Below are positions 1-51,210 of a DNA stretch of 51,210 nt, in pieces (position 1 is the first letter of the stretch; each line of letters opens with the position of its first letter). The notes below the pieces were generated by a model. That model was not told the origin of the DNA. It did not search any database and saw only the letters and a list, made by a program, of their open reading frames with translations. Source of the DNA: Actinomycetota bacterium (GTDB lineage Bacteria; Actinomycetota; Acidimicrobiia; Acidimicrobiales; CADCSY01); NCBI GenBank assembly GCA_016781105.1, contig JADDRA010000040.1:1-51210 (forward strand), read 5' to 3'. The position numbers and the translations under genes are program-made.

Positions 1-6
1 GCCCTG

Positions 7-1083
7 GTGGCGGTGGCGGTGGTGGGCGCCGCCCTGGTCGCCTCGGGCCGCCGGGCCACTCCGGGAGCGGCCAACCTGGTGGCCCTGGCCGTGGTCGCCG
101 CCGCCGGCGTCGACCTGGCGGCCGGCACGTCGGTGGCGCCCACCACCCAGCTCGCTCGCCTGGCCCTGGGCAGCCTGGGCTTCGAGCCTGCCGGCCTCGT
201 GGGTGCGGGCCTGGCCGTGGCCGTCGGGTGGGTGGGCCTGGCCGGCGTGGGCGGGACGTCGCTGGAGGCGGCCCGGCGCCGGGCCGGCCTGGTGTCCGAG
301 CTGCGCTTCGCCGTCACCCTCCAGGACCTGCGCACGGTGGTGCTCCTGCAGCGCCGCCTGGCTCAGGAGCGACCCCGGGGCCGGCCGTGGGTCCGCCTCC
401 CCGCCGCCCGCCGGAGCCGCCTGCCCACCTGGCGGCGCGACTGGTCGGGCATCACCCGCTTCCCCGCCGTTCGCCTGGTGCGCATGACGGTCCTCGGCGC
501 AGTGGCCGGTGCCGCCCTCGTCGGGGTGTGGTCGGGGACCTCCAGCCTGGTGGTCGTGGCCGGCGTCGCCCTCTACGTGGCCGCCCTTGACGCCGTCGAG
601 CCCCTGGCCCAGGAGATCGACCACCCCGATCGCTGGGCGGGCCTTCCCGTCCATCCCGGGGGCCAGCTCCTGCGCCACCTGCCGGCGTCGGTCACGGTCA
701 TGGTCGTCGTCGGTCTGGTGGCGACGGCGACGGCGACGGTCCTGGGGTCGCCCGCCCTGGTGGTGCCCCTGGCCGTCACCCTCGTCGTCCCCGTGGCCGC
801 GGCCGCCACCACCGCGGCAGCGGCCAGCACCTCCCAGGGGATGGTGCAGAGCAAACCGTCGGTCGACATCGTGCCCGAGGCGGCCGGGACCGCCCTGGTG
901 GTGCGCAACGGCTGGCCGGTGGCCCTGGTCGTGGTGGCCCTGCTGCCCGTGCTGGCCGCCCGGGCCGCCGCCGACCAGGGCATGCCCGCCGCCTCCGTGG
1001 CCGCCACGGCCGTCGTGCTGCCCGTCTTGCTCGTGGGCATCGCCCTGCTGTGGGTGTCGCGCCGGGCCCCGGTGCAGCTGTGA
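7..1083 (+). CDS. Polytopic membrane protein, probable ABC transporter permease (5' end may lie outside the window)
   Basis: Long hydrophobic ORF; its stop overlaps the GTG start of the downstream ABC ATPase (GTGA). Confidence 0.7.
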   Translation: MAVAVVGAALVASGRRATPGAANLVALAVVAAAGVDLAAGTSVAPTTQLARLALGSLGFEPAGLVGAGLAVAVGWVGLAGVGGTSLEAARRRAGLVSELRFAVTLQDLRTVVLLQRRLAQERPRGRPWVRLPAARRSRLPTWRRDWSGITRFPAVRLVRMTVLGAVAGAALVGVWSGTSSLVVVAGVALYVAALDAVEPLAQEIDHPDRWAGLPVHPGGQLLRHLPASVTVMVVVGLVATATATVLGSPALVVPLAVTLVVPVAAAATTAAAASTSQGMVQSKPSVDIVPEAAGTALVVRNGWPVALVVVALLPVLAARAAADQGMPAASVAATAVVLPVLLVGIALLWVSRRAPVQL

Positions 1084-1763
1084 GTCCACCCGCGGTCCTG
1101 GCCAGCTCCGGGTTGGCCAAGGACTACGGCGACGGCTTCGGCCTGCACCCCGTCGACCTCGCTCTCGGAGCCGGCGAGCTGGTGGTGCTGGTCGGCCCCA
1201 ACGGGGCCGGCAAGTCGACCTTGATCGGGCTGTGCGCCGGGCTGCTGGAACCCACCGAGGGCACGGTCACGGTGGCGGGCCAGGCGGCCGGTTCCCTCGG
1301 CGCCCGGGCGGCCACGTCGTACCTCCCCGACACCCCGGTCCTCTACGACGACCTGAGCGTGCGCGAGCACCTGGAGTACGTGGCCCGCCTCCACGGGGTG
1401 GACGACTGGCAAGGCGGGGCTGAGGAGCTGCTGGCCCGCCTCGATTTGGAGGACCGGGCCGACGACCTGCCGTCGCGCTTCAGCCGGGGGATGCGCCAGA
1501 AGGTCTCCCTGGCCCTGGCCCTGATCCGACCCTTCGACCTCCTGCTGGTCGACGAGCCCTTCGTCGGACTCGATGCGCCGAGCCAGGCCACCCTCGTCGA
1601 GCTGCTGATCGAAGCCGTGGCCGGGGGTGCCTGCGCCCTGGTCTCCACCCACCAGCTCGACCTGGCCGACGAAGCCGGCCGCTGCCTGGGCCTGCGTGAC
1701 GGCGAGCTGGTCCACGACGGTGGCTCGAGCCGGGACACGGTGCGCGCCCTGGTGACCGGGTGA
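1080..1763 (+). CDS. ABC transporter ATP-binding protein
   Basis: Walker A GPNGAGKST, signature SRGMRQK, Walker B LLLVDEP; GTG start at 1080 overlaps the upstream stop. Confidence 0.9.
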   Translation: MSPPAVLASSGLAKDYGDGFGLHPVDLALGAGELVVLVGPNGAGKSTLIGLCAGLLEPTEGTVTVAGQAAGSLGARAATSYLPDTPVLYDDLSVREHLEYVARLHGVDDWQGGAEELLARLDLEDRADDLPSRFSRGMRQKVSLALALIRPFDLLLVDEPFVGLDAPSQATLVELLIEAVAGGACALVSTHQLDLADEAGRCLGLRDGELVHDGGSSRDTVRALVTG

Positions 1764-1775
1764 ACGGCGGGGCCG

Positions 1776-1792
1776 CCTCCCTTTCGGGGAGG
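1776..1792. terminator. Short hairpin between convergent genes
   Basis: CCTCCC-TTTCG-GGGAGG in the 60-bp convergent gap between the ABC ATPase and mutY. Confidence 0.4.
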
Positions 1793-1822
1793 GGGACGGG
1801 GGAGGGGGACCGGGGAGGGGTG

Positions 1823-2707
1823 TCAGGGCAGGCGCAGGCTGCCGGCCTCGTCCTGGACGGCCAGGCCGTCGGTCACCAGCGCGGCGGCCACCTGCCGGGC
1901 TCGGGCCGCCTCACCGGGCCAGCCGCAGGCCCCTGGGAGCGACGCTGCGTCCACCGGGCCGGCCCGCAGGGCGTCGACCAGGCGGCCCCGGCCCTGGCGC
2001 TCGGATCCGGCGAAGCTCGACTGACGCCGGCCCACCCCGGCCGAGCCCTCCGCCGGATCGGCGCCGGCATGACCGGCCCGGGCCCACGCGCAGGCGTCCA
2101 CCCCCGGTAGGGGGCAGCGGTCGCACCGGGGCGAGCGGCGAGTGCAGACGGTGGCGCCCAGGTCGAGCACAGCCTGGTTCCAGGCCCAACCCTCGCCGGC
2201 GGGGACCACCGCGTCGGCCAGGGCCTGGGCCTCGGCGCCAGCCAGCCGGCGCCCGGCCACCGCCCGGGCCAGGACCCGGGCGGCGTTGGTGTCGAGCACG
2301 CCCACCTCCGCCTCGTGGGCGAAGGCCAGGACGGCCCGGGCGGTGTAGGGACCCACCCCCGGCAACGTGCGCAGCTCGGCCAGCGTGGCCGGCAGGTCGC
2401 CGCCGAAGCGCTCGACCGCAGCCGTCGCGACGGCGTGGAGGTGCACGGCCCGGCGGTTGTAGCCCAGCCCGGACCAGGCCCGGACGACCTCGCCCACCGG
2501 CGAGGCGGCACAGGCCGCGGGTGTGGAGAAGCGCTCCAGGAAGACCCGGTAGCGGGGCGCCACCCGGGCCACCTGGGTCTGCTGGAGCATGAGCTCGCTG
2601 ACCAGCACCGGCCACGGGTCGCGGGTGCGCCGCCAGGGCAGATCCCGGCGGACCTCCTCACCCCAGGCCAGCAGCGTCCCCTGGAGGGTGCTCAGCGACG
2701 CTGGCAC
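1823..2707 (-). CDS. mutY: A/G-specific adenine glycosylase
   Basis: PWRRTRDPWPVLVSELMLQQTQV, LPGVGPYTARAVLAFA, C-rich 4Fe-4S loop CTRRSPRCDRCPLPGVDAC. Confidence 0.9.
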   Translation of the reverse strand: MPASLSTLQGTLLAWGEEVRRDLPWRRTRDPWPVLVSELMLQQTQVARVAPRYRVFLERFSTPAACAASPVGEVVRAWSGLGYNRRAVHLHAVATAAVERFGGDLPATLAELRTLPGVGPYTARAVLAFAHEAEVGVLDTNAARVLARAVAGRRLAGAEAQALADAVVPAGEGWAWNQAVLDLGATVCTRRSPRCDRCPLPGVDACAWARAGHAGADPAEGSAGVGRRQSSFAGSERQGRGRLVDALRAGPVDAASLPGACGWPGEAARARQVAAALVTDGLAVQDEAGSLRLP

Positions 2708-3441
2708 CAGTACAGGTCGGTGCGGTAGGGCAGGGCGAAGCGCTCCGGCATGCCCGCCACCAGGCGCCGGACCTGGTCAGCCAGCGCCGCCTGCTCGGCC
2801 CGGGGCCGGGCGGCGATGTAGCTGGTGGACAGCACGCGATCGACCAGGGTGGCCACGTCGAGCTCCTGGTCGAGACGGAAGCGCCGGTGGACGAGCGGGC
2901 CGAACGCCGCCACGTCGGCCACCGCCCCGGCCCAGTCGCCGTCGTGGTAGCTGGCCACCGGCCGGTCGTCCCACTCGATGAGCGCCGACAGCTCGGCCAC
3001 CCACGGCACCGAGACGTCCCGGTCGTTCCAGACCATGGCCAGGCCCCCGCCCGAGCGCAGCACCCGGGCCGCCTCCGCCAGCGCCGGGCCCACCTCGAAC
3101 CAGTGGAAGGCCTGGGCCACCACCACGGCCTCGACCGAGGCCCCGGCCAGGGGCAGGGCCTCGGCGACCCCGGCCAGCACCGGCACGCCCGGCACCTGCT
3201 CGACGAGCACCTCGCGCATGGCCGCCACCGGCTCGACGGCGACCACCCGGGCGCCGGTGGGCGTCAGCAGCCGGGTGAGCTTGCCCGTGCCCGCCGCCAC
3301 CTCGACCACGATCGAGCCGGAAGCGACGGCCAGCCCGCCGGCCAGGCACGAGACCACCTCGGGGGGATACGAGGGCCGCCCCCGCTCGTAGGCGTCGCTG
3401 GCCGACCCGAAGCCCCGGGCGGCGACGTCGGCGACCCTCAC
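2692..3441 (-). CDS. Class I SAM-dependent methyltransferase
   Basis: VVEVAAGTGKLTRLL motif I, AQAFHWF motif. Confidence 0.85.
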   Translation of the reverse strand: MRVADVAARGFGSASDAYERGRPSYPPEVVSCLAGGLAVASGSIVVEVAAGTGKLTRLLTPTGARVVAVEPVAAMREVLVEQVPGVPVLAGVAEALPLAGASVEAVVVAQAFHWFEVGPALAEAARVLRSGGGLAMVWNDRDVSVPWVAELSALIEWDDRPVASYHDGDWAGAVADVAAFGPLVHRRFRLDQELDVATLVDRVLSTSYIAARPRAEQAALADQVRRLVAGMPERFALPYRTDLYWCQRR

Positions 3442-4238
3442 CGTGTCGACCTCATCTTGCCGACCTCACCGTGCCGTACCGGCAGCCCGGCCGGGACCAC
3501 CACCTCCAGGACGGCTGCGGCCCACTCCCGGTACCCGGCGTCGGAGGGGTGGTAGCGGTCGGCGGCGAAGAACCGCCGGGGGTCCGAGCGCATGACGGGG
3601 CCGGTCTCCCCGGCGATGTCGACGTAGGCGCTCCCCGTCTCGGCCGCCACCTCCCGGACCACCTCGTCGAGCCTGCGGCCCCGCAGCCCGGCCAGGGCCC
3701 GCAGGGGCTGGGCCAGACGGGGGATGGCGCCCATGTCGGGCACGCCGAGCAGCACCACCCGGGGCGACCCGGGCAGCTCCGCCACCAGGCGCCGGTACCC
3801 CCGCTCGAAGTCCGGTGCCGACGTGAGGTGGGTGACGTCGTTGGCCCCCACCGACACGAAGGCCACGTCGGGCCGGGTGCCGGCCAGCGCCGGGAGCTGG
3901 TGCTCGAGCACGTCGGCCACGGTGGCACCGCTGCGGGCGAGCACCCGGAGCTGGCTGGGGCCGTCCCTGCCCGCCGCCACCAGCGTCGGGAGCGCCGCTG
4001 AAGGCCCCGACGCCCCGACCCCGGCGGCCGTCGAGTCACCCAGCCAGACGACGTCGAGGGCCGCTCCGGGCGGCCCCACCCGGGCGTCGAGGTCGAGGGG
4101 CGGTCCCTCCAGCATCGGCCCGCGCCGGGCCATCACCGCCTCCACCGCCAGGAGTCCGGTCACGAGCGCCGGCACGGCCACGGCGACCACGAGCGCCCGC
4201 CGGAGCGAACCCACCCGCTCAACCGGGAAGGAAGGCAA
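3438..4238 (-). CDS. SGNH/GDSL hydrolase family protein
   Basis: N-terminal TM; GDS block WLGDSTAAGVGA, SVGANDV, terminal DRYHPSDAGY. Confidence 0.85.
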   Translation of the reverse strand: MPSFPVERVGSLRRALVVAVAVPALVTGLLAVEAVMARRGPMLEGPPLDLDARVGPPGAALDVVWLGDSTAAGVGASGPSAALPTLVAAGRDGPSQLRVLARSGATVADVLEHQLPALAGTRPDVAFVSVGANDVTHLTSAPDFERGYRRLVAELPGSPRVVLLGVPDMGAIPRLAQPLRALAGLRGRRLDEVVREVAAETGSAYVDIAGETGPVMRSDPRRFFAADRYHPSDAGYREWAAAVLEVVVPAGLPVRHGEVGKMRSTR

Positions 4239-4282
4239 CGACGGCAGGCACCGTCCACCACCGTACGGGGTACAACAGACCG

Positions 4283-5392
4283 ATGGACGCTGCCGGCTGG
4301 GCCGCCGTGGTGGTCGGGAGCTTCCTCATGGTGCTGACCCTGGTCGACCTGGCCCTCACCGCGCTGCATCCCGACATCGACGGGCCCCTGGCCGAGAACG
4401 TGCAGCGGGGCGTGTGGCGAGTGCTGGTCGCCGGCGACCGGCGTCGCCACCAGCGTCGGCGGCTGATGGCCATGGCCGGGCCGATGATGATGGTGCTGAC
4501 CTTCGTGGCCTGGGTCGCGACCCTGGTGCTGGGCTTCACCCTCGTCGTGTGGCCCTTCCTGGGCGACTCCTTCACCTCCGAGCCGGCGTTGGGCACCCTG
4601 GGCTTCCTCGACGCCCTCTACTACAGCGGGGCGATGGTCAGCACGCTCGGCATCGGCGACATCAGCCCCACGAGTCGGCCGCTGCAGCTGGCCTCGGTGG
4701 CGGCCTCGCTGAGCGGGTTCTCAGTCCTCACCGGCATCGTGGCCTACCTGCTCGAGGTGCTGGGCAGTCTGCACAACCGGGTCGGCCTGGCCCTGCGGGT
4801 GGGCGAGGACACCGACGGTCGCCACGACGGCCCCCGCATCCTGCACGCCTGGCTCGCCGACGAGGAGCTGGGGGATGTCCGCCAGCGGCTGGAGAAGTGG
4901 GCCGACCTGCTCCGCGACGCCCAGGAGGAGATGCACCGCTTCCCCCTGGTCTCGGTCTGCTACCGCAGCCGGGACCCCCATCAGGATCCCGAGCCGGCGG
5001 TGCGGGCGGTGGCCCAGACCGTGGTCGCCGGCCACCTCCTCACCAGCGACGAGCGCTACCGGAGGCTGCGCACCTCCCTGCTGGGACTCGATCGGGCCGT
5101 CACCCGCTTCATGGTGGTCATGTCCCGCCAGTACCTGAGCCGCGACGTCATGGACGACCTGGTGCACCCCGAGCCGACCGGGGACGACCGGGCCCACGTC
5201 GACGACGTCCGCCGGGGCCTGGAGGAGCGCTTCGGGATCCTCGCCGAACCGGACGACCAGGCCGGCAGGCGGGCCCTGGACCTCACCTGCCGGGCTCGGA
5301 CGTTCCTGGAGGCCTGCCACCGCCTCACCGGCTGGCAGGCCCACGAGGACGCCCACGGCGACCAGCCGGTGGCCGTGCCTACGCTTCAGTGA
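4283..5392 (+). CDS. Two-TM potassium channel family protein with large cytosolic domain
   Basis: Pore helix and filter [14 protein letters not shown] between TM segments. Confidence 0.8.
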
Positions 5393-7058
5393 TCGCCCCC
5401 CGCTCGGCCCCCGACGCCAGACGGGCGTACTTGGCCAGCACGCCCGAGGTGTAGCGGGGCGCCGGCAACTTCCACTCGGCCCGGCGGCGCTCCAGCTCGG
5501 CCGGCTCCACGTGGAGGTCGATGGTGCGGGCCTCGGTGTCGATCACGATGCGGTCCCCGTCGCGCACAAAGGCGATGGGGCCGCCGTCGACCGCCTCGGG
5601 GGCGACGTGGCCGATGCAGAAGCCGTGCGTGCCCCCCGAGAAGCGACCGTCGGTGACCAGGGCGCAGTCGCCTCCCCGCCCCGCCCCCTTCATGGCCCCG
5701 GTGACGGCCAGCATCTCGCGCATCCCCGGGCCGCCCTTGGGCCCCTCGTAGCGGATGACCACGACGTCGCCGGGCTGGATACGCCCGGACATGATCGCCT
5801 CCATCGCCCCGGCCTCACCGTCGAAGACCCGGGCGGGGCCGTCGAAGGAGGTGAAGTCGATGCCCGCCACCTTGACCACCCCGCCCTTGGGGGCCAGCGA
5901 GCCCTGCAGCACGGCGATACCCCCCGAGGCGTGGAGCGGATCGGTCAACGGGTGGATGACGACCCCGTCGGGGGCGGGCGGCCCCACGGCGGCCAGGTTC
6001 TCGGCCATGGTCCGGCCGGTGACGGTGAGGCAGTCCCCGAACAGCAGCCCGGCGTCGAGCAGCTCGGCCAGCACGACCGGCACCCCCCCGATCCGGTCGA
6101 TGTCGGCCATGTGGTAGCGCCCGTGGGGGCGGGTGTCGGCGATGTGGGGGACGTGGGCGGCCACGGCGTTGAAGTCGTCGAGATCGAGCTCGACCCGGGC
6201 CTCGCTGGCGATGGCGAGCAGGTGGAGCACGGCGTTGGTGGAACCACCCAGGGCCATGACCACGGCGATGGCGTTGTGGAACGCCTCCTTGGTCAGGATC
6301 TGGCGGGGGCGGATCCCTGCCCGCAACAGGTCGACCACGGCTTCACCGCTGGCCCGGGCGATGTCGTCGCGCCGGGCATCGGGGGCGGGAACGCTGGCGC
6401 TGCCGGGCAGCGACATGCCCAGCGCTTCGGCCACCGCCGCCATGGTGTTGGCCGTGAACATGCCGGCGCAGGCGCCGATGCTCGGGCAGGCGGCCCGCTC
6501 GACCTCACCCAGCTCAGCGTCGGACATGGTGCCCGCCGCGCACGCCCCCACCGCCTCGAACACGCTGACGATGTCGAGGGCGCGACCATCGTGGTGCCCG
6601 GGCAGGATCGAGCCGCCGTAGACGAAGACCGAGGGCAGGTTGAGCCGGGCCGCGGCCATGAGCATCCCGGGCAGGCTCTTGTCGCAGCCAGCGAAGGTGA
6701 CCAGGGCGTCGAAGCGCTCTGCGTGCACCATCGTCTCCACCGAATCGGCGATCACCTCCCGGCTCACCAGCGAGGCGTGCATGCCCTCGTGGCCCATGGA
6801 GATGCCGTCGGACACGGCGATGGTGGTGAACTCGAGGGGGAAGCCTCCGGCAGCCCGCACGCCCTCCTTGGCCGCCGCGGCCAGGCGGTTCAGCGGCATG
6901 TTGCAGGGGGTGACCTCGTTCCACGACGAGCACACGGCTACCTGGGCCTTGCCCCAGTCGTCGTCGCCCATTCCCACCGCTCGCAACATGGCCCTGGCCG
7001 GGGCCCGCTGGAGGCCGTCGGTCACCTCGTGGCTGCGGGGCTTCATTTCGGATGCCAT
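5379..7058 (-). CDS. ilvD: Dihydroxy-acid dehydratase
   Basis: ATG at 7058 ([25 protein letters not shown]); [55 protein letters not shown]. Confidence 0.95.
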
Positions 7059-7176
7059 TAGCCGAGGGTAGCCAGGACGCCCCGATCCCTCCCCCTCTTT
7101 GCCTTTCCCCCAGCGCACAGGGAACGGCGCGGGGGGCGGGACGGGCGAGCGTCCGGGCCACCTAGCGTTCGGGTCG

Positions 7177-8139
7177 ATGAGCGCCGTCGTGCGGGCCAGC
7201 GGGCTGGTGAAGCGCTGGGGGGACACGACGGCCCTGGCCGGTGTCAGCGTCGAGGTGGGCACCGGCGTAACCGGCCTGCTGGGGGCCAACGGAGCGGGCA
7301 AGACCACCCTGTTGGGCCTGGTCCTCGGGCTCCACCGACCGGACGAGGGCAGCATCGAGGTCCTCGGCCTCGATCCGGCCACGGCCGGGCCCCAGGTGCG
7401 GGAGCGGCTGGGTTACGTCCCCGAGCACGAGGCCCTGACCCCCGACGTGCGGGCCTTCGACCTGGTCCGCCACCTGGCCGAGGTGCACGGCCTGCCCAGC
7501 CGGGAGGCCACCGGCCGGGCCAGCGACGCCCTGTGGCTGGTGGGCCTGGGCGAGGAGCGCCAGCGCCCGGTGGGCACGATGTCGACCGGCCAGCGTCAGC
7601 GGGTGAAGCTGGCCGCGGCCCTGGCCCACGATCCGGCCCTGCTCCTGCTCGACGAGCCCACCAACGGCCTGGACCCCGTCCAGCGCGACGAGATGCTCGG
7701 CCTCGTCCGGCGGGTCAGCGCCGAACTGGGCATCGACGTGGTGCTGTCGTCGCACCTGCTCGAGGAGGTGGAGCGGACCTGCGACGCCACCGTGATCCTG
7801 GCCGAAGGGCGGGTGGTGGCCAGCGGCAGCCTGGCGGCGCTGCGGGCGGGCGGCACGGGCCTGGTGGTCGAGGTCGACGGCCGGGCCGAGCTCCTGGCCA
7901 CCCACCTGCGCCGGACCGACCTCGGCGTCGAGGTCGACGGTCTGCGACTGGTGGTCGAGGGCCCGCCCGAGGCGGGCGCCGACGCCGTGCGCGACGCCGC
8001 CGCCGCCCACCGGGTAGGCCTGCGCCGGGTCCAGGCCCGCACCGCCACCCTGGAGGACGTCTTCCTCGCCGCCGAGCGTTCTTGCGTCGCTGAGTCCCAC
8101 CTGCCGGGACTCACAGACGCAAGAACGGAGGAGCGGTGA
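7177..8139 (+). CDS. ABC transporter ATP-binding protein
   Basis: [37 protein letters not shown] at 7177 preceded by TAGCGT. Confidence 0.9.
8077..8127. repeat. Long imperfect inverted repeat inside the 3' end of the ABC ATPase gene
   Basis: Arms CGTTCTTGCGTCGCTGAGTCCC / GGGACTCACAGACGCAAGAACG, 20 of 22 paired, loop ACCTGCC. Confidence 0.85.
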
Positions 8140-8999
8140 GCGACGCCCGCATCCTCGACCGGGGCTACCGCCGCTACGACGGTCCCCGCCTCGGGGTGGC
8201 CGGCGCCGTGCGCAGCCTGGCCTGGCACAGCGCCCTGCGGGCCCTGGGGCTGCGGCGCAGCGTCTGGGCCAAGCTCCTGCCCCTGGCCGCGGTGGGCATC
8301 GCCTACGTGCCGGCGACGGTGTTCGTGGGCGTCGCCGCCCTGCTGCCCGAGCAGCTCGTCGACGCCACCGGCCTGCTCCCCGGCTACGCCGACTACTACG
8401 GCTTCATCAGCGCCGCCATCGTCCTGTTCGTGGCGCTGGTGGGCCCCGAGGTCCTCTGCCCCGACCGGCGCCACCGGATGCTCGGCCTCTACCTGGCCTC
8501 CCCCCTGTCCCGCGACAGCTACCTGGTGGCCAAGGTCCTGGCCGTCGTGCCGGTGCTGGCCCTGGTCACCCTGGGACCCCCGCTGCTGCTGCTCGTCGGT
8601 TTCACCTTCGCCGACGCCGGGCCCGACGGGGCGGGCGAGCTGCTCGGCATCCTGGCGCGCATCGTCGCCGGGGGCGTGGTCGTGGCCGCCGCCTACACCG
8701 CCGTCTCGCTGGCCGCATCCAGCCTCACCGACCGCCGAGCGGTGGCCTCGGCCGGGATCATCCTGGTGTTGCTGGTCTCGGGCGTGGCCACGGGCGCCCT
8801 GGTGGCCTCGGGGGCCGACGAGCGGCTGCTGCTGCTCAACCTGTCGGTCGTGCCCTTCGAGCTGGTGCAGCGCCTCTACGGCGAGGCCGGCCAGGTGGAG
8901 GTGTCGACGCTCGCGCTGGTGGCGGCCAACCTGGCCTGGACCCTCGCCGCCGCTGCCCTGCTTCGCGCTCGCTACCACCGCCTGCGGATCACGCGGTGA
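8136..8999 (+). CDS. ABC-2 type transporter permease
   Basis: Multiple TM segments; translationally coupled to flanking ATPases. Confidence 0.8.
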   Translation: MSDARILDRGYRRYDGPRLGVAGAVRSLAWHSALRALGLRRSVWAKLLPLAAVGIAYVPATVFVGVAALLPEQLVDATGLLPGYADYYGFISAAIVLFVALVGPEVLCPDRRHRMLGLYLASPLSRDSYLVAKVLAVVPVLALVTLGPPLLLLVGFTFADAGPDGAGELLGILARIVAGGVVVAAAYTAVSLAASSLTDRRAVASAGIILVLLVSGVATGALVASGADERLLLLNLSVVPFELVQRLYGEAGQVEVSTLALVAANLAWTLAAAALLRARYHRLRITR

Positions 9000-9943
9000 G
9001 GGCGCCGATGATCGAGGTCGAGCGGACCTCGAAGTGGTTCGGCGACGTGGTGGCCGTCTCCGATGTCTCCTTCGCCGTCGGGCCCGGCGTCACCGCCCTG
9101 CTCGGACCCAACGGCGCCGGCAAGTCGACGGTCCTGCGCCTGCTGTGCGGCCTGACCCGGCCCTCTCAGGGCGCGGTGCGGGTGCTCGGCCAGGACCCGC
9201 GCCGCGACCCGGATCTGTTCCGGCGCCTCGGCCTGGTCCCCCAGCAGGAGGCCCTCTTCGAGGGGATCGCCGCCCTGGCCTTCGTGACCCTGGCCGCCGA
9301 GCTGCACGGCCTGGCCGGAGCCCGGACCGCCGCTGCCCGGGCCCTGGCGCAGGTGGAGCTCGACCCCGACGACCGCCGCCCGCTGGCCGGCTACTCCAAG
9401 GGCATGCGCCAGCGGGTCAAGGTGGCCCAGGCCCTGGTCCACGAACCCGAGCTGCTGGTGCTCGACGAGCCGCTCGACGGCCTCGACCCCCGCCAGCGCC
9501 TCCACCTCATCACCCTCTTCCGCCGCCTGGGCGAGGAGGGCCGCTGCGTGTTGGTGTCGAGCCACGTGCTCGACGAGGTCGAGCGCTTCGGGTCCCGGGT
9601 GCTGGTCATGGCCCAGGGCCGCCTGGCCGCCGAGGGCGACTTCCACGCCATCCGGGAGTTGATGGACAACCGGCCCCACCGGCTGCGGCTGGCCACGGAC
9701 CGGCCCCACCAGCTCGGCGCCGCCCTGCTGGCCTCGGGCACGGTGGTCGGGGTGTGGGTGAGCGGACCCGGCGAGCTGGTGGTCGACACGCTCGACGGGG
9801 CCGCCTTCCGCCTGGCCGTGGCCCCGGCGGCGCGCGCCGCCGAGGCCCGCCTGCTCGAGCTGGTCCCCCTCGACGACGACCTCGAGAGCGTCTTTCGCTA
9901 CCTGGTCGGCGCTGCCTCCCGCAGCCCCGGCGCCGGCCGCTGA
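8996..9943 (+). CDS. ABC transporter ATP-binding protein
   Basis: GPNGAGKSTVLRLL, YSKGMRQRVKVAQAL, LLVLDEPLDGLDP; ATG at 9008 is an alternative start. Confidence 0.9.
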   Translation: MRAPMIEVERTSKWFGDVVAVSDVSFAVGPGVTALLGPNGAGKSTVLRLLCGLTRPSQGAVRVLGQDPRRDPDLFRRLGLVPQQEALFEGIAALAFVTLAAELHGLAGARTAAARALAQVELDPDDRRPLAGYSKGMRQRVKVAQALVHEPELLVLDEPLDGLDPRQRLHLITLFRRLGEEGRCVLVSSHVLDEVERFGSRVLVMAQGRLAAEGDFHAIRELMDNRPHRLRLATDRPHQLGAALLASGTVVGVWVSGPGELVVDTLDGAAFRLAVAPAARAAEARLLELVPLDDDLESVFRYLVGAASRSPGAGR

Positions 9944-9951
9944 CGCCGCCC

Positions 9952-10656
9952 GTGCGGGCCCTGTACCGGACCTTCCTGAGCACCCAGGTGATCACGGGTC
10001 GCCTCGCCGGCCTGGGCGCCCTCGGGCTCCTGGCCGTGCTGTTGGGGGCGGCCGTGGGTGCCGGCCAGGCAACCGACCCGCTCGACGAGGGCATCGGCCT
10101 GGTCAGCGCCTACGGCCTATCGCTGTTCGTGCCCGTGACCACGCTGGTGTTCGCCTCGGCGGTGCTGGGCGAGCCCGAGGAGGACGGGACCCTCGTCTAC
10201 CTGTGGCTGCGCCCGGTGGCCCGGTGGCGCCTGGTCGCGGCCGCCCTGGCCGCCGCCCTCACCGTGAGCCTGCCCGTGGTGGTGGTCCCCCTGGCCCTGG
10301 CCGCCGCCGCCACCGGCGCCGGGGCCGCTCTGGTGGGAGCCACGGCGTGGTCCTCCACCCTGGCCACGGTGGCCTACACCGGGCTGTTCACCTGGCTGGG
10401 CCTGCGCGTGCGCCGGGCCCTGGTGTGGGGCCTGGGCTACATCCTGGTGTGGGAGGGCTTCGTGGCCCGGGCGGGCGGGACGGCCTCCCTGCTCGCGGTG
10501 CGTACCCACACCCGCTCCCTCCTCGCCCGCGTGGCCGGCAGTGCCCCCGAGCTGGTCGAGGTCTCGCTGGCGACGTCCGTCGCCCTTCCCCTCCTGGCCG
10601 CCGCCGTGGCTGCCGCCCTCACCGTCCGCCGCCTGGCCCGCCAGGACGTGGCCTGA
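9952..10656 (+). CDS. ABC-2 type transporter permease
   Basis: GTG at 9952; hydrophobic ORF downstream of its ATPase. Confidence 0.75.
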   Translation: MRALYRTFLSTQVITGRLAGLGALGLLAVLLGAAVGAGQATDPLDEGIGLVSAYGLSLFVPVTTLVFASAVLGEPEEDGTLVYLWLRPVARWRLVAAALAAALTVSLPVVVVPLALAAAATGAGAALVGATAWSSTLATVAYTGLFTWLGLRVRRALVWGLGYILVWEGFVARAGGTASLLAVRTHTRSLLARVAGSAPELVEVSLATSVALPLLAAAVAAALTVRRLARQDVA

Positions 10657-10669
10657 GACGGGCGAGTCG

Positions 10670-12769
10670 TCAGGCCGCGTCGCGCTGGGCCCGGAAGGTG
10701 CGCAGGCGCAGCGAGTTGGACACCACGAAGACGCTGGAGAAGGCCATGGCCGCGCCGGCGATGAGGGGGTTGAGGTAACCCAGGGCGGCCAGGGGCAGGG
10801 CGGCCACGCTGTAGGCGAAGGCCCAGAACAGGTTGCCCTTGATGGTGCGCAGGGTGCGCCGGGACAGGCGGATGGCGTCGCCGGCGGCTCTGAGGTCACC
10901 GGAGATGAGGGTGAGGTCGGACGCCTCGATGGCCACGTCGGTCCCGGTGCCGATGGCCAGGCCCAGGTCGGCCTGGGCCAGGGCGGGGGCGTCGTTGACG
11001 CCGTCGCCCACCACGGCCACCACTCGGCCCTCGCCCTGGAGGCGGCGCACGACCTCGACCTTGTCGGCGGGCAGGACGTCGGCGATCACCTCGTCCATGC
11101 CGACCTGGCCGGCGACCGCCTCCGCCGTGGTCTGGTTGTCGCCGGTGAGCAACACCGGGCGCAGCCCGAGGCTGCGCAGGCGCCGCACCGCCTCGGCGCT
11201 GGTGGCCTTGACGGTGTCGGCCACGGCCAGCAGGACCCGGACCTCACCGTCCCACCCGGCAACCACGGCGGCGCGCCCGGCGGCCTGGGCCTCCCGGCGG
11301 GCGTCCTCGAGCTCGGGCGGGATGGCCAGGCCGGCCTCGGCGTCGCCCCCGCCGGGGACGACCACGTCGACCAGGGCCATGGTGCCGGTGGTGACCGTGC
11401 CCGTCTTGTCGAGCACGACGGTGTCGACCCGCCGGGTCGACTCCAGCACCTCGGGTCCCTTGATGAGGATGCCGAGCTAGGCCCCACGGCCGGTGCCCAC
11501 CAGCAGGGCGGTGGGCGTGGCCAGCCCCATGGCGCAGGGGCAGGCGATGATGAGCACGGCCACGGCCGCGGTGAAGGCGTAGGCGACCGACTCGTTGGCC
11601 AGCGAGAACTCGAGGGTGGCCACGGCCGGCACGATGACGACGGGGACGAACACGGCCGAGACCCGGTCGGCCAGGCGCGGGACCGGGGCCTTGCCCGTCT
11701 GGGCCTCGGTGACGAGCCGGCCGATCTGGGCCAGGGCGGGTGTCGGCGCCCACCCGGGTGGCCCGCACGACCAGGCGACCGCCGGCGTTGACGGTGGCGC
11801 CCACCACCTCGTCGCCCGGACCCACCTCCACCGGCACGCTCTCGCCGGTGAGCAGGGAGCGGTCGATGGCCGACGAGACCTCTTCGACCACCCCGTCGGT
11901 GGCCACCTTCTCCCCGGGGCGGATCACGAAGCGCATCCCCACCGCCAGCTCGCCTACAGGGACGCGCCGCTCGGTGCCGTCGTCGGCGAGGACCGAGACC
12001 TCCTTGGCCCCGAGCTCGAGCAACGCCCGCAGCGCCGCACCCGAGCGCCGCTTGGCCCGGGCCTCGAAGTAGCGCCCGGCCAGGATGAAGGTGGTGACCG
12101 CGGCGGCGACCTCCAGGTAGATCTCGCCCGTGCCCGCTCCCGGCTCCAGGGTGAGGTGGAAGCCCATGCGCATGTCGGGCGCGCCGGCGCCGAGGAAGAA
12201 CAGGGCCACGACCGACCAGGTCCAGGCGGCGATGGTGCCGAGGGAGATGAGGGTGTCCATGGTGGCCGTCCCGTGGCGCAGGTTGGCCCAGGCCGCCTTG
12301 TGGAAGGGCCACGCCCCCCACACCACCACGGGCGTGGCCAGCTGCAGGACCAGCCACTGCCAGAAGTCGAACTGCAGGGCGGGGACCATGGAGATGGCCA
12401 GCACCGGCAGCGACAGGGCGGCGGAGACGATCAGGCGCCGGCGTAGCGGGGCGGTGGGGCCGGCCTCGTCACCCTCCTCCTCGCCGGCCGCCGCCTCGGG
12501 CTCGGGGACCACGGCCTGGTAGCCGGTCTCGCCCACCACCGCGGTCAGGCCGTGGACGTCGATCCGGGAGGGGTCGAAGTCGACCAACGCCGCTCGGTGG
12601 CGTAGTTCACGCTGGCCGACACGCCCTCGACCTTGTTCAGGCGCTTCTCGATGCGCCGGGCGCAGGAGGCGCAGGTCCTGCCCTCGATGGGCAGCTCGAG
12701 GTGCTGGGGGGCGGGTGCGGGATCGGCCGCCCCCGTCGTCGAGCTGGTCTCGGTGGTCTCGGTCGTCAT
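10670..12769 (-). pseudogene. copA: Copper-translocating P-type ATPase, disrupted by two frameshifts and one in-frame TAG
   Basis: HMA domain [64 protein letters not shown] are spread over three frames. Confidence 0.9.
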
Positions 12770-13627
12770 CGGGGAACCGCCACGGTGAATGCGGCGGTGC
12801 GGACCACGCCCTCGTGCTGGAACTGCAGGTACAGGCGGTAGGCGCCGGCGGAGGGGAAGCGTCCGGCGAAGGCGATCTCGCCGGCGCCGGCGCCCGCTCC
12901 GGCTCCCTCGGGATGCAGGTGCAGGTAGGCCAGGTCACCCGCGCAGGCCCACCAGGTGGCCACCGGTGCCGAGGTAGGGCTCGAGGTTCTCGACCGGGGC
13001 AGCCTCGCGGGGCACGGTGAAGCGCAGCGCCAGGGGCCGGGGGTTGAAGGGACCGGGTACGAACAGGTCGGTGGCCAGGGTGTGGGAACGACCGGCGACG
13101 GTGGCGTCGACGAAGGCCCGCTGCACCCCGGGGTCGACCACGGTCAGCGGCGTGGACCAGGTGCCGTCGGGCGCCATCGATGGATGCAGGTGCTGGAACC
13201 CGGACAGGTCACGGCCCACGACCACGAGGTGAAGGCGGACGCCGCCCTGCTCGAGGTCGAAGTCGGTCACCGGCCGCTGGTCGGCTCCGAGGATGCGCAA
13301 GGTCAGGATCTTCCTCTTCGCCGGCACCCGAACCGGCTGGTCGACGACCAGGCGCAGGTCGCCCTCGGCCACGGCCAGACCGCTCGGCGCCGGGAGCTGC
13401 TGCCCGGAACCGCCGTGGGCGCCGTGCTCGCCTCCTCCGGTGACGCCGGTGACGTCCGTGGTGCCCGGCGCCCGGTGCCCGCCGCCGGCGGCCTCGCCCC
13501 CGTGGTCCTGGCCGGCTCCGGCCGGCGTCCCCGCGTGCACCGGGCCCACGGCCCGCCCGGCCGCGGCCGTCAGGGCGAAGACGACGAGCAGGACGGCGCC
13601 GAAGCACCGAGGCGGGCGGGCGCGCTC
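12766..13627 (-). pseudogene. Secreted/membrane-anchored copper-associated protein, frame-disrupted; 5' boundary uncertain
   Basis: Reading frame splits at ENLEPYLGTGGHLVGLRG / AGDLAYLHLHPEG; adjacent to copZ and copA. Confidence 0.65.
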
Positions 13628-13835
13628 ACCGAAGCGAGTACCCGGCCTCCACGATGGCCTGGCGCACCGCCGCGTCGTCGGCGGCACCGGCCACCCTGAC
13701 CCGCCCGGTCGCCAGGTCGACGTCGACCGACTCGACGCCGGGAACCTCGCTCACCTCCTCGGTGACCATGGCCACACAGCTGTGGCAGGTCATCCCCTCC
13801 ACGTCGTAGGACCGCTCCGTCTCGCTCATGCCCAC
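13626..13835 (-). CDS. copZ: Heavy-metal-associated (HMA) domain copper chaperone
   Basis: YDVEGMTCHSCVAMVTEEVSEVPGVESVDVDLATGRV. Confidence 0.85.
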   Translation of the reverse strand: MGMSETERSYDVEGMTCHSCVAMVTEEVSEVPGVESVDVDLATGRVRVAGAADDAAVRQAIVEAGYSLR

Positions 13836-13849
13836 GCTCCTCTGGTCGG

Positions 13850-13864
13850 TACCCCCGGGGGGTA
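13850..13864. promoter_or_regulatory. CsoR-like palindromic operator
   Basis: TACCCCCGGGGGGTA upstream of the copZ-like start. Confidence 0.65.
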
Positions 13865-13903
13865 TGCAGCGGTCACCCTACCCCCTGAGCTCCCTGGCGG
13901 CAA

Positions 13904-14245
13904 CTACCCCCCTGGGGTATCTTCGTCCGAGGGAAGGTCCGAGGGAAGGAAGGCGCCGGCCAGGCCCAGGACCAGGGCGGCGGCCCCGATCACGGCCGCG
14001 TTCACCAGGCGACGACCTCCGGTGTCGGCGCAGGCCGTGTCGGCGTTGCCGACGATGGCGCCCGCCGGGGTGGCCGGATCGGCCTGCGAGCCGAGCAGGG
14101 CGCTGCTGCACTCGATCGTGCCGGCGAAGGTGAAGGGCAGTAGGGCGTAGACCAGCACGGCGACGATGACCACGGCGGCGGCGAGGGGGACGTAGCGCTG
14201 GCGGGCGCTGGCCCCCGGCTCCCAGGGCTTGGGCAGACGGTGCAC
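13904..14245 (-). CDS. Small two-TM membrane protein, unknown function
   Basis: GTG at 14245 preceded by CATACT; two hydrophobic segments. Confidence 0.7.
   Translation of the reverse strand: MHRLPKPWEPGASARQRYVPLAAAVVIVAVLVYALLPFTFAGTIECSSALLGSQADPATPAGAIVGNADTACADTGGRRLVNAAVIGAAALVLGLAGAFLPSDLPSDEDTPGG
13905..13919. promoter_or_regulatory. Second CsoR-like palindrome
   Basis: TACCCCCCTGGGGTA; overlaps the 3' end of the 13904..14245 gene. Confidence 0.5.
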
Positions 14246-14365
14246 CCACCCAGTATGAGGCGAAGGGCCGGCGGTGGTGGTGGGATCGCCAGGACGCCCG
14301 GGCCACCTCCACCGGCCCGGGCCTCCCCGCCGTCGATCCCGGGCCTCCCCGTAGCCTCTCCGGGC

Positions 14366-15700
14366 ATGGCCCTGGCCCGGCCCCTCGCCCATCCCCGTGA
14401 CCGCGAGATCCTGGGCCTGGCCGTGCCCGCCCTGGGCGCCCTGGCCGCCGAGCCCCTCTACGTGCTGGCCGACACGGCCGTGGTGGGCCACCTGGGCACG
14501 CCCCAGCTGGGCGGCCTGGCCGTGGCCAGCACCCTGCTGCTCACCGGCTACGCGGCGTTCAACTTCCTGGCCTACGGCACCACGGCGTCGGTGGCCCGGC
14601 GCACCGGCGCGGGTGACGAGGCCGGGGCGGCGCACGAGGGCGTGCAGGGGATGTGGCTGGCGCTGGGCATCGGGGTCGCGCTCGCCCTGGTCGGCGCCGT
14701 CCTGGCGCCCCCGGCCGTCGGGGTCATGGGCGCCCGCGGGGCCGTGGCGGCCAACGCCCTGGTGTACCTGCGGGTCAGCCTGGTGGGCGTACCCGCCCTG
14801 CTGGTGACCCTGGCGGGCACCGGCTACCTGCGGGGGCGCCAGGACACCCGGACCCCGCTGCTGGTCACCGCCGTGGCCGTGGCCGGGAACCTGGCCGTCG
14901 AGGTGGTGTTGATCTACGGCCTGGGCTTCGGGATCGGCGCCTCGGCCCTGGCCACGGTGCTGGCCCAGGTCGGCTCGGCCGCCGCCTACGTGTGGTGGGT
15001 CGCCCGCGACGTCGCCAGCCGGCAGGTCTCCATCACCCCCGAGTGGGCGGCCATGTGCCGCCTGGCGGTGGTCGGGCGCGACCTGTTCGTGCGCACCGCC
15101 GCCCTGCGCCTGGCCCTGACCGTCGCCACCGCGGTGGCCGCCCGCCTGGGCGTAGTCGACCTCGGGGCCCATCAGATCGCCTTCGAGGTGTGGTCGTTCC
15201 TGGCCCTCGTGCTCGACTCCCTGGCCATCGCCGCCCAGGCCATGATCGGCCGCCTGCTCGGAGCGGGTGATGCGCCCGGAGCCCGGGAGGTGGCCCGGCG
15301 GATGCTCGCCTGGGGCATCGGTGCCGGGCTCGTGCTCGCCGGGGTCGTCGGGCTGGCCCGCCCGGGGCTGCCCCGCCTGTTCAGCGACGATCCCGCGGTG
15401 GTCGCCCTGTGTGGGTTCGTCCTGGTCTTCGTGGCCGCGCTCCAACCGCTGAACGCGGTGGTCTTCGTGCTCGACGGCGTCCTCATCGGCGCCGGCGACC
15501 TGCGGTTCCTGGCCCGGGCCATGGTCTGGGCAGCAGTCGTGTTCGTCCCCGCAGCCGTCACCGTGCTCGCCCTGGGAGCCGGCATCGGATGGCTGTGGGC
15601 GTCGATCGGCCTGCTCATGGCCGCCCGGGGAGCCGCACTCCTGCGGCGCTTCCACGGCGACGCCTGGGCCGTAGAGGGCGCGATGCGAACCGGGCGCTGA
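14366..15700 (+). CDS. MATE family efflux transporter (DinF-like)
   Basis: ILGLAVPALGALAAEPLYVLADTAVVGHLGTPQLGGLAVA; 12-TM-length ORF. Confidence 0.9.
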   Translation: MALARPLAHPRDREILGLAVPALGALAAEPLYVLADTAVVGHLGTPQLGGLAVASTLLLTGYAAFNFLAYGTTASVARRTGAGDEAGAAHEGVQGMWLALGIGVALALVGAVLAPPAVGVMGARGAVAANALVYLRVSLVGVPALLVTLAGTGYLRGRQDTRTPLLVTAVAVAGNLAVEVVLIYGLGFGIGASALATVLAQVGSAAAYVWWVARDVASRQVSITPEWAAMCRLAVVGRDLFVRTAALRLALTVATAVAARLGVVDLGAHQIAFEVWSFLALVLDSLAIAAQAMIGRLLGAGDAPGAREVARRMLAWGIGAGLVLAGVVGLARPGLPRLFSDDPAVVALCGFVLVFVAALQPLNAVVFVLDGVLIGAGDLRFLARAMVWAAVVFVPAAVTVLALGAGIGWLWASIGLLMAARGAALLRRFHGDAWAVEGAMRTGR

Positions 15701-15762
15701 CCGCAACGGCGACGGCCCCGGGGCGGTCGGCACGCCGCCGCCACCCCGACCGGGCCCGGGGC

Positions 15763-16380
15763 CTACGGCCGGGCCAGGGCCCCGCTGAGCACCAGGTCGA
15801 CGATGCGCTCGGGCAGGTCCTCCTCCAGCGCCCCGCCGGTGACCAGGAGGCGGGTGAACACCGGGCCGGCCAGCAGGTCGGCGAGGAGGCCGTGGTCGAG
15901 GCCTTGGCGCAGCTCACCGCGGTCGCCAGCCCGGTCCAGGGCGGCGCGCACCGGACCCCGGCGAGCCTGGATGTAGGCGTCGAGGCGGGTCCGCAGCTCG
16001 GGGTTGCGGGCGGCCTCGTCGACCGTGGCCGGCAGCAGGCCTCCGATCGGCGAGTCGCGCATGGTGGTGACGAGCCCGCCCAGGAGCACCAGGAGATCCT
16101 CCCGGAGGTCTCCGGTGTCGGGGTCGGAGGGGCAGGGCCCCATCTCGCTGCCCGCAGCCAGCAGGAGGTCCTCCCGGGTGGGCCAGCGCCGGTAGATGGT
16201 GGCCTTGCTCACTCCGGCCCGCTCGGCCACCGCCTCCACCGACGTGCCGGTGAAGCCCTGCTCGCACAGCAGGGCCACGGTGGCGGCCAGGATGGCGGCA
16301 TCGAGCCCGGGATCGCGCGGCCGGCCGGGGCGCCGATCGGCCTCGGCCCCACCGGCCGGCCCGCCGGCCGGATCGGTCAC
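15763..16380 (-). CDS. TetR family transcriptional regulator
   Basis: HTH AILAATVALLCEQGFTGTSVEAVAERAGVSKATIYRRWPTREDLL. Confidence 0.9.
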   Translation of the reverse strand: MTDPAGGPAGGAEADRRPGRPRDPGLDAAILAATVALLCEQGFTGTSVEAVAERAGVSKATIYRRWPTREDLLLAAGSEMGPCPSDPDTGDLREDLLVLLGGLVTTMRDSPIGGLLPATVDEAARNPELRTRLDAYIQARRGPVRAALDRAGDRGELRQGLDHGLLADLLAGPVFTRLLVTGGALEEDLPERIVDLVLSGALARP

Positions 16381-16390
16381 GCCGGTTCGG

Positions 16391-18025
16391 TCACGCCGGG
16401 GCTCGAGCCGCCTCGGTCCCCTCGGCGGCCAGGGTGAGCGCCTCGGGTGCCGACTCGCCGGTCCCGTCGTCGATCGCCGCCGACCGGGCCCGGCCGGGCA
16501 GGAAGGCGGCGGCCACGACGGCGCCCACCAGGGCCACGCCTGCGGCCACCAGCACCGCGGTTCCCATGGCGTCGACGAAGGCCACGCGAGCGACCTGGGC
16601 GATGGAGTCGCCGGCGGCTCCACCTACGGTGGCGGCCAGGGCCAGGGCCGCCCCCAGCGACTCACCGGCGGCCGTCACCGCCTCGGTGGGCAGTGGAAGT
16701 CCTCGCAGGGACGTCACCATCGACGAGGCGTAGCCCGACGCCAGGAGACTGCCGAGCACGGCCACCCCGAGGGCGCCCCCCAGCTCCCGGGTGGTGTCGT
16801 TCACGGCCGAACCCACGCCGGCCTTGGCCGGGGGCAGCGAGCCCATGATCGACTCGGTGGCCGGTGCCATGGTGAGGCTCATGCCCAGGGCGAGCACCAC
16901 CATGGAGGCCAGCAGCGGGCCGTAGCCCGAACCGGCGTCGATGGCGGAGGCCAGGGCCAGGCCGACGGCGGCCACCACCAGGCCCACCGTGACCACCACC
17001 TTGGTGCCCACCTGCTCGACCAGGCGGGCGCTGACGGGCGACACCACGCCCATCACCACCGAGACGGGCAGCAGGCGGATGCCGGCCTCCAAGGCGCTGT
17101 AGCCGAGCACGAACTGCAGCAGCTGGGTGAAGAGGAAGAACGAGCCGAACAGGGCGAAGAACACCAGGGCGATGGCGGCGCTGGCGGCGCTGAACCGGGG
17201 ATCGGCGAAGAAGGCGACGTCGAGCATGGGATGGGCCACCCGGCGCTCCCACCAGATGAAGGCCCCGAACAGTGCCGCCGCGGCCACGAAGGCGGCGATC
17301 GTCATCGGGTCGGCCCACCCCTTCACCGGGGCCTCGATGATGCCCCACAGCAGGACGGCGATGGCGGCGATCGACAGGGCGGCACCGGCGCCGTCGAGAC
17401 GGGTGTGGGAGGGATCGCTCGACTCGGGCAGCAGGAGCCGCCCGGCCACCAGGGCCAGGGCCACGATGGGGAGGTTGAGGAGGAACACCGAGCCCCACCA
17501 GTAGTGCTCGAGCAGCCAGCCGCCCACGACGGGGCCGAGGGCGACGCCCATGCCCGCCATGCCGGCCCAGACGGCGATGGCCCGGGCCCGCTCCACCGGG
17601 TCGGTGAACACGGTGATGATGATCGACAGGGTGGCCGGCATCACAAAGGCGGCGCCCAGGCCCATCACCGCCCGGGCCCCGATCAGCTGGCCGGCGGTGC
17701 CCGAGGCGGCGGCCAGCCCCGACGCCACGGCGAAGACGACCAGGCCGGCCTGCAGCGAGCGGCGCCGGCCGAAGCGGTCGCCCAGGGCGCCAGCGGTGAG
17801 CAGCAGGCCGGCGAAGACGATGACGTAGGCGTCGACCATCCACTGCAGCTCGGTGGTGGAGGCGCCCAGCTCGCGCACCAGCGTGGGCAGGGCGACGTTG
17901 AGGACGGTGTTGTCGAGCACGATGAGCACCAGGCTCAGGCACAGCACGGCCAGCGCCAGCCAGCGCCGGTCACCTGGAGATCGACCCTCGGCCGTGGTTT
18001 CGATACGATCCGGCTGCGTTTCCAT
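16391..18025 (-). CDS. MFS transporter, DHA2 (EmrB/QacA-like) family
   Basis: LDNTVLNVALPTLVRELGAS, WMVDAYVIVFAGLLLTAGALGDRFGRRR. Confidence 0.92.
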   Translation of the reverse strand: METQPDRIETTAEGRSPGDRRWLALAVLCLSLVLIVLDNTVLNVALPTLVRELGASTTELQWMVDAYVIVFAGLLLTAGALGDRFGRRRSLQAGLVVFAVASGLAAASGTAGQLIGARAVMGLGAAFVMPATLSIIITVFTDPVERARAIAVWAGMAGMGVALGPVVGGWLLEHYWWGSVFLLNLPIVALALVAGRLLLPESSDPSHTRLDGAGAALSIAAIAVLLWGIIEAPVKGWADPMTIAAFVAAAALFGAFIWWERRVAHPMLDVAFFADPRFSAASAAIALVFFALFGSFFLFTQLLQFVLGYSALEAGIRLLPVSVVMGVVSPVSARLVEQVGTKVVVTVGLVVAAVGLALASAIDAGSGYGPLLASMVVLALGMSLTMAPATESIMGSLPPAKAGVGSAVNDTTRELGGALGVAVLGSLLASGYASSMVTSLRGLPLPTEAVTAAGESLGAALALAATVGGAAGDSIAQVARVAFVDAMGTAVLVAAGVALVGAVVAAAFLPGRARSAAIDDGTGESAPEALTLAAEGTEAARAPA

Positions 18026-18065
18026 ATCCCTGGACCCTACGCCGACGAGCAGGGACCAGGCAGTG

Positions 18066-18114
18066 TTCTGGCAGTGGAACCGATGCGGTGGCGGCAACGC
18101 ATCCACTGCCAGAA
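18066..18114. repeat. Perfect 13-bp inverted repeat, operator or terminator candidate
   Basis: TTCTGGCAGTGGA-N23-TCCACTGCCAGAA between the gatB stop and the MFS start. Confidence 0.8.
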
Positions 18115-18141
18115 GCGGGTGGGGTCCCCAGCCCCGGCGGC

Positions 18142-19557
18142 TCAGCCCGGGGTGGCGGCGGCCCGCTGGGCCAGCAGGGCGGTGACGGCCTTGCCGTCGG
18201 CCTGGCCCCGCGTCGCCCGCATGACCTGGCCCACGAAGAAGCCGCTGACCTTGGCGTCGCCGGCCAGGTAGCGATCCCACGCGTCGGGGTTGGCGGCGAT
18301 GGCCGCATCGACCGCGCCCGCCAGCTCGTCGCCGCCCAGGGCCCGGAAGCCGAGGCGCTCGGCCACCGCCGCCGGGTCGCCCCCGCCGGCCACCAGCTCG
18401 GCCAGCACGGCCTTGGCCTGGGTGGCGGTCAGGGCCCCGTCGGCCTCCAGGCGCGACAGGGCGGCGAAGGCTTCGGGGTCGAGAGCGCCGGTCCCCCCGG
18501 CCAGGTCGTGCTCGGCGTGCACGACCAGGCGCCGCCCGTCACCGCCGGCGGCGAGGGCGCCCAGCACCAGGTCGTCGAGCCCCCGCTCCACCACCACGGC
18601 GACGGCCGCGGGGACCGACCCGGTCGCCTCGGCCAGGCGCCGGCGGCGCTCGGCGGGCAGCGGGGGCAGCCCGGCCCGCACCTGGCCCAGCCAGGCGTCG
18701 TCGGGGGCGAGGGGCACCAGGTCGGGCTCGGGGAAGTAGCGGTAGTCGTAGGCCTCCTCCTTGGAGCGCAGCGGGTGGGTGCGCCCGTCGGCCTCGTCCC
18801 AGTGCCGGGTCTGCTGGGCCACCTGCTCGCCCGCCTCCAGCAGGGCGATTTGGCGCCTGGCCTCGTAATCGATGGCCCGGCCGAGCGAGCGGGTGGAGTT
18901 CAGGTTCTTGACCTCGCAGCGGGTGCCGAAGGTGGAGAAGCCGGCGGGACGCACCGAGATGTTGGCGTCGACGCGCAGGCTCCCCTCCTCCATGCGAGCG
19001 TCGGATGCGCCCGTGGCCAGCAGCACCGCCCGCAGCTCGTTGACGTAGGCCCGGGCCTGCTCGGCCGAACGCAGATCGGGCCGGCTCACGATCTCGACCA
19101 GGGGGACCCCGGCCCGGTTGTAGTCGACCAGGGAGTGGTCGGCCTCGTGGATGCGTCCGCCCCCGCCCACGTGGGTGGACTTGCCCGTGTCCTCCTCCAG
19201 GTGGGCCCGCTCGATGCCCACCCGGGTCCCGTCGGGCAGCTCCAGAGCGCCGTCGACGTTGATGGGCCGGTCGTACTGGGACACCTGGTAGTCCTTGGGC
19301 ATGTCCGGATAGAAGTAGTTCTTCCGGTGGAACAAGCTGGGCTCCACCCTGCAGCCGAGCGCCAGGCCCAGGCGCACGGCCAGCTCCACCGCCCCCCGGT
19401 TGAGCACCGGCAGCGAGCCGGGCAGGCCCAGGCAGACCGGGCACACGTTGGTGTTGGGCTCGTCGCCAAAGGCGTTGCGGCACCCGCAGAACAGCTTGGT
19501 GGCGGTGGCCAGCTCGCAGTGCACCTCCAGGCCGACGACGGTTTCCCAGTCGCTCAC
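18142..19557 (-). CDS. gatB: Asp-tRNA(Asn)/Glu-tRNA(Gln) amidotransferase subunit B
   Basis: [40 protein letters not shown]. Confidence 0.95.
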
Positions 19558-21026
19558 GGTGTCGCCTCGGCGCGGGCCATCGCTTGGTCGAGCATGGCGT
19601 CCTCGAGCACGGCGGCGGCCCGCAGCATGGTCGCCTCGGCCAGGGCCGGGGCCAGGATCTGCACGCCCACGGGCAGGCCGTCGTCACCCGTGCCGAAGGG
19701 CACCGACACCGCGGGGTCACCCGCCAGGTTGGACGGGATGGTGCACACGTCGGAGAGGTACATGCTGAGCGGGTCGGCCGCCTTGGCCCCGAGGGGGAAG
19801 GCGGTGGTGGGTGAGGTCGGCGACAGCAGCAGGTCGAACGACTCGTAGGCGGCGGCGAAGTCCCGGATGACGAGCGTGCGGACCTTCTGGGCCTTGCCGT
19901 AGTAGGCGTCGTAGTAGCCGGCCGACAGGGCGTAGGTGCCCAGCATGATGCGGCGCTTGACCTCGGGGCCGAAGCCGGCTGTGCGGGTGGCCACGTTCAT
20001 GGTGGCGGTGGTGGGGGCGTCGACCCGTAGCCCGTAGCGGACGCCGTCGTAGCGGGCCAAGTTGGACGAGGCCTCGGCCGGGGCGATGAGGTAGTAGGCC
20101 GACAGCCCGTAGGCCAGGGCGGCCACGCTCGTCTCCTCCACCTTGGCCCCGGCGCCGGCCAGGGCCTCGGCCGCGGCCTCCACCCGGCGGCGGACGTCGG
20201 GGGCCACGCCTTGGCCCATCAGCTCGGCCACCACCCCGACGCGCAACCCCTCGACCCCGTCGTCGAGGCCGGCGACGAGGGAGGGCGGGGGCTCGGGCAC
20301 CGAGGTGGAGTCGAGGGGGTCGTGGCCGGCGACGACCTCGAGCAGGAGGGCGGCGTCGGCCACGGTGGGAGCCAGCGGGCCGATCTGGTCGAGGCTGCTG
20401 GCGAAGGCGATGAGGCCGTAGCGGCTCACCCGCCCGTAGGTGGGCTTGACCCCCACCACCCCGCACAGGGCGGCGGGCTGGCGGATGGAGCCCCCGGTGT
20501 CCGAGCCCAGGGCGAGGGGGGCGAAGCCGGCGGCCACGGCGGCGGCGCTGCCCCCGCTGGAGCCCCCCGGCACCCGCGACGCGTCATGGGGATTGTGGGT
20601 GGGGCCAAAGGCCGAGTTCTCGGTGGAGCTGCCCATGGCGAACTCGTCGAGGTTGGTCTTGCCGATGGCGATGGCCCCGGCCAGGCCGAGGCGGGTGACC
20701 ACGGTGGCGTCGTAGGGCGGCAGCCAGCCCTCCAGGATCCGCGAGGAGCAGGTGGTGGGCACCCCCGCGGTGCACAGGTTGTCCTTGAGGGCGACGGGGA
20801 CGCCGGCCAGGGGGCCCGGGTCCTCCCCCGCCGCCACCCGGCGGTCGATCAGCTCGGCGGCCATTCGGGCCTGGGCGTCGGTCAGGGCGTTGAAGGCGTG
20901 GACCTCGGGCTCGCGCTCGGCGATGGTGGCCAGGTGCTCCTCGACCACCTCGACGGCGGCCCGCTCGCCCCGGCGCACCGAGTCGGCGATCTCGGCGGCC
21001 GGCAGGTAGGTGCTCGCGTGGCGCAC
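19554..21026 (-). CDS. gatA: Asp-tRNA(Asn)/Glu-tRNA(Gln) amidotransferase subunit A
   Basis: Amidase signature [42 protein letters not shown] at 21026 overlaps the gatC stop. Confidence 0.95.
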
Positions 21027-21328
21027 TAGGCCGGAGGCCCCAGGACCGGCGGCACCCGGAAGCGGTCGGCCTCGACCGCCGGAGCCGCGGCCAGCACCTC
21101 GGCCCGCTCGAGGCCGGGGCGGGCCACGTCGTCGCGCAGCACGTTGGCCAGGGGCAACGGGTGGGCCGTGGGCGCGACCCCCTCGGTGTCGAGGGCCTCG
21201 ACGTCGGCGGCGTGGTCGAGCACGGCGGCGAGCTGCACGGTGAAGCGCTCCAGCTCGTCGTCGCTCAGCTCCAGGCGGGCGAGCCCGGCCACGTGGGTCA
21301 CGTCCTCGGCGGTGATGCGCTCGCTCAT
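21026..21328 (-). CDS. gatC: Asp-tRNA(Asn)/Glu-tRNA(Gln) amidotransferase subunit C
   Basis: [36 protein letters not shown]. Confidence 0.93.
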
Positions 21329-21404
21329 CGAGGTCCATGGTAGGACGGCCCGGCGCCGAGGCGGGCTGCCTCCCTCGGCGGCCGCCGCTGTCTACGCTGC
21401 CGCG

Positions 21405-21626
21405 GTGGCCTCGGTACGGACGCAGATCTACCTGACGACCGAGCAGCGGAGCCGCCTCGACGCGCTGGCCCGCAGCCAGCAGACGAGCATGGCCGCGCTC
21501 ATCCGCCAGGCGGTCGACCAGTTGCTGGCCGAGGAGGTGCCCGATCCGGTGACCGCCCTCGACGCCACCTTCGCCACCATGCCCGAGCTCGAGGTCCCCG
21601 AGCGAGGCGAGTGGGACCGTGGTTGA
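21405..21626 (+). CDS. vapB: VapB-like ribbon-helix-helix antitoxin
   Basis: [37 protein letters not shown]; overlaps the PIN gene. Confidence 0.8.
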
Positions 21627-21969
21627 CCTCCTCGTCGACACCGACGTCTTCGCCGATCACGTCCGGGGCGTGCGGGCCTTCAGCCCGGGCGCCAACCGGG
21701 TCTCGTACTCGGTGATCAGCCGGCTGGAGCTCTTCGCCGGCAACCGGGCCGACGAGGAGGGGCTGCGCCTGCTGCTCGGCTCGTTCCGGGAGCTGCCGGT
21801 CGACCACGCCGTGGCCGAGCGGGCCGGGCGCCTGCGCCGGGCGGCGGGCATCCGCACGGGCGACGCCCTCCTGGCCGCCACTGCCCTGCACCACAACCTC
21901 ACCCTCGTGACCAGCGTCCGCCACCGCTACGACGGCCTCCCGGGGCTGCGCCTGCGCAGCCCGAGCTGA
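21619..21969 (+). CDS. vapC: PIN-domain VapC-like toxin
   Basis: [40 protein letters not shown]. Confidence 0.85.
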
Positions 21970-21987
21970 ACCGGAGGGGGACCCCCG

Positions 21988-22785
21988 TCAGGGCACCACC
22001 CGGTCTGCGAAGTCGACGACCCGGGCGGCGACGAGGTCCCGGTCGTAGTCGAGGGTGGCCACGTGGAAGCTGCGCTCCAGGCGCACCCGCTCCACCGGGC
22101 CGCTGACCCGGGCGGCGAGGTGGTCGCTGTTGTCGGGATGCACGACGTGGTCTTCGGCGCTGGTCATGATCAGCACCGGGCAGGTGATGCCGGGCAGGTC
22201 GGGCTGGAGCGCCTCGAGGGCCTCGTAGAGCGAGCGGGCCGGCGCCAGAGGCGAGCGGTCGTAGGCGATCTCCCGGGCGTCGGGGTCGGCCAGATCCGGG
22301 CCAACCCCCTCGCTGAGCGTCTCGCCGGCGTCGAGCATCAGCCCGAGCAGCTCGACCAGCGCCGGCTCGGCCGGCAGCACCAGCGGGTTGATGGCCACCA
22401 CGGCGGCGATCCCGGGATGGCGGGCGGCCAGCCAGCAGCCGAGCGTGGCCCCCATCGACACGCCGACCACGACGACGGGCGAGCAGCGGGCCCGAAGGTC
22501 GAGGTAGGTGGCCTCCACCGCCGCCGCCCAGTCGGCGAAGCGGGTGGGGACCATGTCCTCGATGCGGGTGCCGTGGCCGGGGAGCCGGGGCACCTCGACG
22601 GCGAGGCCGGCCCGAGCCAGGGCCTCGGCCACCGGGCGCACCGTCGCCGGGGTCCCGGTGAAGCCGTGGAGGACGAGCGCGCCGCCCGGGCCGCCGGGCG
22701 ACGACCAGGCCTCGGCCCCGGGCAGGACCGGGCCGTCCACGTGGGCACGGTAGCGGCTGGAGGCGCCGGGTAGCTTGCCCGGCAT
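21988..22785 (-). CDS. Alpha/beta hydrolase (carboxylesterase/monoglyceride lipase-like)
   Basis: VLHGFTGTPATVRPVAEAL, VVGVSMGATLG nucleophile elbow, SAEDHVVHP; GTG near 22744 is an alternative start. Confidence 0.87.
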   Translation of the reverse strand: MPGKLPGASSRYRAHVDGPVLPGAEAWSSPGGPGGALVLHGFTGTPATVRPVAEALARAGLAVEVPRLPGHGTRIEDMVPTRFADWAAAVEATYLDLRARCSPVVVVGVSMGATLGCWLAARHPGIAAVVAINPLVLPAEPALVELLGLMLDAGETLSEGVGPDLADPDAREIAYDRSPLAPARSLYEALEALQPDLPGITCPVLIMTSAEDHVVHPDNSDHLAARVSGPVERVRLERSFHVATLDYDRDLVAARVVDFADRVVP

Positions 22786-23191
22786 GCCCACCTACCCCTT
22801 CCTCAGCGACGAGTGGATCGACGAGGTCCGCAAGGTCCGTGACGAGTACCAGGGGCGGGCCGAGCCCGCCGGCGACCCGGTGCGGATGAACCAGGTCATC
22901 ACCGACGTGCCCTTCGGCGAGGGCGTCATGCAGGCCCATCTCGACACCACGTCGGGGACGGTGGAGATGGAGCTCGGCCACCTGGAGGCGCCCGACGTCA
23001 CCCTCACGCTCGACTACGCCACGGCCCGGGCCATCTTCGTCAACCAGGACCGGGACGAGGCCATGCAGGCCTTCATGGCCGGGCGGATCAAGGTCCAGGG
23101 CGACATGGCCAAGCTGCTCGGGATGCTGCAGTCTCCGGTCGACCCCATGGCCGGTGAGGTCGCCGAGCGGATCAAGGCGCTGACCGAGTAG
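22784..23191 (+). CDS. SCP2 sterol-binding domain-like protein
   Basis: VEMELGHLEAPDVTLTLDYATARAIFV..FMAGRIKVQGDMAKLL. Confidence 0.8.
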   Translation: MPTYPFLSDEWIDEVRKVRDEYQGRAEPAGDPVRMNQVITDVPFGEGVMQAHLDTTSGTVEMELGHLEAPDVTLTLDYATARAIFVNQDRDEAMQAFMAGRIKVQGDMAKLLGMLQSPVDPMAGEVAERIKALTE

Positions 23192-23231
23192 GAGCGCCGG
23201 CACCCGCGGATGTCGATGCCGCGCGGCGGTG

Positions 23232-25328
23232 TCAGCGGCGCAGGAAGATGTCGACCACCGTGTCGCGGTCGACCTTGCTGCCTGTCTCGGGGTCGGTGGC
23301 GAAGGGCCGCCCCTTGGCATTGCCGGACAGGTCGCCCACCCGCAACCCGGCCTCCTCCAGCGCCTCGTTGACCTCGTCGAGGGTCTTGCCCACGATGTCG
23401 GGCACGGTGACCAGGTCGCGGCCCCTGGACACCACCACCGTCACCGTCGTCCCCCGCTCCACGCTGGTCCCTCCGGTCGGGTCGGAGCCGATCACCACCC
23501 CTTCGTCGACCTCGTCGTCGAAGCGGGTCACCACCTCGGCGTCCAGCCCCTCCTGTTCCAGGGCGGCCACCGCCTGGTCACCGGTCATCCCGGCCAGCTC
23601 GGGCACGGTCCGGGGGGCAGGACCACCGGAGAGCACCAGGTCGACGGCGCTGCCTTGGCGCAGCTCGGCGGGACGCTCGACATCGCCCGCCGACCAGTCG
23701 AGCACCAGGCCGGCTTCGACCGTCTCGCTGTCGGCCGTGCGCACCCGGCCAACGATGAGCTCGACCTCGGCCAGAGCCTCCTCGGCCTCGTCCTGGGTGA
23801 GGCCCTCGAGGGGAGGAACGTCCCGGAAGGGGGGCCCGAGCGAGACCAACAGCGTGACCCTGGCGCCCTCCTCGATGATGCGCCCGGGAGGAGGATCCTG
23901 GCGGATGACGTGACCCTCGGCCACGACCTCGTTGTGGTCCTGTTCGATCTCCACCACCCAAGGCCGCTCGAAGCCCGCGCGCGCCCCGGTCTGGGCCAGG
24001 AGCGCCTCGGCCTGGGCCAGGGGGACCTGGCCGATCACCGGGACCTCGGCGGTGGCCGGCCGGGTCTGGAGGTAGGCGACCAGCCCGGCGGCCGTGCCGG
24101 CCACCAGCACCAGCACCAGCACCAGCCACGGCCAGCGCCGCCGGCGGCGCTGCTCCTCCCCGGCGCCGCCCTGGTCGTCGAAGAGCGTGGGCGCCGGCGC
24201 GCCGGCGTCGAACATCTCAAGGCCCTCGAACCGAGCGGTGGGAGGTCCCGACATCGTGCTCGTCGTGGTCGTGGTGGTCCCCACGGTCGGGGGCGCGTCG
24301 TCGCCTCCGGCGGAGGCCACGACCGGGCGGGTGAAGGTGGGCTCCTGGGCCCGGGCCCCGTCGGCGCCGTCCTCTGCGCCGGTGCCGGCGCCCGGCGCGG
24401 GTTCCGTGGCCGACGGAGGCAGGAGGGTGGGATCGGCGCCGGTCAGCTCCCGCACCGTGGCGAGGTCGACCGCGCCGGCGAGGGGGAGGGGCTCGGGCCG
24501 GTCGAGCTGGCGGGCGGCGGCGCACAGGCCCCGGCCCAGCTCGGCCGCGTCGGGCCGCTCGGCCGGTTCGGGCCGGCCCACCCGCTCGAGGACGGCCACC
24601 AGCGGGCCCAGGGAGGCGGGCACCGGCACCGGGCTGTCGGCCCGCAGGGCCAGGGTGGCCAGGGTGGAGTCGGCCACCAGCGGCACCGATCCCGACACCG
24701 CCTCGATGAGCACCAACCCGAGGGAGTAGACATCGGCCTTGCCGTCGACCCCCCCGCTCTTGGCCTGCTCCGGAGCGGCGTAGCGGGCGGTGCCCACCAG
24801 CCCGTCGCCCGGCTCGGTCCAGGCCGCCTCCGAGAGCGCCCGGGCCAGCCCGAAGTCGGCGATGCGCAGGCGGCCGTCGTCGCCGAAGAGGAGGTTGGCG
24901 GGCTTGACGTCGCGGTGGACGAACCCCCGCTGGTGGGCGAAGTGCAGGGCCCGGGCCGTGTCCAGGCCGATCACCAGGGCCTGGGAGGGGCTGACGCGCC
25001 GGCCCTGGTCGAGCATGGCCCGCAGACTGCCGCCCCCGAGGAACTCCAGCACGAGGTAGGGACCGTCGTCCTCTCCCCAGTCGTAGACGGCCATGAGGTT
25101 GGGGTGGCTGAGGGCGGCTGCGGCCCGGGCCTCGGCCCGGAAGCGGCGCAGGAATGCCTCGTCGTCGGCCAGGGCGGGGTGGAGCACCTTGACCGCCACC
25201 CGCCGGCGCAGGGTGACGTCGTCGGCCAGGTACACCTGGGCCGAGGCGCCCGTGCCGATGGGCGCGTTGAGCCGGTAGCGGCCGCCGAGCACGCGGCCGA
25301 GTTGCTCCGTCAGTCGTGACGTGGCCAC
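23232..25328 (-). CDS. Serine/threonine protein kinase with TM and C-terminal PASTA repeats (PknB-like)
   Basis: YRLNAPIGTGASAQVYLADD, FVHRDVKPANLLF, IADFGLARAL; TM; about four PASTA units. Confidence 0.92.
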   Translation of the reverse strand: MATSRLTEQLGRVLGGRYRLNAPIGTGASAQVYLADDVTLRRRVAVKVLHPALADDEAFLRRFRAEARAAAALSHPNLMAVYDWGEDDGPYLVLEFLGGGSLRAMLDQGRRVSPSQALVIGLDTARALHFAHQRGFVHRDVKPANLLFGDDGRLRIADFGLARALSEAAWTEPGDGLVGTARYAAPEQAKSGGVDGKADVYSLGLVLIEAVSGSVPLVADSTLATLALRADSPVPVPASLGPLVAVLERVGRPEPAERPDAAELGRGLCAAARQLDRPEPLPLAGAVDLATVRELTGADPTLLPPSATEPAPGAGTGAEDGADGARAQEPTFTRPVVASAGGDDAPPTVGTTTTTTSTMSGPPTARFEGLEMFDAGAPAPTLFDDQGGAGEEQRRRRRWPWLVLVLVLVAGTAAGLVAYLQTRPATAEVPVIGQVPLAQAEALLAQTGARAGFERPWVVEIEQDHNEVVAEGHVIRQDPPPGRIIEEGARVTLLVSLGPPFRDVPPLEGLTQDEAEEALAEVELIVGRVRTADSETVEAGLVLDWSAGDVERPAELRQGSAVDLVLSGGPAPRTVPELAGMTGDQAVAALEQEGLDAEVVTRFDDEVDEGVVIGSDPTGGTSVERGTTVTVVVSRGRDLVTVPDIVGKTLDEVNEALEEAGLRVGDLSGNAKGRPFATDPETGSKVDRDTVVDIFLRR

Positions 25329-25433
25329 CGCCCGAGGGTAACCCCACCGCCGTGGCGGATCGTGGCAAGCCCGCGTGCCGGCACCACCGCCGGAATTTGT
25401 CACCGGCGAGGGTGCGCCTGCCAGGATCGCCGC

Positions 25434-25763
25434 GTGCGGCGTGAGGTGGTGGCCGAGCTGGAGGCGTTCATCGGCGGCGAGAGCCTGTGGGACGCCGAGG
25501 CCCTGGGCGCCATGGTGGCCCGCCTCGAGGCCGAGCCCGACTCGGTGAGCCCCGTGCTCGCCGCCGACCTGGGCGCCGTGCTCGAGCGTGTCCGGCGAGG
25601 TCCGGTCCCGGTGCGCCTCGCCGCCGACGTGGAGGGCGTCGTCTACCCGCGGCTGTGGAAGGTGATGGAGGGCGTCTGGGACGACCTGCCCGAGGCCGAG
25701 CTGCGCACCCGGGCCCGGGTCCTCGACGCCCGCCTGAGCCCCCTGCTGGAGGACCGGCGGTGA
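25434..25763 (+). CDS. Hypothetical protein
   Basis: GTG at 25434; stop overlaps the next GTG (GTGA). Confidence 0.6.
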   Translation: MRREVVAELEAFIGGESLWDAEALGAMVARLEAEPDSVSPVLAADLGAVLERVRRGPVPVRLAADVEGVVYPRLWKVMEGVWDDLPEAELRTRARVLDARLSPLLEDRR

Positions 25764-26173
25764 CCGACGGGCGCCGCAAGCTCGTCGTCGGCGTGGTGCT
25801 GGTGGCCGCCCTGTCGGCCTTCGTCTACGCCTTCTCCCTCGGACGGGGCACCACCGACGAGGTCGCCACCACGGGCGCGGTGGAGCAGCTCGTGCCCCCC
25901 CAGGGCGCCCAGGTGCTGCGCCAGAGCGAGATCGGCATCGACCTGGCCCCGGAGTGGACCGGTGTCCTGCAGATCAACGGCATCGAGATCCCCGAGGACC
26001 AGCTCCGCCGGGTCCCCGCCCAGAACCAGGTCTTCTTCACTCCCGGACCGGGGCGCGAGATCGAGGAGCTGCCCCCCGGGCGAGTCGACGTGACCGCCCT
26101 GATCTGGCGACCGGTGGCCGACGAGACGCGCGAGGACGCCGACACGGTGCGCTGGACCTTCCAGGTGGCGTGA
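25760..26173 (+). CDS. Hypothetical membrane-anchored protein
   Basis: VTDGRRKLVVGVVLVAALSAFVYAFSLG TM followed by an extracytoplasmic domain. Confidence 0.65.
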   Translation: MTDGRRKLVVGVVLVAALSAFVYAFSLGRGTTDEVATTGAVEQLVPPQGAQVLRQSEIGIDLAPEWTGVLQINGIEIPEDQLRRVPAQNQVFFTPGPGREIEELPPGRVDVTALIWRPVADETREDADTVRWTFQVA

Positions 26174-29204
<3,031 letters not shown>

Positions 29205-29225
29205 CGCCGCCGTAGCATCCCTCCT

Positions 29226-29486
29226 GTGGCTGACGGGAACGCGGGTGCGGGGACCACGGCGGGGGAGCTCGAGGCCTGGGTGCGCGAGGAGCTCTCGGTC
29301 GACGCGAGTGCCTCGGTGGAGATCACCGAGAAGCCCGGGACCGATCCTCGCTGCTCTCCCGTCGTGACCGAGGTCGCCGTGGCCCCGCCCGGCGGCGAGG
29401 CCTACTCCTTCCACATCGAGCGACCCCTGGCCGAGCTCGAGCGCATGGACCTGATCGCCGCCGTGGCCTTCGGGGGGGGCCACTGA
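29226..29486 (+). CDS. Hypothetical protein
   Basis: GTG at 29226 with TAGCAT 7 nt upstream. Confidence 0.55.
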   Translation: MADGNAGAGTTAGELEAWVREELSVDASASVEITEKPGTDPRCSPVVTEVAVAPPGGEAYSFHIERPLAELERMDLIAAVAFGGGH

Positions 29487-29752
29487 GCGCCTCCCGTCCG
29501 TCGGGCGGGGACGAGCCTCCCGGCGCCGACCTGGCCGGTGCGGTCGCTCTCCGCCTGGCCGGCTACGCCGAGGTGGAGCGGGTCCGGCTGCGGGAGCTTC
29601 GCTCGCTCACGGAGGCAGAAGCGGCCGCCATCGCCGACGACCTGCTCCCGATGCTGCCCTTCCGCCCCGTCGAACCGGACCGGGGCTCGGGCCTGATCGA
29701 GCAGCAACGATGGCTCTCCCTCGTGCGGGCCCGCCAGGACGAGGGGCGGTGA
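29483..29752 (+). CDS. Small hypothetical protein not in the supplied ORF track
   Basis: Open frame LSASRPSGGDEPPGADLAGAVALRLAGYAEVERVRLRELRSLTEAEAAAIADDLLPMLPFRPVEPDRGSGLIEQQRWLSLVRARQDEGR; non-ATG start. Confidence 0.35.
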   Translation: MSASRPSGGDEPPGADLAGAVALRLAGYAEVERVRLRELRSLTEAEAAAIADDLLPMLPFRPVEPDRGSGLIEQQRWLSLVRARQDEGR

Positions 29753-29838
29753 ACGGTCCCTTCGCCGCCGAGGAGGCCAGGGTGACCAGGGACGTGGATC
29801 TCACGCTGCCCGGCTTGGGCGAGGGGCGGCGCCCAGCG

Positions 29839-30867
29839 TCAGCGGGCGGTCCCGCCGCCCTGGACCTCGTCGGCTCGGTAGAGGACCACGCTCTGGCCCG
29901 GTGCCACCCGGGGGGCGGGACGGTCGAAGCGCACGACGGCCCCGTCGAGGTCGAAGGTGGCGGGGCGGGGCGTGCCGTGGGCGCTGCACTGCACCTCGAC
30001 GCGACCCTCGACCGGACCGTCCACCCACGAGACCGCCTCCAGCGCCACCTCGCCGGTGAGCAGGTCCTGCGGCCCACCCACGGTCACGGTGGCGCCGGGC
30101 ACGTCGACGGCCACGGCGTAGCGGGCCTCGCCTCCGCCGGCCAGGCCGAGGCCCCGGCGCTGCCCGGCGGTGACCAGCTCGACGGCGCCGACCCGTCCCA
30201 CCTCCCGGCCCTCGCCGTCGACCACCCGTCCCGGCGTCAGCGCCAGCCGCGCCTCCAGGAACCACCGGCGGCCGCCTCCTGAGGTGATGAAGCAGACGTC
30301 CTGGCTGTCGGGCTTGGCCGCCGTGCGCAGGCCGAGCGACGCCGCCCGCTCCCGCACCTCGGCCTTGGTCAGCGCACCCACCGGGAGGAGGGTGCGGGCC
30401 AACGCCGCCTGGTCGAGCATGTGGAGCACGTAGCTCTGGTCCTTGGCCCGGTCGACCCCCCGCCGGAGGCGCCACGACGCCCCGATCCGCTCGGCCCGGG
30501 CGTGGTGCCCGGTGGCCAGGGCGTCGAAGCCCAGGGCGTGGGCCCGACGGGCCAGGCGGTCGAACTTGAGGGAGCGGTTGCACTCCACGCACGGGTTGGG
30601 GGTGCGTCCACCAGCGTGGGCGGCCACGTAGGGCTCGACCACCGCGGCGGTGAAGTCGTCGCCGAAGTTGAACACGAAGTGGTCGATCCCGAGCTGCTGG
30701 GCGACGCGGCGGGCGTCGTCGACGTCGGCCACCGAGCAGCACCCGCTGTCGGAGGCCCCGCCCCAGAGCTTCATCGTGCAGCCGGTGACGTCGTGGCCGG
30801 CCTCGAGCAGCAGGGCGGCGGCCACCGAGGAGTCGACCCCGCCGCTCATGGCGACGAGGACCCTCAC
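29839..30867 (-). CDS. mnmA: tRNA-specific 2-thiouridylase
   Basis: VAMSGGVDSSVAAALLLEAGHDVTGCTMKLW, TPNPCVECNRSLKFD, PDSQDVCFI. Confidence 0.95.
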   Translation of the reverse strand: MRVLVAMSGGVDSSVAAALLLEAGHDVTGCTMKLWGGASDSGCCSVADVDDARRVAQQLGIDHFVFNFGDDFTAAVVEPYVAAHAGGRTPNPCVECNRSLKFDRLARRAHALGFDALATGHHARAERIGASWRLRRGVDRAKDQSYVLHMLDQAALARTLLPVGALTKAEVRERAASLGLRTAAKPDSQDVCFITSGGGRRWFLEARLALTPGRVVDGEGREVGRVGAVELVTAGQRRGLGLAGGGEARYAVAVDVPGATVTVGGPQDLLTGEVALEAVSWVDGPVEGRVEVQCSAHGTPRPATFDLDGAVVRFDRPAPRVAPGQSVVLYRADEVQGGGTAR

Positions 30868-32006
30868 GGCGTGAGGGTGAGGGTGGTGCGCTCCCGGAGC
30901 TGGGCCACGGCGCCGGGGATGACCTCCAGGGCGCGCTCGACGTCGGCGTCGGTGCTGGTCCAGCCCAGCGACAGGCGCAGCGAGCCATAGGCCAGCGCCC
31001 GGGGCACGCCCATGGCCGCCAGCACGTGGGAGGGCTCCATCGCTCCGCTGGCGCACGACGAGGCGGCGGTGGCGCAGATCCCGGCCTGGTCGAGCAGGAC
31101 CAGCAGGGCCTCGCTCTCGATCCCCTCGATCAGCAGCGAGGCGGTGCCGGCGACCTTGGTGGCCCGGCTGCCCGACTCGGTGACGCCGGGCACGGTGCTG
31201 AGCAGGCCGTCGACCAGGCGGTCGCGCAGGCGACCCACCCGGGCCACCGTGACCGTCCGCTGGGCGACCGTGGCCGCCATGGCCGCGGCCATGCCCACGA
31301 TGCCGGCCACGTTGTGGGTCCCGCTGCGCCGGTCGCGCTCCTGGCCTCCACCCCGCAGCAGGGGCTCGAGGACCACGCCCTCGCGCACCACCAGGGCTCC
31401 CACGCCCTGGGGACCTCCGAACTTGTGGGCGCTCACGGCCACCAGGTGGGCCGGCCTCGCCTCGGTGGCGACGTCGAGCCAGGGAAAGGCCTGCACGGCA
31501 TCGGTGTGGACCACCGCCCCCGGTGCCCGCTCGGCGACCAGGGCGGCGGCCTCGGCCAGGGGCTGGACGACGCCCACCTCGTTGTTGACGAGCATGAGCG
31601 ACACCACGCCCACCTGGGTGTCGAGGGCGGCGTCGAGGGCGCCCAGGTCGACGCGCCCGTCGGCGTGCACGGCCACCACCCGCCCCCCGAGGGCCTCGAC
31701 GGGGTGGAGCACGGCGTGGTGCTCGACGGCGCTGCACACCGGGATCCCGCCGTGGCGGGCCAGCACCCCGGTCACGGCCAGGTTGTCGGCCTCGGTCCCC
31801 CCGCCGGTGAAGACCACCTCCCCCGGCTCGGCACCGAGCGTGGCGGCCACGATCTCGCGGCCCTCCTCGATGGCCTGGCGGGCGGCCCGGGCGGCCGCGT
31901 GCCCGCCGGAGGGGTTGCCCACCCGGGCGCCGAGGAACGGCAGCATGGCCTCCACGCTCTCGGGCCGCATCGGGGTGGTGGCGGCGTGGTCGAGGTAGGT
32001 GACCAT
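30864..32006 (-). CDS. Cysteine desulfurase (NifS/IscS family)
   Basis: YLDHAATTPMRPESVEAMLP, VSAHKFGGPQGVGALVVR, ATAASSCASG; GTGA overlap with mnmA. Confidence 0.93.
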   Translation of the reverse strand: MVTYLDHAATTPMRPESVEAMLPFLGARVGNPSGGHAAARAARQAIEEGREIVAATLGAEPGEVVFTGGGTEADNLAVTGVLARHGGIPVCSAVEHHAVLHPVEALGGRVVAVHADGRVDLGALDAALDTQVGVVSLMLVNNEVGVVQPLAEAAALVAERAPGAVVHTDAVQAFPWLDVATEARPAHLVAVSAHKFGGPQGVGALVVREGVVLEPLLRGGGQERDRRSGTHNVAGIVGMAAAMAATVAQRTVTVARVGRLRDRLVDGLLSTVPGVTESGSRATKVAGTASLLIEGIESEALLVLLDQAGICATAASSCASGAMEPSHVLAAMGVPRALAYGSLRLSLGWTSTDADVERALEVIPGAVAQLRERTTLTLTP

Positions 32007-32046
32007 CGGCCCGAGGGTACCGACGGCCACCAGGGGCCGGCCCGTC

Positions 32047-32907
32047 CTACGCCGGAGGAGGGAGCCCGCCGGCGGGTGGCACTCCGGCGGGCCGAGCGGG
32101 GACGGGGATGCCGGCCGGTCGGACCAGGGCCGGGGCCTCGTCCGCAGCTTCGCCGAGCGGCACGGTTCGACCCTGGTGGACGGCGGCCACGCAGGCCAGG
32201 AACACCTCGGGGTCGGTGCCGGAAGGCGGGAGGTGGCCCAGGCGGGCGGCGACGCCGGTGGCCAGCCGGGTGGCCAGGGTGGCCCGGGCCTCCCAGGGCA
32301 GGGTGGCGGCCCGCACGAGGAACGAGCGCACGGCCACGTGGTGGTCGTTGCCGAGCCCGCTCACGTCGAGCGTGGCCGCGTAGGACTCGTAGCCCGCCGG
32401 CACCTCGAAGGCCGTCGCCACGGGAGGGGGGACCCCGCTGCGCTGGCGCAGCACCAACGTCCCGGCGGCCAGGTCGCCCAGGCGCTGGTCATCGCGGGTG
32501 CAGAGGATGGACAGCACCGCCCCCGCCCCGCTGGTGAGGTAGAGGTCGACCAGGCCGAGGAAGCCCCGCACCGCGGCGTGGCGGAAGCGGATGGGGGCAC
32601 CGTCGGTCGTGACCACCCGCAGCCCGAGCGCGGCCTTGCCCGGGGTCCGGCCCCGCCACAGAGTCTCGAAGGCGATCGGGTAGCCGAGCAGCACGACGGT
32701 GAGGACCAGCACCACGACCACGATCCCGAAGGTGGCCGAGGACCCCGTCCCACTCAGACCCGCCAGGGCGATGAGGGCCACGGCCAGGACCGCGCCCTGG
32801 AGCAGCAGGTCGATCGACGCCGCCAGCAGCCGCGAGCCCAACCCGGCCGTCTCGAAGCGGAGCACGACGGCCTCGGGTGTCACCAGGCGTGACGACCGGT
32901 GCTCCAC
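32047..32907 (-). CDS. RDD family membrane protein
   Basis: GSRLLAASIDLLLQGAVLAV, FETLWRGRTPGKAALGLRVV. Confidence 0.88.
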   Translation of the reverse strand: MEHRSSRLVTPEAVVLRFETAGLGSRLLAASIDLLLQGAVLAVALIALAGLSGTGSSATFGIVVVVLVLTVVLLGYPIAFETLWRGRTPGKAALGLRVVTTDGAPIRFRHAAVRGFLGLVDLYLTSGAGAVLSILCTRDDQRLGDLAAGTLVLRQRSGVPPPVATAFEVPAGYESYAATLDVSGLGNDHHVAVRSFLVRAATLPWEARATLATRLATGVAARLGHLPPSGTDPEVFLACVAAVHQGRTVPLGEAADEAPALVRPAGIPVPARPAGVPPAGGLPPPA

Positions 32908-32937
32908 CGGGGCGAGGGTACCGTCGGCCCCGGTGGA
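32903..32937. promoter_or_regulatory. Back-to-back divergent leaderless promoters in a 25-bp intergenic gap
   Basis: TCCACCGGGGCGAGGGTACCGTCGGCCCCGGTGGA near-palindrome with TACCCT (-) and TACCGT (+) overlapping at GGTACC. Confidence 0.6.
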
Positions 32938-33958
32938 CCTCGATCGCTTCCTCGCCGAGCACGCGCCGGCGTGGGAGCGGCTGGAGGCGCTGGTGGGACG
33001 GGCCGAGCGGGGACTGCGCCGCCTCGACGCCCGAGAGCTGGAGGAGCTGGTGGCGCTGTACCAGCGAGCCTCCACCCACCTCTCGCTGGCCCGGACCTAC
33101 CTCCGCGATCCCGGGCTGGTGGCCCGCCTGACCGGCCTGGTGGCGTCGGCGGCGGCGGTGATCTACGGCACCCGTCCCCGGACGCTGCGCGCCCTCGGTC
33201 GCTTCGCCGCCACCACCTTCCCCGCCGCCGTCTGGCACCTGCGCCGCTTCGTGGCGGTGTCCAGCCTGCTCCTGGTCGTCCCCGCCCTGGCCATGGGGCT
33301 GTGGCTCGACTCCTCTCCCCGGGCGGTCGACGCCGCCGCCCCGGAGGCGGCCCGCCAGCAGTTCCTGGAGGAGGACTTCGAGGCCTACTACTCCTCCGCT
33401 CCCGCCGCCCAGTTCGCCACCCAGGTGTTCACCAACAACGTGCGGGTGGCGGTGCTGGCCTTCGCCGGCGGGATCCTGGCCTGCATCCCCACCGCCGTGG
33501 TCCTGCTCACCAACGGCGCCAACATCGGGGTGGCCGGTGGCCTGTTCGCCGCCGCCGGTCAGTCCCCCCGCTTCTTCGGCCTCATCCTGCCCCACGGACT
33601 GCTGGAGCTCACCGCGGTGGCCGTCGCCGGCGGCGCCGGCCTGGCCCTGGGCTGGGCCTGGTTGGTGCCCGGCGACCGTCCCCGCCTCGACGCCCTGGCC
33701 GAGCAGGGGCGGCGGGCCGTGGTCGTCGTCCTCGGCCTGATCGGCGCCTTCGCCGCCGCCGGGCTCATCGAGGGCTTCGTGACCGGCCGGCCCTGGCCCA
33801 CTGCCCTGCGCGTGGGCATCGGCGTGGCCGCCTGGGCCGCCTTCGCCCTCTACCTGGCCGCCCAGGGCCGGCGCGCCGCCGGCGCCGGCCTCACCGGGCT
33901 GCTGGACGAGGCCGAGCGGCGGACCGAGCTGAGGGCGCCGGGAGCGCCGGTAGGTTGA
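32933..33958 (+). CDS. Stage II sporulation protein M (SpoIIM/DUF95) family membrane protein
   Basis: FTNNVRVAVLAFAGGILACIPTAVVLLTNGANIGVAGGLFAAAG, ILPHGLLELTAV. Confidence 0.85.
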   Translation: MDLDRFLAEHAPAWERLEALVGRAERGLRRLDARELEELVALYQRASTHLSLARTYLRDPGLVARLTGLVASAAAVIYGTRPRTLRALGRFAATTFPAAVWHLRRFVAVSSLLLVVPALAMGLWLDSSPRAVDAAAPEAARQQFLEEDFEAYYSSAPAAQFATQVFTNNVRVAVLAFAGGILACIPTAVVLLTNGANIGVAGGLFAAAGQSPRFFGLILPHGLLELTAVAVAGGAGLALGWAWLVPGDRPRLDALAEQGRRAVVVVLGLIGAFAAAGLIEGFVTGRPWPTALRVGIGVAAWAAFALYLAAQGRRAAGAGLTGLLDEAERRTELRAPGAPVG

Positions 33959-34011
33959 GGAGCGGATGGCCGTGGAGCTCCAGCGGCCCCGAACAGGAGG
34001 GAGGACGCCAG

Positions 34012-34209
34012 ATGGGCATCTTCGACAAGGTCCGGGACAAGGCCTCCGAGCTGGCTCGCACCAACGGGGCCCGCATCGACCAGACGGTCGACCGGACCGC
34101 CGAGGTGATCAACCGCCGGACCCAGGGCAAGCACGCCGGCAAGGTCCAGAGCTACGCCGAGCGGGCCAAGGAGGGCGCCGAGCGCCTGGGCCGGCGGCCT
34201 CCCCGGTAG
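34012..34209 (+). CDS. MT0933/Rv0909-like small protein (putative antitoxin family)
   Basis: MGIFDKVRDKASELARTNGARIDQTVDRTAEVINRRTQGKHAGKVQSYAERAKEG; strong AGGAGG upstream. Confidence 0.65.
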   Translation: MGIFDKVRDKASELARTNGARIDQTVDRTAEVINRRTQGKHAGKVQSYAERAKEGAERLGRRPPR

Positions 34210-34230
34210 CGCCGGGCGCCCCGGGCGCGG

Positions 34231-35538
34231 CTACAACCGCCCGGTGGCCTTGACCCGCAGGTAGGCGTCGGCCAGGCGGGTGGCCAACTCCCCCGGCGGG
34301 GCGTCGACCACGGTCGCCCCCAGCCCTCGGAGCCGGGCCACCACCCGGCGCCGATCGGCCCGGGCCGAGACCGCCGCCGCCGTGCGGTAGGTGGCGCCGG
34401 CGTCCTCGGGGGACGAGGAGGCCCAGCCGGCCACGGTGGGGTCGGCCACCGCGGCCACCACGACGAGATGGTGGCGCCCCACCAGGGGCAGGGCGGGCAG
34501 CACCGTCTCGGTGAAGGCCTGCTCGGCCAGCTCGGTGCACAGCACCAGCAGCGAGCGCCGGCGGAAGCGGGCCAGGGCGAAGGTGAAGGCCCTTCGGTAG
34601 TCGCTCTCGACCAGGGCGGGCTCGAGCTGGTACAGGGCCTCGGTCACCCGGGCCAGCTGGCCCGCGCCGGAGCGGGCCCCGACGGCGGCCTGCACCTCCT
34701 GGTCGAAGGCCAGCAGGCCGGCCCGGTCGCCCAGCCGGCTGGCGACGTGCGTCAGCATCATCACCGCGTCCATGGCGTGCTCGAGGCGGGGGACGCCCGC
34801 CACCCGGGCCGCCATCGTCCGCCCGGTGTCGAGCAGGCAGATCACCGACTGGTTGCGCTCGGCCCGGTAGGTCCGCACGATGGCCCGAGGCGAGCGGGCC
34901 GTGGCCGCCCAGTCGATCCGGCGGCTCTCGTCGTCGACCGAGTACTCCCGGAGGGCGTCGAACTCGGTCCCCCCGCCGCGCCCGGGAGCGGAGCGCAACC
35001 CCACCTCGAGGAGCCGGGCCCGGTTGATCCGCAGCTCGGCCTCGGAGGCCGAGCGGTACCGGGGGTGCACAGCGAGGGTGGTCGGCAGGCGCTGCGCCGC
35101 CTGGCGGGCCATCAGGCCGAGGGGACCGTCGACCCGCAGCACCACCTCGGCCACCTCGAAGCGTCCCCGCCGGCGGGGTCGCAGGGTGGTGGCGGCCCGA
35201 GCCTGGCCGCCGGGGGGCACGACCAGGCGGGCCCGGCGGGTGCCGGCCCCCAGCGAAGGGGCCAGCTGGTCGGCCAGGGTGACCACGAGGGGCCGGGGCG
35301 ACGGGTTGCGCACCCGCCAGACCAGCTCGGCCTCGGCGCCCAGGGCGACGACGGCGGGCAGCTCGCGCTCGACCTGGAGGCTCCCCGGGCGGGGCGCCCG
35401 GGCTCCGTCCCACAGGGCGATGGCCACCAGCAGGCCGTCGGCGAGCACCAGCGCGCCCGCCACCCCAAGGGGGACGAACAGCAGGGGCACGGCCAGGGCC
35501 AGGGCCACCAGCGCCAGGCGTCGGGTGGGGACGGGCAC
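34231..35538 (-). CDS. DUF58 domain-containing protein
   Basis: GTEFDALREYSVDDESRRIDWAATARSPRAIVRTYRAERNQSVICLLDTGRTM. Confidence 0.92.
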   Translation of the reverse strand: MPVPTRRLALVALALAVPLLFVPLGVAGALVLADGLLVAIALWDGARAPRPGSLQVERELPAVVALGAEAELVWRVRNPSPRPLVVTLADQLAPSLGAGTRRARLVVPPGGQARAATTLRPRRRGRFEVAEVVLRVDGPLGLMARQAAQRLPTTLAVHPRYRSASEAELRINRARLLEVGLRSAPGRGGGTEFDALREYSVDDESRRIDWAATARSPRAIVRTYRAERNQSVICLLDTGRTMAARVAGVPRLEHAMDAVMMLTHVASRLGDRAGLLAFDQEVQAAVGARSGAGQLARVTEALYQLEPALVESDYRRAFTFALARFRRRSLLVLCTELAEQAFTETVLPALPLVGRHHLVVVAAVADPTVAGWASSSPEDAGATYRTAAAVSARADRRRVVARLRGLGATVVDAPPGELATRLADAYLRVKATGRL

Positions 35539-35547
35539 CGGCGAGGC

Positions 35548-36537
35548 CTACCGGGGCACGGGCACCGTGCCCAGGATCCCGTCGAGGACCCCGTCGGCCG
35601 TGGTCCCCTCCAGCTCGACCTCGGCCCGCAGCACCAGGCGGTGGCGGAAGGTGGGACGGGTCATGGCCTTGGCGTCGTCGGGTGTCACGAAGCCGCGCCC
35701 CGACAGCCAGGCCCAGGCCTTGGCCGCGTGCAGGAGCATGGTCGCGCCCCGGGGCGAGACCCCGAGGGTCAGCGACGGGGACTGGCGCGTGGCCCGGGCC
35801 AGGGCCACCACGTAGGCCAGCACCTGGTCCTCGCAGCGGATGGCGTCGATCCCCTCCCGGGCTGCGGCCAGCTCGGCTGGCCCGGCCACGGGCGTGACGC
35901 CTGCCGCCACCAGGTCGTGGGGGTCGAGGCCCTGGTCGTGGCGGGCCAGCACCTCCTGCTCCTGCTCGGCGCTGGGGTAGGGCATGTGCAGCTTGAACAG
36001 GAACCGGTCGAGCTGAGCCTCGGGCAGCGGGTAGGTCCCCTCGTACTCGACCGGGTTCTGGGTGGCGACCACCACGAAGGGCTCGGGCAGGGGCCGGGGT
36101 GCACCCTCCACCGACACCTGGCGCTCCTCCATGGCCTCGAGCAGGGCGGCCTGGGTCCTCGGCGGGGTGCGGTTGATCTCGTCGGCCAGCAACAGGTTGG
36201 TGAACACCGGCCCCTCTCGGAACCGGAACGACGCCGTCCCGGCCCGTTGCTCGAGGATCGATTGGCCGAGGACGTCGGACGGCATGAGGTCGGGGGTGAA
36301 CTGCACCCGGCGATGGTCGAGGTCGAGGGCGGCGGCCACGGACTTGACCAGCAGGGTCTTGGCCACGCCGGGCACGCCCTCGAGCAGGACATGGCCCCGC
36401 ACCAGCAGGGCCACCACCAGGCCGGTGAGCACCTGCTCCTGGCCGACCACTACCTTGGCCACCTCCTCGCGCACCGCGACCACCGCCTCTCGGGCGTCGG
36501 CAAGGGGCCGAGGAGGAAGGCGGTCCCGGTCAGGCAT
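35548..36537 (-). CDS. MoxR family AAA+ ATPase
   Basis: LEGVPGVAKTLLVKSVA Walker A, LLLADEINRTPPRTQAALLEAMEERQVSVEG. Confidence 0.95.
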   Translation of the reverse strand: MPDRDRLPPRPLADAREAVVAVREEVAKVVVGQEQVLTGLVVALLVRGHVLLEGVPGVAKTLLVKSVAAALDLDHRRVQFTPDLMPSDVLGQSILEQRAGTASFRFREGPVFTNLLLADEINRTPPRTQAALLEAMEERQVSVEGAPRPLPEPFVVVATQNPVEYEGTYPLPEAQLDRFLFKLHMPYPSAEQEQEVLARHDQGLDPHDLVAAGVTPVAGPAELAAAREGIDAIRCEDQVLAYVVALARATRQSPSLTLGVSPRGATMLLHAAKAWAWLSGRGFVTPDDAKAMTRPTFRHRLVLRAEVELEGTTADGVLDGILGTVPVPR

Positions 36538-37627
36538 GGACGACCTCCTCGTGGACGGCGTGGGCGTGGGTGACGTGGGCGACGAGGTCGTCGGCCCCGC
36601 GCAGGGGCGGGGGCTCCAGGGCGGCGAGGATTCTCGCTGCGGGGATGGCGCTGCGGGCGGCGGCCACCTCGGCCACCTGCTCGGCCGCGGCGTCAGGGGC
36701 CAGGCCCAGGCGCTCGGCCAGGCGCCGGCGCAGGTCCTCGCCCACCAGGCGGGCGGCCTCGTCGTGGTGACGGGCCTCCTGCAGGAGCCGGCCCACGGCC
36801 ACCACCAGCTCGGACGCCTCCAGGGCCACCGGCTGGGGCTCCTCCACGGGCCGCCCCAGCCGCCGGGCCCGCCACAGGGTGTAGGTGGCGAAGGCCAGGC
36901 CGAGCTGGACCAGCGCCGCCTTGACGTTGTCGCCCACCAGCTCGGCCAGCCCCTCGCTTCCCGAGCCCGGGGCGGGCGGCGCCAGGAACGCGAGCCGGGT
37001 GCCGGGCCGGGGGGCCAGGAGGGAGGCGGCGAGCAGCGCGTGGTCGGCCTCGCCGATCGACTGGTTGGTGAACACCCCCGCCCCGCCCACGGCCACCACG
37101 GCGCCGGCGCCGGCGGCGGTGGCCGCCACGTAGACGTCCGCCCCCCGGCGGAAGCACCCGTCGGCGCCGGGGAGCAGCTCGTAGGTGACGCTGCCCGCAG
37201 GGGGCTCCACGGCGCCGACCGGGGCCAGCGCCGGCAGGTCGCAGGTGGTGTCGACGGGCAACTCGATCATGCCCAGGGCGGGGACCTCGCCCACCGGGAA
37301 CGGGTGCAGGGTCGAGGCCGGGTCGGCCACGACCAGCGTGCCCCCGGCCTGGACCCACCCGGCCAGCTCGCCCCGCCCGGCGTCGTCGAGGTCGTCGGCC
37401 AGCACCAGGGCGACGTCGTGGGCCGGGCCGGGGGGAGCATCGGTCACGTCGACCTCGGCCCCCAGCTCCTCGAGCAGCACCACCAGGGCGGCCGTCCCCA
37501 GTGGCCCGGTGGAGCCGGGGTCGAGCGGGGGGCCCTCGCCCGTCGGCCGACCGACCAGGAGCACGCCGGCCACGATCACGGCCAGGAACGCGCCGGCGCG
37601 CACCCACGTGGAGGCCGGCCCGGGCAC
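36530..37627 (-). CDS. DUF4350-like membrane protein
   Basis: N-terminal TM, LADDLDDAGRGELAGWVQAGGTLVVADPAS, C-terminal TM; MoxR operon context. Confidence 0.75.
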   Translation of the reverse strand: MPGPASTWVRAGAFLAVIVAGVLLVGRPTGEGPPLDPGSTGPLGTAALVVLLEELGAEVDVTDAPPGPAHDVALVLADDLDDAGRGELAGWVQAGGTLVVADPASTLHPFPVGEVPALGMIELPVDTTCDLPALAPVGAVEPPAGSVTYELLPGADGCFRRGADVYVAATAAGAGAVVAVGGAGVFTNQSIGEADHALLAASLLAPRPGTRLAFLAPPAPGSGSEGLAELVGDNVKAALVQLGLAFATYTLWRARRLGRPVEEPQPVALEASELVVAVGRLLQEARHHDEAARLVGEDLRRRLAERLGLAPDAAAEQVAEVAAARSAIPAARILAALEPPPLRGADDLVAHVTHAHAVHEEVVHA

Positions 37628-37629
37628 GG

Positions 37630-38232
37630 CTATCCGGCCAGGACGCGCCGGGACAGCGCCCGCAGGCGCTCGGCCTGCTCGGCGCCGACGGGGTGCTCCC
37701 CGTACCAGGCCTCCTCGAACAGGGTGGTGGCGGCGTCGAAGTCCGAGGCGGCCTCGGGGAGCACCTCCGCCACCTGGCGGCGGTACTCGCCGGCTGTGCG
37801 CCCGGGCACCTCCTCCACCAGCCCCCGCCCGGCCAGGTCGGCCACCAGGGCCCGCCACCGGCAGCGCAGCGCCGCCCGCCACTGCCCGGCGGCTTCGTGG
37901 GCAGCGGCGTCGGCCCGCCAGTCGACGGCCGAGCGACCGGGCGCCGGTTCGGTGCCAGGGGCGGCCACCGGGTCGGGCCGCAGGCCCCGGGTGAGGCGCA
38001 GGGCGAGCACCACGGCCACCACGCCGAGCACCACGACCACGACCCAGCCGACCAGGCCGCCGGCGCCGGCGTCGAGCAGGGCGGCGAGCAGGTCGCCCAG
38101 GCGCTCGAGCACCAGGTCGCGGAGCCGCTCGAGCCACGAGCGGGGTTCGGGGGCGAACTCGGGCCGAGCCAGGATGGCCTCGATGGTCGAGCGCACCCGG
38201 CCGGCGTCGAGCTGGGGCTCGGGCAGGGGCAC
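37630..38232 (-). CDS. DUF4129-like membrane protein
   Basis: TM plus C-terminal DUF4129-like tail; MoxR operon context. Confidence 0.75.
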   Translation of the reverse strand: MPLPEPQLDAGRVRSTIEAILARPEFAPEPRSWLERLRDLVLERLGDLLAALLDAGAGGLVGWVVVVVLGVVAVVLALRLTRGLRPDPVAAPGTEPAPGRSAVDWRADAAAHEAAGQWRAALRCRWRALVADLAGRGLVEEVPGRTAGEYRRQVAEVLPEAASDFDAATTLFEEAWYGEHPVGAEQAERLRALSRRVLAG

Positions 38233-38263
38233 GGAGGGCGCGCGAGCGACGGCGACCAGGGTC

Positions 38264-39385
38264 TTAGCGCCCCGGGGACGCAGCGCCGGGCACGGCCAGG
38301 CCGGCGGCGATCACCTGCAGGTCGAAGCCCTCGATGCGGATGCGCAGGTCGAAGTAGACGAGCGTGGCGGCGATGGCCACGATGGGCTCGGAGACGAGTG
38401 AGGCGACGATGCCGCCCACGGCCAGCACGATCCAGCCGTGCTCCAGGCCGAAGAACAGGGCGACGAAGCTGGGCACGAAGCCGAGAGCGCCGGCCACCAG
38501 CGAGGTGATGAGCCCGGCCAGCAGGCTGATGCCCACCACCGGCCAGAAGCGTCGCCAGACCAAGCTCCAGGACCGGCGCACCCCGTCGAGGGGTCCCAGC
38601 TCCTCGACCACGATCGCCGGCGCCACCACCACCGACAGGGCGGACACGACGAGGACGAGCGGGCCGAGGACGAGCAGGCCGAGCCCCCCCACCACGACCA
38701 GGGCGCCCAGCCCGGCGCCCAGCGCGACGAGCACGAGGCCGCCCACGATGCCGACCAGCAGGGGCAGGTGGGAGAGGATCCAGCCGCCCAGCAGCGCCCA
38801 GAACCGGCCCAGGGTCCGGCGCAAGGCAGGTCCGGCGGCCAGGGTCTCACCGAGGTAGGAGGCGGCCACCACCTGGCTGATGGCACCGGCCATGAACGGC
38901 AGCACGAGGAGGCCGCCCAGGCTGACCACCAGCGACGAGCCCACGTCGCCGAAGGGCTGCGCCGCCTGGGCGTCGAGCACCGACGGGTCGCCCAGGGCGT
39001 CGAAGAGCCCCGCCCCCGACAACAGGTCACGCTGGGCCCAGGCGGCGACGAGCTGGAGCGGCACGGTGAAGGCGGCCACGATGACCACGATCGAGCGGGC
39101 GTTGGCCTTGAACAGCTTGAAGACGCCGTCGAGGATGTCGCCCACCGTCATGGGGTGCAGCGGCAGCGGCCCCGTGCGGGCGTCGCCCGCCTTAGGGCGG
39201 CCCGGGCCGTAGCCCGGTGGCGGGCCGTAGCCCGGTGGGGGGCCGTAGCCCGGTGGGGGGCCGTAGCCCGGTGGCGGGCCGTAGCCCGGTGGCGGGCCGG
39301 AGCCGGACGGCCCCGGCGGGTCGACCGGGGCCCAGCGGGGATCGACCGGGCCGGGCCCGCCCTCGGCGTGGGGAGGCTCGGCCAC
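38264..39385 (-). CDS. Polytopic membrane protein with Pro/Gly/Tyr-rich N-terminus
   Basis: (PPGYGP)n then HPMTVGDILDGVFKLFKANARSIVVIVAAFTVPLQLVAAW and multiple TMs. Confidence 0.8.
   Translation of the reverse strand: MAEPPHAEGGPGPVDPRWAPVDPPGPSGSGPPPGYGPPPGYGPPPGYGPPPGYGPPPGYGPGRPKAGDARTGPLPLHPMTVGDILDGVFKLFKANARSIVVIVAAFTVPLQLVAAWAQRDLLSGAGLFDALGDPSVLDAQAAQPFGDVGSSLVVSLGGLLVLPFMAGAISQVVAASYLGETLAAGPALRRTLGRFWALLGGWILSHLPLLVGIVGGLVLVALGAGLGALVVVGGLGLLVLGPLVLVVSALSVVVAPAIVVEELGPLDGVRRSWSLVWRRFWPVVGISLLAGLITSLVAGALGFVPSFVALFFGLEHGWIVLAVGGIVASLVSEPIVAIAATLVYFDLRIRIEGFDLQVIAAGLAVPGAASPGR
39204..39293. repeat. 5 x 18-bp tandem repeat encoding PPGYGP
   Basis: gggccgtagcccggtggc/g repeated five times. 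Confidence 0.9.
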
Positions 39386-39446
39386 CGCCTCATGGTAGTG
39401 ACGCTCCCCGACCTCCCCCGACCGGCACGGACGCGATACTCCGTCG

Positions 39447-40241
39447 GTGGAGGGTCTCCACCCGGCCAGCTACGGCGAGGCCTTCGCCGACGTCTACGAC
39501 GACTGGTACGGCGACGTCTCCGACGTGGCCGCCACGGTGGAGGCCGTCGTCGAACTGGCCGGCGGTGCCCCCGTGCTCGAGCTCGGGATCGGGACCGGAC
39601 GCCTGGCCCTGCCCCTGGTGGCGTCCGGCCTCGAGGTGCACGGTGTCGACGCCTCCCCGGCCATGGTGGCGCGCCTGCGGGCCAAGCCCGGCGGGGCCGC
39701 CATCCCGGTGCTGATCGGCGACTTCTCCGAGACCGTCCCCGAGGTCCCCGGGGGCTTCGGCGTCGTCCTCGCCGCCTACAACACCTTGTTCAACCTCCCC
39801 TCGGCCGAGGCGCAGCGGCGCTGCCTGGGCCACGTGGCCCGGTGCCTGCGCCCGGGGGGGTCGTTCGTGGTGGAGGCCTTCGTGCCCGGCCCCGAGCCCG
39901 AGGGCGTCAGCGGCGCCGTCACCCCCTCGGTGATCGAGCCCGACCGGGTGGTCCTGCAGGTCACCCGGCGCGACCCGGCGAGCCAGACGGTGGACGGCTC
40001 GGTGGTGTCGATCACCGCCGCCGGCATCCGCCTGCGCCCCTGGCACATCCGCTACGCCAGCCCGGCCCAGCTCGACGACCTGGCCGGCGCCGCCGGCCTC
40101 ACCCTGCTGCGGCGCCACCGGGGCTGGCGGGGCGAGGCCTTCGGCCCCCACAGCTCCCACCACGTGTCGGTCTACACCAGGCCCGCCGCGCCCGCCGGGA
40201 AGGGCGCCGGCCCTAGTGTCGGCGGCCATGGAGCGCGGTGA
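39447..40241 (+). CDS. SAM-dependent methyltransferase
   Basis: VLELGIGTGRLALPLVASGLEVHGVDASPAMVARLR. Confidence 0.88.
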   Translation: MEGLHPASYGEAFADVYDDWYGDVSDVAATVEAVVELAGGAPVLELGIGTGRLALPLVASGLEVHGVDASPAMVARLRAKPGGAAIPVLIGDFSETVPEVPGGFGVVLAAYNTLFNLPSAEAQRRCLGHVARCLRPGGSFVVEAFVPGPEPEGVSGAVTPSVIEPDRVVLQVTRRDPASQTVDGSVVSITAAGIRLRPWHIRYASPAQLDDLAGAAGLTLLRRHRGWRGEAFGPHSSHHVSVYTRPAAPAGKGAGPSVGGHGAR

Positions 40242-41433
40242 GCCGGAGGAGGGTGAGGCCGGCGCGCCGGGCGAGTTCCGTGCCCCTCCGCCTCCCGACG
40301 ACCGCCTCTGGCGCCACCCCTCGGAGGTGGCGGTGGCCCGCCGGCCGGACGGCCGGGCTCCGGGCGGGTGGGCCGTGGCCCTGGTCTCGGGCCTGGTCGG
40401 CTCGGTGCTCACCTTCGGCCTCGTCGCCGCCACCGGCGCCCTCGACCGGGACGCGCCCGGCGGTGTCGTGCGGGAGCTGGTCAGCCCCCCGGTCCCCGCC
40501 GGGGAGCGGGCCGATCCCGATCAGGTGGTGCAGATCGCCGAGCGGGTCAGTCCGGCCATCGCCCGCATCCAGGTCGGCGGTGACCGCCCGGGCAGCGGGT
40601 CGGGGGTGATGTTCCGCGACGACGGCTACCTGCTCACCAACGCCCACGTCGTCGACAAGGCCCGGACGATCGACGTGGTGCTGGCCGACGGCAGCGAGCA
40701 CGACGGCGAGCTGGTGGGGGCCGACGCTCTGACCGACGTCGCCGTGGTCAAGATCGACCGGGAGGCACCGGTCCCGGTCGCCACCCTGGGCTCGGCCGCC
40801 GGCCTGCGGGTGGGCCAGGCCGCCGTCGCCATCGGCTCGCCTCTGGGCCTGATCGGCGGGTCGTCGGTGACCACGGGGGTGGTGAGCGCCCTGGGTCGTC
40901 GCCTGCCCACGGCTCAGGGCCCCCCGCTGCTCGACATGATCCAGACCGACGCCGCCATCGCGCCGGGATCCTCGGGCGGAGCCTTGCTCGACGGGTCGGG
41001 CGCCGTCATCGGGATCACGACGGCCATCGCCCTGTCCGACAGCGGTGCCGAGGGCCTCGGCTTCGCCACGCCCATCGACATCGCCCGCTCGGTGGCCGAC
41101 GACATCATCACCACCGGCAGGGCGGTCCACGTGTGGCTGGGGATCCAGGGCCGCGACCTCGACGCCGCCTCGGCCGAGCAGGCCGGGGTCAGCGGAGGAG
41201 CGGTGGTGGTCGACGTGGTCGACGACGGTCCCGCCCAGGGTGCCGGGCTGCGGCCCGGCGACGTGATCGTCGCCGTGGCCGAGCGTGAGGTCCGCTCCAT
41301 GTCGGCGCTGGTCATCTTCTTGCGGGAGCGCGCCCCGGGCGACCGGGTCGAGCTGTCGGTGCTGCGCGACGGTGGACGGACCTCACTGCCCGTCGAGCTC
41401 GGGACCCGTCCGATGGACGCCGCCGAGCGCTGA
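40228..41433 (+). CDS. HtrA/DegP-like S1C serine protease with N-terminal TM and PDZ domain
   Basis: YLLTNAHVVDK, LTDVAVVKID, APGSSGGALLDGSG, PDZ GAGLRPGDVIVAV; TAGTGT 8 nt upstream favours ATG 40228. Confidence 0.9.
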   Translation: MERGEPEEGEAGAPGEFRAPPPPDDRLWRHPSEVAVARRPDGRAPGGWAVALVSGLVGSVLTFGLVAATGALDRDAPGGVVRELVSPPVPAGERADPDQVVQIAERVSPAIARIQVGGDRPGSGSGVMFRDDGYLLTNAHVVDKARTIDVVLADGSEHDGELVGADALTDVAVVKIDREAPVPVATLGSAAGLRVGQAAVAIGSPLGLIGGSSVTTGVVSALGRRLPTAQGPPLLDMIQTDAAIAPGSSGGALLDGSGAVIGITTAIALSDSGAEGLGFATPIDIARSVADDIITTGRAVHVWLGIQGRDLDAASAEQAGVSGGAVVVDVVDDGPAQGAGLRPGDVIVAVAEREVRSMSALVIFLRERAPGDRVELSVLRDGGRTSLPVELGTRPMDAAER

Positions 41434-41477
41434 CGCCGCCGGTCCCCGAGCCCCCCCGCCTGGCGTCCGCCCGCTGG

Positions 41478-41497
41478 CGCCGGCCTCAGGGCCGGCG
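41478..41497. terminator. Perfect 8-bp GC hairpin between convergent HtrA and SDR genes
   Basis: CGCCGGCC-TCAG-GGCCGGCG; the loop contains the SDR stop codon. Confidence 0.55.
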
Positions 41498-42481
41498 GGA
41501 CCGGCGGCGGCGCACCAGGGCGAGGGCGCCGACCGGGGCACCGAGGCCCAGCGCGGCCCCGGTGCCGAGGGTGGTGATGCGCCGGGCCTTGGGGCCCAGG
41601 CGGGTCCAGGGGCTGACCGGGTAGGAGCCCACCAGCGTCTCGGGCCCGGTGTGCTGCGGCGTCCACCCCTCGGCCCGGAGCCGGTCGCCGGCCACCACCC
41701 AGGAGTGGGTGGCGTAGGCCACCCACTCGGGCGCCACCCCACAGACCTCCCGGCCCCAGCGCCACCGGGACACCAGCGCGGCGAGCGCCGGTGGGACCGG
41801 CGGGCGCAGCGGCGCACCCGCCAGCACCTGGACCTCGCTCCCGTCCAGCCAGCCCTCGGGAGCCACGTTGTAGACCCCGTCGAGGGAGCGCTCGGCGGCC
41901 AGGGCCACGGCGGCGGCCAGGTCGTCGACGTGGACGAACTGGACCGGGACGTCGGGGTTCCCGATCCCCCAGCGGGTGGCTGCCCGCAGGCCCACGGCCA
42001 GCCACTGCTCCTCGTCGCCGACCACCAGTGCCGGTCGCAGCACGCTCAGGGTCGCGCCCTCGCGGCCTGCCGCCCACGCGCCCCAGCGTCGCTCGTTCTC
42101 GGCCTTGGCCAGGGCGTAGTCGCTTTCCGGATTGGGACGCAGGGCGGCGTCCTCGCACAACGGGATCGGGTTGTCGGGCCAGGCCCCGTAGACGGCCGCG
42201 CTGGACACGACCACCACGTGGCCGACCTCGCTCCTGGTGGCGGCCTCGACCAGGCGCCGGGCCTGGGCGGGAAGCTCCTCGGATGGCGTGGGACAGGACC
42301 AGCGGTCGAGATGGACGACCACGCCGGTCCCCGGCGCCAGGACGTCGCCGGGGGGGGCGTCGTCGTCGAGGGCGACCACCGCCCCCAGCCGCGGTGACGC
42401 CTCCAGCAGCGGGACCAGGCGCCGGCCCAGGGTCCCTCCGGCCCCCACGACGAGCACGTTGGGGAGTGGCTCGCTGGTCAC
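41486..42481 (-). CDS. NAD-dependent epimerase/dehydratase (extended SDR)
   Basis: VLVVGAGGTLGRRLVPLLEAS, VVSSAAVYG, YALAKAENE. Confidence 0.88.
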   Translation of the reverse strand: MTSEPLPNVLVVGAGGTLGRRLVPLLEASPRLGAVVALDDDAPPGDVLAPGTGVVVHLDRWSCPTPSEELPAQARRLVEAATRSEVGHVVVVSSAAVYGAWPDNPIPLCEDAALRPNPESDYALAKAENERRWGAWAAGREGATLSVLRPALVVGDEEQWLAVGLRAATRWGIGNPDVPVQFVHVDDLAAAVALAAERSLDGVYNVAPEGWLDGSEVQVLAGAPLRPPVPPALAALVSRWRWGREVCGVAPEWVAYATHSWVVAGDRLRAEGWTPQHTGPETLVGSYPVSPWTRLGPKARRITTLGTGAALGLGAPVGALALVRRRRSRRP

Positions 42482-42498
42482 GGGCCTACGATGCCCCC

Positions 42499-43689
42499 AT
42501 GGCCGGGCCTGGTCCATTCGGCGACAACCCCTTCGAGGGGATGCCGTTCCTCGGCGACCTCGCCCGCATGCTGCAGTCGCAGGGTCCGGTGAGCTGGGAC
42601 GCGGCCCGCCAGTTCGCCACCCAGGTGGCCAGCGAGGGCGCGGTCGAGGCCAACCCCGAGCCCATGGAACGCCTGCGCCTGGAGGAGCTGTCGCGCGTCG
42701 CCGAGCTGCGGGTGGCCGACGTCACCGGGCTGCCCACCTCCACCACCGGCGCCGTGGTCACGCTCGTGCCCGTCACCCGCACGGAGTGGGCCCGGCGCAC
42801 GCTCGACGCCTACCGGCCACTGCTCGAGCACCTCTCGGCGTCGCTGTCGGCCGCGGCCGACGGTGACGACGACGAAGGGGTGCCCGCCGACCCGGCCGCC
42901 GCGCTCCTCGGGGGCATCTTCACCATGATCGGGCCGATGATGCTCGGGATGCAGTCGGGGGCCATGGTCGGCCACCTGGCCCGGCGCTCCTTCGGCCAGT
43001 ACGACCTGCCCCTGCCCCGACCCCCGTCCGACCAGCTCGTGATCGTCAGCGCCAACGTGGCCGCCTTCGGCGAGGAGTGGAGCCTCCCAAGCGACGACCT
43101 GCGCCTGTGGCTCTGCCTGTCCGAGCTGGCCACCCACGCCGTGCTCGGGCTCCCCCACGTCCGGGCCCGCCTGGAGCAGCTGGTCCTGGCCTACGTCGAC
43201 GCCTTCCGGGTCGAGCCCGGCGCCCTGGAGGCGAGCCTGGGCGACCTCGACCCGTCCGACCTCGGTGCCCTCCAGCAGGCCCTGGGCGACCCCTCGGCAC
43301 TGCTCGGCGCCATCCGCTCCGACGAGCAGCGGGCCATGCTCCCCCGCCTCGAGGCCCTGGTGGCCGCCATCGTCGGCTACGTCGACCACGTCATGGACAC
43401 CGTCGGCCCCACCCTGATCGGCTCCTACGGCATGCTGACCGAGGCGCTCCACCGCCGCCGCGTCGAGGCCGGCAGCGCCGACCGCTTCCTGGAGCACCTC
43501 TTCGGCCTCGAGCTGGGCCGGCGCCAGTACGAGCGGGGCGCCGCCTTCGTGGCCGGCGTGGTCGAGCGGGCCGGTGCCGAGGGCCTGGCCCGACTGTGGC
43601 AGTCGGAGCGGGAGCTGCCCACCCCGTCCGAGATCGACGCTCCCGGCCTGTGGCTGGCCCGCATCGACCTCGACGACGGCGGTGCCTGA
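42499..43689 (+). CDS. Zincin-like metallopeptidase/DUF2342-type family protein
   Basis: FGDNPFEGMPFLGDLARMLQ N-terminus, ANVAAFGEEWSLPSDDLRLWLCLSELATHAVLG, DRFLEHLFGLELGRRQYERGAAFV. Confidence 0.75.
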   Translation: MAGPGPFGDNPFEGMPFLGDLARMLQSQGPVSWDAARQFATQVASEGAVEANPEPMERLRLEELSRVAELRVADVTGLPTSTTGAVVTLVPVTRTEWARRTLDAYRPLLEHLSASLSAAADGDDDEGVPADPAAALLGGIFTMIGPMMLGMQSGAMVGHLARRSFGQYDLPLPRPPSDQLVIVSANVAAFGEEWSLPSDDLRLWLCLSELATHAVLGLPHVRARLEQLVLAYVDAFRVEPGALEASLGDLDPSDLGALQQALGDPSALLGAIRSDEQRAMLPRLEALVAAIVGYVDHVMDTVGPTLIGSYGMLTEALHRRRVEAGSADRFLEHLFGLELGRRQYERGAAFVAGVVERAGAEGLARLWQSERELPTPSEIDAPGLWLARIDLDDGGA

Positions 43690-43773
43690 CTCGTTCTCCG
43701 GTGCCTGAACCGTGCCCGGCACAGGCCAGAGCCCGGAGTACGGGGCTCGGGCTCGAGGGCTGGAGGCGGAGAC

Positions 43774-44262
43774 CTACACGGCGACGATGTGGGTGGTGGC
43801 GATCCGGCCCTCGACCAGCTCGACCGTGGCGAGGGTGGGGTGGGGCTGGGATCGGCGCTGGGTCGGGGAGCCGGGGTTGAGGAGCCACTGGCCCTCCAGG
43901 CCGGGCCCGTCCCAGGGGATGTGGCTGTGGCCGAAGACGACCAGCTCGGCGGTGGGGAAGGCCCGCCGCAGCCGGGCCTCCCGGCCCCGGCGAGGGCCGC
44001 TGTCGTGGACCATGCCCACGGCCACGCCGGCCAGCGTCAGCTCCAGGCGCTCGGGGAGCACCCCCACCAGGTCGTGGTCGTTGTTCCCCAGCACGGCATG
44101 GGTGGGGGCGTAGGCCTCCAGCTCGTCGAGCACGGAGGCGTCGACGATGTCCCCGGCGTGGAGCACCACCTCGGCCTGCTCCAGCTCGGCCCGGACCCGA
44201 GGCGGAAGGCCGCGGTGTGACCCGGCCCGCAGGTGGGTGTCGGCCAGCACCACCACCCTCAC
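43774..44262 (-). CDS. Metallophosphoesterase, YfcE/MJ0936 family
   Basis: VVVLADTHL, VVLHAGDIVD, HAVLGNNDH, VFGHSHIPW. Confidence 0.9.
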   Translation of the reverse strand: MRVVVLADTHLRAGSHRGLPPRVRAELEQAEVVLHAGDIVDASVLDELEAYAPTHAVLGNNDHDLVGVLPERLELTLAGVAVGMVHDSGPRRGREARLRRAFPTAELVVFGHSHIPWDGPGLEGQWLLNPGSPTQRRSQPHPTLATVELVEGRIATTHIVAV

Positions 44263-44304
44263 CGCTCGCACACCCTCACCGCTCGCGCACCCTCACGGCT
44301 CGGG
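44254..44304. repeat. 3 x 17-bp tandem repeat at an MFS stop / phosphoesterase start junction
   Basis: CACCCTCACCGCTCGCA / CACCCTCACCGCTCGCG / CACCCTCACGGCTCGGG. Confidence 0.9.
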
Positions 44305-45585
44305 GCTCCTCCCGGCCCGCGGCGCTGTGCGCCGGGCCAGGCGCTCGGCGGCCCGGGCCCGCCCCGCAGCCACGGTCGAGGCCAGGGGGGCGGTGCTGAC
44401 CCGCCGGCCGGTGGCGTAGAGGAAGGCCGCCATCCCGGTGACGGCCCCGATGGCGACGTAGCCCAGGTCGAGGGGCACGGCCACGACCACGGGCACGAAC
44501 GCCCCCGCCACCCACAGCACCTGGAAGCGGGCCTCGAAGCGAGCGAAGGAGGCACCCTGGTTGGCGTCGGGGGCGTCACGCTGGACGATGGAGTCGAAGC
44601 ACAGCCGCCCCGCCGTCGCCCCCAGCCCGACGACGGCGGCCAGCGCGGCCGCCGAGACCCGGCCCCCCACCCAGAGCAGGGCCAGCGCGCTGAGGGCCAC
44701 CACGACCAGCGACCCCAACAGGATGCGCTCCTCGGGAACCCGGCGGCGCAGCCAGGGGGCCAGGGTGGCCCCGGCCAAGGCGCCCAGGGCACTGGCGGCG
44801 ACGACCAGCCCGAACCACCAGGCGGGCGCGTCCTCGGCCCGCAGGGCGAAGGCGACCAGGAACGACAGGAACCCCACCACCGCCCGCAGCACGGCCATGG
44901 CGCTGGCCGCCAGCAGGATCCCCGCCCCCCGCAGCTCGGCCCGCTCGGCCGACGTCGCCGGCGCGGCCGCCACCCGGGTGCGGGGGATGCGGGAGGCGGC
45001 CACGGTGGCGGCGATGAACACGAGGGTGGCCAGCCCGAGGACCCACGACGGGCCGAGCTGGAGCAGGGCCACCCCGGGGACGGCAGCCAGCAGCCCGACG
45101 ATGCCGCTGATCAGGACCAGCTTGGAGTTGGCCTCCACCAGCTGGGACTCGTCCCGAACCAGGCCGGGCACGAGGGACGCCCGGGCGACCTGGTAGCCCC
45201 GGGCCAGCACGAGCACGCTGAAGGCCTCGGGGAACAGCAGCAGGCCGTCGACGTCGTCCACCATGAGGAGGCAGATGACCGCCCGGACGGCAGCCGAGAG
45301 CACGACCATCGAGCGCCGGCCACCCGCCCGAGCGTCGATCCAGGGGCCGATGAGGGGGGCCACCACGGCGAAGGGGGCCATGGTGAGGAGCAGGTACAGC
45401 GCCACCCGGGTGCGGGCCGCGTCGGGCGAGATGGAGAAGAACAGCGACCCGGCCAGGGCGGTGGCGACCAGGGCGTCGCCGGCGGTCGACAGGGCGTGGG
45501 TGCGGGCCAGGCGTGCGAACGGAGGTGGGACCGCCACCGGCGGCGGGGGGCTGCGCAGCGCACGCCATCCGGCCGGGGCGTCCAC
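44293..45585 (-). CDS. MFS transporter
   Basis: 12-TM-like ORF; LARTHALSTAGDALVATALAGSLFFS; GTG preceded by TACCAT. Confidence 0.85.
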   Translation of the reverse strand: MDAPAGWRALRSPPPPVAVPPPFARLARTHALSTAGDALVATALAGSLFFSISPDAARTRVALYLLLTMAPFAVVAPLIGPWIDARAGGRRSMVVLSAAVRAVICLLMVDDVDGLLLFPEAFSVLVLARGYQVARASLVPGLVRDESQLVEANSKLVLISGIVGLLAAVPGVALLQLGPSWVLGLATLVFIAATVAASRIPRTRVAAAPATSAERAELRGAGILLAASAMAVLRAVVGFLSFLVAFALRAEDAPAWWFGLVVAASALGALAGATLAPWLRRRVPEERILLGSLVVVALSALALLWVGGRVSAAALAAVVGLGATAGRLCFDSIVQRDAPDANQGASFARFEARFQVLWVAGAFVPVVVAVPLDLGYVAIGAVTGMAAFLYATGRRVSTAPLASTVAAGRARAAERLARRTAPRAGRSPEP

Positions 45586-45633
45586 GGCGCCATGGTAGGG
45601 CGGGCCTCCCGGCGCCCCCCGCCGTCCGTGCGC

Positions 45634-46062
45634 TCAGGCCGATCCGAGCTCGTCGACCCACGCCACCACCGCGTCGACGAAGGCGGCCAGGTCGTCGAGC
45701 CGGTCGAGGTTGTCCACCACCAGGCAGTCGTCCACAGTGACGTACTCGTGCACCAGCACGTTGCGAAACCCGGCGGCGCGCGCCAAACGGGCGCCGAGCT
45801 GTCCCTCGAGGACGCCGTGGCGGACCAGGATGCGAAAGGCGTCGGCGTTGCTGGCCGGCGCCGCCCAGGACTCCGAGGCGCACAGGTGGTGGGCGACGTC
45901 GACGCAGCCCTCGATGGCGGTGACGAAGAAGTACTTCACCGCGGCCAGCCGGTCGATGTCACCCAGCAGCTCCCCGCGGTCGAGGAGGGCTCGCTGGGCG
46001 AGGAGGGTGAGGTCGTCGGTCACCCCCTGGAGCAGCCGGCGGACGCGCGCCTCGTCGACCAC
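45634..46062 (-). CDS. hepT: HepT-like ribonuclease toxin (DUF86)
   Basis: RNVLVHEY matches RX4HXY; AVKYFFVTAIEGCVDVAHHL; TAGTG overlap with the upstream nucleotidyltransferase. Confidence 0.88.
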   Translation of the reverse strand: MVDEARVRRLLQGVTDDLTLLAQRALLDRGELLGDIDRLAAVKYFFVTAIEGCVDVAHHLCASESWAAPASNADAFRILVRHGVLEGQLGARLARAAGFRNVLVHEYVTVDDCLVVDNLDRLDDLAAFVDAVVAWVDELGSA

Positions 46063-46451
46063 TACCGGTCCCGGCCCAGGCGGGCCTGGACGAACACGCG
46101 CCGGAGCCGCTCCTGGCGAGGTTGCTCGTCGAGGTGGAGCTTGCGGGTCTGGGCCTGCCAGCGGACCCGAGCCACCGGATCGTCCTCGAAGAGCAGCCGG
46201 CCGCCGAGCGCCACCCGCCCGGCCAGCTCCAGGGGGGCGTGGTCGAGCACGAGCAGGTCGACCCCCTCGGGAACCTCGACCACCCCCCACGGCTCGTCCA
46301 GCTCCCGCCCCCACCAGGCGGCCACGTCGAGGTCGCGCTCGGGCCGGCCCCGGGCTGCGCCGTCGGCCCGGCTCCCGTGCACGAAGGCGAAGCGGGCCCC
46401 GGCCCGGCGCAGGGCGACGACGGCCTGCGCCTCCAGGTCGGGCTGGTCCAC
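46062..46451 (-). CDS. mntA: MntA-like minimal nucleotidyltransferase antitoxin
   Basis: FVHGSRADGAARGRPERDLDVA (GSxnDxD); adjacent hepT. Confidence 0.85.
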   Translation of the reverse strand: MDQPDLEAQAVVALRRAGARFAFVHGSRADGAARGRPERDLDVAAWWGRELDEPWGVVEVPEGVDLLVLDHAPLELAGRVALGGRLLFEDDPVARVRWQAQTRKLHLDEQPRQERLRRVFVQARLGRDR

Positions 46452-46479
46452 CGGCCCAGTGTGGCGCGGCCGGTCCCGG

Positions 46480-47199
46480 TCAGGCCCGGGGACGCTCGTA
46501 CTTGTAGCCCAGGCCCCGGATGGTGACGATGCGGGACGGGGCGCCGGGGTCGTCCTCGACCTTGGCCCGCAGGCGCTTGACGTGCACGTCGAGGGTCTTG
46601 GTGTCGCCGACGTAGTCGGCGCCCCACACCCGGTTGATGAGGGTTTCGCGGGTGAGCACCCGCCCGGCGTTGGCCAAGAGCAGCTCCAGCAGCTCGAACT
46701 CCTTGAGGGGCATGGCCACCTCGGCCCCCCTGATCCGCACCTCGTGGCGCTCGGCGTCGAGGTGCACGTCGCCCACCTCGACCATCCCCTCGGTGCCCTC
46801 GTCGACCCCGCCTGCGTTCAGCGGCGCCCGGCGCAGGATGGCCCGGATCCGGGCGACCAGCTCCCGCAGCCGGTAGGGCTTGGCCACGTAGTCGTCGGCC
46901 CCCACCTCCAGGCCCACCACGGTGTCGATCTCCGACGACCGGGCGCTGACCATGATGATGGGGACCTGGGAGCGGCTGCGCAGGCGCCGGCACACGTCGA
47001 GGCCCGACACCCGGGGCAGCATGACGTCGAGCAGGACGAGGTCGGGCTGCACCAGATCGAACAGCTCCAGGGCCTCGGCCCCGTCCCGGGCAACCCGGAC
47101 CCGGTAGCCCTCGCGCTGCAGCCCGACGACCAGGGCGTCGACGAAGGACTCCTCGTCCTCCACCAGCAACAGCGTGGGGGGCGCCGCCGCCGTGCTCAC
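46480..47199 (-). CDS. regX3: OmpR/PhoB-type response regulator
   Basis: LLLVEDEESFVDALVVGLQREGY, VLLDVMLPRVSGLDV, winged-helix RVWGADYVGDTKTLDVHVKRLRAKVE. Confidence 0.9.
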   Translation of the reverse strand: MSTAAAPPTLLLVEDEESFVDALVVGLQREGYRVRVARDGAEALELFDLVQPDLVLLDVMLPRVSGLDVCRRLRSRSQVPIIMVSARSSEIDTVVGLEVGADDYVAKPYRLRELVARIRAILRRAPLNAGGVDEGTEGMVEVGDVHLDAERHEVRIRGAEVAMPLKEFELLELLLANAGRVLTRETLINRVWGADYVGDTKTLDVHVKRLRAKVEDDPGAPSRIVTIRGLGYKYERPRA

Positions 47200-48419
47200 C
47201 GGGACTCCACCTCGACGGGGACCACCACCCGACCCGAGGGAACGGGGCCACCCGACGGAAACGCCGAGGGCAGTCGCAGGGTGAACACCGAGCCTTCTCC
47301 CTCCCGCGACGTCACCCTGACCTCGCCCTTGTGGTTGGTGGCCACGTGACGGACGATGGCCAGGCCCAGCCCGGTCCCCCCCGTCTCCCGGCTGCGGGCC
47401 CGGTCGACCCGGTAGAAGCGCTCGAAGACCCGCTCCAGGTCCCGACCGGGGATGCCGATGCCCTGGTCGCGCACCTCCACCTCCACCATCTCGCCCTCGA
47501 CCCGTGAGCGCAGCTCGACCGGAGAGCCCTCCTCGCTGTACTTGCAGGCGTTCTCCAACAGGTTGGCCACGGCCGACATCAGCTGGCGCCGGTCGCCCCG
47601 CACCGCGTGCGATCGGACGACGTCGGAGGTGTCGACCTGGATGCCCCTTCTCTGGGCGAGCGGGCGCACCCGTTCGACCGCCTCGCTCACCACCTCGTGC
47701 ACCGGGACGGGCTCGTGCCGGGGGGCCTCCTCGGCCTCGATCCGGCTGAGGTCGAGGAGGTCGTCGATGATGCGCCCGACCCGCAAGGCCTCCTCGGTCA
47801 TGCGGGCGGCCAGGCGTCGCACCACCTCGGCATCGTCCTCGATGCTGATGGTGTCGGCCAGCAGCCCGAGCGCCCCCACCGGCGTCTTGAGCTCATGGGT
47901 GATGTTGGTCACGAAGTCGCGGCGTACGGCCTCGAGGCGCCGCCGCTCGGACACGTCGTCGACGAGCACGAGCGCCCCGGCCGGGTGTGGGCCGTCCCCG
48001 AGGGTGACGGCCGACAGCAGCAGCACCCGCCGCGGGGGACCGTAGAGGTCGAGCGTGCGCCGCAGGGCGCCACCCTCGGCCAGGGCGGCGAACTGCTCCT
48101 GGATGGCCTGCTCCACCAGCGCCTCGCCGTGGCGGCCCCGTACGTACGCCAGCGCAGCCTGGTTGCGGAACACCTCCCGGCCGGCCTCGTCGCGCACCAC
48201 CACCCCCTGGGAGACGGCCTCGAGCGCGCCGGCGAGGCGCGCCCGCGCCGCTTCGGCCTCACGCAGGCCCTCGGGCTCGTGCGCCTGCTCGGGCCCCGAG
48301 GACACCTCGGACTCGAGCCGGACCCGCAGCCTGCGGTAGGAGGCCACGCTCGCCACCACTGTCGTGGCCAGGGCCACCACCAGCAGGACCACCGTGACCA
48401 CGACCAGCGGGGATCCCAC
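47196..48419 (-). CDS. senX3: Sensor histidine kinase, SenX3-like
   Basis: H-box FVTNITHELKTPVGALGLLADTI, RDQGIGIPGRDLERVFERFYRVDRARSRETGGTGLGLAIVRH. Confidence 0.9.
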   Translation of the reverse strand: MGSPLVVVTVVLLVVALATTVVASVASYRRLRVRLESEVSSGPEQAHEPEGLREAEAARARLAGALEAVSQGVVVRDEAGREVFRNQAALAYVRGRHGEALVEQAIQEQFAALAEGGALRRTLDLYGPPRRVLLLSAVTLGDGPHPAGALVLVDDVSERRRLEAVRRDFVTNITHELKTPVGALGLLADTISIEDDAEVVRRLAARMTEEALRVGRIIDDLLDLSRIEAEEAPRHEPVPVHEVVSEAVERVRPLAQRRGIQVDTSDVVRSHAVRGDRRQLMSAVANLLENACKYSEEGSPVELRSRVEGEMVEVEVRDQGIGIPGRDLERVFERFYRVDRARSRETGGTGLGLAIVRHVATNHKGEVRVTSREGEGSVFTLRLPSAFPSGGPVPSGRVVVPVEVESR

Positions 48420-48429
48420 CAGGCCTCCG

Positions 48430-49245
48430 CTAGCCCGTGCGCACCGGGAAGCGCTGCTCGACGGCGGCGACCGCGTCGGGTCGGGCCACGGCCCCCAGCC
48501 CGGTGAGGCAGGTCAGCGTGGCGTACCCGGCCCTCAGGAGCCCGGTGTCGCTGTCGCTGGGGACGTCGTCGCTGGGGACGTCGTCGCCGGTGACATCGTC
48601 GCCCGACACGCCCTCTCCATCGCCCGTCAGCTCCATCTGCAGCCCGCCCTTGGCCTCCACCACGGCGGCCCGCACCGTGCCGAACGGGGCCAGACCAGCG
48701 TCCCGGACACCCCGGACCTCCTCCAGGGCGAGGTCGGGGGCGTTGAGGTTGACCACCTGGGGCGCCGGCTGGGCCGCCAGCCAGTCGAGAGCGGGCACGG
48801 CCAGGGCGGTGGCGGTCGGCCACCGGAAGGGGCGGCCCAGGGCCTGGCTCACCGCCAGGCCTGAGCGCCCGAAGTTGGCCGCCGTCAACGCCGCCCCCAC
48901 CGTGCCCGAGTGCAGGACCGCCCGCCCCGTGTTGGCTCCTGCGTTGATGCCGGACACGACCAGATCGGGGGCAGGGCCGAAGCCGCCCAGGCAGGCGACG
49001 ATGACGACCAGCGCCGGGGAGGCCACCACCGAGTAGCAGGTGGCGCCCTCGAGGCCCTCCGGCTCGACCGGCTGCACCTCGATGGTCTCGTCCAGGTGCA
49101 TGCCGCCGATGGCCGCGCTGGCGCCGCTGCGGTCGTCGGCCGGCGCCGCCACCACCACCTCGTGACCGGCGTCGAGCAGGGCCGCAGCGAGCGCGGCGAT
49201 GCCGGGGGCGCCCACGCCGTCGTCGTTGGTCACCAGCAGGCGCAT
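48430..49245 (-). CDS. surE: 5'/3'-nucleotidase SurE
   Basis: MRLLVTNDDGVGAPGIAALAAAL, VVSGINAGANTGRAVLHSGTVGAALTA. Confidence 0.92.
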   Translation of the reverse strand: MRLLVTNDDGVGAPGIAALAAALLDAGHEVVVAAPADDRSGASAAIGGMHLDETIEVQPVEPEGLEGATCYSVVASPALVVIVACLGGFGPAPDLVVSGINAGANTGRAVLHSGTVGAALTAANFGRSGLAVSQALGRPFRWPTATALAVPALDWLAAQPAPQVVNLNAPDLALEEVRGVRDAGLAPFGTVRAAVVEAKGGLQMELTGDGEGVSGDDVTGDDVPSDDVPSDSDTGLLRAGYATLTCLTGLGAVARPDAVAAVEQRFPVRTG

Positions 49246-50027
49246 CAGGCCGGCTCAGACCGCGAGCTCGGGCTGCTCCCGGCCCCGTCGCCACCAGCGT
49301 CCGACGTCGCCCCGCCGGCACCGCCGTCGGTTTCGCGCACCCGCTGGCGGGCGGCCGCGTCGTGCTCGGGGAGCCATCCCGTCACCAGGTACTGCACCCG
49401 CTCGCCGACGTTGACGGCGTGGTCGCCGATGCGCTCGTAGAACCGCCCCACCAGGGCCAGCTGGACTGCCACCTTGAGGGCCGTCACGCCTTCACCGTGC
49501 GCCTCGAAGATGGTCTGGATGAAGTCGACGTGGAGGTCATCGACCGTGTCGTCCATGTCGTCGATGGCGGCGGCCAGGCTGTCGTCCCGCTCGACGTAGG
49601 CATCGATGGAGAGCCGGAACAGGCGGTGCACCTGCTCCCCCAACCGCTCGATCAGCCCCCGCAGCCGGGGGTCGAGCTCGACGCCGTAGAGGCGCCGGGC
49701 CGCCTTCATGATGTTGACCACCAGACCGCCCGACCGCTGGATCTCGGCGGCCAGCCGGGCCGCGGTGACGACCGCCCGCAGGTCGGTGGCCATGGGCTGC
49801 TGCAGGGTCAGGAGCTGGTAGCAGCGCTCCTCGATGTCGAGCGTGAGGGCGTCGAGGGTGACCTCACCGGCGATGATCTCTTCGGCCACCCGCAGGTCGC
49901 CGTCGAGCAGGGCTTCGGTGGCCTTGCCCAGCGACTCGCTGACCATCCCGGCCAGGCGGACGATGTCGTGGCTGACCTCGTCGAGGGACTGGTGGAAGCT
50001 CTTGCGGATCTCCACCCGGCCGGCCAC
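49245..50027 (-). CDS. phoU: Phosphate signalling complex protein PhoU
   Basis: FHQSLDEVSHDIVRLAGMVSESLGKATEALL, RIGDHAVNVGERVQYLVTG. Confidence 0.93.
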   Translation of the reverse strand: MAGRVEIRKSFHQSLDEVSHDIVRLAGMVSESLGKATEALLDGDLRVAEEIIAGEVTLDALTLDIEERCYQLLTLQQPMATDLRAVVTAARLAAEIQRSGGLVVNIMKAARRLYGVELDPRLRGLIERLGEQVHRLFRLSIDAYVERDDSLAAAIDDMDDTVDDLHVDFIQTIFEAHGEGVTALKVAVQLALVGRFYERIGDHAVNVGERVQYLVTGWLPEHDAAARQRVRETDGGAGGATSDAGGDGAGSSPSSRSEPA

Positions 50028-50029
50028 GG

Positions 50030-50299
50030 CTAGCGCACCTCGGCGGTGAGGCGGGCGGGGTCACCGGTGAGCAGTTCGCGCACGAGGGCGCTGCGGTACA
50101 GGTCCTGGGCCACCTCGGCCATGTCGCCGAGGGTACGGAACAGCTGGGTGTCTGCCACCGGGAGTGGGACCTCGGGCGCCTGCTCGGCCACCCGTACGGC
50201 CATGACCTCGACCTGGAGGCGCAGCCGGTCGAGCTCGGCGTCGACGTGCGACCGTGCCCGCTGGCCACCCGCGCTCCCCGGCCCGGTCGTCGTCGTCAT
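50030..50299 (-). CDS. Small hypothetical protein between phoU and pstB
   Basis: MTTTTGPGSAGGQRARSHVDAELDRLRLQVEVMAVRVAEQ; AGGAAGGA SD upstream. Confidence 0.65.
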   Translation of the reverse strand: MTTTTGPGSAGGQRARSHVDAELDRLRLQVEVMAVRVAEQAPEVPLPVADTQLFRTLGDMAEVAQDLYRSALVRELLTGDPARLTAEVR

Positions 50300-50323
50300 C
50301 GGTGTCCTTCCTCTGGAACTTCG

Positions 50324-51208
50324 TCAGCCGAAGCGGCCGGTGACGTAGTTCTCCGTGCGCTCGTCCGAGGGGTTGGAGAACATCTTCTCGGTCTGGTCGA
50401 ACTCCACCAGGATCCCGGTGCGGGTGTCGCTGGTCTCGTTGACCTCGGTGGTGAAGAAGGCGCAGCGGTCGCTCACTCGCGCCGCCTGTTGCATGTTGTG
50501 GGTCACGATGATGATGGTGTAGCTGCTCTTGATCTCATCCATGAGGTCCTCGATGCGCCCGGTGGCGATGGGGTCCAGCGCCGAGCAGGGCTCGTCCATG
50601 AGGATCACCTCGGGGTCGACGGCCAGGGCCCGGGCGATGCACAGCCGTTGCTGCTGGCCGCCCGAGAGGCCCAGGGCCGAGGCCTTGAGCCGGTCCTTGA
50701 CCTCGTCCCACAGCGCCGCCCGCCGCAGGGCCCCCTCGACGACCCCGTCCAGGTCCTGCTTCTGCCCCGAGATCCGGGGGCCGTAGGCCACGTTGTCGTA
50801 GATCGACTTGGGGAACGGGTTGGGCTTCTGGAAGACCATTCCGATCCGCCGCCGGACCTCGACGGGGTTGACGCCGTCCTCGTAGAGGTCGACCCCGTGG
50901 TAGGAGATCCTCCCCTCGATGCGCGCCGTCTCGATCAGGTCGTTCATGCGGTTGAAGCAGCGCAGCATGGTGGTCTTGCCGCAGCCCGACGGGCCGATGA
51001 AGGCGGTGATCTCCTGCTCGCCCACCTGCATGTGCACGTTGCGCACGGCCCGGAAGCCGCCGTAGTAGACGCTCAGGTCCTCGACGTCGAACACCGCGTG
51101 CGCGGCCGCGCCCCCGGGGCCGTCCCCGGTCGAGGGACGGACGTCGACGACTCCGTCGGTCACGGGGTCGGCGGTCACCGGAACGGTCAGGCTGGTGGGG
51201 TCGGCCAA
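50324..51208 (-). CDS. pstB: Phosphate ABC transporter ATP-binding protein (start near window edge)
   Basis: [65 protein letters not shown]. Confidence 0.96.
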
Positions 51209-51210
51209 GG

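What the first reader, a model, noticed from the sequence alone, without database searches (positions are those of the whole stretch)
44254..44304. 17-bp tandem repeat creates a chain of overlapping stop/start mini-cistrons between MFS and phosphoesterase genes
On the minus strand, each repeat carries GTGAGGGTG. The MFS stop (CCG TGA, 44295-44293) overlaps a GTG at 44296, which opens GTG AGG GTG CGC GAG CGG TGA (VRVRER*, 44276..44296). Its TGA overlaps the next GTG at 44279, which opens VRVCER* (44259..44279). That TGA overlaps the GTG at 44262 starting VRVVVLADTHL, the phosphoesterase. Because the unit is 17 bp, every copy re-creates a GTGA overlap and a 7-codon ORF. Unit copy number could therefore tune termination-reinitiation coupling of the downstream enzyme. 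Reinitiation at GTGA/ATGA overlaps is established; a repeat-built relay of this kind is, to my knowledge, not commonly described.
Basis: partly seen in the sequence, partly recalled or inferred. Interest (0 to 1): 0.75.

Follow-up and report, generated by a model that had tools for sequence, protein, structure and literature searches.

The report
Repeat-built stop/start relay between genes
A 17-letter stretch holding an overlapping gene end and gene start has been copied in tandem to three copies, giving a chain of tiny reading frames that could hand ribosomes from one gene to the next; similar chains built from other repeats occur at other gene junctions in this bacterial order and, in matched scans, only with repeat lengths that keep the chain unbroken.

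Summary
All three same-genus relatives have one direct 4-nt RTGA overlap and no repeat, so the array is a lineage-specific amplification (+34 nt = 2 x 17) of an ancestral stop/start overlap. The relay is arithmetic: a unit of length 2 mod 3 makes each start's frame close at the next copy's stop. It is not isolated. The window holds a second case (14-bp x2, MFS to TetR), the same genome a third (pafB-TGATG x4-pafC), and other genomes of the order carry TGATG arrays between gene pairs (NuoI/NuoJ-like, HemD/HemB-like, hisD/SDR, ABC genes). In matched scans junction arrays occurred at relay spacings (14, 17 nt: 9) and not at non-relay spacings (13, 16 nt: 0). Likeliest reading: slippage makes repeats in any phase; at coupled junctions those that keep termination-reinitiation unbroken persist. 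Tuning by copy number is untested. The precedent is mycobacterial MIRUs (77/53-bp units, also 2 mod 3); this is a short, sequence-unrelated, locally made variant.

The parts
44293..45585 (-). Upstream gene, MFS_1 transporter, 430 aa; its TGA (44295-44293) overlaps the first GTG of the array
   Evidence: ORF; PF07690, E 2.1e-11; stop homologous in relatives
44306..44310 (-). AGGAG Shine-Dalgarno-like motif, 9 nt before GTG 44296
   Evidence: duplex -10.3 kcal/mol for the stretch before 44296, -7.6 before 44262
44254..44304 (-). Tandem array, three copies of a 17-bp unit, each holding GTGAGGGTG
44288..44304 (-). Copy 1: CCCGAGCCGTGAGGGTG
44271..44287 (-). Copy 2: CGCGAGCGGTGAGGGTG
44254..44270 (-). 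Copy 3: TGCGAGCGGTGAGGGTG
44276..44296 (-). Mini-ORF 1, VRVRER*
44259..44279 (-). Mini-ORF 2, VRVCER*
44269..44273 (-). GTGTG: two start codons in different frames; the one at 44271 is in frame with the phosphoesterase
   Evidence: ambiguous GUGUG starts known in E. coli (PMC9841429)
43774..44262 (-). Downstream gene, Metallophos_2 phosphoesterase, 162 aa, VRVVVLADTHL...; alternative in-frame start 44271
   Evidence: PF12850, E 2.2e-32; start aligns with the relatives' RTGA start
16377..16394 (-). Second repeat-built relay in the window: 14-bp unit x2, mini-ORF VTEPA*, between an MFS ORF (16391-18280) and a TetR-like regulator (15763-16380)

Best explanation
The array is a lineage-specific tandem amplification, probably by replication slippage, of a 17-bp stretch around an ancestral 4-nt GTGA overlap between the MFS stop and the phosphoesterase start. 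The overlap's stop lies one base into its start codon, so a unit of length 2 mod 3 makes each copy's start frame end exactly at the next copy's stop. Ribosomes that finish MFS can restart at GTG 44296, end at 44276, restart at 44279, end at 44259, and restart at 44262, always through a 4-nt overlap. The relay thus keeps the genes translationally coupled although 30 nt now separate them. At coupled junctions of this order such duplications seem to persist only in this phase, because other phases leave a gap that breaks coupling. Shown: the array, its phase, its derivation from a direct overlap, recurrence in relay phase. Inferred: that ribosomes use the relay and that selection removes other phases. 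Each extra step probably costs some yield, so the relay most likely preserves coupling at a somewhat lower level; it is probably not a dedicated tuner.
For: Same-genus G001, G002, G003 and family member G008 have a direct RTGA overlap and no repeat; 15 of 18 relatives with MFS upstream have an in-frame RTG at the 4-nt overlap, two have TGATG, one is at +4, and only the focal pair is at +30, that is 34 = 2 x 17 more than -4. Independent relays: MFS/TetR in the window, pafB/pafC with four TGATG at 14 nt where G001 and G003 have one TGATG and G002 has a non-repeat 13-codon relay, and TGATG arrays at 11, 14 or 17 nt between gene pairs in G016, G035, G044, G053, G061, G071, G076, G115, G139, G179 (Pfam on most genes). 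Matched scans: junction arrays 7 at 14 nt versus 0 at 13 nt (138 genomes) and 2 at 17 nt versus 0 at 16 nt (397 genomes); Fisher p 0.015 against non-junction arrays. Literature: E. coli pairs lose 40-80% of reinitiation at +14 nt and nearly all at +38; 15 nt of upstream gene suffice (PMC10666635); RF2-dependent restart at GUGA/AUGA (PMC9841429).
Against: No expression data. Counts are small and two of the eight 13-nt arrays were not examined. Duplications over gene stops in general show no clear phase preference, and a broader phase test is confounded by composition. Other studies report coupling over longer distances, which would make the relay unnecessary. The phosphoesterase has weak de novo signals of its own.
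Confidence: 0.65

Rival explanations
1. Neutral duplication without translational role: the mini-ORFs are an arithmetical by-product, and the phosphoesterase is started de novo at GTG 44262 or at the in-frame GTG 44271.
For: Tandem duplications over gene stops are common here (about 14 sites per 1884 stops, phases mixed). One third of unit lengths give a relay by chance. GAGG-type motifs lie upstream of both starts; GUGUG sites can start both frames (PMC9841429).
Against: Junction arrays are confined to relay phase in matched scans, CTGATG is invariant in the pafB/pafC array while the other positions vary, and G002 keeps pafB/pafC linked by a non-repeat mini-ORF. The strongest Shine-Dalgarno-like motif serves mini-ORF 1 and not the gene.
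Confidence: 0.22
2. A copy-number rheostat: unit number varies within the species and is used to set phosphoesterase output relative to MFS.
For: Tandem arrays can change copy number; loci here have 2 to 6 copies and orthologues differ (3 versus 1; 4 versus 1). MIRU copy number varies between strains (PMC2453075).
Against: No within-species variation could be examined; the three focal copies have diverged by 1-3 bases, which argues against rapid recent turnover; the function of either gene gives no reason for tuning.
Confidence: 0.08
3. Stop-codon readthrough: with three copies MFS and phosphoesterase share a frame, so readthrough of the single TGA would give a fusion protein.
For: The frame is open apart from the one TGA.
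Against: The frame identity follows from the copy number (three steps of -1); relatives have the genes in different frames (-4 overlap); other relay arrays do not share this property as a rule; no readthrough signal is known there.
Confidence: 0.02
4. Assembly artefact: the extra copies are not in the organism.
For: The genome is a 122-contig draft of 2.2 Mb; reads could not be examined.
Against: The array is 51 bp, shorter than ordinary reads (inference), and the copies differ at single bases. Equivalent arrays occur in unrelated assemblies, including one held as a single contig (G061).
Confidence: 0.03

Closest known systems
Mycobacterial interspersed repetitive units (MIRUs), e.g. senX3-regX3
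   Same: Repeats between co-directed genes; each unit is a small ORF whose ends overlap the neighbouring ORFs by stop/start codons; tandem, variable in number; unit lengths 77 and 53 bp are also 2 mod 3 (the mod-3 remark is mine).
   Different: MIRUs are a dispersed, apparently mobile sequence family several times longer. Here the unit is 17 bp, is made from the junction's own sequence, and differs at each locus.
Termination-reinitiation at overlapping gene pairs (ATGA, GTGA, TGATG)
   Same: Each link is an ordinary -4 (or -1) stop/start overlap; the ancestral junction is a plain member.
   Different: Several links in series through ORFs of 3-6 codons, built by tandem duplication.
Short ORFs that deliver ribosomes to a downstream start (uORFs, nonsense-peptide nfORFs, GUGUGA frame correction)
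   Same: Very short ORFs ending at or next to a start codon promote its use.
   Different: Those act at a first start site or in synthetic constructs, not as natural tandem relays between operon genes.
Bacterial VNTR loci
   Same: Short tandem array, likely slippage origin.
   Different: Here the unit carries a stop and a start in the phase that preserves coupling; copy-number variation within the species is not known.

Membership tests
MIRU | Small ORF in the unit whose ends overlap the contiguous ORFs, same orientation | tested here: met
   definition from PMC4473831
MIRU | No dyad symmetry | tested here: met
   RNA fold no better than shuffles, z +0.82
MIRU | Unit size of known MIRUs (77 or 53 bp at senX3-regX3) | tested here: not met
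   unit is 17 bp (sizes)
MIRU | Same sequence dispersed at many loci of the genome | tested here: not met
   two-copy pattern with up to 3 mismatches found at this locus only in the genome
MIRU | Copy number variable between strains | not testable with these tools
   one genome per species; species-level difference 3 versus 1
Termination-reinitiation pair (-4 overlap) | Stop of upstream and start of downstream gene overlap by 4 nt | tested here: not met
   met in 15 of 18 relatives, not in the focal pair (gap +30), where the overlaps are with mini-ORFs
Termination-reinitiation pair (-4 overlap) | Downstream translation depends on upstream translation | not testable with these tools
   needs reporters
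Repeat-built stop/start relay (class proposed here) | Tandem unit of length 2 mod 3 containing an overlapping stop/start, first stop ends gene A, last start opens gene B | tested here: met
   focal, TetR junction, pafB/pafC and other loci
Tandem repeat / VNTR | Head-to-tail array above chance | tested here: met

The most novel reading that the evidence does not exclude
Short tandem stop/start relays are a general, fast-evolving class of translational coupling element in Acidimicrobiia and perhaps more widely: slippage at overlapping gene junctions makes chains of mini-cistrons, selection keeps only units of length 2 mod 3, and copy number sets the output of the downstream gene. MIRUs would be a dispersed form of the same principle.
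Probability: 0.2. Interest if true: 0.82.

Novelty: new variant of a known kind. Interest (0 to 1): 0.6.

Why it matters
It shows how a coupled operon junction could absorb a duplication without losing coupling, gives a simple rule (unit length 2 mod 3) that can be tested across all prokaryotic genomes and with a handful of reporters, and offers a natural test of whether reinitiating ribosomes can pass several stop/start links in series, a point on which published distance data disagree. It also places MIRUs, known mainly as typing markers, in a wider class.

Tried and rejected
An excess of GTGA-to-GTGA gaps in relay phase looked striking, but on replication CTGA/TTGA stops showed a weaker bias of the same kind, probably because off-frame TGA arises from NTG|A codons, so it is not used as main evidence. 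The variable-gap TGATG scan was swamped by in-frame coding repeats and was replaced by fixed spacings. The MAFFT alignments could not place the gap, and one relative was in the wrong orientation; lengths between homologous codons were used instead. RNA structure, Rfam and plasmid similarity gave nothing of use. The 17-nt hits L313 and L316-L321 do not lie between two convincing genes and L322 is doubtful; none was counted. The TTGA-type repeat at L130:12043 (17 nt x2) was not resolved. Readthrough fusion and assembly artefact were considered and given low weight.

Full report
What is there. On the minus strand the MFS gene ends ...CCCGAGCCGTGA and is followed by GGGTGCGCGAGCGGTGAGGGTGTGCGAGCGGTGAGGGTGGTGGTGCTGGCC, the phosphoesterase. 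The 51 bases 44254-44304 are three 17-bp copies, 14-16 of 17 identical. The array is far above chance: no array of that TRF score in 60 simulated windows, and no exact match to two copies elsewhere in the genome or in 396 other genomes of the order. The upstream protein is MFS_1 and the downstream one Metallophos_2. The window is contig C85 of a 2.2-Mb draft genome. Contigs of family and order relatives match in length records titled Acidimicrobiales, so the organism is probably an uncultured acidimicrobial actinobacterium (inference).

Where it comes from. I took the same junction from relatives. Same-genus G001, G002 and G003, and G008 of the same family, have MFS and phosphoesterase overlapping by four bases, RTGA, with no repeat. 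Of 18 relatives with MFS upstream, 15 have an in-frame RTG at that 4-nt overlap, two have TGATG and one is at +4. Only the focal genome is at +30, exactly 34 = 2 x 17 more than -4. MFS ends at the homologous codon within one residue (430 versus 431 aa in G001 and G003), and the phosphoesterase start aligns with the relatives' RTGA start. So the array is a lineage-specific amplification of an ancestral stop/start overlap with a few bases on each side.

Why mini-ORFs appear. In NTGA the stop begins one base after the start's first base. If the unit has length u, the next copy's stop is u+1 bases from this start, and it is in frame if u is 2 mod 3. With u = 17 every copy gives a frame that closes at the next copy. 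Nothing else is needed, and the peptides VRVRER and VRVCER need not have a function.

Is it a singular accident? No. A crude coding scan of about 0.9 Mb of this genome found a second case in the same window: the stop of an MFS gene at 16393, a 14-bp unit GTGACCGAACCGGC/GTGACCGATCCGGC, mini-ORF VTEPA*, then a TetR-like regulator VTDPAGG...; G003 has a direct GTGA overlap there (L265). A third case is pafB/pafC (WYL and HTH_PafC domains): four TGATG at 14-nt spacing with mini-ORFs MDAG*, MRRD*, MAAR*. G001 and G003 have one TGATG. In G002 pafB's GTGA opens a 13-codon ORF whose stop overlaps pafC's start as TGATG, a relay made without a repeat. In the focal pafB/pafC array CTGATG is identical in all four copies while the other eight positions vary, as expected if the stop/start matters.

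Other genomes. TGATG arrays between two genes were found in G035 (17-nt, five TGATG, ABC genes), G044 (17-nt, solute-binding protein to permease), G071 (17-nt, ABC2 membrane protein to ABC ATPase), G179 (11-nt, no Pfam match upstream, a small ORF downstream), G061 (14-nt, Fe-S protein to Oxidored_q3, that is NuoI/NuoJ-like, single-contig genome), G053 (14-nt, HEM4 to ALAD), G115 (14-nt, histidinol dehydrogenase to short-chain dehydrogenase), G076 (14-nt x6, ArsA_ATPase to ArsA_ATPase), G016 (14-nt, sulfotransferase to epimerase) and G139 (14-nt, exonuclease VII small subunit to ELFV dehydrogenase). All units are 11, 14 or 17, that is 2 mod 3. The matched non-relay scans, 13 nt in the same 138 genomes and 16 nt in the same 397, gave eight and four arrays; the ten loci examined do not lie between two genes. 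Junction arrays are thus 9 (relay) to 0 (non-relay) in the matched scans against about 14 to 12 for arrays elsewhere; Fisher p = 0.015. Two further 14-nt arrays, in G055 and G026, are not junction relays.

Caveats. The counts are small. Genes were judged by open frame, codon-position composition and, for most, Pfam. Two 13-nt arrays of one genome were not examined. Duplications over stop codons of any kind show no clear phase preference. A broader phase test of all short gaps is confounded by composition.

Mechanism. Native E. coli pairs lose 40-80% of reinitiation at +14 nt and nearly all at +38, and the last 15 nt of the upstream gene suffice (PMC10666635). A 30-nt gap would be expected to uncouple the pair, while two 6-codon ORFs with GTGA links would re-couple it. 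GUGA and AUGA start-stop sites support RF2-dependent reinitiation after very short frames (PMC9841429). The review PMC12548453 notes that distance results differ between laboratories and that short ORFs may deliver ribosomes. The AGGAG motif 9 nt before mini-ORF 1 means that de novo initiation, if any, would also tend to enter the relay at its first link. Each link probably loses ribosomes, so the relay should preserve coupling at reduced level; this is inference. No local RNA structure stands out.

Comparison. MIRUs are the closest known thing: repeats between genes, small ORFs whose ends overlap the contiguous ORFs (PMC4473831), inserted so that the ORF is coupled at -4 (PMC12548453), with 77- and 53-bp units in variable number (PMC2453075, PMC4213456). 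Both lengths are 2 mod 3, the same rule. The present arrays are not MIRUs by the tests of unit size and of a shared dispersed sequence; they would work like them. The finding is filed as a new variant of a known kind. What is new, to the extent that my searches show, is that short relays are made locally from the junction's own sequence, recur across an order at unrelated gene pairs, and are phase-restricted.

Noticed in passing
window 16377-16394, minus strand: Second repeat-built relay in the same window: 14-bp unit x2 between an MFS gene and a TetR-like regulator, mini-ORF VTEPA* resembling the regulator's start VTDPA.
   Followed up: yes
L143 (G000:C14) 1389-1435: pafB to pafC junction with four TGATG at 14-nt spacing; relatives have one TGATG (G001, G003) or a 13-codon non-repeat relay (G002).
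   Followed up: yes
L288 (G035:C201) 1501-1573: Four near-identical 17-nt units TGATGGAGGCGGTCACC plus a final TGATG between two ABC-type genes.
   Followed up: yes
L341 (G076:C34) 1501-1575: Six TGATG at 14-nt spacing between two ArsA_ATPase genes.
   Followed up: partly
L359 (G055:C68), L360 (G026:C23): Seven TGATG at 14-nt spacing, without a clear gene starting at the last copy.
   Followed up: partly
L168 + strand, about 14064: Three copies of a 16-bp unit (GCCGCTACTGCTGAGG) right at a gene's stop codon: an ordinary non-relay duplication at a gene end.
   Followed up: no
window 39203-39304: Strongest tandem repeat of the window: 18-bp unit x5.7, 96% matches (TRF score 183); length a multiple of 3.
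   Followed up: no
five sampled genomes: For TGA stops followed by a gap of 4 nt or more and an RTGA start, gaps of length 1 mod 3 are over-represented, for RTGA stops strongly (34 against 4 and 3), for CTGA/TTGA stops about twofold; partly a composition effect.
   Followed up: partly
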